64,000 bases of DNA, taken from assembly GCA_950295325.1 (NCBI GenBank), contig OX485806.1, positions 27,156,001 through 27,220,000 of the forward strand, read 5' to 3'. Below are positions 1 to 64,000 of this stretch, piece after piece. The notes below the pieces were generated by a model. It saw only the letters and a list, made by a program, of their open reading frames with translations, was not told the DNA's origin and made no database searches. Both the position numbers and the translations under genes were made by a program. Source of the stretch: Polytrichum commune. Taxonomy: Eukaryota; Streptophyta; Polytrichopsida; Polytrichales; Polytrichaceae. Numbering within the stretch: the first letter of the stretch is position 1; each line of letters begins with the position of its first letter.

Positions 1-1964
1 TAATCGACTCTCCTTGACTTTGGCGTGAGATAAGCTCATTTCTAGGAGAAGTGAAACCCCACCACTCCCTTTGCAATTTTAAAGTTTAGTTGTTTAAGTG
101 GCTACCGTGATAGGAGGAAGTGAAAACTCCTTGTTTGTTGGCTCTCTTTGAGAAACTTTCCGATTGAAACTTTGAAGAAAATAAGAATTTACAACTTTAG
201 GATGACCGACACAAAGTCCGTGTTTTTTTTTTAAAGCAGTCTTGGCTCGATTTGATTTGGATGTAAGTTGGGTGTAAACCCCTAAGCATGAGAGAGGCCT
301 TATCCAAGGCTCTCCATGCACAAAGACGTGTGTTTGAGCCACATACTTCCATTCTCATGAATTGTGTCAAAATTGACCAAATGTAAAATAAAATTGTTCT
401 TCTAGTGTATAGTAAAAAACTAGTTGGTGTTGAAAAACTTAATGTTATTAGAGATTTGGACCAAAATGCACAACGTGGTGCCCCTTGAATGCAAATACAT
501 GCTTATTATTTTGATCATCAAAAGCCACATGTGAATGTATTTTCAATTCTCATTGACACGAGACAATGTATAACATGTAGTCTAAATTATCTAAAAGCAT
601 GAAAAAACATGTTCTTAAGACTCAACGAGGGTGATAGAAATTGTGAATTTGGCCGTGCGATTAGCCCCTTGGTCCTTAATTGTTAGGAGTCTTGATTATG
701 GTCCATTGCCCATCGTCTAGAACAAAATAATTGTGAAAGAACAATTGAAAGGTCCAAGGTATGTGTGTGTCATTCGGTTACCTTTCTTCATTGAACCCCT
801 ACATTTGATTGGTGTGTGGTCCGGTGAAGATCAATCAACAATAACCTTACAAATACATGTTTAAAAGAGATTGTACTACGCCTTCATACTATATCAACTA
901 TTTCACACTCGACAACAAACACAACTGGGAGAACCTATGTAACCAAAATAAGAAATCAACAAACATGCACTTCCGACAAGCACGAATAAATTAAAGGGAG
1001 GTTCAATTTCCACTCCGATCTTGGTGGTGCTTCCTCATAGATTTGCTAGTGGGACACAAGTTTCATTGTGTGGACTTGATCGGTAGAGCTGGAGAACACG
1101 AAACACAAAACTGAATAAACACCCACATACTTGAGATCAAGGAGGAGTTGATCACATTGGCCACTTCTGGCATCGTCCATCAGCATCTTCGGCTGCAATA
1201 ATGTGAAAAGTGGTGGGCCAACATCCAGTTCTCAACATAATCCCCAACAATTTCACGGCTCGAACTGGACGGAAAGTTTGGTGTGATTGGGGCCCGAGGA
1301 GGCGAACCGACTCAAAAAACCACAAGTTGTAAAGGTGAAGTGTATTTCAATTGGTATTCAAGGCTGACTCGGTCAACAAAACAAATGGTAATAATGTAAG
1401 GTATGTCAAGTTGCTAGGTCGCACAACCCTAAGTGTGGGTGTCGTGTGGGCAACAACTAGCCATTGGAAGAAGTTTTGCCCCATCTTTTCCTCTCTTGGC
1501 CCCACGACTCCAAAACAAAATAAATGTTCCGTCAATGAACGGGGAGAGCTAGGTCAATACACTAGGTCTCGTATTTAGTGTCACCAAGCCTCTTTGTCTT
1601 GCTCAATAATCAATTGTAAACCACCCGTGTAGATGGTGCCAACACTAAATGTAAACCTAACATTACTTTTATCATTCCTTGTAACAAAAAAAGGGGGCAT
1701 TGTAGATTTACAATATTGCAGTTGGTGTCATTTACTCGGTGAATTATTCATTCAGATTCCAATCGTCCATGACAATAGTTCAATGCAAAATTGTTAGGGT
1801 GCAAAGTATACCAAACTTTGTTTCAATGGTTGGCATTTGGATGAAGTAGAAGTAAGTAGGGATGACAGTATTTGTAAACTTTGTTCCTAAGAAATATCAC
1901 TAGGGAAAGCCACCGTGATGACGTACAATACCATATGACACTACATACAATGTTTATTTAGTGT

Positions 1965-2090
1965 AGTTACAGATGAACCGGTTGAGTTTGTGAAATTACT
2001 GGTTCAAATTCAAGACTTTAGAAACACTACCGACCCTTTTAGAGGAATATATGAAATATTATTCTGTTTGGTAAAGAAAACCAAAAAAGA
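1965..2090 (+). mobile_element. Truncated hAT-type MITE
   Basis: This segment matches the internal part of the MITE at 30658-30888: AGTTACAGATGAACCGGTTG, then a stretch resembling 'gaccattttagaggaat', then an AAAACCAAAA block. Both terminal repeats are missing, so it is an old fragment of the family whose complete members lie at 26562, 30658 and 61716. Confidence 0.6.
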
Positions 2091-2399
2091 TGGACACTAA
2101 TGTCCATTTTGAGCAACTCATAATATCATATTATTCAACCTTGTTATTGCAAAAGGTGCTTAGGGCCAGTTCACACGGGGGTCCCAAGTCCTAAGGCCCA
2201 AGTCACATGAGGTCAATCCATGCAATCTCAACTGTTGAGAGCATGGAAATTGGGACTTACCACTTCACATAGGGTCCCAAGTCCCAAGTATGACGTGGAT
2301 GTCTACATGGCAACACTTTTTGGAAGTGAGGCTTGGGACTTGTGTTGCGAGTTGGGGCGGGCAAAAAGCTAAGACCTAATTCTCAACCCAAGTCTTGCG

Positions 2400-2825
2400 A
2401 ATATTTTTCCATAAAATAATAAATGACATAAATTAATATTCTATGTCACTTTGGTAACTTTTGTGATGACACTTCTTATGAATAAGTTTGCGAGTATTGT
2501 CATATCAACTTACTTTAGTTCATCCCAAGGTTACTTATTGAAAGTTTGACATATGTTGCATCCTAACGTTTTTGAAATGAAGTATTGGCACGGAAGATTG
2601 GAATTTGGATGAAAAAGTCACTTAGTAAGAGTGACATTTTTGCAACATTGCAAGTCTACAAAGCCCAATTTTTTTCTTATAAGGAATGACATATAATGTT
2701 ATATTCACATATAGTATGGGTGGGCACAACACGGGCCATTCACAATTAGTATCGAGCAAGCCAAGTATAATTGGTGACACTAATTGCATTGTTTAGTGTA
2801 GTTTCTTTGTCGCAATTGACACTAA
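2400..2825 (+). mobile_element. Degraded MITE, CTACACTA-ended family (copy 1)
   Basis: The order of sequence blocks (a TATGTCACTTTGGTAACTTT block, a GTGATGACAC block, TTGGATGAAAA, then ATTAGTATCGAGCAAG and a TTAGTGTAGTTT end) is shared with 34030-34382 and 57447-57826. The left end is poorly preserved. No coding capacity. The superfamily is uncertain; the ends look CACTA-like. Confidence 0.5.
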
Positions 2826-3274
2826 CAATAACATGAATGAATGAATGATTGTCCATGGTCTGAGTTCATGGTCCGACTTTCATGATCCGACTTCATAAAA
2901 ATTTAGTTTTGAGAGCTTTGGGCCCTTCACTAGGTGTAAACCGAATGTGGACCAAGAAGAATGACCATGCACCAAAAAGTGAAGGTGTTGATTTTTTTAA
3001 TACATGCCCAAAAAGGGCAATTTTGAAAAAAAATCAAGTTTGACCATTCTCTTGGCTTCTCTTGGGCTTCAGTTGCCTTCACTTCTTGTTAAATGTGCCG
3101 AAGATGTGGCTTGCAAATCTTCTCACAACAATTTTTACAAAAAAATGAGCGATTTAATTTGTACATGTGACATGTACCTTGTGTTGTCACTACACTAAAT
3201 GTGATATTTAGTGTTTGATTGAATTTAATTTTGTTACCACCCTACCTTGATCAACACTAAAGCTCAATTTTTTG

Positions 3275-3560
3275 ATGATTAGTGTTAGAAGATTTCCCAT
3301 TGCGGTTATTTTGACCACCCTGATCTACAGTCACTAAACGACTACAGATTTTTCTTTTTCATTTGTCAACTATAATTTTAAATTTTTTGGGGCGTGTAAT
3401 GTACCTTTGGAAAGGTCTTGAAAATACCTTTCCAACGGTATATTACAATCCCCAAAATTCCAAACATTGCACTTGGTAGAGCAAAAAAACAAATTTGCAC
3501 TCAAAATCTTGGGTTTTAGATATCCCACGTTGATTTGTGGAACACGTTGGAGCCGGTTTA
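3275..3560 (+). mobile_element. Fragment related to the CACTA-like MITE at 24958
   Basis: The block 'ctgatctacagtcactaaac' and the following AAAATTTT and 'cgtgtaatgtacctttggaa' sequences resemble the interior of the complete element at 24958-25290. I cannot find clean CACTA ends here, so it is called a fragment. Confidence 0.4.
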
Positions 3561-3804
3561 AGGGGTAGGGCAAGATAGCAATGGTATGTGTCATGGGCTA
3601 TGATATGATTAAGGCACATGGAGGGTAGATTTGTTAAAATTTTATTAAAATGGCATTTCTTTGCTATGGGCCCTTGCCTTTTCCTACCAGGCCACCTCTC
3701 TTGCCTCTCTCATCACAAAACCCATTGGACCATGTCAGTGCATTTATTAGGCCTTGAAAATTATATTATGGGGACCTCAACCTTCATGGTCCCTCTGACA
3801 TTTT

Positions 3805-3908
3805 TTTCCTTAGTGTAAACCGAAGTTGTCCCGGGACAACTTGAGCATCCAATCAGGTGCCTTGCAGAGTCTTGGTCTAACTTCATGGTCCATAGTGTAA
3901 ATTGGCCC
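3805..3908. mobile_element. Right end of a Harbinger-like MITE
   Basis: The sequence ends in GGTCCATAGTGTAAATTGGCCC followed by TAA (3909-3911). Apart from two changes this equals the terminal repeat of the complete element at 55291-55924. No convincing left end was found nearby. Confidence 0.45.
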
Positions 3909-4859
3909 TAAGATTTCAAGAAACCAAGAATTTAGCCTCTTGACCTTCACATTGGAGACCAAAGTCCACCGTTGCACTCTAAACTGCCTACATGGCAATA
4001 TATATTTTTATCGAGGCGACAAACTCTCAAAGGAAGTTTGGGTCGGACATGATTGGAAACCCCAAACTATGGTCAAGAGGTTGTCGATTTTTTTCCATAA
4101 AGAAATTAAAAATTGACAAGATCTTGGTTGTTAGATTGCAGGGGTTGTTTTGGGCAAGGAATAAAGTGGGATGCTCCTTCTTCCCTTGGACTTTTGGGCT
4201 TGGCCTTTGGAGGCTTCACACTATGCCCAACCGAAGGCATTAATTCCTATATTTTATTGGCTATGTATTTTCAGCCCAATTATTTGGACTCTCGACTTGG
4301 ACAACCATGTTGTGAAGCGGCCCTCATTTCTTTTGCATGATGGATTTTTAGATGCTTGAAGAACATATAAGATTGAGGCATCTATAACTGACAACATAAG
4401 AAAGTTTGCACATGTCTAGGAGCAATAATAGTGGGGGATTATTTTTCATGCAAAGAGGAACATAATCTAAGGAGGATGCAATTTTTTTAATTTTTTTTAT
4501 AAAAAAAATTTGTCCTTTTTTTTCACCATGAACATAGATTGCTTCAAAGTTCCAAGTGGTAATGTCTATTGGAACACACAATCAATCAATACGTTCATCG
4601 TCAATTGCTCATCTAAATGCTGATTCTTGGCTACACTGGTTGTCAAAACTCTTACGAGGGTAAGCAATTTTCATAAGCCACCACCACATAAACCTCAATT
4701 CCATTGACATAAAAATGTAGCCCAAGAACATATCTCATTTGTGTCAGCATTACATGTAAAGTTGTAAGAGGACCTGGTCAACTTTGGATGCCTCAACCTT
4801 TACCCTACGTTCACTATGGTGGAAGAGATCATCGCAACAGTGTCCAAGGAAACTTTAGG

Positions 4860-5017
4860 GCATAATTAGCCAAGACCCTGGTGTTTCCATCTTTTGTTTT
4901 ATAAATATTTAATTTTAAATGTATTCCATAGAACCCTTTAAAGTTATCGGTAGATTACCTGAGGTCAAAACTCAACCGGTTCATTTGTAACTAGCAGCCG
5001 GTTCTCCCTCTTCATTG
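4860..5017 (-). mobile_element. 5'-truncated hAT-type MITE
   Basis: This is a minus-orientation member of the family seen at 26562. It contains GGGCATAATT near 4858, the internal CTCAACCGGTTCATTTGTAA, and a right end reading CCGGTTCTCCCTCTTCATTG. The opposite terminus is diverged or lost, so no target duplication can be shown. A 13-C run (5023-5035) follows immediately. Confidence 0.6.
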
Positions 5018-5253
5018 CTACGCCCCCCCCCCCCCAAAAAAGTAAAAAATCAAATTGGTCGCAATGAATCATGGTATAGTGTTGTGAGAATGTGAAGGCA
5101 CAAAAACGACATTTGGTTTTGGCAATGCCCGGCTCTTTATTTGTAAAAATGAAAGCCAACAATAGTGGCCATATTTGTCATTGAAGGTGTAGAGAACATA
5201 TTGTGTTCAAAGAGAGTGGGTTTTGAAAGGGGCAATCTAAACAAAACTACTTT

Positions 5254-5337
5254 TTCTTTTCTTTTCTTTCTTTTCTTTCTTTTCTTTATTTCTTTATTTC
5301 TTTATTTCTTTCTTTCTTTTTGGGGTGGGGGGGGGGG
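5254..5337. repeat. TTTC/TTTA microsatellite with G-run
   Basis: A pyrimidine-rich run of TTTTC, TTTC and TTTATTTC units is followed by TGGGGT and an 11-G run. It is a simple-sequence tract with no gene. Confidence 0.85.
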
Positions 5338-6232
5338 ATTGGACACCAAAACATGCTTCAGGTTCAAATATGGTGAGGAGTGCGATGCTAATGACTAATG
5401 AGGAAATGTTCAAGAGTTTGGATATCTATCATAGTTTTAAAAAAATAAAGAAGGGTTAGTCCTATACATCGTTCAAAGGGTACTGATGACACAAGCAATA
5501 GATTTTGCAATTTTGAAAAGGAACATGTTTCTTGTAAAATAAAATACATGAAGTTCATGGTTTGTAAGGTAGTCGTCAAGAGAATGTTGTTAATATTACC
5601 ATCAACAAATTTTTCCATCCTCACACACAACTTACAATATTGATGGGTCATGGAGGTGGTCATTCGACGTAGCGGGGAATCATATTCATTGGGTGCTTAA
5701 ATAAATAAATAAATCTTCCATCTTTGTCTAGAAACTTGCAAAATTCAACAACAAAATTAGAAACATTTTATGAGCAATTCTACATCCATTGCTTGAAGAA
5801 TGGTGTATGCTGTTAATCAAGGCTTTGATGTTGAAACTTGTTCCAAATATGAATTAATCAACAACAATCAACCTCATAACGTGACCCAAACTTGACAAGA
5901 TAGAGGGTTTGTGTTGCACTTATGATCCGGACATGTCATCATCTTGCACAATGTATGGTAAGTTGCCCAAAACATCGGGGTTTTATGTCTCATGTCAAAG
6001 TTGTTACATGGCTGAAAAATTATAGTCAACAATTGCATTATAAAACATGTTGTGTATGAGTTTTCTTTTGTGTCAAAGCTATTCAAGATAGATAGATAGA
6101 TAGAAACTCCGGTCCATGTTTCAAAGCTATTCAACTTATAGTGGTACAACCCAAAAACAATCATGAACGAAACAACAATCATCATGCTTTCAAACCCTAA
6201 CTATGAAAGTAATGGGGGAGGTGATTGCTTAA

Positions 6233-6249
6233 CCCTTAAAAGAGGTTGC
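6233..6249. repeat. piggyBac left terminal inverted repeat
   Basis: CCCTTAAAAGAGGTTGC directly follows the TTAA at 6229-6232. The first 15 bases are identical to the right end in inverted orientation. Confidence 0.93.
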
Positions 6250-7109
6250 CCCTTGTTGGTGGGTGCATGTAGAGCCCCAGTATTTTGGGGCAGAGGTGCA
6301 TTTGGCTGCCTCTATAGACAGCTACCTGTATCCCACTTGATTGCAACTTTTTTGTGAGGGTGGGCCCCGAAGTGTGGATGATAGCGGAGAAGTTCTTTCT
6401 TGAAATGTATATGCTTTGAATTACTGTTACATTTCCAACTCCGATGGGGTGCGGTTGGGTTGTGGAAATGGAGTACGTATCCGAACCGCATGTATACGGT
6501 CTGTGGTGGGTACTAGACGTACGCTGGACGCAAGCTGGGGTGCGTCCTTTCTGTCCGACGTCACGCCAAACAGGGAGTCATCCAGTGCCTTTCGTGACCG
6601 GGTCAGCCTGTATCCTACTCCAACCGTTCTGTGAGGTGACCTAATGGACAAGGACCATGTGCCACATGGACCAATGGGGTTCGACTTCTGCAGAGTGGCG
6701 TGAGGTGAGTCCATGTCCCACGACAGCGGCATCAGAAACAGTTATGTCTGTGCATATATCTGCGGCACGCTGGTTTCGGTGCGTGACGGCTATGCAAACA
6801 CTCTGCATTCAGGTTGCGATGCGACATTTCAGATGTGCAGGAAATGACTTTACATATTGAAGTTGAATACAAATGTTACATGCCAAACTGCAAGTGATTT
6901 CAGTGCCAAAATACAGTGATCCGTGTTGTGCCTCCGGGATGGCAGCACTCTGGCTCTCAGCGCTATGCCGGAACAAAATCCCATATAAGTACGAGCTATG
7001 TCCAAAACTACACAAATTCTTTGTGTTCGCTCGAGCTACATCTCGCAGCTACGTGCCTGAACTATGTACAAACCGTGTCTTCACTGTGTCTCCAGCGACG
7101 CCCACCCGT

Positions 7110-7546
7110 TCACAGCTTCGTGACCTCGAATTGATCATCACCAACCAGAGTGAAGGTCACCGTGTCGCCGATCTTCAGTTCATTGGCGGTACAAAACCCC
7201 GCCCAACCCAAAGTGAAGCAGCAGATCGTCTGCTTGCCAAACGTTCGCGTTGCAGTCTTCACGTTCCATGGCATCAGCGGGCCGTGTAGAGTGTACCAAA
7301 TGCCGTCGAACCGCTCCACTCCATGAGTGCGCCAGAACAACGTTGGGACATCCTGCGCCCACCCCCTTGCACTTACAATTCACGAACTGTGTACCAAATA
7401 CCCTAGAACGCCAGAATGAATGACGACAATTCCGTGACAGGGGGGGGAATAATATAGGCACAAAATTTCAAGCCTACCTTTACGGCAGTAGATCCGTCAG
7501 CAAACCTGCCATCAGGGGAAGAGGATTCAAGGCCAAATCTAAATTC
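7110..7546 (-). CDS. 3' exons of a B3-domain gene carried by the piggyBac element (partial)
   Basis: Two phase-0 exons can be read: 7546-7478 (acceptor TTCCAG, donor AAG|GTAGGC) and 7352-7110 (acceptor GCGCAG, stop TGA at 7112-7110). The last exon encodes a segment ending FTLGWAGFCTANELKIGD, VTFTLVGDDQFEV and TKL. This matches the second half of the plant B3 DNA-binding fold: a 'GW..F...N.L..GD.v.F.L......F.V' pattern, preceded by 'DG.W'. B3 proteins are plant transcription factors that bind DNA through this barrel. The first strands of the domain and the N-terminus should lie upstream (about 7.6-9.6 kb). I see several candidate exons there, for example one ending CCTCAG|GTACGT near 8196, but could not join them in one frame. 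The gene is in the same orientation as, and downstream of, the transposase. It is either a captured host gene or an established element gene; which one is unknown. Confidence 0.6.
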
Positions 7547-9996
7547 CTGGAAATAGATGGCACTTCTTCATTACAGGAGGACACAGACTGTCATATACGA
7601 AAATCACGGTAGGGCACATAGACCAATCAACACCGACACTGGAAGTCACTAGTGAATGCGGTTCATTGATTCATTGATTGACTGATTCATTGAAACACAA
7701 ATTTAACGTAAATATAATGTGTATGCAACAATAACAAGGGACATATGGCACTCACCAGTGTTCCATAAACTACAGAATGTCCCCTCGTGCATAAGCTGTT
7801 CGTCCGAGGGAGCGGTATGGAGCAAACCAAATGATCAGAACAATATGATCAAGCAATAGTTGATAAGTATAGATAAAAGTGTGAACCCTGTCCCTAACTA
7901 AACTCAGCACATATATCATATATAAAACCTCCAGTCAGAGCAAACATACATGTAGAATAATTGATGAAGAGATTTGTGCTGGTATTTATGGACTAACTCT
8001 GTGATTAAACACATATGTCTAATCGTCATTGACACATATTGCTTTGTTTCCACTTCCATAGGTTATAGGTGGTGCTAAGTATGGATGCAATACACACAGC
8101 TCAGATGAAATATCATTTCAAAACGTGTTAGGGTTTTGGGCAAACCACCACCTGTCCCATCTAACTACACCCCCCGAACAACAAATCGTACGTACCTGAG
8201 GCGGTGCATAGCGTTGCTTATAAATCTCCCGAGCTTTCAATTAGCACTCGTCTATGAGAGTGACATCCCCTACCGAACACCGACCAAGGTGCTCGCATGT
8301 GCTGCTACTCTGAGCACGATCATGTTTGGCACAACTTTCACTGCAATTAACCCCAAATAATCCCAATCAAGCAGCCAGTCTATATCCATTCCTTGCCTAA
8401 AAAGCTTGACAAGAAAGAGCACATAGCTTTTGTCAGTCTTTAAAATCGGCCAATCATTTACATCCAGTTAATGCCACCACTTGAGGGTATTTGGATCTGA
8501 AATCTCATTCTCACCATACACAGCCACAGTTGGGATACAATTTTAGTCTTTGGTTGATAAGATCTGTTGCAGCTGCCTTCCTGTGTGACAAAGTTGCCAA
8601 AGTCAGCCAACAATGCAAATTCACAATGCCAGTGCCGTGGACCCACAGCAAAAACCCGCTGTCATTGAACAGCAAATGAGAACCATAACTAATAAAATCT
8701 CCACACACCTGGAGGGTTAGTGCAACCCTGTGAACGGAAAGGACCCCATGCACAATGTCTACAATACCTATTCTGAACTACAAATTTGACCAAGGGTACA
8801 AGTACTCTCCAAAGCAGTATATCAGCCCAATTGCTATTACAAGCACATAATTGGGGAATGGATTTTGTGCATGATAAATTACCAGTAGCAGTCAATAAGA
8901 TTGTATGGGCGGTGAAGCTCCTCAAACACATGCTGCGCTCCTCCAACACTGTCGGCGACTGATGGCAAACTTTGGTTGCTCTCTGCAAATTCACATGACC
9001 AGAAATGGTTGAGGACCGATGGCAAAAATAACCGGTAATTGTGCTTCAAATTTAGACTTATCAAGTACATCAGGTAGCCCGTCAGTGAGTCACTATACAT
9101 TATGATATCCAGCGGCCAAAAGGGCAGGCGAATGGACTTCTTCTCACAACAAGGTCGTAAACCAGAAATAGTCTGCCACTATCACACTCACATTTGTAAA
9201 GGCCCGCGCCAAAATGATGTTCACATCCACATTGGTGTAACACCTCGGGACGATCTGTGAGACGTGGCCCACGCGCAAATTATCTGCACATAAATTGGAA
9301 GCCCACGACATAAGAGATGAGCAGTTATTCTACAGGCACCAACTGCCCAAGAAACCTATGACATGAAGGTGCGAACCCACTGGAGTGCATATGCCGATCC
9401 CACGGATAGAATAGCATAAGAACTCGTGACACCTTAGGCAAACATAACAGACGAAACGGCTACAACAGAACACATGAGGTAAACATTTACAATGGAGTGC
9501 ATTTACAAGCAGAAATGGTGGCCTAAGTACAAACAAAGACGTGACAGAGGAAGCTCTCCTAGCCGTCAAAAAGGGCCTTGACTGAGTCACTATGGTCCGT
9601 CATCAAGGCCAAAAAGTTTCCTAAGGGAGTCCAGAAGCGCATCGAGGACACTAAAAAGGATGGGTGACGGAGCCCAGGCGATCCGCAGGGGCCTGTTCGT
9701 CTACGACTAAGCCGGCAGTGAACACTCCAATGTCACCTCTGCTCCGGATATGATATGTCCAGCAAAAAATCAAAAACTCGCGACGCATCGGACGCCAAGC
9801 ACAGTTCATATTGAGGATACTCAAAGCGACCAACGGCGGAATCGGTCTGGGATTGTTTGTCCGCACTGGCTCTTCGCGGAATCCACGACCACGGGGAGAT
9901 CCACACGCGCTTCAATCCACGTCTGCTGCGAAGCTCCTTCCTGTACCAACATCACACTTCTCACACATATCAGATGTGAGACAAGCACCCCCCAAA
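7547..9996. other. piggyBac interior with unresolved exons
   Basis: This stretch lies between the transposase stop and the B3-type exons. It has no long open frame. On the minus strand there are plausible short exons with good splice sites, such as one starting after TTAATTGCAG near 8342 and one after TTTGTCACACAG near 8580. They may be the 5' part of the B3 gene, but the frames do not join without a stop, so I leave them unassigned. Confidence 0.35.
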
Positions 9997-12900
9997 CTAT
10001 AAGCTCTCGTGATGTGCCTGGTAACAGGATTCCGGGCACATCCACTTGTTTCCGCAAGAGGTGCAGAACCACTTCTGCACCCGGCCACAGATCACACAGC
10101 TGCGCTTTAATTTTGACCGCCGCAGCGTGTGGACAGGGAGGCGGCGTCGAGGTCTTCGTTCAGGGGGGACACGAACTCCTTGGCGGGCATGTATCGCCTG
10201 CATGGCAAGGTGCTTGCCGACCGCGATCTTGAAGGCCAGATGTGAGGTTACGGGCAATCCGAGGTCTTCCATTTGCTTCACCCAACACACGTATGAGTTC
10301 ACCATTGTCTGGTCCACGATGAGGTGGAAAATTTTCACCCACCACTTGTGGCACCTCAGCTGCGATGAATAGTTGCCACGGAGCTGATCCGTGACATCAA
10401 CTCCGCGCATGTACTCGACGTACTGCCGGTGCATGGGGGAGGATGGCACCATCAACTGCCCTGGAAGTCCCGGTATTCGTCGAAGGACCTTACTATTCGG
10501 CTCCCACGGGGCGGCTGCGGTGCTCAACAGGGTCACCAGCTTCTTGTCCTGCCAGGACACGACGCCCATTTGGCGATGGACATGATTCCATATAACCATG
10601 GACCCCCTGACAGTAGAGTCAGGCTCCCGATACAGACCACCAGGCAAGTTTTTGCTGGTGCGTCGAACAGTACCCGTGGCCCATATCCCCTTGCACATTA
10701 GCTCATGAAACAGGTTCACACTTGCGAAGAAATTATCAATCACCAAACAGTGCCCCCGGTTCTCCAATCCCCTCACCATCCGTTCGACCACGTGGTAGCC
10801 CAAACCATGAGGCCCTGCCCCTGTTCCTTCACCGAAGTAGACCTCCATCTGCCAGACAAACCTGCTCTTGGAGCTCGCCAACAACCACACCTTAATCCCA
10901 AACCTCACAGGCTTGTCCGGCATGAATTGCCTAATGAAACAATAACGGCCTTTGTAGGGGATGACACACTCATCCACAGTTATCTCCCTCTCGAGATTGT
11001 AAATATCTTTTGAAACGTTTACAAACATTTCAACAAGCCATCGTGTCTTCGCAATCCTGTCAAACCTAGGGTCACTCACATCCCTCACTATGGTGGAGTT
11101 ATCTACTAGATGCAAACAACGCATTATCTGCTCCCACCTCCCTAGCGACATGATGGACGAGATAAGAGAACAATACAAGAATGGCTGGCTACGCATCCAA
11201 TACTGCCTCACGCTTGGGAGCCTTTTGCATCCCATGAGGATACAAATCCCCAACCACCCCCGAATGTCAGTTCCATTCACATCCTTCCACGCCAGGCCCC
11301 CCTTTGTGCGTGGCAACTCATTATCAGTAGGAGGCAAAACTGCCCTCGCATACCTGTTGGTCTCTAGTACAATTCGATCCACACAGGCATCAGTCCAGTA
11401 CAATTCAAAAACCGAATGTGGTAGAGGAATTCCCGTGGGTCTAGGGCACTTCAAACCTGGCGTCGGGCCCGTGAAGTTGTCACGGGTTCTAACGAAGTCC
11501 ACGCTGCTCGAATTCCAAGACTCCTTCCTGTAGTATTCAGCCAGCTGAGCAGTATCCATGTGCACGGGTGTGAATGAGTCCGGGCTCATGCACCACTGTT
11601 CGAGGCCAGGTGAAGGGGGTTTACTCTCATCCAAATTGTCGACATCGAAATCTGAGTCTGAGCTCTCAATGGTGTCACAAAACTCGGGTAGCCACTCTTC
11701 GCCACTAGAGTCCGCCGACAATATTCCCGTCTCAACCCCACCGGCGGTTTGCACTGATGTGTTAGAGCAATGCAGATATTCGGGGAGCCCAAGACTTACC
11801 TGCGGAAAAGTGTCTCTTGCTGTCGAGTCTTGAGTACCATCGACCCCCTCAGTATCGGAGGGGGCATCGTAATCCGCGATGGGGCAGCCTCCTGGAATTT
11901 CGGGTATCACCTCCACGTCGATGTTTTCAGCTACACACTCCGTTAGGCCCGGCCCGGTGCCACTCCCCACTCCGCTCGCATTCTCTCCCAAAAGCCCGCT
12001 GTCACTCAGTCCCGCGACTGCCCCTCCAAGAACACCGACCGAGTCAGGCACGGGGCTGAAGCAATGCTGCCTCTTCCACCAGCCGTAACCGTGGCCCCCC
12101 TCGCTTCCGTAGGCACGCACCTCTGGCCCATCTGCAACGCGGACGTTCTCCTCATTCAGGTGGCACTCTCTGTCATACCCCCCTAGGTCACACAGCACCA
12201 TCCTCTTGCCAGTAGAGGCATGCACCCCCTCCCCGATTACATCCCCCTGCGTCCAAGAAGGTGTGTCGCCAGTGTGGAAAGAATGCTCACTCAGAAATCT
12301 ATTCGGAACAAGAACGGCCCATCCAGCCCGCCTACAACTCCACTGGACATACGTCCCTTGGAAGCGGTCCTGCATAATACCAACCTCAAGAAGAACCGGC
12401 CTCTCCAACGACCCGCCTGGATGTGTAGCGCCGAAGCCCGTGTGCTTTGAAATTGGAGCTGATGTCCTCCACGCGTCGTCGCGGAACACGGACTCCCAGA
12501 GGTTGACATTTAAGGTATCCATGCTGCCAAGCGAATGTTGCGATTCAGGCGCCACAATGTCGTCCAGGCCCACATACCCTTCAACGTCCCCCAACACCTC
12601 CCAGATTGTGTCGTCGTTCACCCTTTGCTGCTCGTACTCTGCTACTTGCATTGCCAAGGCGCGCGTCCGAACACCATCAGTGAGGTTGGGCTGGAGTGCT
12701 GGCGGCATCCATGCACGCGGTCTCCTGGGCTTGGACCACACAAGCTTGCCCTTCTCCTCCCGCGTTCGTCTTGCACTTGCACCCCGCTGTCCACCTGCAC
12801 AGCGACGGAACAGTCACACTTGCTCATGCCCAGATGAAGAGATTGCACATGCAACAGCCACACTTGCTCACGCAAAATTCAGGAGATTACACATGCCACA

Positions 12901-15900
12901 GTCACACATTCTTACAATGCAAAATTGACAAGATTACACATGCCACAGTCACAGTTGCTCAAGCCTAGATGAAGAGACTGCACATGCAGCAGCCACAGAT
13001 GCAAACAATGAAAAATTGACGAGATTACACATGCCACAGTCACAATTGCTCAAGGCCAGATGAAGAGATTGCACATGCAGCAGCCACACATTCAAACAAT
13101 GCAAAATTGACAAGATTACACATGCCACAGTCACAGTTGCTCAAGCCCAGATGAAGAGACTGCACATGCAGCAACCACAGATGCAAACAATGGAAAATTG
13201 ACGAGATTACACATGCCACAGTCACAGTTGCTCAAGGCCAGATGCAGAGATTGCACATGCAGCAGCCACACATGCAAACAATGAAAAATTGAGGAGATTA
13301 CACATGCCACAGTCACAGTTGTGCAAGCCCAGATGAAGAGATTGCACATGCAGTAGCCACACCTGCTCATGCAAAATTGACGAGGTTACACATGCCACAG
13401 CGACACTTGCTCGCATACCTCTCGAGGAGATTACACATGCAGCAGCCACACTTGCTCATGCACCTTTGATTGTAATTACACATGCCACAGCCACACATTC
13501 TCATGCACCTTTGAGGACCTACCTGGTAACATGACTTACCACGTTCGGGTGCCGGCGTGGAATCAGGAGGTGGAGGCCCGAAATCGTTTGGAGCATCGCT
13601 CTCCGGCATGGGCGTCTGCAGCGTCTGAGGCGTCAGGTTGGACAATCCGCAAGCCGTTGTGGTCACCTTCTTCGATCTCGAGCTCCTGTGTGGTTTCGGT
13701 GTAGTCTCCCCCCCCTCTGCCAGCGCCTTGCACTGCCGCTCCTTCCTCGGGCGTTTCAAGACTGTCTTCGAATGCGTGACGGGAATCTGCGTGCACTGTG
13801 CTATGTCGAACCCCTGTGACGCATCCGCCGAGTGAACCTGGAGCAACGGAGGCACAATTCCCTATCCGGCCAGTCAACGCAAGTGGTGAGAACGTCTGAG
13901 GTACATGAAATGGACAGGGAGGAGGATGGAAACTGAAACCTAAACTCAGCCCTGCGCATCTCACATCAAACCCCATTCACAAATGCCACATCCAAACGGC
14001 CACACCTGCACTTCGTTATGAGCTTCTCACAACCTCACGCAGAGAACAAAGCACAACCAATTATCAGTGTCCGGGTCCTGCTGCTGGAAGCCTAATGCGA
14101 ACTGCACCAACACACCTACATACCCTGGCACTATAACGGTACTTACCTTCCTCGCCCTGGGCATCCGAGGATGCTTTGGCACCGGTGTCGGGTCCACATT
14201 CTCCTTCCTTGTGTCCTGGCCTATCACGCACGCATCCAACCCCCCCTGCAGGGTGTTCCACGACAGCAAACATTTGACTAAGTCCCAGGCGTCCACTACA
14301 ATTTCAATGTCACCAGGGCACAAACATGTCAAACTGTGCACAATGTCCCGGGCAAGTTCAGAAGAAATTGATTGCAATTACCTTGGTCTGCCGTGTCAGT
14401 CTGTGCTTCGGTGTAACACCTCCGCTCTCGGGCGCCGTGAGCGGAAGCTGTACTCCCGCTGGGCATAGCTCCTGGCCATAATTAATATCATCATAAAATC
14501 AATGACCAACATTTCTGCAATGTCTACCTCACTTGGGTTGCCAATTCAGTCTTTAGTTCGTTTGTATGATATGTGCAAGATCTCCTATGTCGACTTGTGT
14601 GATGGATTAATGATAAACTATGCATTAACTAAGAGTGGAATTAGCGACGTAAAGATGTAAAACCCCGAAGGGCATAAAAGGCACATGTGTATTGAATGAT
14701 TACCTTTTTCTGACGCTTCTCAGTGTCATAGGATATAAAACACAGTATGAGTATGTGACAGTTAGCAGATCTGCAGAGGAGGCTGGAGCTGCTATAATTC
14801 CACCATAAAATTCAGACCGCGTATGAAAATCCCGCATTATCAAATTGAGGATTCTAGCTCTCATTAAACGTCTACCCCTTTCGCACCTCTGTGTTAGTGC
14901 ATGACAGGTCTAGGTTTGCAGAAACCATTTAACATTGTTGGTGACATCGTGAATAACAAATATCTTAACAATGCAAGCCACATTTTTCCCGTGTGGATGT
15001 GCTGGAATCATATGGATGCATCAGCAACCACAGAGGTTCACAGTGACACGAGGTTGGAGGCACACAAGTTCAAACTGGGATACTTTTCTACGTTGCATGT
15101 TTGAAAGCCTCGTCTACAGCCCAAAAAACCAGGTAATTATCTTCAACACTGCATTGAATGTGCGCAAGCAATGCATCAGAAAAAATCAAGGGGACACCTA
15201 AGGCTCCGATATGAATTACAGCTCAGCCGAACTATTCCTGGTCTTCACAAATAGGCGGCCGACAACATCGGACATTTAGATCCGCACACCGGTTGGGTGA
15301 CATGAGCCACATGCACAATCGGGTCGTTCACACCAAGCACAAGTGCACTAAACCACACATTTCCCGAACACTGAGCAAATGACGAGCCTCGTTTGCCTAA
15401 ACTCAGCAAGTTCAATCAACCCCAGACCAAAAACACCCACTTAAACCCAGAACCCGGGGCAATGTGTGTCCAAGTGCAGGAGGACTGACCTGCGGAGATC
15501 TGGTCGGCGTTGATCCGGAGCGGTCCTGAATGAGTACCGGCTGTGACCCTCCCCTTGCCTGCCTCGCGAGTCGCTTCATCACAAACAGCCTCCGTCGGAA
15601 AAGCGTGTCCACGCAGAATGCCCGTGACAAGGTCGGGGAACCTCCTGCGATCACACCAACCTAGGATACGAGCCGCGTGCCTGTACCAAAGATAGCGGCA
15701 GCGCTCCTGGACCCCAAATGCGCCTCTCCGATTCCACCGGCTCGGGCGTGGCTGCGCGAGGAGTGTGCTCGCATCCAGGAGTCGAACAGCCCGTGTTGCG
15801 CCTTCCTCTGAAACCCCCTGATCTGCAAACCAGCGCTGCAAGACAGCCTCCACAGAAATGCGTTCAGCGCTCTTACACAACCCACTATTCTCCATGTATG

Positions 15901-16105
15901 CTGGTCCCACCCAAGGAAAACTCTTTTGGAATTGCAAAGACAAATCACCTCCAGGAAAACAATCTGGATATACTCCAATCCACCGCCACCAAAACGTCCT
16001 GTCATGAGACCGGGACGCCATTTCCCGCCTATCCGAAAGTCGAGTACCCAAGACGTGGTGGTCACAATCGGAGCAGCCGCCTCTCGAAATCCAACTGCAC
16101 GTCAT
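9997..16105 (-). CDS. piggyBac transposase (five-exon model, DDD catalytic core)
   Basis: It cuts and pastes the surrounding element at TTAA. Proposed exons, high to low: 16105-15490, 14471-14382, 14295-14147, 13837-13540, 12794-9997. All junctions are GT-AG and every phase agrees (1, 1, 0, 1), giving 3,951 nt or 1,316 residues. The last exon alone is open for over 910 codons. In numbering from the codon at 12741, the core has ITVDECVIPYKGR (D590), LVIDNFFAS (D669), VSWQDKKLVTLLST (D732) and RGVDVTDQLRGNY (D782/D785), the conserved aspartates of the DDE_Tnp_1_7 family. From about residue 880 a CxxC-x7-CxxC-x5-C-x3-C-x3-HH pattern matches the piggyBac cysteine-rich finger that binds the terminal repeats. 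No stop or frameshift interrupts the core. The core exon is near certain. The three middle exons are likely. The first exon (16105-15490), with its own ATG, is joined only by phase and splice-site logic and could be a separate gene; without it, an ATG at 14466 would start a protein of 1,109 residues. At over 1,100 residues it is much longer than typical 500-700-residue piggyBac transposases. Confidence 0.85.
12815..13515. repeat. 91-bp minisatellite inside a transposase intron
   Basis: A tandem array has a 91-bp period, clearest at 12895-13375 and fading at both sides. Each unit consists of two related halves of about 45 bp, one containing TTACACATGCCACAGTCACA and the other TGCACATGCAGCAGCCACA. 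The array lies entirely between the donor at 13539 and the acceptor at 12795 of the transposase gene, so it is intronic. The short open frames it produces, full of Cys-x-Cys peptides at 91-bp spacing, are by-products of the repeat and are not called as genes. Confidence 0.9.
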
Positions 16106-16345
16106 GATGCAGCACCTATTCCCGAAACCCTATGCTCGTCCCACACAAGTAAAGCTCCAAAGGGAATTGCAAACACAGTCCACCTACAGGAAAACAGAAT
16201 GGCAATACTCCAATCCGCCCACCACCCAAAACTGCAATGTGATGGCAGCGGCAATTCATTTCCCGCCTGTCCCAACATCGCGTCACCAAGGACGTGGTGG
16301 TCACAATCGTGAGAGTCGCCTCTCCAGATCCAACTCGTCGTCATG
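15867..16345. repeat. 239-bp tandem duplication at the start of the transposase first exon
   Basis: Two diverged direct copies (about 15867-16105 and 16106-16344) share blocks such as 'cgtggtggtcacaatcg', 'atactccaatcc' and 'catttcccgcct'. On the minus strand each begins with an ATG followed by an S-W-I codon series and a DCDHHVLG peptide. Only the inner copy stays open into the long first exon; the outer one stops at 16102. The duplication therefore offers two alternative start regions. Confidence 0.75.
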
Positions 16346-16774
16346 ATGCAGTCCGGATGCCCCTACAAAAAAAATAAAAATCCAAGAACCCTAAACAACG
16401 AGTGGAGAAGGTGGAACGCGAAGCAAAAGCGGGGGAATGCCCGCGCGCTCCCCTTGAGGCACGCCTGCGTCCTTGCAACAACCCCACCGGCCGAGGCGGT
16501 CACCAACGGCCACCAGGAAATACGCACGGTCGCCACGCTGACAGTGCACGCAGTACTACTCTAGCTACCGTATGCTCCAGGAAGACGTAGAAATACACAG
16601 AATCCGTCGCTTATCTCGCGCTGGACATCGCCACAAGGCTCCGAAAATTAGTCTGAAAATAAGGGAGGCATTGTCTAGGTAGTGCCCACATCTCCGTAGT
16701 TCAAAGGTTTGTCCAATTCGGTGAAGGTGGATCACCAGCAGCCCAAATCAATTAACCGTAGGCCATTTTGGCCT

Positions 16775-16791
16775 GTAACCTCTTTTAAGGG
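16775..16791. repeat. piggyBac right terminal inverted repeat
   Basis: GTAACCTCTTTTAAGGG is the inverted copy of the left end with one mismatch at position 16. It is followed by TTAA at 16792-16795. Confidence 0.93.
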
Positions 16792-16795
16792 TTAA

Positions 16796-18155
16796 TGACT
16801 ACAAAGTAAGGTCATGCATGGTAATAGTGACAACCATCCCAATGCACCATTAGAGCAAAGTGGAGTGAGTTTTTTTTGGGTCAAAAGTTTAATTTAGAGA
16901 AAAAGTTACTCATTCCTTTTGGCCCAACAACCACTACAAAGCCTTCAACACACAAAATTAAAACAAATAGATCTTTGTTGTGCCCATAATTTGATTCCAT
17001 TGATTGATTCCATTTAGAAACAATTCTCCACAAAAGAAATTTGAGGCAATTCATATTGTGCATTTGGATTGGAACTATTGACCAATACATGTGCCTATTG
17101 TCGTCCATCCCACCATATATATATATATATATGAATGATGTGTTGTGATCCTAACCGCTCATTTATCCCCTCCACATTGTCAAGAATTCATGGATTGTGT
17201 TGTTCTTGCAAGAAGCAAAGAGGATGGGTATGAATGGCAAGTAATCAAATCACATAGTATTGGCATGTTTCATTCTAAATAGATCATATTCAAGTGCAAC
17301 ACTTCTCACAATTTTTTTAATTTGTTATTAAATACATTGGATGTACACTCTAAATTATGTAATATCACGCTTGTGACAACCAAAGTGTACGTGACATTAA
17401 GGACATGTGTGGTGTTAGTATGGACGTGTGATGAAAGAGTGTTAGTGTAGCATGTGACACTATGGAATACTTACAATGATGACATGATGAGCATGAACAT
17501 GTGATTTAAATATTTGGTGGTTTAGTTGAATGATAAAAACCCATGATATATGAGAGGGTAACGTGACAATAAGGAGTGAGATTCAAACTAAGAACATCCG
17601 TTCTTTAGGGTTATGGGACATAAGAGAACGAGTGACATTAGGGCTCAGGGGGGGGGGGGGCAATACTTAAAAAGTTAAGGATGTAGGTGCGAACAACCAC
17701 TATTTTATAGGGAGGTATTACTTTCAATTTTTTTTTTTTTTTCACATGCTATCATTATGTAAATTTCTACTTTTGGTTAATAAAATAATGGCTTGCATTA
17801 CTTATAATTCCAAATTACCTATTATTCCATACCCTATAGTACTTTAAAGATGTCTAGTGCCATTTTTGATATCCTATATTACTCTTAAGTCGATTTATAA
17901 TTTTTTGCCCCCATGTTTTTTAAATACCCTATCATTTGTTCGCACGTATATTGCTACTCCAACCAATGACTACCCCCCCCCCCCCGAGCATTAGGGGGGT
18001 TGATATTATGGAGTTTGAAGCATACTTGACCCTTGAGCACATTTAAAAAACACCCTATCGTCCCCCTGCATATATTATTTCGCAATGGTTCCAACAACAT
18101 TAGCACATGGGTTTTCTAGAGTTCATGCGCAAATGCCGTATGGGTTGTACCATGT
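16796..18155. other. Gene-free AT-rich DNA right of the piggyBac insertion
   Basis: I see no coding potential. It contains a TA microsatellite (about 17114-17132), a 13-G run (17648-17660) and a 13-C run (17973-17985). Nothing else is recognisable. Confidence 0.7.
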
Positions 18156-19852
18156 TGTGAGCCCAAAATGGTGCCCACATGTGGTGATTAACTCTTCGAA
18201 ACCAATTTTAGTTTGACTTTGATGTGTTATGATTATTCACAAAACATAAAAAGAGTGAAGTGTGGTGTGGATTTAAGTTTAGGCATTAGAATGTGTGGTG
18301 TAGTTATTTCAAGGTTTGATTTCAATAAGAGGATGCCTTGATTATGTGAGTAGTGGGTAAGGTGAAGCAAGGTGAGCTCCGTGGGTTAAATGCCCACTTT
18401 TGGATCCACCTTGGTAGTTTAGGAAGAAGGAAGCTTGGTGGATGGGGATTAGTCCCTACTTTGGAGGAGAGGGTTAAAGGATTGTGATTGGAGGTGCTAA
18501 TCCTCTCACCCTATCCTCACCTCTCTCTCCCTCTCTCCCTCTCTCCCTCTTTGCTACTTAAGGTGTTCTTTCTCTCATTTGCCTCTCTCTCCATCAAGCG
18601 CTCTCAAGGGAGCAAGCTCTTAAGAGCTTGAGCCACGTGTGTGGGTCATTAGTTTTAGTGAAGTTAAGTAGTTAAGCTCTCCCTCTCAAATCCTCTCAAG
18701 GGGAGCGAGCTCTTAGAGTTTGAGGCTTATGTGTGGATTAGTTAGTTATAGTGAAGTTAGGAAGTTAATCCCTCTTATGAGTAGGGGAAGCTTAGAGTCA
18801 TTGGACTAAGCTCATGAGTAGTGGTTAGATTGGATTAATTTAGTGGGAGGTGTGCATTCATTAGTTAAGAGGCTTAGATGAGCAATTGATTAAGCACTAG
18901 AGTTGAAATTAGTTTGGTGTTGATTTCATCAACTGCTGCCGGGACTGCTGGTCCAGGGGCCTCCCAAGGCTCAACTGCTGCCGGGACTGCTAGTCCAGGG
19001 GCCTCCCAAGGCTCAACTGCTGCCGGGACTGCTTAGTCTAGGTCCTCCCAGGCTCAACTGCTGCCGGGACTGCTGGTCTAGGGGCCTCCCAAGGCTCAAC
19101 TGCTGTCGGGACTACTTAGTCCAGGGGCCTCCCAAGGCTCAACTGCTGCCGGGACTGCTTAGTCCAGGGCCTCCCAGGCTCAACTGCTGCTGGGACTGCT
19201 AGTCCAGGGGCCTCCCAAGGCTCGTTATCTCAGTAGCCGAAAGGGCCGAGACCAGCTCATTGAAGTGGTGAAAGCGAAGGTCAACTTTAAGGGAACCTAG
19301 ATGGTTGGTTTAAGCTGGGTTACCGAGGAATGGGTTTAGGGGCCTAAAACTTAGCCCAAATCGAACATTATCACTAAAACTAAGCATAGGGCAAGTTATG
19401 CATTTTAGATTATTCTAGTGCATATGTAAGTTTTAGACTTATTAGGCTAGGTAGTGTGAGGTGTGGCTTGCTAGTAAATGTAATTGGGGTGGACTAGTAA
19501 GAACAGTGTTTTTGAACACTCGCATCTTATTGGGCAATTAAATCACTTGCATTATTAATGGAGAAGATGGATGACCCCCGCGATGACGAGACAAAGGAGG
19601 TTAGGCCAAAGGTTGCGAGGGGGATGTCTTTAAAGGCATGTGTGGCCACGGCCGCGGGTTGGACTCTTGAGAAAGCCAACTCTAGCACAAGCCAAGAGGC
19701 CAACATTAATAAAGTACAATGAGTGAGACAATACATGTTCATTTGGACATGAAAATTACCTTGCACATGGTTCAATGTTGTAATAGATAAATGTGATTAT
19801 CAAAGTCATCACCTGGACTAGGACGCTTAAGGGTGGTGGATTTGGCCTCACA
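18156..19852 (-). mobile_element. Solo LTR of an LTR retrotransposon (1.7 kb)
   Basis: Read on the minus strand the unit starts TGTGAGGCC and ends GGGCTCACA, the TG...CA inverted ends of an LTR. It is flanked by CATGT (18151-18155) and CATGC (19853-19857), a 5-bp target duplication with one change. No gag or pol sequence adjoins it, so it is a solo LTR. Its first 350 or so bases match the sequence starting at 63255 on the plus strand, which confirms that it is a repeated unit. It contains a 42-bp minisatellite (18930-19222) and a CT-rich tract (about 18518-18552). Confidence 0.75.
18930..19222. repeat. 42-bp minisatellite inside the solo LTR (about 7 copies)
   Basis: The unit starts CAACTGCTGCCGGGACTGCT and continues with GTCCAGGGGCCTCCCAAGGCT. 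Seven copies vary by small deletions (for example loss of GG before CCTCCC) and TAG/TGG variants. The second LTR copy, at 63255, carries a different minisatellite at the same place. Confidence 0.92.
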
Positions 19853-21258
19853 CATGCTCAATGACTAATATTTATACCATGGACAATGTGGTCGGGGTTT
19901 ATAGAAGATGGACACATGTCCAACTAGCTTTCCAAAGTAAAAGAGCCACATGTCAAAAATTCTTTCTCAAAACAAGCATTTGACAAAAGAAATAGGATAC
20001 GAATGTAGACAAGTGGGGGAACTACAAGTGCAAAAGGTGGGCATGGTGGGGCAAACTAGGGGGAGGTGACAGACATGGAGCTAAGGTGGCGACATGGCAT
20101 GGGCAATAGGACAAAGTAAGATAATTTAATTTCTTTTTAAATGGCATTTTTCCTTAAAGGGCTCCATGGGGACAAGGTGGCAAGTCATGGGGGCTTATGG
20201 GCATACATGCACATGGCGTGTATGCATGAGCATGAGCATGAGCATCTGTGTTTATATGAGAATATGGGGTTGGATTCACATGGGTATTAATTCATATGCA
20301 CTGGTGCAATAGGTCAAGACTACACAAGTCCAAGCTACAGTAATTATTCCAATTACTGGAGGATGGCTAACAGTGCGTGGGAGAAATTAGTGAAGGTAAT
20401 ACTAATGTTTTCAATGCTATGAAATTAGTGCCATCAAAAGATCTAAGAAACATTGTTCATCCTGACAATATTCACTGAAAGTACCATGCATTGCAACACT
20501 ATTCACCGAAAATACCAACACTATTAATCATGGCATTATTCACTGACAAGCATGTGTTTACATATGACGTTTCTATTGCTTTACAAGCACCTTAGAACAC
20601 GTACTAATTTTCTTGAAACGTATGGTAAATGACCAAGTATCCATGAATTTAATATCACACCACAAAAGTTCTAACCTTCATTAATATTTAGACTTGACAA
20701 AATAGTGTGTGTTTTGGTACTTAGTACCACAGGCACTAATCAGGATTATGAATGTTGTAAATACACACTAAAGTTTCCTCCATAACCCATGTGCAAAGTA
20801 TTGGAATTGTATACTCGTAAATCCCTATTCCATGTGTCTATAGAAATTGGTGAAAGATTTTACAAATTTTTAATCAAATTAAATTTCCTATAGACCATCA
20901 TGTGCAACTAGCATCACTACGTCAATTTTCAATCATTGCATTACTTTCACCATCAAGGAATACATCAACCTTAATACCACACTACAATCCTAAATGACAA
21001 TACCTCAAAATATTTTTTCTTGGAAAAACTTGTCTTCATGGAATGGCCAAGGATTGCCTAGGTTGAAAGACGAGTAAAATTTCGGTGCCCTACCTTCCTC
21101 CAATCTTTACCCTATGGCGGTGTTATGAGATTTTAAGACCTCGTTTAAAAATCTTGAATCCCATCCAAATTTGGATGAGATTGCCACACACTTCTATTAC
21201 TTCATTGATCTTTTGCGATCATGTTCACCAACCCAAAATGAATCCAATTCTACTCAAA

Positions 21259-21513
21259 TCACTATATTCGTTAATTTGGGACTTTTTCGGCATTTTGAGA
21301 TAGTTACAAATATAAGAACATGGATAAAATCACACAGATATTGGAGAATGTTGTAAGATGCAAATACTTTGAAGCGGGTGTTCATATCAAGAACCCAATT
21401 AAGAACTCATATCAAGATGGTTTAGGTAGGACGACCCAAACATTAGACCATGTTGTTGTGGTCCATATATTAATTTGAGACAAGAGAAAGTCTCAAATTA
21501 ATGAATATAATGA
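21259..21513. mobile_element. Tc1/mariner-like MITE, divergent member
   Basis: The left end is TCACTATATTCGTTAATTTG. The right end, reverse-complemented, is TCATTATATTCATTAATTTG. The element is 255 bp long. The ends match the pair at 34732 and 39409, but the flanking TA is not preserved here, so it is older. Confidence 0.65.
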
Positions 21514-23599
21514 TTCAAGTTAGAACACTTTTTTGATGCCAATTGAGGCACCGAAGGTTGTTGCAACAAATATGCTACCTCCTTACGTTGAGCAAATGCA
21601 ACTTCATTTTGACGTAGTCACCTTTGGTGGAAAAAATGGCAATTGTGCTACTTGATGCATGTACATGAGCCAAGCTATTTAATAGAAGGCCATGTCATTT
21701 ACCTCTATAAAATAGGTGTTCTCTTAAGATGACAACCCAAATTAGGCATGCTTACCTCATGAAGGTGTCTCATGTGGTGCACCACCATGTAGTCATATCC
21801 CCATCTTTGGATCCACATGAAATACCCACACTATGAGGTTTCAAATATCATTTTCTACAAGATATTGAATTGCAAATGCAAGACAACAAAAAAAAGGTAC
21901 GTGTTAAATGTACTCAAAACTTCAAACTGGTCCAATATGGCTATAAAGACGAAACAAAAATGAAATAAAATAAAATCATTTATTTCAATTTTGAATGGCC
22001 CTTACATATAATAAACCTTTAATGATGACTGGGGCAAACCAACCCGTACACTGGTTCCTTGGAGGCAAGGGTTTAGGCATCCAACAAAGAATGAGTGTAT
22101 GGGTTGGTTTGCCCAAATCTCTAATGACTAGGTGGAAGAAATTCACATGTCTTTTAGCGTAGAGAATCCTTGCGAATTCCATAAAAACAAAAATTTCCAA
22201 AAAAAACTATGCTAAAAAACTATGCTTAAAAACATGCATTTATTTCAAGGGCCAACATACTTGGAGCTTCGTTGGGTGGTGGAGTGGATGATGGTGTTAT
22301 AGGTATAGGTGTTATAGGTAGAAGATGGTCATATTGTCCACGAAACTAACCCTTCGTGTTTATATGCAAAGGCAACAATAACAAAATAAAATAAAACTTG
22401 ATGGTGGATGAGACTCATGTTATTGCAATGTGTGGGTTGGTTGTACTACCAATTGGAAATAGATTCACATCACATATGCTCCTTATAGTTTTTGACGGTA
22501 GTTATTCCATGTGGTATTTGTTCAATGTGAAGAGCATGACGTTATGGCTACATCTTGCAACCAACATATAACGGTTCAATTTTTTGTTTGTTTGTTTGGA
22601 AGGGCGATTTTGATTTTATTTATTTGTTTAGTTTTTGAAGGTTGGTTGCAAGTAGCGGATGATTGGACTAGTCAACCGAATAAGTTTTTTTTTTTGGTTA
22701 GATTAATTACTGCTATAATCAGGGGTCGCCACGTTACGTCGATGTGGACATGACCTGACAACAAAGACCATGTCATGCTCATTTGCACATTCTTGCCACT
22801 GACATGGCTCAATCATATGTCGAGTATATAGTTGTTAACCAATCCAATTTAGATGTCATTGTGGCTTGCAATAAGCATGAGACATATGATGCAATCAAAT
22901 TGTGTTATAGGACAATGATTAGGTGGCAAGACCAACTAGCGCGGTTGGAGCAACAATTACATAGCACATGTGTCATGTCGAAGTAACTTGCGGTTACCAT
23001 AGTTAACATTGAATATGATCTTGGGAGGATCTAGAGAACATTATGCAACCCAAACTCCAAGTTATTCTTGGTCTTGTAGCACATCCAACAAGGAACAAAT
23101 TGTGTTAAGCTTAGTGAGCTAATTTTGGTTATTTATCTCAATATGCCATCTATGTGTGAGTGATGGATGATTAAATGTTGATGTAGGAACGGACGCCATA
23201 AAGACGTGTGACTAAAAGAGATCGGATTACGTGCTATGTTGACCATTCTAGGTTTGGTAGTCAACATAACTAAGGGATCCTATTGGCCCTTCTCATGGCT
23301 CACTATTAATGGTCTTTGAGAATTCATAATAATTCAAAATTAGCTCCAACAATTTCTAGGACTAATCTTGACGTGACATTGTTAAGTGTTATAACATGCT
23401 CTACTCCTTTCTTTGTTGGTTGCACCTTTATAAGTGTTAATTTTGAGAAAACCAATGTAATAATATATGAGAGCATACATTTTAAACATGTAATCACGTT
23501 TATCCCATATTCTTTGCGAACAAGTCAAATGTTCTCTCTTATTTAGAGATCCTTCCTCCTCGTGCACTTTCAAGCAATTTAGGAGAGGAGATGGCAGAC

Positions 23600-23940
23600 A
23601 GAGAAGGTAAATGCTCATGAATACCTCAATTATGAGATGGAGTTTGATTTAAACAACCCCTGTGAACCTACCGACGAGGAGTTTTTGGATATGTATTCCT
23701 CTTAACATCAAGAAATTGATGTTGATGAGGTTATGGTTGATGTGGTAGAAGAAGTTGTAGGATTGAGTGTTGCTAAGCGTTCTCTAGAGACTTTGAAGAA
23801 ACACTTTAAACAAAGACCAAATGATGCCCTATTACACATCAAGAGCATTCAAGGACTCCAAAAGGAAGTTTCATCTCATCATTTGGAAGCTTCTCGTCAC
23901 ACCACTATATATCGGTACTCTTTCCTTCGGTTAGTTTAGT
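23600..23940 (+). pseudogene. Unidentified coding remnant
   Basis: One frame runs from about 23610 with codon use that looks coding: an acidic stretch, then AKRSLETLKKHFKQRP and LHIKSIQGLQKEV. It is broken by an in-frame TAA near 23702. There is no family match I can name. It may be a fragment of a transposon protein or a host pseudogene. Confidence 0.3.
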
Positions 23941-24957
23941 TGAAAGAATCTTGTCAAGTTACTACTATATAGATTATTTCTTTCAATTAGCTTAGTTGAA
24001 TTATGCATTATCATTTGTACTTTCATTTTTTATTTTTATAAAAAAAATTGTTCTTCATTTTCAAAAAAATTAAGTGTTATTTCTATATATGTTATTAATC
24101 ATCGGTATGAATTCCATAATTGTTACTTGTTATAATTCTATACATGTTTTTTGTTTGCTACTCCCGACCTGTAACATTTATAAAGTCCTGACTGTATTCA
24201 GATCCATAACAAGGTTATGTGCAATACTATAGGTCCCACAAAACCATGTTATGGATTTGAATAATGTTATATCATGGAACTCCTTGCAGATAAGTCAACT
24301 TAGTGGATCTTATCTTGTTACAATCAAAAGGTGACTATAGTTATAAAAATTTCAACTTCCTAGTTGACCCAAGACCAGCTTTCGCTTTACTACTACTTAT
24401 ATAGGTTTTAGAAGTCTTGTGCAGTCATTGATAAGTCATGATACTTTGAGATTAGCTCCAACACTTTGTGGGACTGATCTTGGTGAACATAAATTTCAAC
24501 CTCATGAAATTGAAATCGGTAGTATGTTAAAAGGTAGCTCAAACAACAAAGGGTAACCAAATAAGGGTCTAGCCCCACTTGACTTTAGAGCGTTGTGATT
24601 TTAAATGCTAAAATCTGCACCGTTTATAGGGTTGGGTCCGTTCACACACTCTGTGGTTCATTTCGGACTATTTTGTGGGCCCGGTACTTAATGGTTCGTT
24701 TTATTTTTACATGAGGAGTTGTCATGTCACCCCTAACATTACCGTCTTCTCCGTACCTTCTATACCTCTCATGGTTGTTGCTAAAAAAAAAACAATTGCA
24801 ACTCTTACATATTTAATCGACCCATCATGCTCTATAGAGTTCGGGAAGGGGATTCACACCATTACTTGGATGTTGGAGATTGAAGGAAGCGACAACTAAA
24901 ACTTCGCAATTGCCATTGCTGCCAAGTTAATAAGGGCATGAAGTCACTGCTAGCTAA

Positions 24958-25290
24958 CACTAGTAGAAAACTATGCCCCAAAAAACAACATCCGAAAACG
25001 AATGTAGTTGTTTTGACTAGGCTGATCTACAGTCGCTAAACAATTGCATATTTGTTTTTTTTTGTGTTTTTTTGTGTGTTTTGTGTGTGTGTTTTAATTT
25101 TTAAAATTTTAATTTTAAAGGTGTTTTCAGTACTTTTCCAATAGTATACTACACGCCCCCAATTTCCTAAAATTTGAGTCGCTAAAGCAAAAAAAAACTG
25201 GCAATCGTTTAACGATTGCAGATCAGGCTAGTCCAAAGAACCGCAACCAATTTCAGCTCTAGTTCTTGTTGACATAGTTTTCTACTAATG
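24958..25290. mobile_element. CACTA-type MITE with TAA target duplication
   Basis: The left end is CACTAGTAGAAAACTATG and the right end is CATAGTTTTCTACTAATG. These are near-perfect 18-bp inverted repeats beginning CACTA/CATTA, as in the CACTA superfamily. Both sides carry the 3-bp direct repeat TAA (24955-24957 and 25291-25293). It is 333 bp long and non-coding. Internal inverted segments around CTGATCTACAG and GATTGCAGATCAG make it partly foldback. Confidence 0.82.
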
Positions 25291-25624
25291 TAATGACAGA
25301 GAGCAGCCAATGAGAGTGCAAGGACATTGCATTATTAGCGGCCCAAGATTTTAGCCGACGAAGGTGAGTTCTTAAGTTTTATTTGCGGCTTGGAGTTTAA
25401 AGCCTTTTTTTTTGTATGTGCCACGCAATATGCCAGCTAGTAGTTACAAACTCTGGTGTGGAAAAGGCAATAAGTAAACTTCATGTTACAGCTAAAACTG
25501 CAGAAATTAGGGTCATGTGTGTGTGTGTGTGTGTGTGGGGGGGGGGGGGGGTCTTAAGGCCCATCTATCTTTGTGTGCGGATGTGCACGAGCTTTGTGAA
25601 ACTCCTTGCAGGTAAGTGAAGTTA

Positions 25625-26133
25625 TGCCCCCTCCCCATTACACTTGACTTTAGCTAAGCCTAGAAGTTGGTTCTAAGAACACGGCTTTCACACCATTGAC
25701 ACTATCTAGTCCTGCGCCTAGTTGGCGAAGGATGTGGCGTGGATTAAAAGTGGGGGTTTAGAGCCTCCAGCACTGACCCTCCCTCCCATGGGTACCTGGA
25801 CACGAGGCAAAGAATGTAGGACATTTAAAAGTGTTGCCTCCCGCCCTTGTGATTGGTTGCTTTTTAGTCTTAGCTATGAGGGCACAAGGAGCTGCATTAA
25901 CAAAAACCGATGGTAAGATGGAAGAGCAGTAAGCCATTAGGGGACGGGACAAAATGTATCCCACACATCAGTGCTCGGGAGGTAAAACAATGAGCATGTG
26001 TGAAAGCTTCTTAACTAAAACCTACTTGAAAAATCTCCGGAGCAAGTTCTTGTAGGTGCATTGGGATAGCCGGAGGCCTCCGCCATAACTAAGAGAGCTT
26101 TGCCCGGTTTTAAGGAAAGACTTTGGTTATTTG
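25625..26133 (-). mobile_element. MITE with TGCCCCCTCCCC ends, 3'-truncated copy
   Basis: It starts TGCCCCCTCCCC and then follows, in inverted orientation, the same sequence order as 28990-29513: a CTAGAAGTTGGTTCTAAGAAC block, a CCCGCCCTTGTGATTGGTTGC block and a TCCGGAGCAAGTTCTTGTAG block. It stops abruptly after TTTGGTTATTTG without the second terminal repeat. No coding capacity. A GT microsatellite and a 15-G run (25537-25551) precede it. Confidence 0.7.
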
Positions 26134-26561
26134 TGGATCCAATGTTCAAGAGCGATACCCTCATATGAGTTTCATTTTGGAGGGCTCTCAAATTCCAAAC
26201 CTTCAGTTGAAGGGTTGGTTCAAACCCAAAACTTGAATCCAAGAATACGTTAATGAAACACAAAGCTTACATTAAACTTGTGCATGAAGCATATGGGTAC
26301 ATGTTTCTAGTACAATGTGAAGAATTAAGAATCAACCATCTACCTCCACTCCAGGTAGTGACAGTGCCCTATGCTCGTTGATTCTTGTGGCGAACATATT
26401 ATATTGAGGACTTCAAGTGACATCTTCATCTTCAATTTGGGGTTGCGTTTTGAAGGGTTGTTTTGAGAGAGGTATATTTTGAAGGGTCAAATCGCGTTTG
26501 AAGGGCATTGATTGAAGACTTCGATCTCGAACACTGGTCACGATCATAATGTGACTATGAT

Positions 26562-26790
26562 CAGTGATGGGGGAGATTTTTGGGCATAATCGGTTGAGAT
26601 CCTAGTGTTTGCAAGTCCAACTGGTTACATGTTGACATCCTCCGGTTTTCCTTTAATAAATTGGGGTATATTCTATAAATTCCTCTAAAATGATCGGTAA
26701 GTTTCATGCAGTCTTGAACTACTTCAACCGGTTATTTCTCAAAATCAACTGGTTCATTTGTAACTAACTGCCGGTTCTCCTCAATCATAG
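26562..26790 (-). mobile_element. hAT-type MITE with 8-bp target duplication
   Basis: The left end is CAGTGATGGGGGAGA and the right end, reverse-complemented, is CTATGATTGAGGAGA. It is flanked by an exact 8-bp direct repeat, ACTATGAT (26554-26561 and 26791-26798). Eight-base duplications with CA-type ends fit the hAT superfamily. It is 229 bp, non-coding, with internal CCGGTT motifs shared with the copies at 30658 and 61716. Confidence 0.85.
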
Positions 26791-26869
26791 ACTATGATCA
26801 TAAATTTTTGAACTTCCCAAGCTCAGCTTTCACTTTACTATACTTCCTTGCAGTTCCTTATTAAAGTTA

Positions 26870-28505
26870 GAGCCGCTTTACACCTAGAGGCCGGGCCAAT
26901 TCCCCTTGAGGCCGATTGCATGAAATTTCAGCCCCTTTTGGGTTGGAGGCCGGCTTCAACTACACATTATAATAAGATCATAATGGGGGCCAATTTTTCC
27001 ATATGTAAAGGCTTTAGGGCCAAGAAGCTAGGTCGATTCAATAACTCTAGCACAATCTAACGGATCTAGCATAATCTAGCATAAAGTTGTTCATATTTCC
27101 ACATAATCCAATGGATATAATTCATTGAAAAAATCAAATTTTATTTAAAAAAAAGGTTTTATTTTTTTTATTGAAATGTGACGTTGGCCCCGAGGCCAAG
27201 AATTGGCTCTCCATTGTGGGTGCACCCAATTCAACAAGCTCGGGCGGTGTCAGACCATGCATTCTTTGATAAAAAAAATGCATACCACCAAATCGACCCG
27301 GCCTCTAGGTGTAAAGGGGTGGGGGCAGATTTCAGCCTTTTGACTAATCACAAGTGAGGATTTCTAGCCTCTTGGACAACAAATTAGCCCGGCCTCTAGG
27401 TGTAAAGGGGTGGGGTTCGATTTCAACCTTTTAGCCAATCACAAGTGAGGATTTCTAGCCTCTTGCACAACGAATTGGCCCGGCCTCTAGGTGTAAAGGA
27501 ATGGGGGCCGATTTCAACCTTTTGACCAATCACAAGTGAGGATTTCTAGCCTCTTACACAACGATTTGGCCCGGCCTCTAGGTGTGAAGGGGTGAGGTTC
27601 GATTTCAACCTTTTGGCCAATCACAAGTGAGGATTTCCAGCCTCTTACACAACGAATTGGCCCGGCCTCTAGGTGTAAAGGGATGGGGACCGATTTCAGT
27701 CTTTTGACCAATCACAAGTGAGGATTTCTAGCCTCTTACACAACGATTTGGCCCGGCCTCTAGGTGTAAAGGGGTGAGGTTCGATTTCAGCCTTTTGGCC
27801 AATCACAAGTGAGGATTTCTAGCCTCTTACACAACGAATTGGCCCGGCCTCTAGGTGTAAAGGAATGGGGACCGATTTCAGTCTTTTGACCAATCACAAG
27901 TGAGGATTTCTAGCCTCTTACACAACGATTTGGCCCGGCCTCTAGGTGTAAAGGGGTGAGGTTCAATTTCAGCCTTTTGGCCAATCACAAGTGAGGATTT
28001 CCAGCCTCTTACACAACGAATTGGCCCGGCCTCTAGGTGTAAAGGGATGGGGACCGATTTCAATCTTTTGACCAATCACAAGTGAGGATTTCTAGCCTCT
28101 TACACAACGATTTGGCCCGGCCTCTAGGTGTAAAGGGGTGAGGTTCGATTTCAGCCTTTTGGCCAATCACAAGTGAGGATTTCCAGCCTCTTACACAACG
28201 AATTGGCCCGGCCTCTAGGTGTAAAGGGATGGGGACCGATTTCAGTGTTTTGACCAATCACAAGTGAGGATTTCTAGCCTCTTACACAACGATTTGGCCT
28301 GGCCTCTAGGTGTAAAGGGGTGAGGTTCCATTTCAGCCTTTTGGCCAATCACAAGTGAGGATTTCCAGCCTCTTACACAACGAATTGGCCCGGCCTCTAG
28401 GTGTAAAGGGATGGGGACCGATTTCAATCTTTTGACCAATCACAAGTGAGGATTTCTAGCCTCTTACACAACGATTTGGCCCGGCCTCTAGGTGTAAAGT
28501 GGCCC
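26870..28505. mobile_element. Harbinger-like MITE whose terminal repeat is amplified into a satellite
   Basis: The left end GAGCCGCTTTACACCTAGAG (continuing GCCGGGCCAA) and the right end, reverse-complemented GGGCCACTTTACACCTAGAG (same continuation), form inverted repeats of about 30 bp. They lie next to TTA (26867-26869) and TAA (28506-28508), a TWA context usual for PIF/Harbinger insertions, although the two triplets are not identical. The right three quarters (27287-28505) is a tandem array in which every 91-bp monomer contains the terminal sequence GGCCTCTAGGTGTAAAG. No transposase is present. Confidence 0.72.
27287..28505. repeat. 91/182-bp tandem array built on a transposon end (14 monomers)
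   Basis: The motif CCCGGCCTCTAGGTGTAAAG recurs at 91-bp steps, about 14 times, each followed by a GATTTCA...CCTTTTG block, CCAATCACAAGTGAGGATTT and CTAGCCTCTTACACAACGA. From about 27480 the monomers alternate between two variants (one with a GGGATGGGGACC segment, one with GGGGTGAGGTTC), giving a 182-bp higher-order unit. The last monomer merges with the right terminal repeat of the host MITE. Confidence 0.93.
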
Positions 28506-28989
28506 TAATAAGTCAGCATCTGGCCTGTGTCTTGTCCTCACAACACTCCAACTCGCTGTTGGCACTCAAAACACAAAAGGCTGGATGTAAGTTAAGCTTG
28601 TGGCGCCCATGTGGGCTTCCGCCCTGAGCCAACAATCCCATTGGAAACGTGATCCAGTTTCGCCCCACTTTGCCAAATTGCCATTGTATAAAGGGCGGGC
28701 ATGCTAGCTAGCTAGGCTCTACTTCAATGCAAGGTGGATGCGTCTTCTTACGTTTTTTTTTTCTCTGACTACACTTTCCGACGAAACTTCTTCAAGGATA
28801 ATGAACCTCGTCACAGTTCGTATGCGAGGTGAGCAAATCCAAGTCGATGCCCAAAAGCCACTTTCCTCATGAACTTTGGAGCTCGTTATGGATATTGAAT
28901 TCGTTATCGAAGTGAGGAGTCTCGTGCTCTTTAAATGGTCATATAGGTCGATATATATTAGTATATAGGTATTGAGTTTAAGACGGTTA

Positions 28990-29513
28990 TGCCCCCTCCC
29001 CACTTGACTCTATCAGATAATCAAAGTTCTTCTTAAAAATTGGGTAAAAGCTCCCTCGGTTACAACGGAGGCGTCCGGCTATCCCAATGCACCTACAAGA
29101 ACTTGCTCCGCAGATTGTCGAGTGGGTTTTAGTTAAGTAGCTTTCACGCATGTTCATGGTTTTATCTCCTGAGCAATGAATGGTAGATAGTTTTTGACCC
29201 ATCTCCAAATGCCTTACTACCCATCTATCTTACCATCGGTTTTTGTTAATGAAGCCCCTCGTGCCCTTGTAGCTAAGACTAAAAGCATTCAATCGCAAGG
29301 GCGGGAGGCGACACTTTTAAAGGTCCTATATTCTTGCCTCATGTCTAGGTGCCGATGGGAGGGTCAGTCGGTGCTTGAGGCTTAAAACCCCCACTTTCAA
29401 GCCATGCCACATCATTTGCCAACTAGGCTTGGCACTAGATAATGTCGATGTTGTGAGGCCGTGCTTTTAGGACCAACTTCTAGGCTTAGCTAAAGACAAG
29501 TGGGGAGGGGGCA
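28990..29513 (+). mobile_element. MITE with TGCCCCCTCCCC ends, complete copy
   Basis: It runs from TGCCCCCTCCCCACTTGACT to an inverted end whose reverse complement is TGCCCCCTCCCCACTTG. It is 524 bp and has no open frame of note. The family has three other members here (25625, 33462, 34535). A target duplication is not obvious, so the superfamily is unassigned. Confidence 0.8.
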
Positions 29514-29659
29514 ATATTGTATTTTGAATACGTAGTCGAAATTTCATGAAACGTATGTCCTTTTGGTACCTCCCCACGTGCCACTCAAAAGTAGGTGTTG
29601 GATGGAGACCAATATCCAAATTGGGGATGTGTAGCTTGTGCATAGGGGGTGCACTCATT

Positions 29660-30657
29660 GTTGGAACCGGGGACCATGTGCATGTGTAACCTTGAAATTA
29701 ATATCCCTAATATACAAGATTTTTCCCCTCTCAAAAATGATAGACATATAATATGCAGCTAGGAAATCTCCTCGAAATAAATAAATTATGTAAATCCCAA
29801 CCATATGTATATGCCTGAAAGATTGCATGGAAATTATGGCTAAAATACTCTTAGCAAGACATATTTATTGGCTGAAATTGGTTGCGGTTTTTTTTGGCAT
29901 AGTTTTTCTTAGCAAGAGAAATTGATACATAAGCATGAGAGCAGGGAGACTTAGATCCTTGCGGCGTAGGAGTGCGAGGTAGAGGCCAAACCCTATTTGG
30001 AAAAAAAATAGATACTTGATCCATGCCTTTCTTATTGTGCGGCGACAATAGCCGTTTGTGGGGGAAGCAAGAGAGGGCGAAGGGGGGGGGTGTGCAAGAC
30101 TCAAGTGTGGAGGCACACAGAGGTGATTGGGTTGTGTCTAGTGTGGGCATGACCTCAGATGTGCAAGGGCAAAACCCGGTTGGGAGACTTGTGTTAGGCG
30201 GGCATACTAACATAACATGCAGGTACCCACATACAAGCGTAAGGGGCACAAGGTAGTTGGGCTACATCGCACGGTGAGGATCTAGGTCGGGCACTCAAAG
30301 CACGCCTTGGAGGCGTGGAAAACCCATGGCTACTGGTTAGCTGGGTCGTACCCCATGGGTTGAGTCACCTAAGACTTCGAAAGCGAGTGTGAACTAGCCT
30401 TGGGAGGCCAAGAGAAGTTAGAGCATACTAACATGTGTTGTGGACTTGGGCAGGTTTAGGTGCTCGTGCCGCGAGTATGGCACGGACCATGACATAGAGG
30501 TACGTTACATGGAGATTGATTAGTTGTATCCTAAATCCAAGGTCAACCCAATCTCCATGTTTGCACTAAAGTTGTGAATGATACTAAGAGGTCAAGCCTA
30601 GGACTCTAACGGGTGCAAGCTAAGCCTTTGTTTATCTTGTCTCTTTGAGGTTGGAAT
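29660..30657. other. Gene-free stretch
   Basis: I see no coding region with recognisable motifs. A weakly GC-richer part (about 30020-30480) may be old retrotransposon sequence, but there is no identifiable domain or LTR end. Confidence 0.45.
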
Positions 30658-30888
30658 CAATGATCGGGGAGAACCGGCAGTTAGTTACAAATGAACCGGT
30701 TGAGTTTGAGAAATAACTGGTTGAAGTTCAAGTCTGCAGGATAATTACCGATCATTTTAGAGGAATTTATAGAATATACCCCAATTTAGTAAAAGGAAAA
30801 CCAAAGGATGTCAACATGTAACCGGTTGGACTTGCAAACACTAGGATCTCAGCCGATTATGAATGCCCCAAAAATTCCCCGATCACTG
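30658..30888 (+). mobile_element. hAT-type MITE, complete
   Basis: The left end is CAATGATCGGGGAGA and the right end, reverse-complemented, is CAGTGATCGGGGAAT. Flanking octamers GTTGGAAT (30650-30657) and GTCAGAAT (30889-30896) match at six of eight positions, an aged target duplication. It is 231 bp, non-coding, and inverted relative to the copy at 26562. Confidence 0.8.
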
Positions 30889-30916
30889 GTCAGAATTAAC
30901 TTACTACCCGCTAACA

Positions 30917-31509
30917 AAACATGAACAATATCAAATCCGGAGTCTGCGATAGGGCGGACATTAAGTTCGCCCCTACGAACTATGGGGGTGTCAGATCCGG
31001 GCGGGGGGCAACCTCCATGGAATTTTTTGAACCCGACCGAAAATTGCTGCCTACCCCGCCCAACTTCGAAAAAAATGTTGCCCTAGCATTCTTGAAGGCC
31101 GTTTGCCTACAAATCCCATATTGAGTGCACTTCGCCTTCAAGGTCTAAAATCCAATATATATGTGCACTTCCTATTAGTAAATAAGCAATTCATTGGGAG
31201 TTCATTCCGGAAATGAAACCATCAATGAAGCCCGTAATCAAATAAAATTACAAAATCCTCATTAACATTGAGGTTATAATTTTTATGACTTACCATTTGA
31301 AATTGTCTTTGTCATTCTAAAATGACACTTAAATTTAGTGTGCTGATTTAGTATGTATATTTTATAATATTTTAGTAATGCGGCCTACTTTCACAAGTAT
31401 TCATACACATTCAAACCAATTAAGTGTGATTTAATGTCATTAAGTCTAATTAATTCTGGACAAATTAAGTCTAAACATGAACAATATCAAATCCGGAGTG
31501 TGCGATAGG
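30917..31509 (+). repeat. 37-bp direct repeat bracketing a 519-bp segment
   Basis: AAACATGAACAATATCAAAT plus 17 following bases occur at 30917-30953 and again at 31473-31509 with a single mismatch (agtCtgc versus agtGtgc). The 519 bp between them include a GC-rich part (30954-31130) that contrasts with the AT-rich remainder. This could be a miniature terminally repeated element or a simple duplication; I cannot decide. Confidence 0.6.
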
Positions 31510-31740
31510 AGTATAGATTGATCTGGGGCAAGAGAAGAGATCTTTACTAATTAGAGACGAGATCCTAAACTTCAGGAATACGACTCTCAGATTCTAGGTC
31601 GGTGGTAAAGGAACCTTTACTTCCGTCACGTTTAAAGAAAGGCCACGTAGACCACCACTGCACTTCTACTTATGAGCTACTCATATAGGCCCTGAGTCTT
31701 GTTGCTTGTCTTAGGCATATATCTCCGCTTTTGCACATAA

Positions 31741-32053
31741 GGTAGAGGGGCCCTTTCCCGCTCGGGTCCTTAAACCGCTCACTAGACCTATCCAAACAAG
31801 AGGTACACTATAGCTTCCAACCTCAAATTTCTATGTAATCATGGTGTACATTTTTGGGGTGAGTGGTTTTGGGTACCCCTATGAGTTCTCCTTCCAAAAT
31901 TCATAACTAATTCAATATTAATCCAAAATTAATTATTCCAATTGGTCCAATTTCCAATGTACTTTGCACATCTTCCAAGATTGATTCCCCCTTAATAACT
32001 CCCCAATGAACATGCCAATCTGAAATTCGAGCGGGAAAGGGCCCCTCTACCTT
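31741..32053. mobile_element. MITE with 24-bp perfect terminal inverted repeats
   Basis: GGTAGAGGGGCCCTTTCCCG plus CTCG at 31741-31764 is repeated in perfect inverted form at 32030-32053. TAA (31738-31740) and TTA (32054-32056) flank it, resembling a Harbinger TWA target although not identical as direct repeats. It is 313 bp and non-coding. Confidence 0.75.
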
Positions 32054-32468
32054 AGTACCGCTACCAATTTGTAAAACAATGTCCATCACAGTCGGAGTAA
32101 GAGGAGCCGTACACGAACACTCTATAAATAAACTAACCAACCTCGGAATTTCAAAAGCCAACATCAAGACTCTCATGAAGAATATACATCAAAATGCCAC
32201 CAAATATCTCACTTATCTAGTTCTAATTAAAAGGAAACTGGAAAATAAACAAATTTCTGTCCCACCCGCATAAGGCCCTAGGATTACTAATGCACTGCCA
32301 GAGTCCACCTCCCAAAGGAGGCATAACACCACATGTTGCATCATGAATTATTGTGATCAACAGTCAGTGAACGGGCTCCCATTCACGCCGGTATACTATA
32401 CGGGCATTATCTTTTTCTTTTTCTTTTGCTTTATGTACATCGGTGTTGCTGATTCCAACCCATGCTAA

Positions 32469-32838
32469 GGGCCACTTCACACACGAGCGAAGAGCCGAGC
32501 CCGAACGAAAGTGTCCAAAGGCCATCCCAACACACCTCCGAAATCATGTCGTGTGTGGTCATGGACCCTCGAGTGTAGTGTGAAGTCATATGCCACCGGG
32601 CTCTCAACCAACTGCTATTTCAAAAAAAAATCTATTACTGAGGGTCCCCGCACATGATGAAATAAAATAAAAACAATGGTTCTGAGCATGCGGAGTCCCA
32701 TGATCTCCCGGTGGTTTTGTGTGAGGCCTACCTCCAAGAGGTGGTTTTTGAGAATAGTCCAAGTGACCATGAAACATAATCCATTTGATGCCATGTATGA
32801 ATCCGTGTAGACTCTTAGTCTCGTGTGTGAAGTGGCCC
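32469..32838. mobile_element. Harbinger-like MITE
   Basis: The left end GGGCCACTTCACACACGAG and the right end, the inverted GGGCCACTTCACACACGAG, are perfect over 19 bp. TAA (32466-32468) and TTA (32839-32841) flank it. It is 370 bp and non-coding. Its ends resemble those at 26870 (GGGCCACTTTACAC). Confidence 0.78.
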
Positions 32839-33002
32839 TTAAGTCTTTTGGTTAAAGGCACGAATTCCTCTTTTTGAAGAACCGCCAGAGGTCAAGGGAG
32901 TGTTCTTACATCGATAATCGATGCATGTAGAATGCCTCTCATGCATCAACATCATATCACCAAATCGTGTTATAATTTGATCCAAGTGGACATACCTTTG
33001 GC

Positions 33003-33416
33003 CCGGGGAGTGCACTTAAAGTTAAGATTAGGAATACACGTGAGTGCGTTTTAATAGCATACCCCCTACAATACTTGGCCTTAAAATAGTTTTTAAATTA
33101 AGACTTTTAAGTGCCAAATCACTACGTATATATCTATCACTTGGTATAAATTTCAGGACGAAAAGTTTTTAAAAATTATTAAAAAAATGATAGAAGTTTG
33201 AACTAAAATGCGTTGCTTTTTGCTTCAAAAATCAATTTAAAAATATTTACAATTGATTATTTTTTGAAATTCATACAACAAGAACTTTAGATTGTGTTTA
33301 ACAACTTCATATTTTTTTTTTACAAATTTTAGATGATTTTTTAGTACACACATAGGGGGGGTCAAAAGTATGCACTCACGTGATTCCTAGTCTTAACTTT
33401 AAGTGCACTCCCTGAG
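33003..33416. mobile_element. Mutator-like MITE with 9-bp target duplication
   Basis: It is flanked by an exact 9-bp direct repeat, ACCTTTGGC, at 32994-33002 and 33417-33425. Long inverted ends share GGGAGTGCACTTAAAGTTAA and extend, with small changes, for over 40 bp to a CACGTGA block. A 9-bp duplication with long inverted ends fits the Mutator superfamily. It is 414 bp and non-coding. Confidence 0.85.
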
Positions 33417-33461
33417 ACCTTTGGCTATCGTGATGTTGGTTATTAACTGGCAACACATATA

Positions 33462-33984
33462 ATGCCCCCTCCCCACCTGACTTTACCAAATAACCAAAGT
33501 CTTTCCTAAAAACCGGGTAAAGCTCCCTCGGTTATAGTGGAGGCATCTGGCTGTCCCAATGCACCCACAAGAACTTGCTGCGGAGATTTTTGAGTAGGTT
33601 TTAGTTAAGTAGCTTTCACACATGTTCATGGTTTTATCTACCAAGCAATGAATGTTGGATAGTTTTTGTCCCATCCCCAAATGCCTTACTACTCATCTAT
33701 CTTACCATCGGTTTTTGTTAATGAAGCTCCTCGTGCCCTCATAACTAAGACTAAAAAGCAACCAATCACAAGGGCAGGAGGCGACACTTTTAAAGGTCCT
33801 ATATTCTTGCCTCATGTTTAGGTATGGATGGGAGGGTCAGTGTTTGGGGCTTAAGACCTCCACTTTTAAGCCATGCCACATCATTTGCCAACTAGGCTCG
33901 GCACTAGATAATGCCGATGGTGTGGAGGCCGTGTTGTTAGAACCAACTTTTAGGCCTCGCTAAAGTCAGGTGGGGAGGGGGCAT
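33462..33984 (+). mobile_element. MITE with TGCCCCCTCCCC ends, complete copy
   Basis: The ends are ATGCCCCCTCCCCACCTGAC and its inverted copy (about 23 bp, perfect). It is 523 bp and collinear with 28990-29513 throughout, with no coding capacity. It lies 36 bp beyond the target duplication of the Mutator-like MITE to its left. Confidence 0.82.
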
Positions 33985-34029
33985 GAGTGCATTTGCAAAT
34001 CCATACAAGGGAACAACTACGGTTGCATC

Positions 34030-34382
34030 ATCTACACTACACATGACATTTAGTTCATACCGTATTTTATGTCACTATGGTAACTTTTTGAATGACACTT
34101 TTTATGAATAAGTGAACAAATACTGTCATGGATGATGGGTGAGTTCATCCATTGTGTTAAACCCTGCCTTCTGTTGTCAAGAAACTTGTGATGAAATATT
34201 GTCATGGATGATTGAAAATTGGATGAAAACTCACTTGGTAAGTCACAGTCACTACAAACACTGTAAATATATAATGTTGGGTTAACATTCAGTGTTGGTG
34301 GCACTACACCACGGTTTACAATTAGTATTGAGCAAGACTATTAGAATTGGTGGCACTAAATATCATAATTAGTGTAGTTTTC
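34030..34382 (+). mobile_element. CTACACTA-ended MITE (copy 2)
   Basis: The left end CTACACTACACATGACATTT and the right end, reverse-complemented CTACACTAATTATGATATTT, are imperfect inverted repeats. It shares block order with 2400-2825 and 57447-57826. It may be a CACTA derivative, but I cannot show a 3-bp target duplication. Confidence 0.6.
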
Positions 34383-34534
34383 CCATACACTGTACAAAGG
34401 TGGAGGATACACTTGAAGCATAATAAGTACTCACCTACTTAGCTATGCAACCTCAATGGATCATCAACATAATATTGCATAGAAATGCCTTACCCTAGTT
34501 AACATCAACACTCTGATGCACTCACCTTCTCTAA

Positions 34535-35253
34535 TGCCCTATCCCACCTGACTTTAGCTTTGCCTAAAAGTTTGTTCTAAAGGCATGGTCTTCACACCAT
34601 CGACGCTATCTAGTCCCGAGCCTATTTGGCAAAGGACGTGGCATGGTTTAAAAGCGGAGGTTTCAAGCCTCAAGACCAACCCTCCCATCTGTACTTAGAA
34701 ATGAGACAAGAATGTGGGATTTTTAAAAATATCACTATATTCGTTAATTAGAGACTTTGGAAAGTCTTAAAGTAAATGCAAATGGTTTAATATTTTGTCC
34801 AATTTCTTATTATGATGACATGTATTTGTGCCAAATTAGTTAGTGTTGCCCACGTGAATCGCTTTATGTCACATCGAGTATATTCTTGTGTTGTTCTTGT
34901 TCTTTATTTGAAAATCATGTCCTTAATTAATAGTCTCAAAATCATGAAAAAGTCTCCAATTACCGAATATAGTGATAAATGTTGCTTCCAACCATTGTGA
35001 TTGGTTGTTGCTTTTAGTCTTAGCTATGAGAGTGCGACGAGCTTCATTAACAAATACTTGGGGATGGGACAAAAACTATTCAACACACCACTGCTCAATA
35101 GATAAAACAATGAACATGTGTGAAAGTTGCTTAAACACAACCTACTCGAAAGTCTCCGGAGCAAGTTCTTGTAGGTGCACCGGTATAATTGGGTGCCTCC
35201 GCCATAACCGAGAGATCTTTACCCAGTTTTTAGGAAAGACTTTGGTTATTTGG
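34535..35253 (-). mobile_element. TGCCCCCTCCCC-family MITE interrupted by a younger MITE
   Basis: Segments 34535-34731 and 34976-35253 together are collinear with the complete copies at 28990 and 33462 in inverted orientation. They are split by the TA-flanked MITE at 34732-34975. The right terminal repeat is missing, as in the copy at 25625. The nesting gives a relative age: this family had already inserted before the Tc1/mariner-like MITE moved. Confidence 0.75.
34732..34975. mobile_element. Tc1/mariner-like MITE nested in another MITE
   Basis: The ends TCACTATATTCGTTAATTAG and the inverted TCACTATATTCGGTAATTGG are flanked by TA on both sides (34730-34731, 34976-34977). It is 244 bp and nearly identical to 39409-39651, which suggests recent mobility. 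The interruption point in the host MITE can be located by comparison with the uninterrupted copies. Confidence 0.82.
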
Positions 35254-35470
35254 TACATCCATGTGGGAACATGCCTTCAGTGACCTACAAACTACTAGGA
35301 AGCTTTGCTAATAACATTGGCAAACTACTAGGAAATTTTACTTTATACATTTGCGCCTGAGATACAGAGCTCCACACCTGGCATCACAATGAATTATGAT
35401 TGATAGATGTGAGAGGGAAGTGTGATCTCATTCAATAAGCAATGGTCCAAGATGACCCTAAACTATTGGA

Positions 35471-35660
35471 TGACAATGGAGAGGTGCCCAACTCCGAACG
35501 GAGGGGTTGGCGGTTTGATTCCCGGCTGTGAAATCGCCCCTTGCCTTGATGGAAAAACCAAGAGCCCACCCACCGCAAGGTAGGCAATAAACCCCTGCGG
35601 AGTGTGTAAACTTGTGCTGCAAACGATTACATGAGGCCTCTTAGCTCTGTTAACCATAAG
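35471..35660 (+). mobile_element. Possible tRNA-derived SINE
   Basis: GGCGGTTTGATTCCCGGC near 35510 resembles a tRNA-type RNA polymerase III B box (GGTTCGANTCC). About 40 bp upstream, around AGAGGTGCCCAACTCCG, is a weak A-box-like sequence. No poly-A tail or target duplication was confirmed. It may instead be chance similarity. Confidence 0.35.
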
Positions 35661-35885
35661 AATTGATTGGAATGTGTTGCGATCTTTAGGGTTTTAGATC
35701 CATGGTGGGGCAATGCATACGTTCTTTGTGTTTGGGGCTTGTGATTTTGTTGCTTCCCTCTATGGTGGTGCTTTAGGGTTTTTACAAGGTGTGGCAATGG
35801 ATAAATGTAACGTGTTTGGTGCTCTCAAGTATGTTGTTTCAGTTGACATTTAAGTATATTTGGATAAATTGTTTATCCAAAATCA

Positions 35886-36690
35886 ATAAGGGATGTGCAT
35901 TTGTGAAGATAAAAGCATTAAATAACAACAACCACAATTTCGAATGTTTGTATTGCATGTTTGTCAACCACCGTATTTGTGTGGTTTTGTGATCTAGTGG
36001 GGCACAAGCACAGTCAAGTACACAACTCCATTACCATGCATAGGTTTAAGTGAAAGTAATTCAAAACCATGTACTAACTTTGCGTTTTGTGAAGGAAACA
36101 ACCATAAACATTGGAATAACATATTGATCTACAAAGCCAAGCAATTTATGTTTGACGAAAAAAATTTCAAGAAAAGTCTACATACTTTAAAGGACGGTGC
36201 AAGTAGTGTGCAAGTAGATGTATTGAACACGTGATTGCCTGGCATTTGTTTAAAGCATGATAAAAATACATGAAATTGATGTTTGTCTACAAATTTCTAT
36301 CATGGTGCCCTCAAGTTTACAGTGAATTCAAGGAATATGAAAAATAAACCCAACTTCAAAATATTTAAGGTCATGAGATCTACGTCCAAAACCATGATTT
36401 AACCATTACCTTTTGAGCAGTACTTGTAATGACAAATTTTGAAGATCTCATCTTGATATTCTATATTTGAGTACCTACCACACCAACAGAGGGCATCATG
36501 AAAAAAAATTCCAATTTTAACAACACTTTGTTGTTACTCTTAAGCGTTTGACCCAAAAACTTATGATTTTAGTGTACCGGAGCATTTTTTCCAGTATACT
36601 TGACCGTGCCTGCTCCTAGTGTACATCATATTGGCGGTTGGAATTGTCCAAAATTCATGCATAAATCCAAATATACTTCAATCCTAGTAG
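35886..36690 (+). repeat. Dispersed repeat, copy interrupted by a MITE
   Basis: Segments 35886-35999 and 36622-36690 together match 59460-59660 on the plus strand (shared blocks: ATGTGCATTTGTG, GATCTAGTG, GTCCAAAATTCATGCATAAA). The interruption (36000-36615) is absent from the second copy. Confidence 0.7.
36000..36615. mobile_element. 616-bp MITE with an identifiable empty site
   Basis: The left end GGGCACAAGCACAGTCAAGT and the right end, reverse-complemented GAGCAGGCACGGTCAAGTAT, are imperfect inverted repeats of about 22 bp. CTAGTG is duplicated on both sides (35994-35999, 36616-36621). The paralogous repeat at 59460-59660 has a single GATCTAGTGTATGTC at this point, which is the pre-insertion state. 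Superfamily not assigned. Confidence 0.75.
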
Positions 36691-37364
36691 TTCCCTTGTT
36701 GAGATCTTTAGTGTCTCACAAGTTGTGAGTGGGATTGCTAAAGTCCTCCATGTTTCGTGCTTTCATTATATTTGAATACTTTTTGTTTCCCTTTGTTGCA
36801 TTATTTTAGGGTTTCCAAGACTGATACTTATCGTACATGTTGATTCCTTCGTTGAGGATTTTATGGTTTCACAACTAGTGTCGTGTATAATAGAGTAGAA
36901 AATTCTACATGGTGGGTGCTTTCAATTTTGTTGCGATACTTTAACGTCCTACAAGCAAGGTGTATGTGGTCATGCATAAATTTCTACATTGTTATTGCTT
37001 CCTTTTGTTGTGGGACTTTAAGGTTCTATAAATAATTCTCACGAGTGCATAAGACTTGCTCTACATGTTTCGTTTTTTTCAATCTAGTTTCTTACCTTTG
37101 TTATGGAGCTCCAAAATTTCACAAGTATTGCTCAGCACTGCAAAAGCTCTACTTGTGTGGTACTCGTGATAAGGCTCTTCATAAGGTGTTCTTCGAAGGC
37201 TCAAGAATGATATGTGACAAACTTATATGAAAACCACATGAACTTTTTTGTTAATATGGATACACTTTTTTCCGTATGACATCTTACATATAAATTATTG
37301 GCATTGAACACAAGATCAATGACATTCTCATCTATGAATAGGAAGGCTTGTACTTAGATGTGTA

Positions 37365-37370
<6 letters not shown>

Positions 37371-37417
<47 letters not shown>
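37371..37417. repeat. CT dinucleotide microsatellite
   Basis: An uninterrupted CT run of about 47 bp. Confidence 0.95.
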
Positions 37418-37421
<4 letters not shown>

Positions 37422-38029
37422 GACTGTGGTATATATGCCAAAGGTCTTGATTTTTTCCACCGAAAGGCGTATTGTGTACTTTGGGTGTGTGTGACAAACT
37501 TTGTTTACAATACTTGAAAATGTGAAAAGAACTTTTAAGTAGGTTGTCATTCCAATATGTCCTCGATACCAAGAAGAACATTCTCAACTCTACCCGTCAT
37601 TTACATCATTTCATTGCGATTTTTTCACACGTGTCTCCTTCATTTCTAATGGCATCAAAGACTTGTGAATTCCCCTCCAATAGCACATGAGCTATGGAGT
37701 GTCGTCGGCAATTTCTATCCAATCATGTGTGAGGGAGGTTGGAAGGCTAAATTGTATAACCAATTTTACTTTAAAAACATAACAAATGTCTCTAATATTA
37801 GTTAGTTCAATAGTCGGATGCTAGATTTGAATTTTTAACCACAACTCACAACTATTCGAATATATGTCGCATAATTTTACTTAGCGAAGACATGATAGAG
37901 ATCACGTGATCATTGGCTACCATCAAGTAGGCACACAAGGATCATGAATTTAGAGAAGGGTACGCTTAAGGGTTTGGCTTCCACACTGGGCGTAACTACG
38001 CAACAACTTGACACAAGCTGATGGGCTAT

Positions 38030-38830
38030 TTTAAGAGGATTTTAATGAGAAAAACCAGCTTGAAAACAATGTGCTTGAAAATTCTCTCAATAAGTTCAAG
38101 AACTCATTTCAAACAACCATTGATGAGCTCGAAGGAAAACATATAGTACTTGTGGACGACAATGGAATAGTTGGCTATTTTACATTGAAGCAAAATTTGA
38201 TCGGAGCTCAAGTCTGTTCAGGCAAGTCAAACACCTTTAAGTAACTCTTTTCGGGATGTTAGAAACTTGCAAAACCCTTTTTTTTTAAACACGATTGGAC
38301 TCAAGGAAAGGGAGCTCAATAAAGATGACAGATTACTTTGGCTCACTACATTGCTATCCAATGAGGGCACCAATTTAGGAGGCATTATACCCTAAACCCT
38401 AGAACAACGTTTGAAGTTTGATGGAATAAGGCATCCCATTCATGAAAAAACGTTTGGTCCGGAAAGAAAGCATACCACCAACACATTGTACATTCATTTG
38501 AAGGAATTAGATTCTCACATCCTTGACTTTGAGACATCTATGACAAAATCAAAGTTTGTCAACACCTCTCACATGCCAAAGCTAGAAAGTGCCATAGCTG
38601 CACTCCAAGACCATTTAGAAACTCCTGAAAGAAATGCTAATTACTTGGGCATCTAGACTCAAAGAAGATGATCAAACACCACAATGAGTACGGGCGATAT
38701 TGGAAAGTGAAAAACAAATTAAGTCTACACCTAAAATTGACCAATATGGCAGAATGCAAGCACGAGAACACTCTACGACTTACCCAAACTAGACCTTGCT
38801 CAATTATTCTTGAATGCATCAATTGGGAGA
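38030..38830 (+). pseudogene. Unidentified broken coding remnant
   Basis: Several consecutive stretches look coding in different frames. One around 38040-38226 contains NSLNKFKNSFQTTIDELEG and HIVLVDDNGIVGYFTLKQN. Another at 38411-38656 contains HLKELDSHILDFETSM. Further Glu/Lys-rich sequence follows to about 38830. Stops and frame changes separate them. No family recognised; it could be a decayed host gene or a transposon-encoded protein. Confidence 0.33.
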
Positions 38831-39320
38831 CGAAATAGCCTACTTGCAACTATAAATTAATTGAGAAGAAACTAGCGCTACACAAATTGGACTAGAGGAG
38901 GATAGGACACCAACTCAACATAATGGTATATGTTGACTAATGGGGAACAAATGAAAAAACTTCGAAGACAAGGAAAATAGTCAAGCTCAAACGTGGAGAA
39001 ATTGGGGTACTTGAAGACGGGACAAAAAACTAGTTGGGAAGCACGACACACAAGCCATCTAATTGAAGCAAGACTAGGGGTCAAACTTCAACCTAAAAAG
39101 TTGTGTCCCATTTCATGTGTCTCTTGGATTTGTTGAGGTTATTCTAAATTAACATACGATTGGGCGCACCACTTGAGGACATGGGAATATTGTTGTATTT
39201 ATTAAGAAGTCTATCTGAAGGTGGGTCACACATCTTCCTTCCACTCACATAGACACACTTATGTGGATTACAATACAAAAGATATACGTCTATCCGTGGA
39301 TATCTATATTGGCATATGCT

Positions 39321-39364
39321 AACCGGTTCATCTGTAACTAAGTGCCGGTTCTCCCCGATCATAG
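39321..39364 (-). mobile_element. Terminal fragment of the hAT-type MITE
   Basis: AACCGGTTCATCTGTAACTA followed by a GTGCCGGTTCTCCCCGATCA block and TAG is the terminal 44 bp of the family at 26562/30658/61716. The rest is missing. Confidence 0.65.
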
Positions 39365-39408
39365 ATGGCAAGGCTACCAAACTGGTGAGTTCAAACATTT
39401 CCAAGTAA

Positions 39409-39651
39409 TCACTATATTCGTTAATTAGAGACTTTGGAAAGTCTTAAAGTAAATGCAAATGGTTTAATATTTTGTCCAATTTCTTATTATGATGACATGT
39501 ATTTGTGCCAAATTAGTTAGTGTTGCCCACTGAATCACTTTATGTCACATCGAGTATATTTTTGTGTTGTTCTTGTTCTTTATTTGAAAATCATGTCCTT
39601 AATTAATAGTCTCAAAATCATGAAAAAGTTTCCAATTACCGAATATAGTGA
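39409..39651. mobile_element. Tc1/mariner-like MITE, second near-identical copy
   Basis: The ends are TCACTATATTCGTTAATTAG and its inverted partner. It is 243 bp, matching 34732-34975 almost base for base apart from a few substitutions and one missing base (GCCCACTGAATC versus GCCCACGTGAATC). A TA follows at 39652-39653; on the left the bases are TAA. It lies directly upstream of the pogo-type pseudogene. Confidence 0.78.
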
Positions 39652-39789
39652 TAGTATGTATGCTTGCTTGCTCCCTTAGCTACTCTCATTCTACTTTTGC
39701 AGCTTGGACTCTTTGAAAAGAAAGAGAACAAACTTGAGTATAGAAGAGGAGGATGTTGTTGTTGTTGTTGTTTTTTGTTTTGTTGCATA

Positions 39790-41780
39790 GGTGCAATCCG
39801 AGTGCGACACAAGAACAACAACTTGCCAAGGAATTTAACCAAAAGCATGTGGGAAAGGCTTTGAAGAGAAATACAGTTCCTCAAATTCTAAAGGACTATG
39901 AAGAAGAGTATGCGCTCAAGTGATGATTTGAAAGAAGTTGAGAGGACCAAAAGAAGCCATGTACCCAAAGTTAGAGTCAACCGTCATAGCATGGTTCAAG
40001 TAGGTGCACTTTTTCTCCCACAAACTTTCTAAATCAGGTTTTGTGATATGTATTCGAGCACTCACTTGTTGAAATTGGTTTGATTTATGTTGCGTTGTTG
40101 TCTTTTAGTTTGTATTTCAATCGAATGAGTTTTTATTTCCGGAGTCGCAACAAAGGTGGTTGATTGAGTGATGAGATGCTAACAACAAATGCTAGTCGAT
40201 TTCGTGGTGCCTTCTTGGAACGAGTTGGGTTGGATGAAATTGAATCGGACAAGTACAAGGGTTTCAAGCTATCCAATGGATGGTTAAACATGTTCAAGAA
40301 GAGACACCATATTGTTAGGTAAGCTCCTTCAACTCTAAAACTTTAAACCATGTAGATGTTTTTAAGTTTATGATGTTGTTGTAGTTGCTTCTACACTCTA
40401 TGCCTACATTTTTTGAGGGAAATGGCTACAGACATGATTTAAATGTATTGATTATCTTGCAATTATTGCAGGTGATAAGCACGTTCAAGACTTTGTTTCT
40501 AGCCATTTACAAAGTCGCTTACCTTAAACCTCATGTTATGTAGGGTGATTTTACATGGTGAAAGCGGTGATGCAAGTGGTGTTGGTGTAGCTCATGACAT
40601 GACCAAAATGCCACTTGTAATTGCATGTAATGCACTAGAAGATGTTTATAATGTGGATGAGACCGGTTTATTTTATCATGCCCAACCAAACAAGACACCA
40701 TCGCAAGGAAAAGTTCATGGGCACAAAATTCAAAAGGACCATCTCAATCTTGCTCTTGTTGTAAACACGATAGGTGCTAACAAATTGAAACCTGTGAATA
40801 TTTACAAATCTCTATGCCCAAGATGTCTTGGAAGGTGGTTGCCAACAGATTATGTGTAGTAGTTTGCAAACCAAACAACCTAGATGACATCATATGTATT
40901 TAAAAGTTAAATGATGAGCCTCAATGCACATTTCAATTCTCAAAAGTGGAAGGCACTTGTAATTATGGTCAATTTTGCTTCTCATTCCCTTAAGCATGTT
41001 GGTAAGGGGAATTATTTGGTTTTTCAACCTTGCAATTGAGCAATATTACTCTTGCTTACTTACCCCCAAATGTTACAAGTGTGGTACAACCCTTGGATCA
41101 AGGAATAATTGCTTCATTCAAAGTTCACTATAAGAAGCAACTTTTGGAATGGGTTCTCTCTCAGTGGATTTTGTTACTACTCACCAAGATTGAGGAAAAT
41201 AATGCCTAATGCAAGGCAAGCTATTATATGGTGCTCTCAAGTGTGGAGAGAGATGAATCCCAATTCATACAAAACATCCAGAGGATGTCCAAAACTTTTA
41301 CTTGTAGACTGGAGTGTCGATATTGCCATGGATGATGAACGAGAGAAATTGAGAATGAAAGACGTATGAAATGAATTTGCAAGTCTCATTTCCTCTTTGA
41401 ATCTTGGAAGTGAAGAAATGCCTATCAAAGAATTAATGCAATTGGCAGGAAAGGAAATTGTTGACGTAGAGTACATCATGACCGAGTTGGTGGATTTGGC
41501 TTGGGTGGAGATTCATTTGGGTTTAGAATTGAATGACAAGTCGATGGAGGGCAATGATGTGGATGATCAACCAACACCACTAGTCAAGCTTGCTTATTTT
41601 AATGAGAAAGTTGAAATGTATTATGACGTTGCATGCATTTTAATGAAACAACATACTTTCCAAATAAGATTGTTATTCACATCTTGGAATAACAAAACAA
41701 TCAAAATATGTTGCGAGATCGTGTGTACACTTTACGATCCATAAAAACATTACCATTGATGAGTTCTGTGATCAACCTTT
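39790..41780 (+). pseudogene. Broken pogo/Tigger-type (CENP-B-like) transposase gene
   Basis: Pieces appear in the family's order. At 39800-39900 is a CENP-B-type helix-turn-helix (LAKEF...KRNTVPQILKDYEEEY). At 39959-39998 comes YPKLESTVIAWFK, and at 40199-40320 the second DNA-binding helix with LSNGWLNMFKKRHHIV. At 40533-40860 is the DDE_1 core with YNVDETGLFYHAQPNKT. At 41025-41170 is LAYLPPNVTSVVQPLDQGI, the block around the last catalytic residues. A C-terminal tail runs to about 41740. Possible introns (GTAAGC near 40319; TTTTAG near 40108) separate the first pieces. Frameshifts and stops (for example TAG at 40858 and near 41038) break the core, so it cannot encode a working enzyme. Terminal repeats for this element were not found. 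In plants these elements are usually called pogo-like (Tc1/mariner superfamily). Confidence 0.85.
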
Positions 41781-41985
41781 TGAATAGGGGGGGGGGGGGG
41801 GCAAAAATACTAACAAATTACCTATTTTTTAACAAGAACTATTCATTTGAAGCATTACCTACGAATTTTTGGATAGATTCAGAGTTGAAGTAAAACAATG
41901 ACCAATATCATGCTACTCCAAAACTATGTTGCATGTGTTGCACATGAAGATTTGGGGAAATGTCAGCTCCAACTTTCAAGTACTC

Positions 41986-42158
41986 CACTACACAATTTAT
42001 GGTACTTAGTATCACTTACTAATTTTTCCTAAGCATAAAACAAATTACCAGATAAGGTCATTATTTTGTATAATGTACACTAAGCCTATTAATTCTTTGT
42101 TGGTAGAAAATAAAGTCCAAATAGTAAGTGACCCCTAAGTACCATAAATGGTGTAATG
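41986..42158. mobile_element. CACTA-type MITE
   Basis: The left end CACTACACAATTTATGGTAC and the right end, reverse-complemented CATTACACCATTTATGGTAC, are inverted repeats of over 25 bp. The flanking triplets CTC and GTC differ by one base. It is 173 bp and almost entirely foldback. Related ends occur at about 61504 and 62450. Confidence 0.72.
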
Positions 42159-42828
42159 GTCCCAACTAGTTCTATTACAAACATGTGTCTAAAGTATCAA
42201 AAAGCAATCTTGACATGGCGCAAGAGTTGTGTGAAGTGATCCAGTGAACACATCATATTCCCAGCAGCCAGGCCACATAGGACAACCAAAGTCTGAGCCT
42301 ACATGGAAGGTAAGGGGAATTCTTCATAGGAAAACGTGAACTGTTGGTATGATTTATTCACAGATTAATAACAATGATAGTCACTTGTAAAATGAGAACA
42401 ATCTGTACAGGTATTTTTAATGTTACAAGGGTTATGTTACCAATTACTATATAAATGCCGTTGATGAGTTCCATTGCAGTACTCTTCTCCAGACTCCAAA
42501 CCCTCTACTGCCAAATCTGCAACGAAAACATATCATAGTTAATGGAAAAGGTCAGAATAGACATCTCGTCCATGCTAAAATTTTGTGGAATTGCCTTTCA
42601 CTCTTCTCGTATATATTTTATATAATTGTCCATGCTAAGCCTGTGGAATTGCCTTCCCCAATCATCTCATACACATTTTATATAAACGTCACAAGTGTTT
42701 TACATGCCAGGGTGTAGTAATTCTAATTTGAGCCGAAAGCAACATCTTAGGCACAACAAAAATGTATAAAACTTAGTACCACAAACTAATAACTTTCCAA
42801 AGGTAAGATGTTGGAGTTGAGAATATAC

Positions 42829-42914
42829 CTCACACAACTCACACAGCTTAAAGGGCAGAGCTCCAGCAGCAGCAGAGCTCCGCACAAACACCCTGGAAAG
42901 GGCTAAGCCAGGCC
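42829..42914 (-). other. Possible extra exon downstream of ATG2
   Basis: Read on the minus strand, an acceptor (AATACAG) precedes 86 bp with an open frame (GPGLALSRVFVRSS then AAAGALPFKLCEL) and a donor (GAG|GTATAT). A further acceptor (GTTGCAG) lies at 42520. This may be part of an alternative ATG2 3' end or of its 3' UTR. No clean in-frame join to the last coding exon was found. Confidence 0.3.
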
Positions 42915-42969
42915 CTGTATTCTGTTCATAAATTTCGTTTTCAAGTAAGAGTACACAATTTACAGGTCA

Positions 42970-45900
42970 TCAGGTTGTTGGACTGGATTGCTTTCCATCG
43001 CGTTTTTCTCTCTTGACTAAAGAGGAAACCCGTTTCAAGTGCTTTCGCACTTCGTGAAGCAAGCGATGTTCTTTCCAGTAATGCTGAGCTGGAGATACCA
43101 CAAGCTTGGCAGCTCCAGAACCAACAGCATAGAGTGGGCGTATTGGCCCTGCACCTTGGACAAATTTGAACAACTGATTTTGGAAAATATCTTGCAGCCA
43201 TTCATTCAGGAATATCTTAGAAAAGCTGCTCAACCCATGTACACCTTTAGCCTTGACATGCTTTAACTGAAGCTCGATTCCCTACACATCACCACCATGA
43301 CATGAACAAATCCATCAACCACTGCTGGAAGGAAAGTTTGTGGCCGTTATGTGGTCACATGGCCTAATTAGGAACCTATATTTAAGTGGTATATGCAAGG
43401 CTTGTTGTTAAGAACAGACACCAGCCTATGCAAATCACTTGAAGAGAGAGAATCTTCACTTTTTACCCTATAGATTTTGCATCTCAAATCCGACTCTGAA
43501 ACTTGAATTCACTTTTTGTGTGATTTGGTAAAGACAATTCCCAGCCCCACCTAATGGCCAGAATTGTCTGTGAAGTTGGAAGTGCCCACAATAGGGCCAC
43601 ATACCTTACAATCAAATACCTTCAACAAGGAGAACCAAACAAATCCTAGCCAACATGGTAAAAGGTCGTACCTTCCACTGGACCATGTTCACAAGTTCAA
43701 CATAATTGCCTGCTCGTAGGGCTGCGAGGTCCACCCTCCGAGGAAGATAATCCACACGAATGTTGAAAGGTAGCACCTCAAACATCTGCACTCCCATGCC
43801 ATCATCGTTTTGTCAATGATAATTTACAACTTGCAATTTACCTAAATATGTGCCAAAGTGCTTGGATTCCAAACCTGGTCAATGTCAGTCAAGAACTACT
43901 TACCATCCATGAGCACAGTGGCAAATTAAGACGTATTTTGTAAATTCAGACTTACAAGGGACACAGTCAAGACATTCTCTTTGAGGAGAAACGTACATAA
44001 CCCAAAAAAGTACTGTCAAGATTGTCTGAAGTGTGTTGGGTACATGATTATAGCATGCACAATGATTTCACGTACCTGAAAAAAAGGTAGCAAAGGTTCT
44101 GTAGGAGAATCAGTGAGATTAGAGCTGACTGAAGGAGTGGAACTGAGAGAAGATCTGCTTGAGAGGTTCAAATTCTCCTCCAGCAAAGTTCCTTGACCAA
44201 CACCAAATTGTGAAGAGAAAAACTTGGTGCAGAAGTCAAGGTGGCGCTGATCGAGATGGAGTCGAATTGGCAGCAATGCAAAAGACACCCTGTTCAAGTA
44301 TAGTTCAGATAAATTAACAAGGACATGTGGTCGAAAGTGGAGGGCAATACCACAAAATACTTTGTTACTATATATCACTTTGATTATAAACCAACAGAAC
44401 TTGAAATTGCATATAACAACTCGAATCTTAGATCAGGCAGCCAGAGCATTGATATGCACAGCGGTGATAGGAATAAAAGAGATGTATGACACAAAGAGAT
44501 GCATAGGGTGCTTGTTCCCAGCTCATTCTAGACCCTTCCTCGCATATCCAAGAAGAGTTTCCATAGTGAGGGCTCAAACAAATACCTACCTGTATTCTTC
44601 CAAAACATCTGTAGGATCTGGACGAACAGCATCCATGTCAATTTTCAGGGCTTGAGATGATGTCTCTCGCGGTCTAGATGAAACATAGTGATAGCCCATG
44701 ACCTGCAGACAAATAGCATGCCAAAGAAGCCAAATATACGAAACTGTATCAAATTCAAAAAGGTCAAACAATAACAGACACAGGTGGCCAAGTCAGAGAT
44801 GTGTCTGTCAGCACCAGGAGACTTTATAATATTCTCATACTTTAAAACTCTGATGCGCTGGTTTTCAAATTTCCAAAAAACAACCCATTATACAGCAGTT
44901 TCCAACATCTTTGCAATGCAGGATATATGTACAAATAAGAGGGACAAATAACATACCGTTTTCCAAGGTGCATCAGGGCTGCAATCCAGGATGCCAAAGT
45001 TGGAGACTGTCACTGTCAATCTAGAGGCATATAACCCAATTGAAGGGAATGCATCATACTGCACATTGATTCCATTTAAGAAAAATTCTAAGCACACATT
45101 TGGCTTCCGTCCACTATCACCAACTGCTCCTGCCAAGTTCCAATCTGACTCCTCATCACCAAATGGCCAGTCAGATCCTTCATGAAGACGCCATTTCAAG
45201 CTCATGTTCTGCAGAATCATGCGGCCTACTGACTTAGGATATCTCTTTGGAAGACTTGGCTTGACCTCTGGTTTGTCGGCGGGCACATGGTCGTCTACAA
45301 TATTCAAAACACTGTCTTCATACCACCCACCCCCTGAAGCCCCTCCACGGATTGAGGTTCTGGTGGGCTCGCTCACAGATCTTGGAGAGTGTTCAGAGTG
45401 TTCAGAATTCCCACCAGGAGTATGTTCAGAGACATAATCTTCAATGAATTCTTGAATATCCTTGTTACTCAAACCAGAGCTTTCAAGATCCAAAGGCTCT
45501 GATTGCAGATCTCGCAAACTTACAAATGCATTCTCAAGAACACCGTCCAACAAGTCAGGGGTTTCAATAATATCTGCAGCCTTGACTTCCATTTTATGCA
45601 TTTTTATTTGCACACTTTGTTGCTCCATGGGAGGAGCAAAGAGCTGCTGTAATTGGGCTACCAGTCTTTCACAGGCTGCAGTAGTATCATGACAAGTATC
45701 AAAGCAAATCTCATTATTTCCACATTCAACCTCCCATTTCCGGGCATCATCTCCTCCAATCTTGACAGTGACTCCCATGGAAGTCTCTTTAGCAACCTGC
45801 CAACACCAGCACTGATTAATGCTTTAACAGAAAGTATCTCGCATATATATATCACTGCACAGGTACAAATGCGACCTATGAACATTTGACATATAAAGGA

Positions 45901-48900
45901 ATAAAGTGCCAAGTCAACCATGAAACAGCAATGAGGTCCTTCATAGTTAGTAAATCACAAACCTGAACAAATCCTGTATATTGCATAGATTCAGTGGAAT
46001 ATGTAAACTGAGCTTGCTTTTTGAACTCCAGATCCAAGACATGAAGTGCAACATCTCGGAGCCTGACATCATACTGCTCTTGGTTGCTGTCAACACTGTC
46101 GCCACTTGAAATCCGCACAGCAGCAGCAGCCAAAACACATGCAACTGCTGAAGCTTCAGGAGCCTGTAGAGCCTCCAACCCAGGTTCATATCCCAGTGCA
46201 GCATCATGCAAATCCAGTAGACAATACTTCCTTCGTGTGGTCTTCACCTTAGCAGAAGCATCATCAACACTTGAACTGCTTACAGAGTTTGAAGCATCAG
46301 AAGGATCAAAGAAAGACATGACCGCAGTGATCCACTCAAGATGGCCACCATAGGCAACAATTGTACATCCCTTCACGTTTCCAATCACAAAATCATCTGC
46401 CAGTCTTTCTTTACCAGGCCATGCCACATAAGTGACAGTAATACCCGCAGTCCCAACCGCAAGGACATTTCCACCTCCTCCATTTCCACGCTGTAAAGCA
46501 CTGTTTCTACAAGCAAAAAGGAGAATCTCCTCCGTGTCTCCTTGTAATGGTGATAACCATGTGTCAGGCGGGGATCCTGACACTTGACATTCTTCATGGC
46601 GCACCCGTAAGTAAGATGCATCACCTTTACCCCCCATTTGCACAACAGACAGCACCTGTATTTGCACCATTTGCGCACTTCAGTCAAAGCACATTGACAA
46701 GACAACAAATAGGACGCATATCACATTAGATTGACCCTAAGCCACATAAATAAACAACTACATATACATGAAGTAAATATCAAAAATTAAGAGTAACCTC
46801 CACAAAAGCAGAGCCCATGTGTGCTGTGCCTATAAGGCACAGAACTGCAGGAGAAGCACAAAAGCTTACATATCTGGAAAAAAAATCATAATGTGTCATA
46901 AAAAATTTCAAAGTTTGCAGGCCCAAAAGGAGGCTTCATGCTTCACCTGTGTTTTATGAATGTCAAAATGTAAAATATCCCAATGCTTTGACCCTTCATT
47001 CAGAGCTTCAGAGATATCACTCAGGTCAAGTATCATGTCCAAACGACCACATTTCACAAGCACCGACATCTGTGGGACTTTATGTCCATCTTGAGCTGGA
47101 ATTGCTTCACAGTTTGGGGATGAACTTTTGCTGTGCTCATCAACAGTAAACAGCTTCGCGCTTGTCAAAAAAGAGAACAGCTCAATCAGCAATAAGTACT
47201 GAGATCTTGATATATGCGCAACAACCAAGGGTAACCTGACTTGGACAACAGTTGCAGAAGATTTGAGCAACTTCTCCCTCAGCTGCGAATCTGCTTGCTC
47301 TGCAGCCTCTGCAGAAATGGCTGCCACAAATTCAAAATTACCACCACCAATTCCACCACCGCCATCACCTCTTCTTTTCTGTGCAACAGCAACATCCCAT
47401 GCCTGTTTTGGTATCCAAGGGCCTGTCTCAGCTAACCGGTTCCATGCAACCTCCACTGACGCATCCAACTCTCCATGTTGCTTGATTTTCAGAACCTCAA
47501 CGGTTTGAAGGTCATCTTGATATGATAGTTCCCCATCTTGAGACTTCACTGCATTCGGGATTATGAACAGAGTGGCCTCTTCAGTCCCAAATACCAATGA
47601 ATCACCATCAGGAGTCGATGTACTTAGCAGTTGCATATCCACAGAAGGTGATCTCAGATCCAGTACAAAGAAAGTCCTCTGAACTGCACACTCAGGTACT
47701 GTTTGCACGCAGGGAACATATGTAATAATCCGAGCAGATGAGATAGATGTAGTCAAGTGTATGGAAGTTGTAATTGCTACATTCTTGGTATCTCCACTGC
47801 AAGAACCTTGTTCCGACAATCCAGAACCCGAAACCTCCTCAACAATGTGGACAATCCGCTCCAAGCTATCAATATCGAGCCATGCAATAAGAGGCTGAAT
47901 CTTTGTGTCGATATCCATGCTCCATGATCCCTCCGAATCGCCACTTTTGTTCCCTCCATGGCTGTAAGATTTCAAATTGACCTGAATACCCTGATTTGTC
48001 TGAAATGAGGTCACCCTTAACAACTGCTTCCTTTCTGCCTTTTCAGAGCTTACATCTTTGCAGAAGGTCCTAGAAAAGGTTACATCCTTCGCACGAGGGA
48101 AAAGTGTAACACCACATTGGGGTAATTTATCTTCAATAAGGTTAGAAAGCTCCATGCATGTATCAGGTTTTGTACTCTGTAAAGTATCATCTGCATCTTG
48201 ATTCAAATTCTGTTGTGCAAGTTCCCAGAGCTCCATGCTTTCCACAGTAAGACTCAGATCCATCTTCTTTTCAGACATCTGGAAGAAAGAAACATTGGAC
48301 ATGTCAGAAAGCTTAGAAGCCAATCAAAAATAATTTGCTACTTCCTATCTTTTCGTTTGTATCAATAGAGCTTGATATGTCTTAAGTACATAGAATCTGC
48401 ATACAGCTGACAATAACCAACACTATCACAGAAACTCTATAGAATGATGACCCTTGGTCAGGAGCAAGTCTATACAGTGAGGTGCATGCACAAGTATAAA
48501 TCAAAAGGGCACAAAAACTTGTTCTGACAACTCTGTAAACAAGCTTGTAGTTCATAAGGCACAAAGTTGTTGAATGCTCACCGCCATGGACAAAATGGTT
48601 CCTGCAAGACGCATATGCAAACTATCTTTGCATCCTCCCTGATCACCAGAAGCATGCTCCTTCTTGTGGTCTTCATAAGCAACCTCCACTGAAATGCTGA
48701 CAAGTCTTGCTTTCACACTGTATTCGACTTGCTTCCATGCATCTACAAAACACATCCCAAACTTCAAAACCAACTCCATTTTTAGGAAGATAAAGTTACT
48801 GTACCACTAAAGTGAGGTGACTGCACCTTGCAGTACCACTGCCAATTCACATTATACCGTGTTTAGGGAAAGATGGTCCAGACTCCAGACAATACAAATT

Positions 48901-51447
48901 TGCAAGCTAAGTTTACAGGAACTAAAACCAAACAAAAGTGCACCCAGCTCCTGTCAACTTTGAGCTGGGTATACAGGTCATAACCAAACAAACATAACTA
49001 ATGAACCTCTTCTAAATACGAAAGAAAATATTCAAGGGCATACCAGTGGCTAGAAGCATAGAACCTGTATCCAAGCACTCGAAGAACTCATCCACACTGC
49101 AACCATCCCAGAAAAGCAAATTATGAGTCAAACTAGCTGTGAATCTTTACAAAACCATGGTATATATTCTAAGCCTCACCTCCAAAAGTATATTCTTATG
49201 GCAACTGGGAGAAGATATTGTAATGAGCACAAGAGTAGCAGGATAGGGCCAAAAGAATGACTAGGCATGAAATCTATTCTTGAAGCTCAACTAAACAAAC
49301 AACAGAGGTAGCTGACAGTTTCCTATACCTGGCAGCAAGGTCTGCCTCTGCCATATCCACTGGGATTTTTTGGTCATCAGCCCCTCCCCACCTCATCCAA
49401 TCTGAAATCAAGTTGGTTGCTGGCAAGAACACTGAGCTGCCAGCCACACCTCCCTCACCTCCAGCCACTGATCTTGAAGACAACATGTCCACAAGCCTCT
49501 CTAGACGTTCACCTCTCTTCTCAAGGGCTCGGGCTGTACCTTCCATTGCCCGCTTACTGCTACTTATAGATTGGATCAAGCCAAGGAGCTGTTGTATCCT
49601 CCAAACAGACCCAGATACTTTGAAAGGCTGAACCAGAAACTCAGTATTGATTTTGGGTATATCTAAAGACCCTTCCCTCAAAGGAATCCTTAATTGGATG
49701 GAGCCCAAAACTCCTCCTCCGTCTGCTCCTGTTAGTACTGGTACTACATGATCTGTAATATATTTGGGTGTCACTTTCTCCCCTGTATTGCTAACTGGCA
49801 GCAATCCAACAGTAACTCCTCTAAATCTCACATTTTTCACGATGACATTTGATTCTGGCCCTTTACCCTGAGAATGTATGTTATCATTGCCATACTCCAC
49901 ATATCCAGCTCGGATTAAAAGTGTGCACGGCGACACCTTTGAACACTGCAATCATCCAAACAGTCCGGTGTCGAGGAATTGTTAGTGCAAGGCTATTCAC
50001 AATCTTTAAGTACTGCAACACCCTGCTCCACAAATAGAGAGCAATATCCACACTCCATTTTCAAACAGTGGGCTATGAAACACACCTCACACCATGAAAG
50101 ACATGACGGGATTGGGAGAGCAAGACTCATGAAGGTCTGCAGGGTTTATGTGAACGACACAACCATTCTAATCGACCTAGTTCACATGATCCATCATGTT
50201 TGATTACCTCCTGTGGTGGCTTTTCCAGAGTAATTGTCAAATTTGAGACTTTGACACACAACCCTGCAACCCTCTGCTCCACAAAATAGAGGGCAATATC
50301 CACACTCCATTTTCAACCAGAGGGCTATGTATCAACCACCCCTGACACCATGAAAGACATGAAGTGATTGGACTAACATACGTAATCAAGGTCTGCAGAG
50401 TTTAGATGACACCACAACCATCCCAATTGACCTAGTTCACATGATTGTCATGTTTAATTGACTCCTGTGGTGGCTGTTCCAGAGTAATCGTGAAATTTGA
50501 GATATTGACACACAACCCTGCAACATTTTGGTCCACAAAATAGAGAGCAATATCCACACTCCGTTTCAACCAGAGGGCTATGTATCAACCACCCCTGACA
50601 TCATAAAAGACATGAGGTGATTGGAATAGTAAACCTCGTGAAGGTCTGCAGGGTTTAAGTGAACAACACAACCATCCCAATTGACCTAGTTCACGTTGAT
50701 CATCTTGTTTGATTTTTACCTCCTGTGGTGGCTGTTCCAGAGTAATTGTCAGATTTGAGACTTTGACACACAACCCTAGAAGCACTTTCTCAACAATTTG
50801 TGCAATTGCCCGAACCCCGACTTCGATGTCCATGTAAGCGGTATCAGCTCCACCGCCCAACGCTCCCCCCACATCCGCTTCACTGCCTTCCGTGGTTGAA
50901 CTATTCCCCGTGCCGCCTGCTGAAACCCTAGAGTTGTCGTCCTCTCCATTATCCGACTTCTTCCCAGGCCGGCAACGAGGCACGAGAACAAGCTCCAGGC
51001 CGTGAATTTGAACCTCACAAGGCTGATCCCGGCTGAAAACACTCCACAGATTCGTGGCAATAACGCTGCCAACCAACCCCTCCTTCACCACCACGGGCGA
51101 CGCTTCTCCCAACTGCGGGCAATTCACCAAACCACAACCAAATTTAACACATTTTAATTACTAAATTAATGAAAAAGCCCAATCGCACCATAATTTCCAC
51201 AGAAACACGGATGGTCCCCGTGGCAACCACTACCGCCACAACGCTCGTCCATTGCACACCACAAACTACAAACCCTAACCTGATCGTTGAAGTAATTGGT
51301 ATTCAACGCGAGATCCTTGAGGTGGATGGTCCCGGAGCCGATCTGCACATCAAGTTGCTCCATGTCCAATTCGTTGCGGAGGATCCTCCCAAGCAGGTGC
51401 TTCATGGCGAATTTCACCACCCGCTTGGTAAGCCATTGGGGAATCAT
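42970..51447 (-). CDS. ATG2: Autophagy-related protein 2 (ATG2), 12 coding exons
   Basis: ATG2 is a rod-shaped lipid-transfer protein that bridges ER and the growing phagophore with ATG9 and ATG18/WIPI. Exons, high to low: 51447-51280, 51112-50720, 49945-49329, 49096-49044, 48742-48582, 48278-46947, 46655-45963, 45796-44957, 44702-44590, 44289-44076, 43785-43672, 43281-42970. All introns are GT-AG and all phases agree, giving 5,010 nt or 1,669 residues. Exon 1 has the N-terminal chorein motif QLDVQIGSGTIHLKDLALN; exon 2 has EVQIHGLELVLVP. Exon 4 reads VDEFFECLD. Exon 8 (near residue 1170) has the cysteine-containing ICFDTCHDTT segment of the ATG2 CAD region. Exons 10-12 give the ATG2 C-terminal domain (FALLPIRLHLDQRHLDF, YLPRRVDLAALRAGNYVEL, LYAVGSGAAKLVVSP). 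The start is ATG at 51447; the upstream in-frame TTG is ignored. Plant ATG2 proteins usually run to about 1,850-2,000 residues, so the C-terminus here is short. Confidence 0.93.
49985..50785. repeat. Tandem repeat (about 256 bp) in ATG2 intron 2, copying the end of exon 2
   Basis: Three copies of CTCCTGTGGTGGC begin near 50207, 50463 and 50720 (period about 256 bp). A further partial copy of the intronic part covers 49985-50205. The copy at 50720 is the true exon 2 end with donor GAG|GTAAAA. The copy at 50207 keeps a donor (GAG|GTAATC), while the copy at 50463 has lost it (GAG|TCAATT). Between copies, blocks such as 'atgtatcaaccacccctgac' and 'gcaatatccacactcc' recur. Confidence 0.88.
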
Positions 51448-51750
51448 GGCTACCAAATCACCCCAAACCCTTGCTTCTCTCTCTCTCTCTCTCCCTCTCC
51501 CTCCCCCTCACTCTACCTATCTCTCTCTCTCTCTCCCTTCCTCCTCTCTTCTTCGTCTTACCACGGCACCTTCACGGGCACCACCACTGCGGCCACGAAG
51601 CTCACCCTCCTCCTCGCCATCACCGCAAAGTCGTCCATCATCGACACAATTCACTTCGCCATCGTTGCCATCGCGACGATGACACCAACCATCATGGCGA
51701 TGGGGCTGACGACGATAGCCGCCCGAAAACCTAACCCCAGGCCCCAAAAC
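51448..51750 (-). promoter_or_regulatory. ATG2 5' leader and proximal promoter region
   Basis: Directly upstream of the ATG2 start lies a CT-rich simple-sequence tract (51477-51545; GA on the transcript strand), a common feature of plant 5' leaders. It is followed by a GC-richer block to about 51750. No TATA box could be placed with confidence. The open frames on either strand here are biased by the simple repeat and are not called. Confidence 0.4.
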
Positions 51751-53269
51751 CCCCTCGAACTTGGCTCGGAGGCAAGCAAAGGGCTTCCTTCGTTGCTTAT
51801 TGCCTTGTTGTGGTCGCTACACTAAACTAAACATAACATCCATCTTTACCTTGGTTGTTGTTCTTGGTTGTTGTTCTTGGTTGTTGTTTGGGGTTGTGGA
51901 GTTGGAGAAGTTTGGCTATGAAGGAATTGATGAAGCTTTGTGGGTTTCCTTTACTTTTTGCAACTTGGGAGGGTGGAGTAGGCTAGCCTAGCCTAGGCTT
52001 CGCTTGGGTGCTTAGTAGGAAGGAAGGAAGGTAGTATCCAAGTGGGGGCCATTTGGGAGGGTCTTGCTTTAAATGTATGTAGTTTGTCATGTAGTGGGCC
52101 CTTTCTTTTGACATTTGTTCGGTTAACCCTTCGCCTTGTACTAGGTGTGGTGAGTGCACATTCACACTAGGCTCCAAGACAAAGGAAACTCCAAACTCGA
52201 GCGATCCTATGGGTCGAGAGCCCAAAATTGGACACAAGGAGTTTATTTGGTCGTTCTTCGCCTTGCTTTGGTCGCTACACTCAACTAAACAACTTAACTT
52301 TAGTTGTTGTTGTTGTTGTTTGGGGTTGTGGAGTTGAGTTTGGCTATGAAGGAAGTGAGGGCTTACTTTTAGGTTGTGGGTTTCCTTTTACTTTTGCAAC
52401 TTGGGAGGGGGAGTTGGCTAGGCTTCCTTGGTTGGGTAGTATCCTAGTGGGGTCCATTTTGGTGGGTTATTGCTTAAAGCGCAAAGTAGGTTGTCATTTA
52501 ATGGGCCACAAACATTCCCTTGCTCTCTTTGACATTTGTTTGGTAACCCCTTCTCCTTGTACTAGGTGTGGTAACAAAGGAAACTCCACAATTGAGTGAT
52601 CGTACATTGGTGCATCCACGTGCTTTACTTATTTTGGAAACACTATTAATTAATAGAGGATGTCCCAAAAGATAACAACATAAAAACATACGTCATTTTG
52701 TACGTATATACAAGGTTTAATTTCTCCACAAAAAGAGGTAAGTGTGGGGTTTAGAAACCCTCCTCGAGGCTCCACTCCTTGATCCTCCTCACCGAACCCT
52801 TACAATAAAGAAGGTGGGAGTTTTTTCATCCTTTTGAAGAATATATATATGTAGTAGTTACAATTTTCATAAGTGAGGAGAATCCAACAACATGTGTTGG
52901 TACTAAATTGCTAGTTGTTGTGATTTGTGTCTTTTGGGTTTAGGAAAATGCCTTAAATAGTGTGCCTCCACTAACCGCCACCTTCCTTTTTCCAACACCA
53001 TATCCTCTTGCTAACTAGTAGCATGCGTTACCCCCCCCCCCCAACTAGCCAACGGATTTCCCTCCCCCAAACATTTCCACGTTGACCACTCAAGTTAATG
53101 CACGGAGAGACACAATATTTATTGGGTAGAGAGCAAAAATTTGGACAAAAGCAATTTATTTGGCTTGGCTTGGGCTTTCTTCGCCTTTGCTTTGGTTGTT
53201 GCGCTACTTAAACTCTACTTTAAGCTCATTGTATGTTGGGAGTGTGGACTTTGGCTAACACCATTTGTG

Positions 53270-53480
53270 GTTTCTAGTGTCACAAATTGTTTGAATTATG
53301 CAATGCTATAGCTATTTACTATACATCTCATTTTTACCAACGAGAATAAACTTGGTGGTTTGGACATTATAGCACATCAACATCTTCACTTGACAAGAAG
53401 CTACATGAATTGTAAGAAGCTATAGCATTGCATGACTCCAAATAGTATGTGACACTAAATACCCTAAATTGTGTAGTATA
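53270..53480. mobile_element. Foldback MITE inside a repeat unit
   Basis: Inverted segments ATGCAATGCTATAGCT and AGCTATAGCATTGCAT (about 53308 and 53420) lie inside AGTGTCAC...GTGACACT ends. The right end resembles the CACTA-type family at 41986 (GACACTAAATACCC). Exact ends are uncertain. Confidence 0.5.
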
Positions 53481-53989
53481 GAAGAGTGAACATACTTTTA
53501 GGGTAAGGCTTACCTTTCTATATTGCTTGCTTGGGAGGGGAATTGGCTTGGCTTGTGCTTGGGTGGGTATTGCGAAGGGACATAGGTAGGTAGGTAGTGT
53601 CATAGTGGATGCCACTTGGTAGGTTCATAGTTAAAGTGTAAAGGTAAATTGTCGTTTAGTGGGCCACAAACATTCATTCGGGTGAATGTTCACAACACCT
53701 ACTAAGAGGGAGGGCGAATCACAACAAAGGGATGAATATGTGCTGAAAATGTCGATTGCTATTAAAGAGCCCGGAATTATTATATGGAATTGAACAAAGC
53801 TTTAAATTCGGGGTCAAAGACCCCACATTCGTCTATTCAACTTAAATTGGGATGAATCAACAAACATTATATTAGTAGTCCACAAGGAGTGTCACCCAAA
53901 AAAGAAAACATTAGAGAGCCATACCCAAAAAATATATATTCATAAGTGAAATATTTAAATATAAACACATCTCATTCTCAAAAGGCTTG

Positions 53990-55110
53990 CTCTACACTAG
54001 CCTCACTAAGGTTGCAAACATGAACTTAGAGAAGCACGTGATTGGTTGCCACCAACATTGATGTAGAGACCACCTCACAGTTGTGGCTGGTACTTTGACG
54101 CCGACACATAGACCACTTCGCGGTTGCAGCTTGTACCTTGGCGCCACCTCCCACAAGAAAACACATTGTTGCAAATAACGGAGAATGCAACACTGAAAAC
54201 ATTAATGTGCGATGAGTCAACAATGCCATATACAAAACTACCCCGAGTATCCTTGTCAATTCACCTCTTGTGCATATCCACAAAGGCACGATCGTCTACG
54301 TCTTCATGTAAACCAACAACTTGTTCATGATGGAGCGCATGATTAATTGTTTGCTCCTCCAATCGATATTCAAACATGAGCCTTGCGCATTAAAGTACCC
54401 CATATTGGAGACAACTATCATTGTATCCAAAAAACATTGGAGGTGTTTTGCATTTGAATATCATAAGGACTCGTCATGATTTTCCATATCCATATTGAAG
54501 CCGCCTTCCTCACATCCATACCCATGGACCTCATTGGAATCACCCATGCAGGATTCGGGTATAATTGGCCACTTTTGCAAATGTGGAACAAAGTGTTGGC
54601 AAGGCTAACGCCCAAGTGCTTTTTCATAAGAAAGTGTGCCCACTGATGGGCCCGTTGCAAAATGTTGTCATGCGAGAGACTCACGTGATTGTTCAAACCA
54701 ACCTTCCAAACTTCACGTACTCCATTTTACCGTTGTTCATGTCATTTGCCGAAACATTATAATGAACGAACTCAAAATGCTCTTCATCATTGTCCTTCAT
54801 ACAATTTTCCACCAAGCCCAAGAAGGTATGCAAACCCTCGTCCCTGGACTTCTTGTAAAAAATGGCATGACCCATTAGAGGACTCACATCCCACCCCAAA
54901 CAAACCTTAATTTTCTTGCTCAACATTGCATGAATAGTAAAATTCCCATTGACGGCCATTTGAAGATGCTTGTGGGTCAATGCCCCCCCCCCCCTCTATG
55001 GAGCGCAATTCTACAATACATTTTTCCTCCATAAACCTACTCAAGTTCACAAGAAGACTAATGTCAATATTGGTGCCTCCCATTGTGATCGTCATTGAAA
55101 CCTCAAAATG
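53990..55110 (-). pseudogene. Decayed coding region of unknown function
   Basis: Consecutive minus-strand open stretches (55095-54995, 54980-54693, 54696-54418, 54320-54130) follow one another in changing frames, with coding-like composition. They include IDISLLVNLSRFMEEK, CLGWDVSPLMGHAIFYKK and LGVSLANTLFHICKSGQ. A 12-C run (54983-54994) marks the first frame change and another lies near 54690. I recognise no family. It is either a host pseudogene or part of a transposon protein. Confidence 0.45.
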
Positions 55111-55290
55111 CTTTAAACTTGCACAACTTCATTCTTGCCCTTCAGAGTGAGCAAGAGCTCGCATCCTAGGAGCCATGCAAGACAAATTCAATGATTTTCA
55201 AACCAACCGCCAAAGACTCCATGATCGACAATGCAAAGAACAATGCATAATTCCACAACAAGCATGAAGCATGTAGTAACGCAAGACTTA

Positions 55291-55924
55291 GGGGCGGTTT
55301 ACACTATGGACCAAGAGCCATGACCATGAAATTCTAAAATTTGTGATTGGAGAGTAAAGTGCTCTTGGTCCCATTTGGCTTTACACTACCTTGAAAAAAG
55401 GAGAATGACCACTAACTTCGAGGTCCCCAAAAACTACTAAAATCTGCCATTTGGATAATGTGCCATGGTCCAACGGGTTTTCCGTTGAGGCGAGGCAAAA
55501 TGTTCGACTCAACGGAAATCAAGGGAGCCGTAAGGCTGAAAATCAACCATTGGCCGAAAAAATAAAATAAAATATATAAAATACAAAAAATATATATATA
55601 AATTTTTTTTCCCGATTTTTTTTGACGTTACTGTATTTATATTAAAAAATCAGCCCAAAGTTGTCCCGGTCCAAATCTACTTTACACTACAAGAGTGACC
55701 AAGCCACTCAAAAATCCATTTTTAATTTTTCATGGTCACGGCTCTTGGCCAAGAGCTATGACCATGAAAATGATTTAATTTTCTTGGTCACGGCTCTTGG
55801 CCAAGAGCTATGACCATGAAAATGATTTAATTTTCTTGGTCACGGCTCTTGGCCAAGAGCTATGACCATGAAAATGATTTAATTTTCTTGGTCATGGCTC
55901 TTGGTCCATAGTGTAAACCGCCCC
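55291..55924. mobile_element. Harbinger-type MITE with palindromic internal array
   Basis: Perfect inverted ends of about 40 bp start GGGGCGGTTTACACTATGGA and continue through CCAAGAGCCATGACCATG. TTA is duplicated on both sides (55288-55290, 55925-55927), as for PIF/Harbinger elements. It is 634 bp and non-coding. Near the right end (about 55725-55885) a 52-bp unit is repeated three times. Confidence 0.9.
55725..55905. repeat. 52-bp palindromic tandem repeat derived from the MITE end
   Basis: Each unit reads TTGGTCACGGCTCTTGGCCA, then AGAGCTATGACCATGAAAA and TGATTTAATTTTC. The first part is a near-palindrome made of the terminal sequence TTGGTCATGGCTCTTGG facing its own inverted copy. The last partial unit runs directly into the right terminal repeat. 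Confidence 0.88.
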
Positions 55925-56991
55925 TTAATGACCGCGAGTGAGCACATTGGAGTTTGCATCAAGAGACACCTACCACCTCCTTGCTCCGCCATTGCCTCAC
56001 ATTGACAACTTCCAAATTAAGGAGCCAATTGTTGCTACCACCATGCTCATGTGGACACCCGCAACCTAGCATCCCCCCAAAACTTACACCCCACCTCACT
56101 AAGGCAAAAGAAAGTTCACATATGGACGTCAATTTTTAGTTTAACTCCTTCAATAGGTGTTCGGAAACCAAATTGCATTCCCTTGGCTTGACACAATTCA
56201 TCGTAGTTATTTTGATGATGGCCGCCCAAATCATCAAAATAACTAATCGTAGCTTGGAGGTAAGCAAGACCTTCTCCATTGTTTGTTTGCCTTGGTCGGC
56301 CCAAGCTTGGTTTTCTTCACCTTGCTTTGATAGCTACATTATTGAGCTTTTTCTTTAGCCCAAGCCATGATCACACTTATTGATGAGTATAGCCGGTGGA
56401 CGGCTCCTACTAGTATCAGGCATTTTTACGTTTGTTTTAACCTAGTGAAAGTTTGAAACTCGAGTATGTTATATCCAATCGTTGGTTGAAAGCGATAGAA
56501 AAGTGCCCCACATCAGTTGGAAATTGTCCATTGGCTATGACCACCAGTAAGTGTGGACATGACATTAGTTGTTGTTAGGGATGTGGAGTTTGGCTATGAG
56601 GCAATGAAATAAAATCACTTGTAGGGCATGCTTGCCTTTTACCATTCCTCGAACCTCTTGGAAAGAGAGTTCAGTCGGCTTGAGTTGGCTTTGGGTGGGT
56701 AGTAGGTACATAAGAAGTTGGGCCCACTTAATAGAATTCCTACTTAAAGCATAAAAGTAAGTTGTTGTTAAGTGGGCCACAAACATTCCATTTGTCCCTT
56801 TTTACCATTTTCTAGGTACATGTGGCCTTTGGCCTTTTCCCATATACGGTAATGGTGGGTTGAGACTTAAAAACTAGGTTCCGAGACCAAAGGAACCCCA
56901 AAATTGAGTGATCTTACATGAGTAAAATATTGGACCTAAGAAGTTTACTTGGCTTAGTTTCTTCGCCTTGCTTTGGTTGCTACACTACTTA

Positions 56992-57308
56992 GGGGCACTC
57001 TAGATGGGGGTCCATGGTCCAAACATAGGAGAAGCAATTTGAAGCAATTTGAAGCAAATTGGGCCCTTGAGCCAGACCCTCCCTTGGACCCTACCCTCTC
57101 TTGATTGTCTAAAAGACAAAGCTTTCTTGCATATTCATTTCATGGTTCGGACCATTACTAGTTTGTTTCAAAATGATGTGAATGTAGGAGACACATCACT
57201 TTGCCTTGGACCCTCGTCTAAAGGCATTCAATTCAATTTACACCTCTCGGTCAATAGGATTGCTCCATTTCGTTGGACTTCCCCCCTGGACCCCATCTAA
57301 AGCGCCCC
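56992..57308. mobile_element. Harbinger-type MITE nested in the 430-bp repeat
   Basis: The left end is GGGGCACTCTAGATGGGGGT and the right end, reverse-complemented, is GGGGCGCTTTAGATGGGGTC. TTA is present on both sides (56989-56991, 57309-57311). It is 317 bp. The surrounding repeat reads 'gctacactact' before and 'aaaactctac' after, so the uninterrupted form can be compared with the unit at about 53205. Confidence 0.85.
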
Positions 57309-57446
57309 TTAAAACTCTACTTTAGTTGTTTGTGGGGGTGTGGAGTTGGCTAGTACCATGAAGGAAAAGTCTTATTTTTAGGGTATGGCTTACCGTTACC
57401 TTTTGTAACTTTGGAGGGAGTTGGGTGCTTGGGACGTAGGTAAGTA

Positions 57447-57826
57447 AACTAAATATGATATTTAGTGTCATATGGTATTTTAGGTCACTATGGTGACTTT
57501 TCGGATGACACTCCTTACAAACAAGTGAACGAATATCATCATGGATGATGGATGAGTTCATCCATTGGCCAAAACCCTACCTTCTCTTGCCAACATATTG
57601 TGATGGAATATTCTCATGGATGCTTGAAATTTGGATGAAAATCACTTGGCAAGTAACAATAATTGCAACATTGTAAATCTATAATTCACCCAATAAATTA
57701 CAAGGAATGACAAACGATATTCGGTTAACATTTAGTGTTGGTGACACTATACTGTGGGTTACAATTAATATTGAGCAAGACGATTAGAATTGGTGACACT
57801 AATTATCATGGTGACACTAAGCATCC
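57447..57826 (+). mobile_element. CTACACTA-ended MITE (copy 3)
   Basis: It is collinear with 34030-34382 (shared blocks: 'gatggatgagttcatccattg', here with one changed base, TTGGATGAAAA, ATATTGAGCAAGAC and TTAGAATTGGTG). It splits another unit of the 430-bp repeat. Confidence 0.65.
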
Positions 57827-58344
57827 AATGGGGTCCACCCGGTAGGTTTCTAGTTAACGTGTATAGGTAAATTGCCATTTAATGGGCGATAAACATCCCC
57901 TAATTGGCTCTTTTTTTCCCTTACTTTGGTCCCTAGAACCTTCGCTAATAGTCCATTTTAGTTGTTGTTGTTGGTGGTGGTGGTGGTAGTATGGAGTTGG
58001 CTATAGAGGAATGAAGTTACTCTTATGGTATGGCTTATCTCTTCCCAACACAAATTGGGAGGGGAGTTGGGCCTTGGGCTTGAGTGATAATAGGTAAGGA
58101 GGTAGGGAGGTAGGGAGGTAGGAAAATAAGAAGTTTGTAGGTTCCTACTTAAAGTGTAAAAGTACATTGTTGTTTAGTGGGCCACAAACATTCCCTTTGT
58201 CTATGTATTTTACATTCTATTAGGTGACATTTTACTAGGTGTTGTGGTAAAGGTGTCTTTTGACTAGGGTCCAAGAGTCAAGACCAAAGAGATTCCAAAA
58301 TTGAGTGATCTTATTGATCGAGAGCAAAAATAAACTGGATCTAA

Positions 58345-61300
58345 GGAGTTTACACTACAATTTAGGTCCAAGGTATGAAAAAATGAAGTGGTGTTAATAT
58401 GGCATCGTTTGTTTGTTTTTTTGGCCAACTCTTAGCGCCCCCTTGTTCAAGAAAATGCTCCTAAGTTAGTTTGAGAAATCGATCTTCACGGTTGGGTCCA
58501 GTTTTTGAGTATGAAAATAAGTTGCACAAAGTAGTGTTTTGGTCCTGGAGATTCGTGGACTTGGACTCTTATGCAAACCTGTCCTAAGTGGGCTTGACAC
58601 CATACCACTCAAATATAAGCTTCCACTTAAGACAAGCGCATAGATTGGACCCTCATATGATGTACCTTAGACTAAGCCCACTATTCTTCCAATATTTATC
58701 CTCCATGCAGCCCAAACATGAGCTTAAGAGGACATGGCATGCTAACATATGTTAGGTGCCTATACTGTATACTTAAGTGTTGAACTAGAAAATAAGATAT
58801 GAGTCAAGTGTTGCCACTGCATAGAGCGATGGTGTTGTTTCATTTTCAAGTTGATCTAAATCTATATATAATCTTGAAACATGCATCACGAGTATGAAGT
58901 TAGAGGGCCCCCTGAAGACTAATATCTCCTTTCAAAGGTGAATAATGAACCACTTTGAATGGGGCATGGACAAGCTAGCATGAATAATGAACACTTTCAA
59001 TGGCCAGCCCCTAGTTTCCCACGTGGGTGGTTGAGGATATCCGGTTTGCCCGGATACCCACACCATGATTGGGTAGACCGTAGGTGGTAGGGTGTACCGG
59101 AAATCAAAGTGCTAAGTATATAGTATGAAGGACACACATCGATAACATTGACATGTCCCTTAACTTAGACATCTTGACCTTGAGTTCTCATAGGATCTTG
59201 GCCTCATGTTTAACCCCTAAATGTTTTCAAAAAGTGATTTGGGCCTTGAATTACAAATGGAATTTCAAAATTTTGTGACATGAACAATTTTTTTGATGTG
59301 ACTTTGTGATACCTAAAGTGATAGCTTATTCGCTTGCATGGTTGTTCTTCTTGACACATGAACACTTTTGTAAACTAACTTCAAAATAATTCAACGAAAA
59401 GTCCGATTGATAATTAGTATATTTGGACAAACCACCTGTCAAAAAAAAGGGGGGAATGTGCATTTGTGGAGACAAAAACATCAGACGACAACAACATAAA
59501 ACAAGAACACAACAACCACAACGTCTAATGTGTCGTTTCCACGTTCACCAACTGCCAAATTTGTATAGTTTTACGATCTAGTGTATGTCATATTGACAGT
59601 CTATAATAGTCCAAAATTCATGCATAAATTCAAATATACTTAAATCTTAGCTATTCACATCATCTAGGATTTACATAGAACACACAGTTAGTATGAACAT
59701 GCTAATAGTGATCGGGGTTGAGGTACTCTTTGAGTTAGAATTATCATGTAGCTTGTGAGGGCGCGTGCAAATCTAATAGACTTATCGAGGACTTCCTATA
59801 AAGTCAACTTGTTTTTTGTAATTGGTTGCGCTATTTAATCCTCAACGAATTCCCCAAAAGTGATATCTAGGACAAGTAGTTTTACTATTAGAGCAAGGCA
59901 TGGTTGCTACATTCGCAATATTAGCAACCATCCTTGCAATTTCAATGTCAATCGGGTCCATGATCTATGATGTCTAATCTCATTGTATTAAATTTGGTTT
60001 GGACCCTTGTTATTCTAGTTTGTAATTCATAAATCATAGTTTTCATATGATTTATGAAACACTTTAACGTGGTCCCATGTGATCCAAACTTGTTACCTTG
60101 TCATTTCAATCCAATGTTCTCAATACTGATTAGGAACGGTGGGGTGATAACCTCACCATCATCATGTTATCACCCCATAATGTTATGATACTTAAGAAGA
60201 ACATTATCATGTCTTGAGTTATTTTCACCTTCTTGTTTAATTATGTCGTTGTCGTAATAAGATGGTTGTTATTGAATGTTATCCCTTGTCAACTACGTTT
60301 GCCTAAGTGCAAGGGTTGAGGCCATTTGAGTGCATGCTTTATTAACCTATCTCTGCATTCTCTATTACCTCGTGATTGTGCAAACGGGGGACCACCAGTG
60401 ACATGCCACGCTTGTTTAGGTTGTCGAATATGTACCTAGTTCATTAAAAAAAAAAGGAATTTGGCAAATTCGTGGACCTCCATATGTTGGACCGTGTAAC
60501 TCATTCGTGTCCATCGAGGTGTGTTGCAACAAACTTGTTATGCGTGCACACAGGTCATGTTATGCCCCCACTAGGTCTTTGTTGTTTTGACATCTTGTAA
60601 TATACGTTGGGTGTTCATAGTGCCTTTGAGTCAAAGAATAAGTCACAAACTAAAACATGTCCAACTATCTTAGAGCCTCTTAATATGCGATAAATGACTT
60701 TACCAAGACGCCATTGACAATTTTGGTTGTTGAATTGGATCGAGAATTGCCTCATTCGACTAGCAGTTGTGAGTATGACGAAGACTAACATTTCAAGTTT
60801 CAAAATTTGGAGTTGAGATGTAGGAGTTGTAGGGAATCCATGTGAAGATTCTCTTTAGCTTGGATGGGATGCATGATGATTTGTACAATTCCCGATAAGT
60901 AATATTCCATTCAATCTATGATATTGAATCCACATTTACAAAATGTATTAGAAAGGAGGAATTTGAAGACCTAATCACATGTGACAACAATAATCATATA
61001 TAGGTGACATACCATATCTCTCCAACAACTTTTTCACCTTCCTGCCTAATAATTAATTAAAATGTGAAACTAAGTTAAGCAACCCATAAAATAATGTTCT
61101 AAAATTGGGTAGACTCAAAAAAGTAATTTTAGATAAGTTAGACATTCAATCCCGTTTGCTTGTCTCATTCCCATGTTTATGGCAGTGTGTCAACATGACT
61201 TGTGAATCAAATTCATGCTTGTATTGTTTTTAGACTCTGCGTGAGATTGATGCCACATGAAAAATTTATTGAAGTTATTTGATGCTACTTTGTTGGATTC

Positions 61301-61500
61301 TTGTGAACGTCACTTGCATTACTATGATTTTAGGCACTCTTTGAATGTTAATTCTCTTTTTGGGACACTCAAGGAAATTACTTTCCCTTGAACTTAGGCA
61401 CCTTTAAAATTGATTATTTTTTGCCCAAGCTGCTAGAGAGCTACGGTATATTTGGGTCTAGGTCTCTATACTATTAGATTTACGTACACGTATGCTCCAA
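58345..61500. other. Gene-free region with minor repeats
   Basis: It contains the empty-site copy at 59460-59660. There is a possible retrotransposon remnant at 60600-60900 (minus), where a frame with CQWRLGKVIYRILRGSK resembles the Copia RNase H-proximal 'HW..vK.ilRYLkGT' region. That resemblance is weak and the rest of pol is absent. Confidence 0.45.
59460..59660 (+). repeat. Dispersed repeat, uninterrupted copy
   Basis: It matches 35886-35999 plus 36622-36690 without the 616-bp insertion. It preserves GATCTAGTGTATGTC as the pre-insertion sequence. Confidence 0.7.
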
Positions 61501-61715
61501 TTGGAGTACACAATTTATGGTATTTGAAGTCATGTACACTATTTGTGAGGGGCCTGAACTAAATATCTAGATGTCTCAAAGTGTCACGTCTGCTAATTAC
61601 CAATATGGTATTAATTGTCAACATAAGTAACATTTTGAAGTGAAAGTTTATTTACACTGTTGACATTTAGCATAGCACATTGGGTTACTCGAGATGATAG
61701 TTGTTTAGTATGCAA

Positions 61716-61875
61716 CAGTGATCGGGGAGATTTTTGGGCATAATCGGTTGAGATCCGAGTGTTTGCAAGTCCAACCGGTTACATGTTGACATCCTGCAGT
61801 TTTGAACTTCAACCGGTTATTCCTCAAACTCAACCGGTTCATCTGTAACTAATTGCCAGTTCTCCCCGATCATTG
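61716..61875 (-). mobile_element. hAT-type MITE, internally deleted, with exact 8-bp target duplication
   Basis: The ends are CAGTGATCGGGGAGA and the inverted CAATGATCGGGGAGA. The flanking octamer GTATGCAA occurs at 61708-61715 and 61876-61883. It is 160 bp and lacks about 70 bp (the AATAAATTGGGGTATATTC part) present in 26562 and 30658. Confidence 0.87.
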
Positions 61876-61964
61876 GTATGCAAGGGGTAGATATTATTGA
61901 GCATACTAATGGCAATTGTCACGCGTTTACATTTTAGTATGCAAGAGGAAGATGTCCTTGAGCA

Positions 61965-62340
61965 TATTAATGCCAAGTGTCATTTCTTTTACACTTTAGT
62001 CAATTGTAGACCATTGTGTAACATAGGCATGCACCTCATCACATTATTGAACATACTCATGCCAACATATGTGTAAATACACGTGAATGCCAAGTGTCAA
62101 CTTTTTATACTTTAGTGAAATTGTACATCATTGTGTAACATAGGCATGCACCTCATTACATTACTAAACATACTCATGCCAAGATATTAGTAAGTGTACT
62201 TGAATGCCAAGTGTCGTTTCTCTACACTCTAGTCAAAACTGTACACCATCATGTAACATAGGCATGCACCTCATCACATTGTTGACACATACGCATGCCA
62301 AAATATTAGTAAGCACACTTGAATGCCAAGTGTCATGAGG
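61965..62340. repeat. Tandem repeat of about 117 bp (3+ copies)
   Basis: GCCAAGTGTC recurs at about 61972, 62089, 62206 and 62325. In between are GTAACATAGGCATGCACCTC, CATTA and CATACTCATGCCAA blocks. Divergence between units is modest. Confidence 0.88.
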
Positions 62341-62454
62341 TGACAGTAATGCTGAATTTGTTGATAATTAATGAAACCTAACACACACCTCAAAATACGG
62401 TAAGTGACACTATTACGCACATGACACTAAATACCATAAATGGTGTAGTGCATG

Positions 62455-63254
62455 TGATCACTAAGTTGGTTTTAGATGTGGTCACATCTGACATTTTTAA
62501 CTAAAAACATCGAAGAGAAATAATTTAACCGCTATGTATGACACCTTGAGGCCCCACATGGGCCTCTTGGCTTTTCAAGGGTTAAGTAATAACGTAGACC
62601 TTCCCAATTGCGTAAGAAATTAAACTTACAATGATGTTTATTTTATCAACAACTTTTCCAATCTCATCGTAACAAGTGTCTTTGGGGCGTATGTTTGTGT
62701 TTACAAACCATGCCATACAATATAGGCAGACCTAAAACCTACAATTCCACTCTAGACCCACTTCTATGTGGAAATGACATGTGCCATCAATGTGAGATGA
62801 TTAGCAAATCCAAATCACCCCACATAGCATTTTCCTTGCCATTCTGAAGATTAAAATGAACAAGCTATTCATTATCATATTGCATATTCTTATTCTTATT
62901 GAATGATCATTTACCCCCTCCCCGCAGGTGCGGCTTCCCAATTATGCTGACTATTGAACCTACAATGGCTAACAAATGTTTAGCACCTTGTCGAATCTCT
63001 TGTACCCAAATTATATTGTTTAAGCACGGGCATTCCAATCACGCTGATCACATGGTCAACGTTTCTTCTTCTGTTTAAGCACGTGTCTAAGTGTCCAATC
63101 AAGAATAACGACCTCGTACGAAGGCCCATGTATGTTGCATAAGGTAGACTTGCCTCAATCCAAGATAGAAATCATTTGGACACATATATTTCAGTGGTAT
63201 GTGTCTAGGTGTGGATATAAGAACGGACACCATGAAGATACGTGTTTAGACTAG
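62455..63254. other. Gene-free AT-rich stretch
   Basis: Nothing recognisable. The last 60 bp (GATATAAGAACGGACACCAT and following) resemble a short sequence near 23186 (GATGTAGGAACGGACGCCAT). The two may be the flank of an older repeat. Confidence 0.5.
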
Positions 63255-64000
63255 TGTGAGGCCAAAACCATCCCCCTTAAGCGTCCTAGTCCGGGTGATG
63301 GCTTTGAGAATCACATGTGTTGCCTAATTCAATATTGAACCATGTGCAAAGTAATTTTCATGTCCAAAAGAACACATAATTTTTCCGCTCATTGTGCTTT
63401 ATTAATGTTAGCCTCTTGGCTTGTGGTAGAGTTAGCTTTCTCAAGAGTCCAACCCGCGGCTTTAGCCACACATGCTCTTAAGGACATTCCCCTCGCTCGT
63501 TTAATCTTCACTTCCTTTTTCTTGCCATTGCAAGGATCGTCCACATTCTCCATTAATAATGCAAGGTAGTTATTTTGACCAAGAGGTGCAAGTGTTGAAA
63601 AACACTTTTCTCAATGGTTAAACACACTCATACAAACCCATACATGGCACCAACTATCCTAAATTAATCTAACTCCCTAGCCACCCCTAAAATGATCCAA
63701 TGTAATCTAGTACCGGCAACTCCTAACCCACCAAACCAGTTGCCTCTGATTACAGTCCCGGTTGGGACTTAACCCACCAAACCAGCTGCCTCGGATTACA
63801 GTCCCGGTTGGGATTTAACCCTCCAAACCATCTGCTCTGATTACAGTCCCGGCTGGGACTAACCTCCAAACCAGCTGCTCTAATTACAGTCCCGGTTGGG
63901 ACTTAACCCTCCAAACCAGCTGCTCTAATTACAGTCCCGGTTGGATTTAACCCACCAAACCAGCTGCTCTGATTACAGTCCCGGTTGGGACTTAACCCTC
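63255..64000 (+). mobile_element. LTR of the same retrotransposon family, cut by the window end
   Basis: It starts TGTGAGGCC and follows the LTR at 18156-19852 (minus) for about 350 bp, including TTAAGCGTCCTAGTCC, CTTTATTAATGTT, GCCTCTTGGCTTGTG and TCTCAAGAGTCCAACCCGCG. The 5-bp left flank is ACTAG. The window ends inside the LTR, so it could be a solo LTR or the 5' LTR of a complete element. An open frame here (63342-63569) parallels one at 19775-19527; both are LTR sequence, not genes. Confidence 0.75.
63728..64000. repeat. 46-bp minisatellite inside the LTR (about 6 copies)
   Basis: The unit contains GATTACAGTCCCGGTTGGGA, CTTAACCC and CCAAACCAGCTGC. It continues past the window end. It occupies the same place in the LTR as the 42-bp array of the copy at 18930, but shares only a short CAGTCCCGG-type core with it. 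Confidence 0.9.

Follow-up and report, generated by a model that had tools for sequence, protein, structure and literature searches.

The window analysed here, a 64,000-nucleotide stretch of the Polytrichum commune genome, contains at positions 6229-16795 a genuine cut-and-paste piggyBac element with complete ends, located in a plant genome. Host PsaD scored best against Physcomitrium chains, in keeping with a moss host. A search of the host assembly for other copies, suggested in a preliminary description of the window, returned at least 18 elements of the same piggyBac family, which we term family A; the count is a lower bound, as 49 of 246 candidates were scored. Fifteen of the loci carry a transposase with 74-100% amino acid identity (window copy counted), and three further elements consist of ends and a B3 gene only. 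We consider it probable that family A represents a two-gene piggyBac, in which a captured host B3 gene has been kept as an accessory DNA-binding factor.

The element is flanked by TTAA on both sides and has perfect 15-bp terminal inverted repeats (TIRs) and an unbroken piggyBac transposase frame (Table 1). TTAA and TIR together form a 19-nt inverted repeat of 100% identity, the sole such pair among 25 of the 27 inverted-repeat pairs listed for positions 5700-17300. The TIR sequence CCCTTAAAAGAGGTT is found without mismatch at both ends and begins with CCC, a start that is typical for piggyBac TIRs. The repeat listing and a Pfam match (see below) thus confirm the ends and the unbroken core given in the preliminary description. 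A genome-wide scan (408 Mb) with the inner 15-bp TIR pattern yielded 38 matches versus 2 for a reversed control; the pattern hence occurs more often than expected by chance, and TTAA adjoins all 38 matches. Of 19 other left ends, 15 can be aligned to the left conserved terminal region, as can all 17 other right parts to the right one; the aligned sequences include two MITE-like derivatives on each side, of which one on the right aligns over 320 bp. Beyond the TIR, three 7-bp words are common to left and right ends (in at least 8 left and at least 7 right copies), and no 8-9-bp words are shared at the same thresholds.

Table 1. Features of the piggyBac element in the window
Feature	Position	Strand	Description
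Left end	6229..6247	+	TTAA 6229-6232, then 15-bp TIR CCCTTAAAAGAGGTT 6233-6247
Left conserved non-coding terminal region	6229..6733	.	~505 bp
B3 gene exon 3 (last)	7110..7352	-	C-terminal B3 domain, PF02362 3.2e-9
Transposase exon 5	9997..12794	-	DDE_Tnp_1_7 core, C-terminal Cys-rich stretch, stop
Tandem array, 44/47 bp (91-bp double unit)	12811..13517	.	Most of transposase intron 4; CATGC-rich
Transposase exon 4 (model)	13540..13861	-	Kept in copies, GT-AG, matching phase
Transposase exon 3 (model)	14147..14245	-	Copy comparison and splice model
Transposase exon 2 (model)	14382..14458	-	Copy comparison and splice model
Transposase exon 1 (model)	15490..15895	-	Conserved N-terminal helical domain
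Right conserved terminal region	16257..16795	.	~510-540 bp
Right end	16777..16795	-	15-bp TIR 16777-16791, then TTAA 16792-16795; same as left end

An open reading frame at 9997-12813 on the reverse strand encodes 938 amino acids and, as anticipated for a piggyBac, matches the DDE_Tnp_1_7 profile (PF13843, 1e-68; 232.7 bits, cut-off 22.4 bits) from profile position 2 to 349 of 349. Among transposases in the PDB, it matches piggyBat (1e-30) and T. ni piggyBac (3e-23). Aspartates aligned to the T. ni chain are encoded by codons 10972-10974, 10735-10737, and 10396-10398, with a fourth at 10387-10389; we take these four to be the catalytic residues of the piggyBac transposase. The gene is best modelled as five spliced exons encoding a predicted 1233-residue protein, in which a Cys-rich CVICG...CTSCG...CPESC stretch, read by eye, starts at position 1201. 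The N-terminal domain in exon 1 has no match in the PDB, no credible Pfam match, and no Foldseek match at E ≤ 0.001 for a low-confidence fold model (mean pLDDT 55), and it also precedes 14 transposase loci belonging to other host piggyBac subfamilies. The CATGC-rich array in intron 4 was considered as a B3 target and dropped, as intron 4 of nine other copies contains 0-8.9 CATGC/kb compared with 27.3 in that of the window copy. Across ten copies, exon 5 has a median dN/dS of 0.123 (45 pairs), and seven of the ten lack a stop in this exon. Among the transposase changes private to the window copy, 26 are synonymous and 6 nonsynonymous, a bias towards silent substitutions, and the transposase sequence of this copy gives no sign of decay.

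A second gene does exist, as reported earlier under the name of a passenger gene, and is by its domain content a plant B3 DNA-binding gene; the window copy holds its last exon only (37.1 bits, Pfam cut-off 30.1). Comparison with the family reveals that exons 1 and 2 are absent from this copy and that the gene is therefore truncated, so that an element previously described as complete has both ends and its transposase frame but is not fully intact. In family A, the B3 gene has the orientation of the transposase and lies in the interval from the transposase stop to the left TIR. Its second B3 domain (B3b) is present in 16 of 18 elements, in each case 884-1050 bp from the same TIR, and B3a was found in 15 elements, one of them partial. 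The complete gene encodes a predicted ∼270-residue protein with two B3 domains: Pfam located two B3 stretches (1e-14 to 1e-18, 55-67 bits) and nothing besides B3 in each of the five spliced proteins scanned. In the copies spliced, exon borders conform to GT and AG, apart from one AA acceptor in copy c8.

Of 12 copies examined, 9 have an open frame across the last two B3 exons; c8, c10, and c14 carry a broken B3 frame. The median dN/dS is 0.347 at a median dS of 1.04 (44 usable of 45 pairs, from a set of ten copies that includes c14, whose B3 frame changes near its end), and dN/dS is below 1 in all 44 usable, non-independent pairs. These values show a signature of purifying selection that appears relaxed relative to the transposase (0.35 versus 0.12). 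Instead, the gene could be a transduplicate comparable to those of Pack-MULEs, passively hitch-hiking cargo with no role for the element. Such cargo would fit with the broken frames, with the absence of B3 from c5 and c16 and its truncation in the window copy, with the higher dN/dS compared with the transposase, and with known B3 sites not being clearly enriched at the element ends, but we regard it as unlikely, because a gene without a role would be expected to drift towards a dN/dS of 1, whereas the B3 gene is kept in place and largely open as described above. With two elements devoid of B3 and the window copy reduced to its last exon, B3 appears not to be needed in cis; the loss of two B3 exons next to an undecayed transposase suggests that it may act in trans or be dispensable.

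Among known B3 motifs, CATGCA, CACCTG, TGTCTC, and CACTTG show no enrichment in the terminal 600 bp of family A. TGTCGG is enriched at the right side only (19 occurrences in 15 copies versus 6.3 expected), an excess of about one per copy that is explainable by shared descent. ATACGTA, the strongest word on the left, was rejected, since it forms half of a near-palindrome and was hence scored twice in the count.

Comparison of element and host B3 genes points to capture by a family A ancestor of a host B3 gene, which we consider well supported at the sequence level: both element B3 introns coincide exactly in position with an AG in five of six host B3 loci, and in the sixth the AG is one codon off. 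The best host B3s share 30-47% identity with the element B3. The donor was perhaps a REM/VRN1-like B3 gene; the first B3 domain has a weak PDB match to VRN1 (E 0.083), the only one found, and B3b has none at E 0.1. In a small B3 tree with six host domains, from which ARF/RAV/LAV references were left out, 2 of 13 inner branches are well supported. More distant piggyBacs had no neighbouring B3 match in the four loci read over 2.8-6.6 kb downstream of the transposase, and none of the seven non-element B3 matches lies within 1 Mb of any piggyBac found in the genome.

We envision that the transposase recognizes the 15-bp TIR, and probably also the ∼500 bp of conserved terminal DNA, and cuts at TTAA, which would allow reinsertion at another TTAA. 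The host B3 gene would have entered a family A ancestor as genomic DNA together with its introns, and the element may have retained the encoded protein as an accessory DNA-binding factor. By analogy with other two-gene transposons, this protein may bind the element ends or promoter, and thus aid transposition or counter silencing. We infer that the element genes are expressed and spliced in vivo, and that the B3 protein has a binding target and helps the element. That a host B3 was turned into the element's own factor for expression, transposition, or anti-silencing in a land-plant piggyBac lineage is a tentative proposal, to which we assign somewhat less than an even chance.

Fifteen of the 18 family A elements have TIR and TTAA at both ends (3.9-33 kb), and 13 of these 15 measure 7.4-18.4 kb, so that the 10.6 kb of the window copy, initially thought unusually large, are ordinary for the family. 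Copies c11 and c12, one a deletion derivative of the other, are located at different genomic places and align in two stretches, one of 1675 bp with 100% and one of 2090 bp with 99.95% identity. This amounts to ∼1 mismatch in 3.77 kb and shows that family A moved very recently. The copies c15 and c17 are likewise near-identical and at different places. We located precise, paralogous empty sites with a single TTAA within host repeats for c11 (joined flanks match C3:27781633, 100% over 144 bp) and c10 (several places at 99%). The copies c12 and c17 have both ends, an exon 5 without stops (the part of the transposase checked), and an open B3 gene. The window copy itself had been called young, a reading that is supported only indirectly; its nearest paralogue differs by a transposase dS of 0.42 (10 copies compared), a value that dates lineages and not the window insertion. 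Its joined flanks have no match among the 40 of 1253 candidates scored, and its left flank has no repeat match reaching the junction. A search for relatives in viral contigs gave two pattern matches, none confirmed.

The strong divergence of full-length copies (transposase dS of 0.42 and up among the ten compared), despite which exon 5 has stayed constrained and mostly free of stops, could also reflect old insertions under host selection, that is, domesticated transposase and B3 genes and not mobile selfish elements. We find this improbable given the paired ends in most elements, the near-identical copies at different places, the empty sites, and the existence of MITE-like derivatives; selection via transposition competence may account for the transposase constraint. 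In 1-kb segments, the element has a GC content of 44-57%, far higher than the 35-36% of the bordering segments, but an assembly artefact or contaminating contig has a negligible chance of being correct, as family A occurs on six of seven chromosome-sized contigs, two copies lie within host repeats whose empty forms occur elsewhere in the genome, and element and host B3 genes have an intron position in common.

Family A resembles T. ni piggyBac and Myotis piggyBat in its TTAA target, short CCC TIR, DDE_Tnp_1_7 core, aligned aspartates, and C-terminal Cys-rich stretch, and differs from them in its transposase, modelled as five exons and 1233 residues and bearing an additional helical domain at the N terminus, its size of mostly 7-18 kb, its ∼500 bp conserved ends, and its dual-B3 second gene. 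Other piggyBac subfamilies of the host share the catalytic core and a related upstream N-terminal domain, with amino acid identities for L032, L033, and L035 of 34-41% over the aligned part in one comparison and 39-45% in another, and of ∼38-39% for a 564-residue group (L034). The element B3 shares PF02362 domains and the host intron position with plant B3 transcription factors, perhaps of the REM/VRN1 type, but is a transposon-encoded, ∼270-residue dual-B3 protein. En/Spm TNPA, VANDAL VANC, and PIF/Pong ORF1 are element-encoded DNA-binding proteins of two-gene plant transposons. Family A may be analogous in combining a transposase with a separate element-encoded DNA-binding protein, although it belongs to a different superfamily and uses an unrelated DNA-binding domain.

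piggyBac is a leading genome-engineering tool and has been studied mainly from animals. In the literature searched, plant piggyBacs appear just in passing remarks or as a repeat-table entry, and we found neither a piggyBac with a B3 or comparable two-gene design nor a mention of piggyBac together with moss genera. If the two-gene reading is true, no piggyBac with a sequence-specific accessory DNA-binding protein would have been described before family A within that literature, and family A would clearly exemplify a transposon that has appropriated a transcription factor of its host, and not the other way round. A recently mobile moss lineage with a distinct transposase layout and a captured B3 under selection would demonstrate that two-gene systems can arise within the piggyBac superfamily and would reveal a further path for plant regulators into mobile DNA. 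It would also provide a candidate piggyBac system native to plants. The ATG2 gene, which had been placed next to the element, is in fact ∼27 kb away, with ATG2 domain matches at 44019-45823.

The interval 6229-16795 is a genuine piggyBac element, one of a family (family A) that has been active recently in this moss host. The anatomy given in the preliminary description, with TTAA on both sides, a perfect 15-bp terminal inverted repeat (TIR) and an unbroken transposase core, is borne out: the repeat is 100% identical over 19 nt, and in a profile search DDE_Tnp_1_7 matches the ORF at 9997-12813 (minus strand) at 1e-68 over nearly the whole model (positions 2-349 of 349). The ORF aligns with the piggyBat transposase at 1e-30 and with the T. 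ni transposase at 3e-23, and the aligned stretches include the catalytic aspartates. Comparison of copies yielded a predicted five-exon transposase, spliced in the window copy only, with four GT-AG introns of matching phases and a predicted product of 1233 aa with a single, terminal stop. CATGC occurs 27 times per kb in the intron 4 array versus 2.9 in the flank; intron 4 of nine further copies has it 0-8.9 times per kb.

Features of the window copy, and the 564-aa frames of a second piggyBac subfamily (C1-C7, chromosome-sized contigs)
Feature	Position	Strand	Remark
Left end, TTAA + 15-bp TIR	6229-6247		19 nt, 100% identical with right end
B3 gene ORF, plant B3 domain	7110-7379	-	3.2e-9
Transposase ORF	9997-12813	-	DDE_Tnp_1_7 match
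Transposase exon 5 (predicted)	9997-12794	-	copy comparison
Tandem array, 44/47-bp units, 16 copies	12811-13517		takes up most of transposase intron 4
Transposase exon 4 (predicted)	13540-13861	-	copy comparison
Transposase exon 3 (predicted)	14147-14245	-	copy comparison
Transposase exon 2 (predicted)	14382-14458	-	copy comparison
N-terminal helical domain	15488-16021	-	homologues elsewhere in genome
Transposase exon 1 (predicted)	15490-15895	-	copy comparison
Right end, TTAA + 15-bp TIR	16777-16795		19 nt, 100% identical with left end
Second subfamily, 564-aa frames	C2:7057416, C4:26413584, C1:43458044, C3:11875773, C1:11754502

The window's contig (59 Mb) is part of a 408-Mb assembly of 64 contigs, seven of them chromosome-sized (lengths seen for six; C5 inferred from match coordinates). 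The PsaD protein of this genome scores 301-316 bits against the Physcomitrium chains 8htu, 7ksq and 6l35, and at most 290 against other chains carrying one copy of the domain; 9vfj heads the ranking nominally, as a triple-repeat chain with 159-164 bits per repeat. These scores point to a moss, and a set of seven chromosomes would agree with Polytrichaceae. Other copies, sought through the ends and the transposase, bring family A to at least 18 elements. The TTAA plus TIR pattern (≤2 mismatches) occurs at 65 genome places versus 15 for the reversed control, and the inner 15-bp pattern without TTAA at 38 versus 2, all 38 recurring next to TTAA in the former listing. A transposase search (49 of 246 candidates scored) returned at least 51 matches: at least 20, at 74-100% amino acid identity and on at least 15 loci including the window, belong to family A, and at least 31, at 34-53%, to other subfamilies. 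Three further elements (C3:14.6, C6:37.9 and C7:18.66 Mb) carry family A ends and the family's B3 gene, the transposase being absent among the matches listed. For 15 of the 18 elements the patterns located both ends, and these 15 span 3.9-33 kb. The 10.6 kb of the window copy, previously considered unexpectedly large, is typical here, since 13 of these 15 lengths fall at 7.4-18.4 kb.

Of the 17 other family A elements (c1-c17), 13 were available for comparison at full or almost full length (c2 and c13 lacking a match for the second end), and c3, c6, c14 and c15 as end stretches; two MITE-like derivatives were added. The left terminal ~505 bp align in 15/19 other left ends and the right terminal ~510-540 bp in 17/17 other right parts, derivatives included and some as shorter stretches. 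This conservation suggests that the family A ends are long and functional. No repeated known B3 sites were found in the terminal regions.

The flanks of the window copy and of six others, joined at one TTAA, were searched against the genome (40 of 1253 candidates scored). The joined 144-bp flanks of c11 (C6:37.9 Mb) are found uninterrupted at 100% at C3:27781633, and those of c10 (C4:24.1 Mb) at 99% in several places; both insertion sites lie inside repeats. These empty sites with one TTAA establish TTAA insertion for two other copies, but the empty site proposed for the window element, like those of the remaining four copies, has no match among the matches listed. No repeat match of the left flank of the window copy extends to the junction. 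The c11 host repeat recurs at short spacing on several chromosomes (C6:37.908, C3:27.78, C7:22.85 and C5:45.26 Mb) and is satellite-like or a repeated gene array.

The suggestion that the element is young is supported for the family and, indirectly, for this insertion. Family A has moved very recently: c11 derives from c12, or from a near twin of c12, by internal deletion. The stretches that c11 and c12 share are identical over 1675 bp and 99.95% identical over 2090 bp; for c15 and c17 the figure is 98.3% over 2 kb. The window copy was not part of a recent burst, because its nearest compared copy, c1, lies at a transposase dS of 0.42; aligned pieces of the other copies are 66-85% identical to it. 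Its transposase shows no decay, since its private changes are 6 nonsynonymous versus 26 synonymous (c1, 18 and 19), which fits a recent insertion but gives no date. One stop each is found in c1, c4 and c8 among ten full-length transposase exons compared.

The new point is a captured, selected dual-B3 gene, the second gene of family A, with a putative accessory role. The exon within the ORF at 7110-7379 was found by genome search in 16/18 family A elements at 58-100% identity (c5 and c16 lack the gene), and outside the family only as seven weak matches (E 9e-5 or worse). All 16 copies of the exon code towards the same TIR (in the window copy, the left) and sit 884-1050 bp away from it. Two further exons lie upstream in most other copies; splicing all three gives a predicted protein of ~270 aa with two B3 domains, and Pfam detects two B3 stretches in 5/5 spliced proteins scanned. 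Among the eight copies in which all three exons were placed, six have an uninterrupted reading frame; c8 carries a stop, and AA replaces one of its AGs, while the frame of c14 changes close to its end. The last two exons are open in 9/12 copies. A search for the main exon of the first domain matched 15 family A elements, c11 in part, and one weak host locus. The window copy lacks this exon and the one before it, its 7438-8292 does not align with c1, and it has lost most of the B3 gene.

Both genes look constrained, the B3 gene less so. By NG86, with pairs that are not independent, median dN/dS is 0.123 (0.093-0.149; 10 copies, 45 pairs) for transposase exon 5 and 0.347 (0.225-0.553; 44 of 45 pairs usable) for the last two B3 exons, the latter in 10 copies passing a no-stop filter and including c14, whose frame change inflates its dN.

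Of the seven B3 matches outside the elements, six were compared with the element gene. In both element domains the predicted intron lies before an x-[ILVM]-P-x-x-F motif; AG stands exactly there in five of the six host loci and one codon off in the sixth, the chance of AG at any given place being ~1 in 16. This agreement in predicted intron position is evidence that family A took up a plant B3 gene in the form of genomic DNA. A small tree, its host set chosen by similarity to the second B3 domain and ARF, RAV and LAV references left out, places that domain among host domains and the first on a long branch, with 2/13 inner branches well supported. The sole PDB match is VRN1, weakly, to the first domain (E 0.083); the second matches nothing there at E 0.1. 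No B3 match was found at four loci of more distant subfamilies (L032-L035), with 2.8-6.6 kb downstream of the transposase covered; in family A the gene can begin up to ~5 kb downstream (c1). A whole-genome search is the better test, and none of the seven non-element matches lies within 1 Mb of any listed piggyBac.

The N-terminal domain is an old part of these transposases, because its matches span family A and other subfamilies: of 33 in the genome, family A elements contain 17, another 14 lie upstream of other subfamilies' transposases, and two are orphans without a listed transposase nearby (C1:3704310 and C2:41818759). It has no credible Pfam match (best E 0.15) and none among PDB folds, its predicted model being of low confidence. 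A related domain lies 2.2-2.6 kb upstream in a second subfamily, whose five 564-aa open frames have nearly equal query scores; this is perhaps another young family.

Among the matches listed, the open-access literature searched describes no piggyBac with a B3 gene and holds no dedicated study of land-plant piggyBacs. Two papers name plants among hosts of piggyBac-like elements (PMC8086355, PMC10813416), a fern repeat table gives a small PiggyBac share (PMC6890710), and PiggyBac is recorded in a haptophyte alga (PMC5963040). A B3 domain in a transposon is not unprecedented, because it is mentioned in some LTR-retrotransposon consensuses of Aegilops tauschii (PMC9289625), although the class differs from piggyBac. 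Elsewhere in the window, an ORF at 54421-54726 (minus strand) matches Replitron_C (PF21860; E 1.7e-6, 28.8 bits, cut-off 27) and is a possible Replitron remnant.
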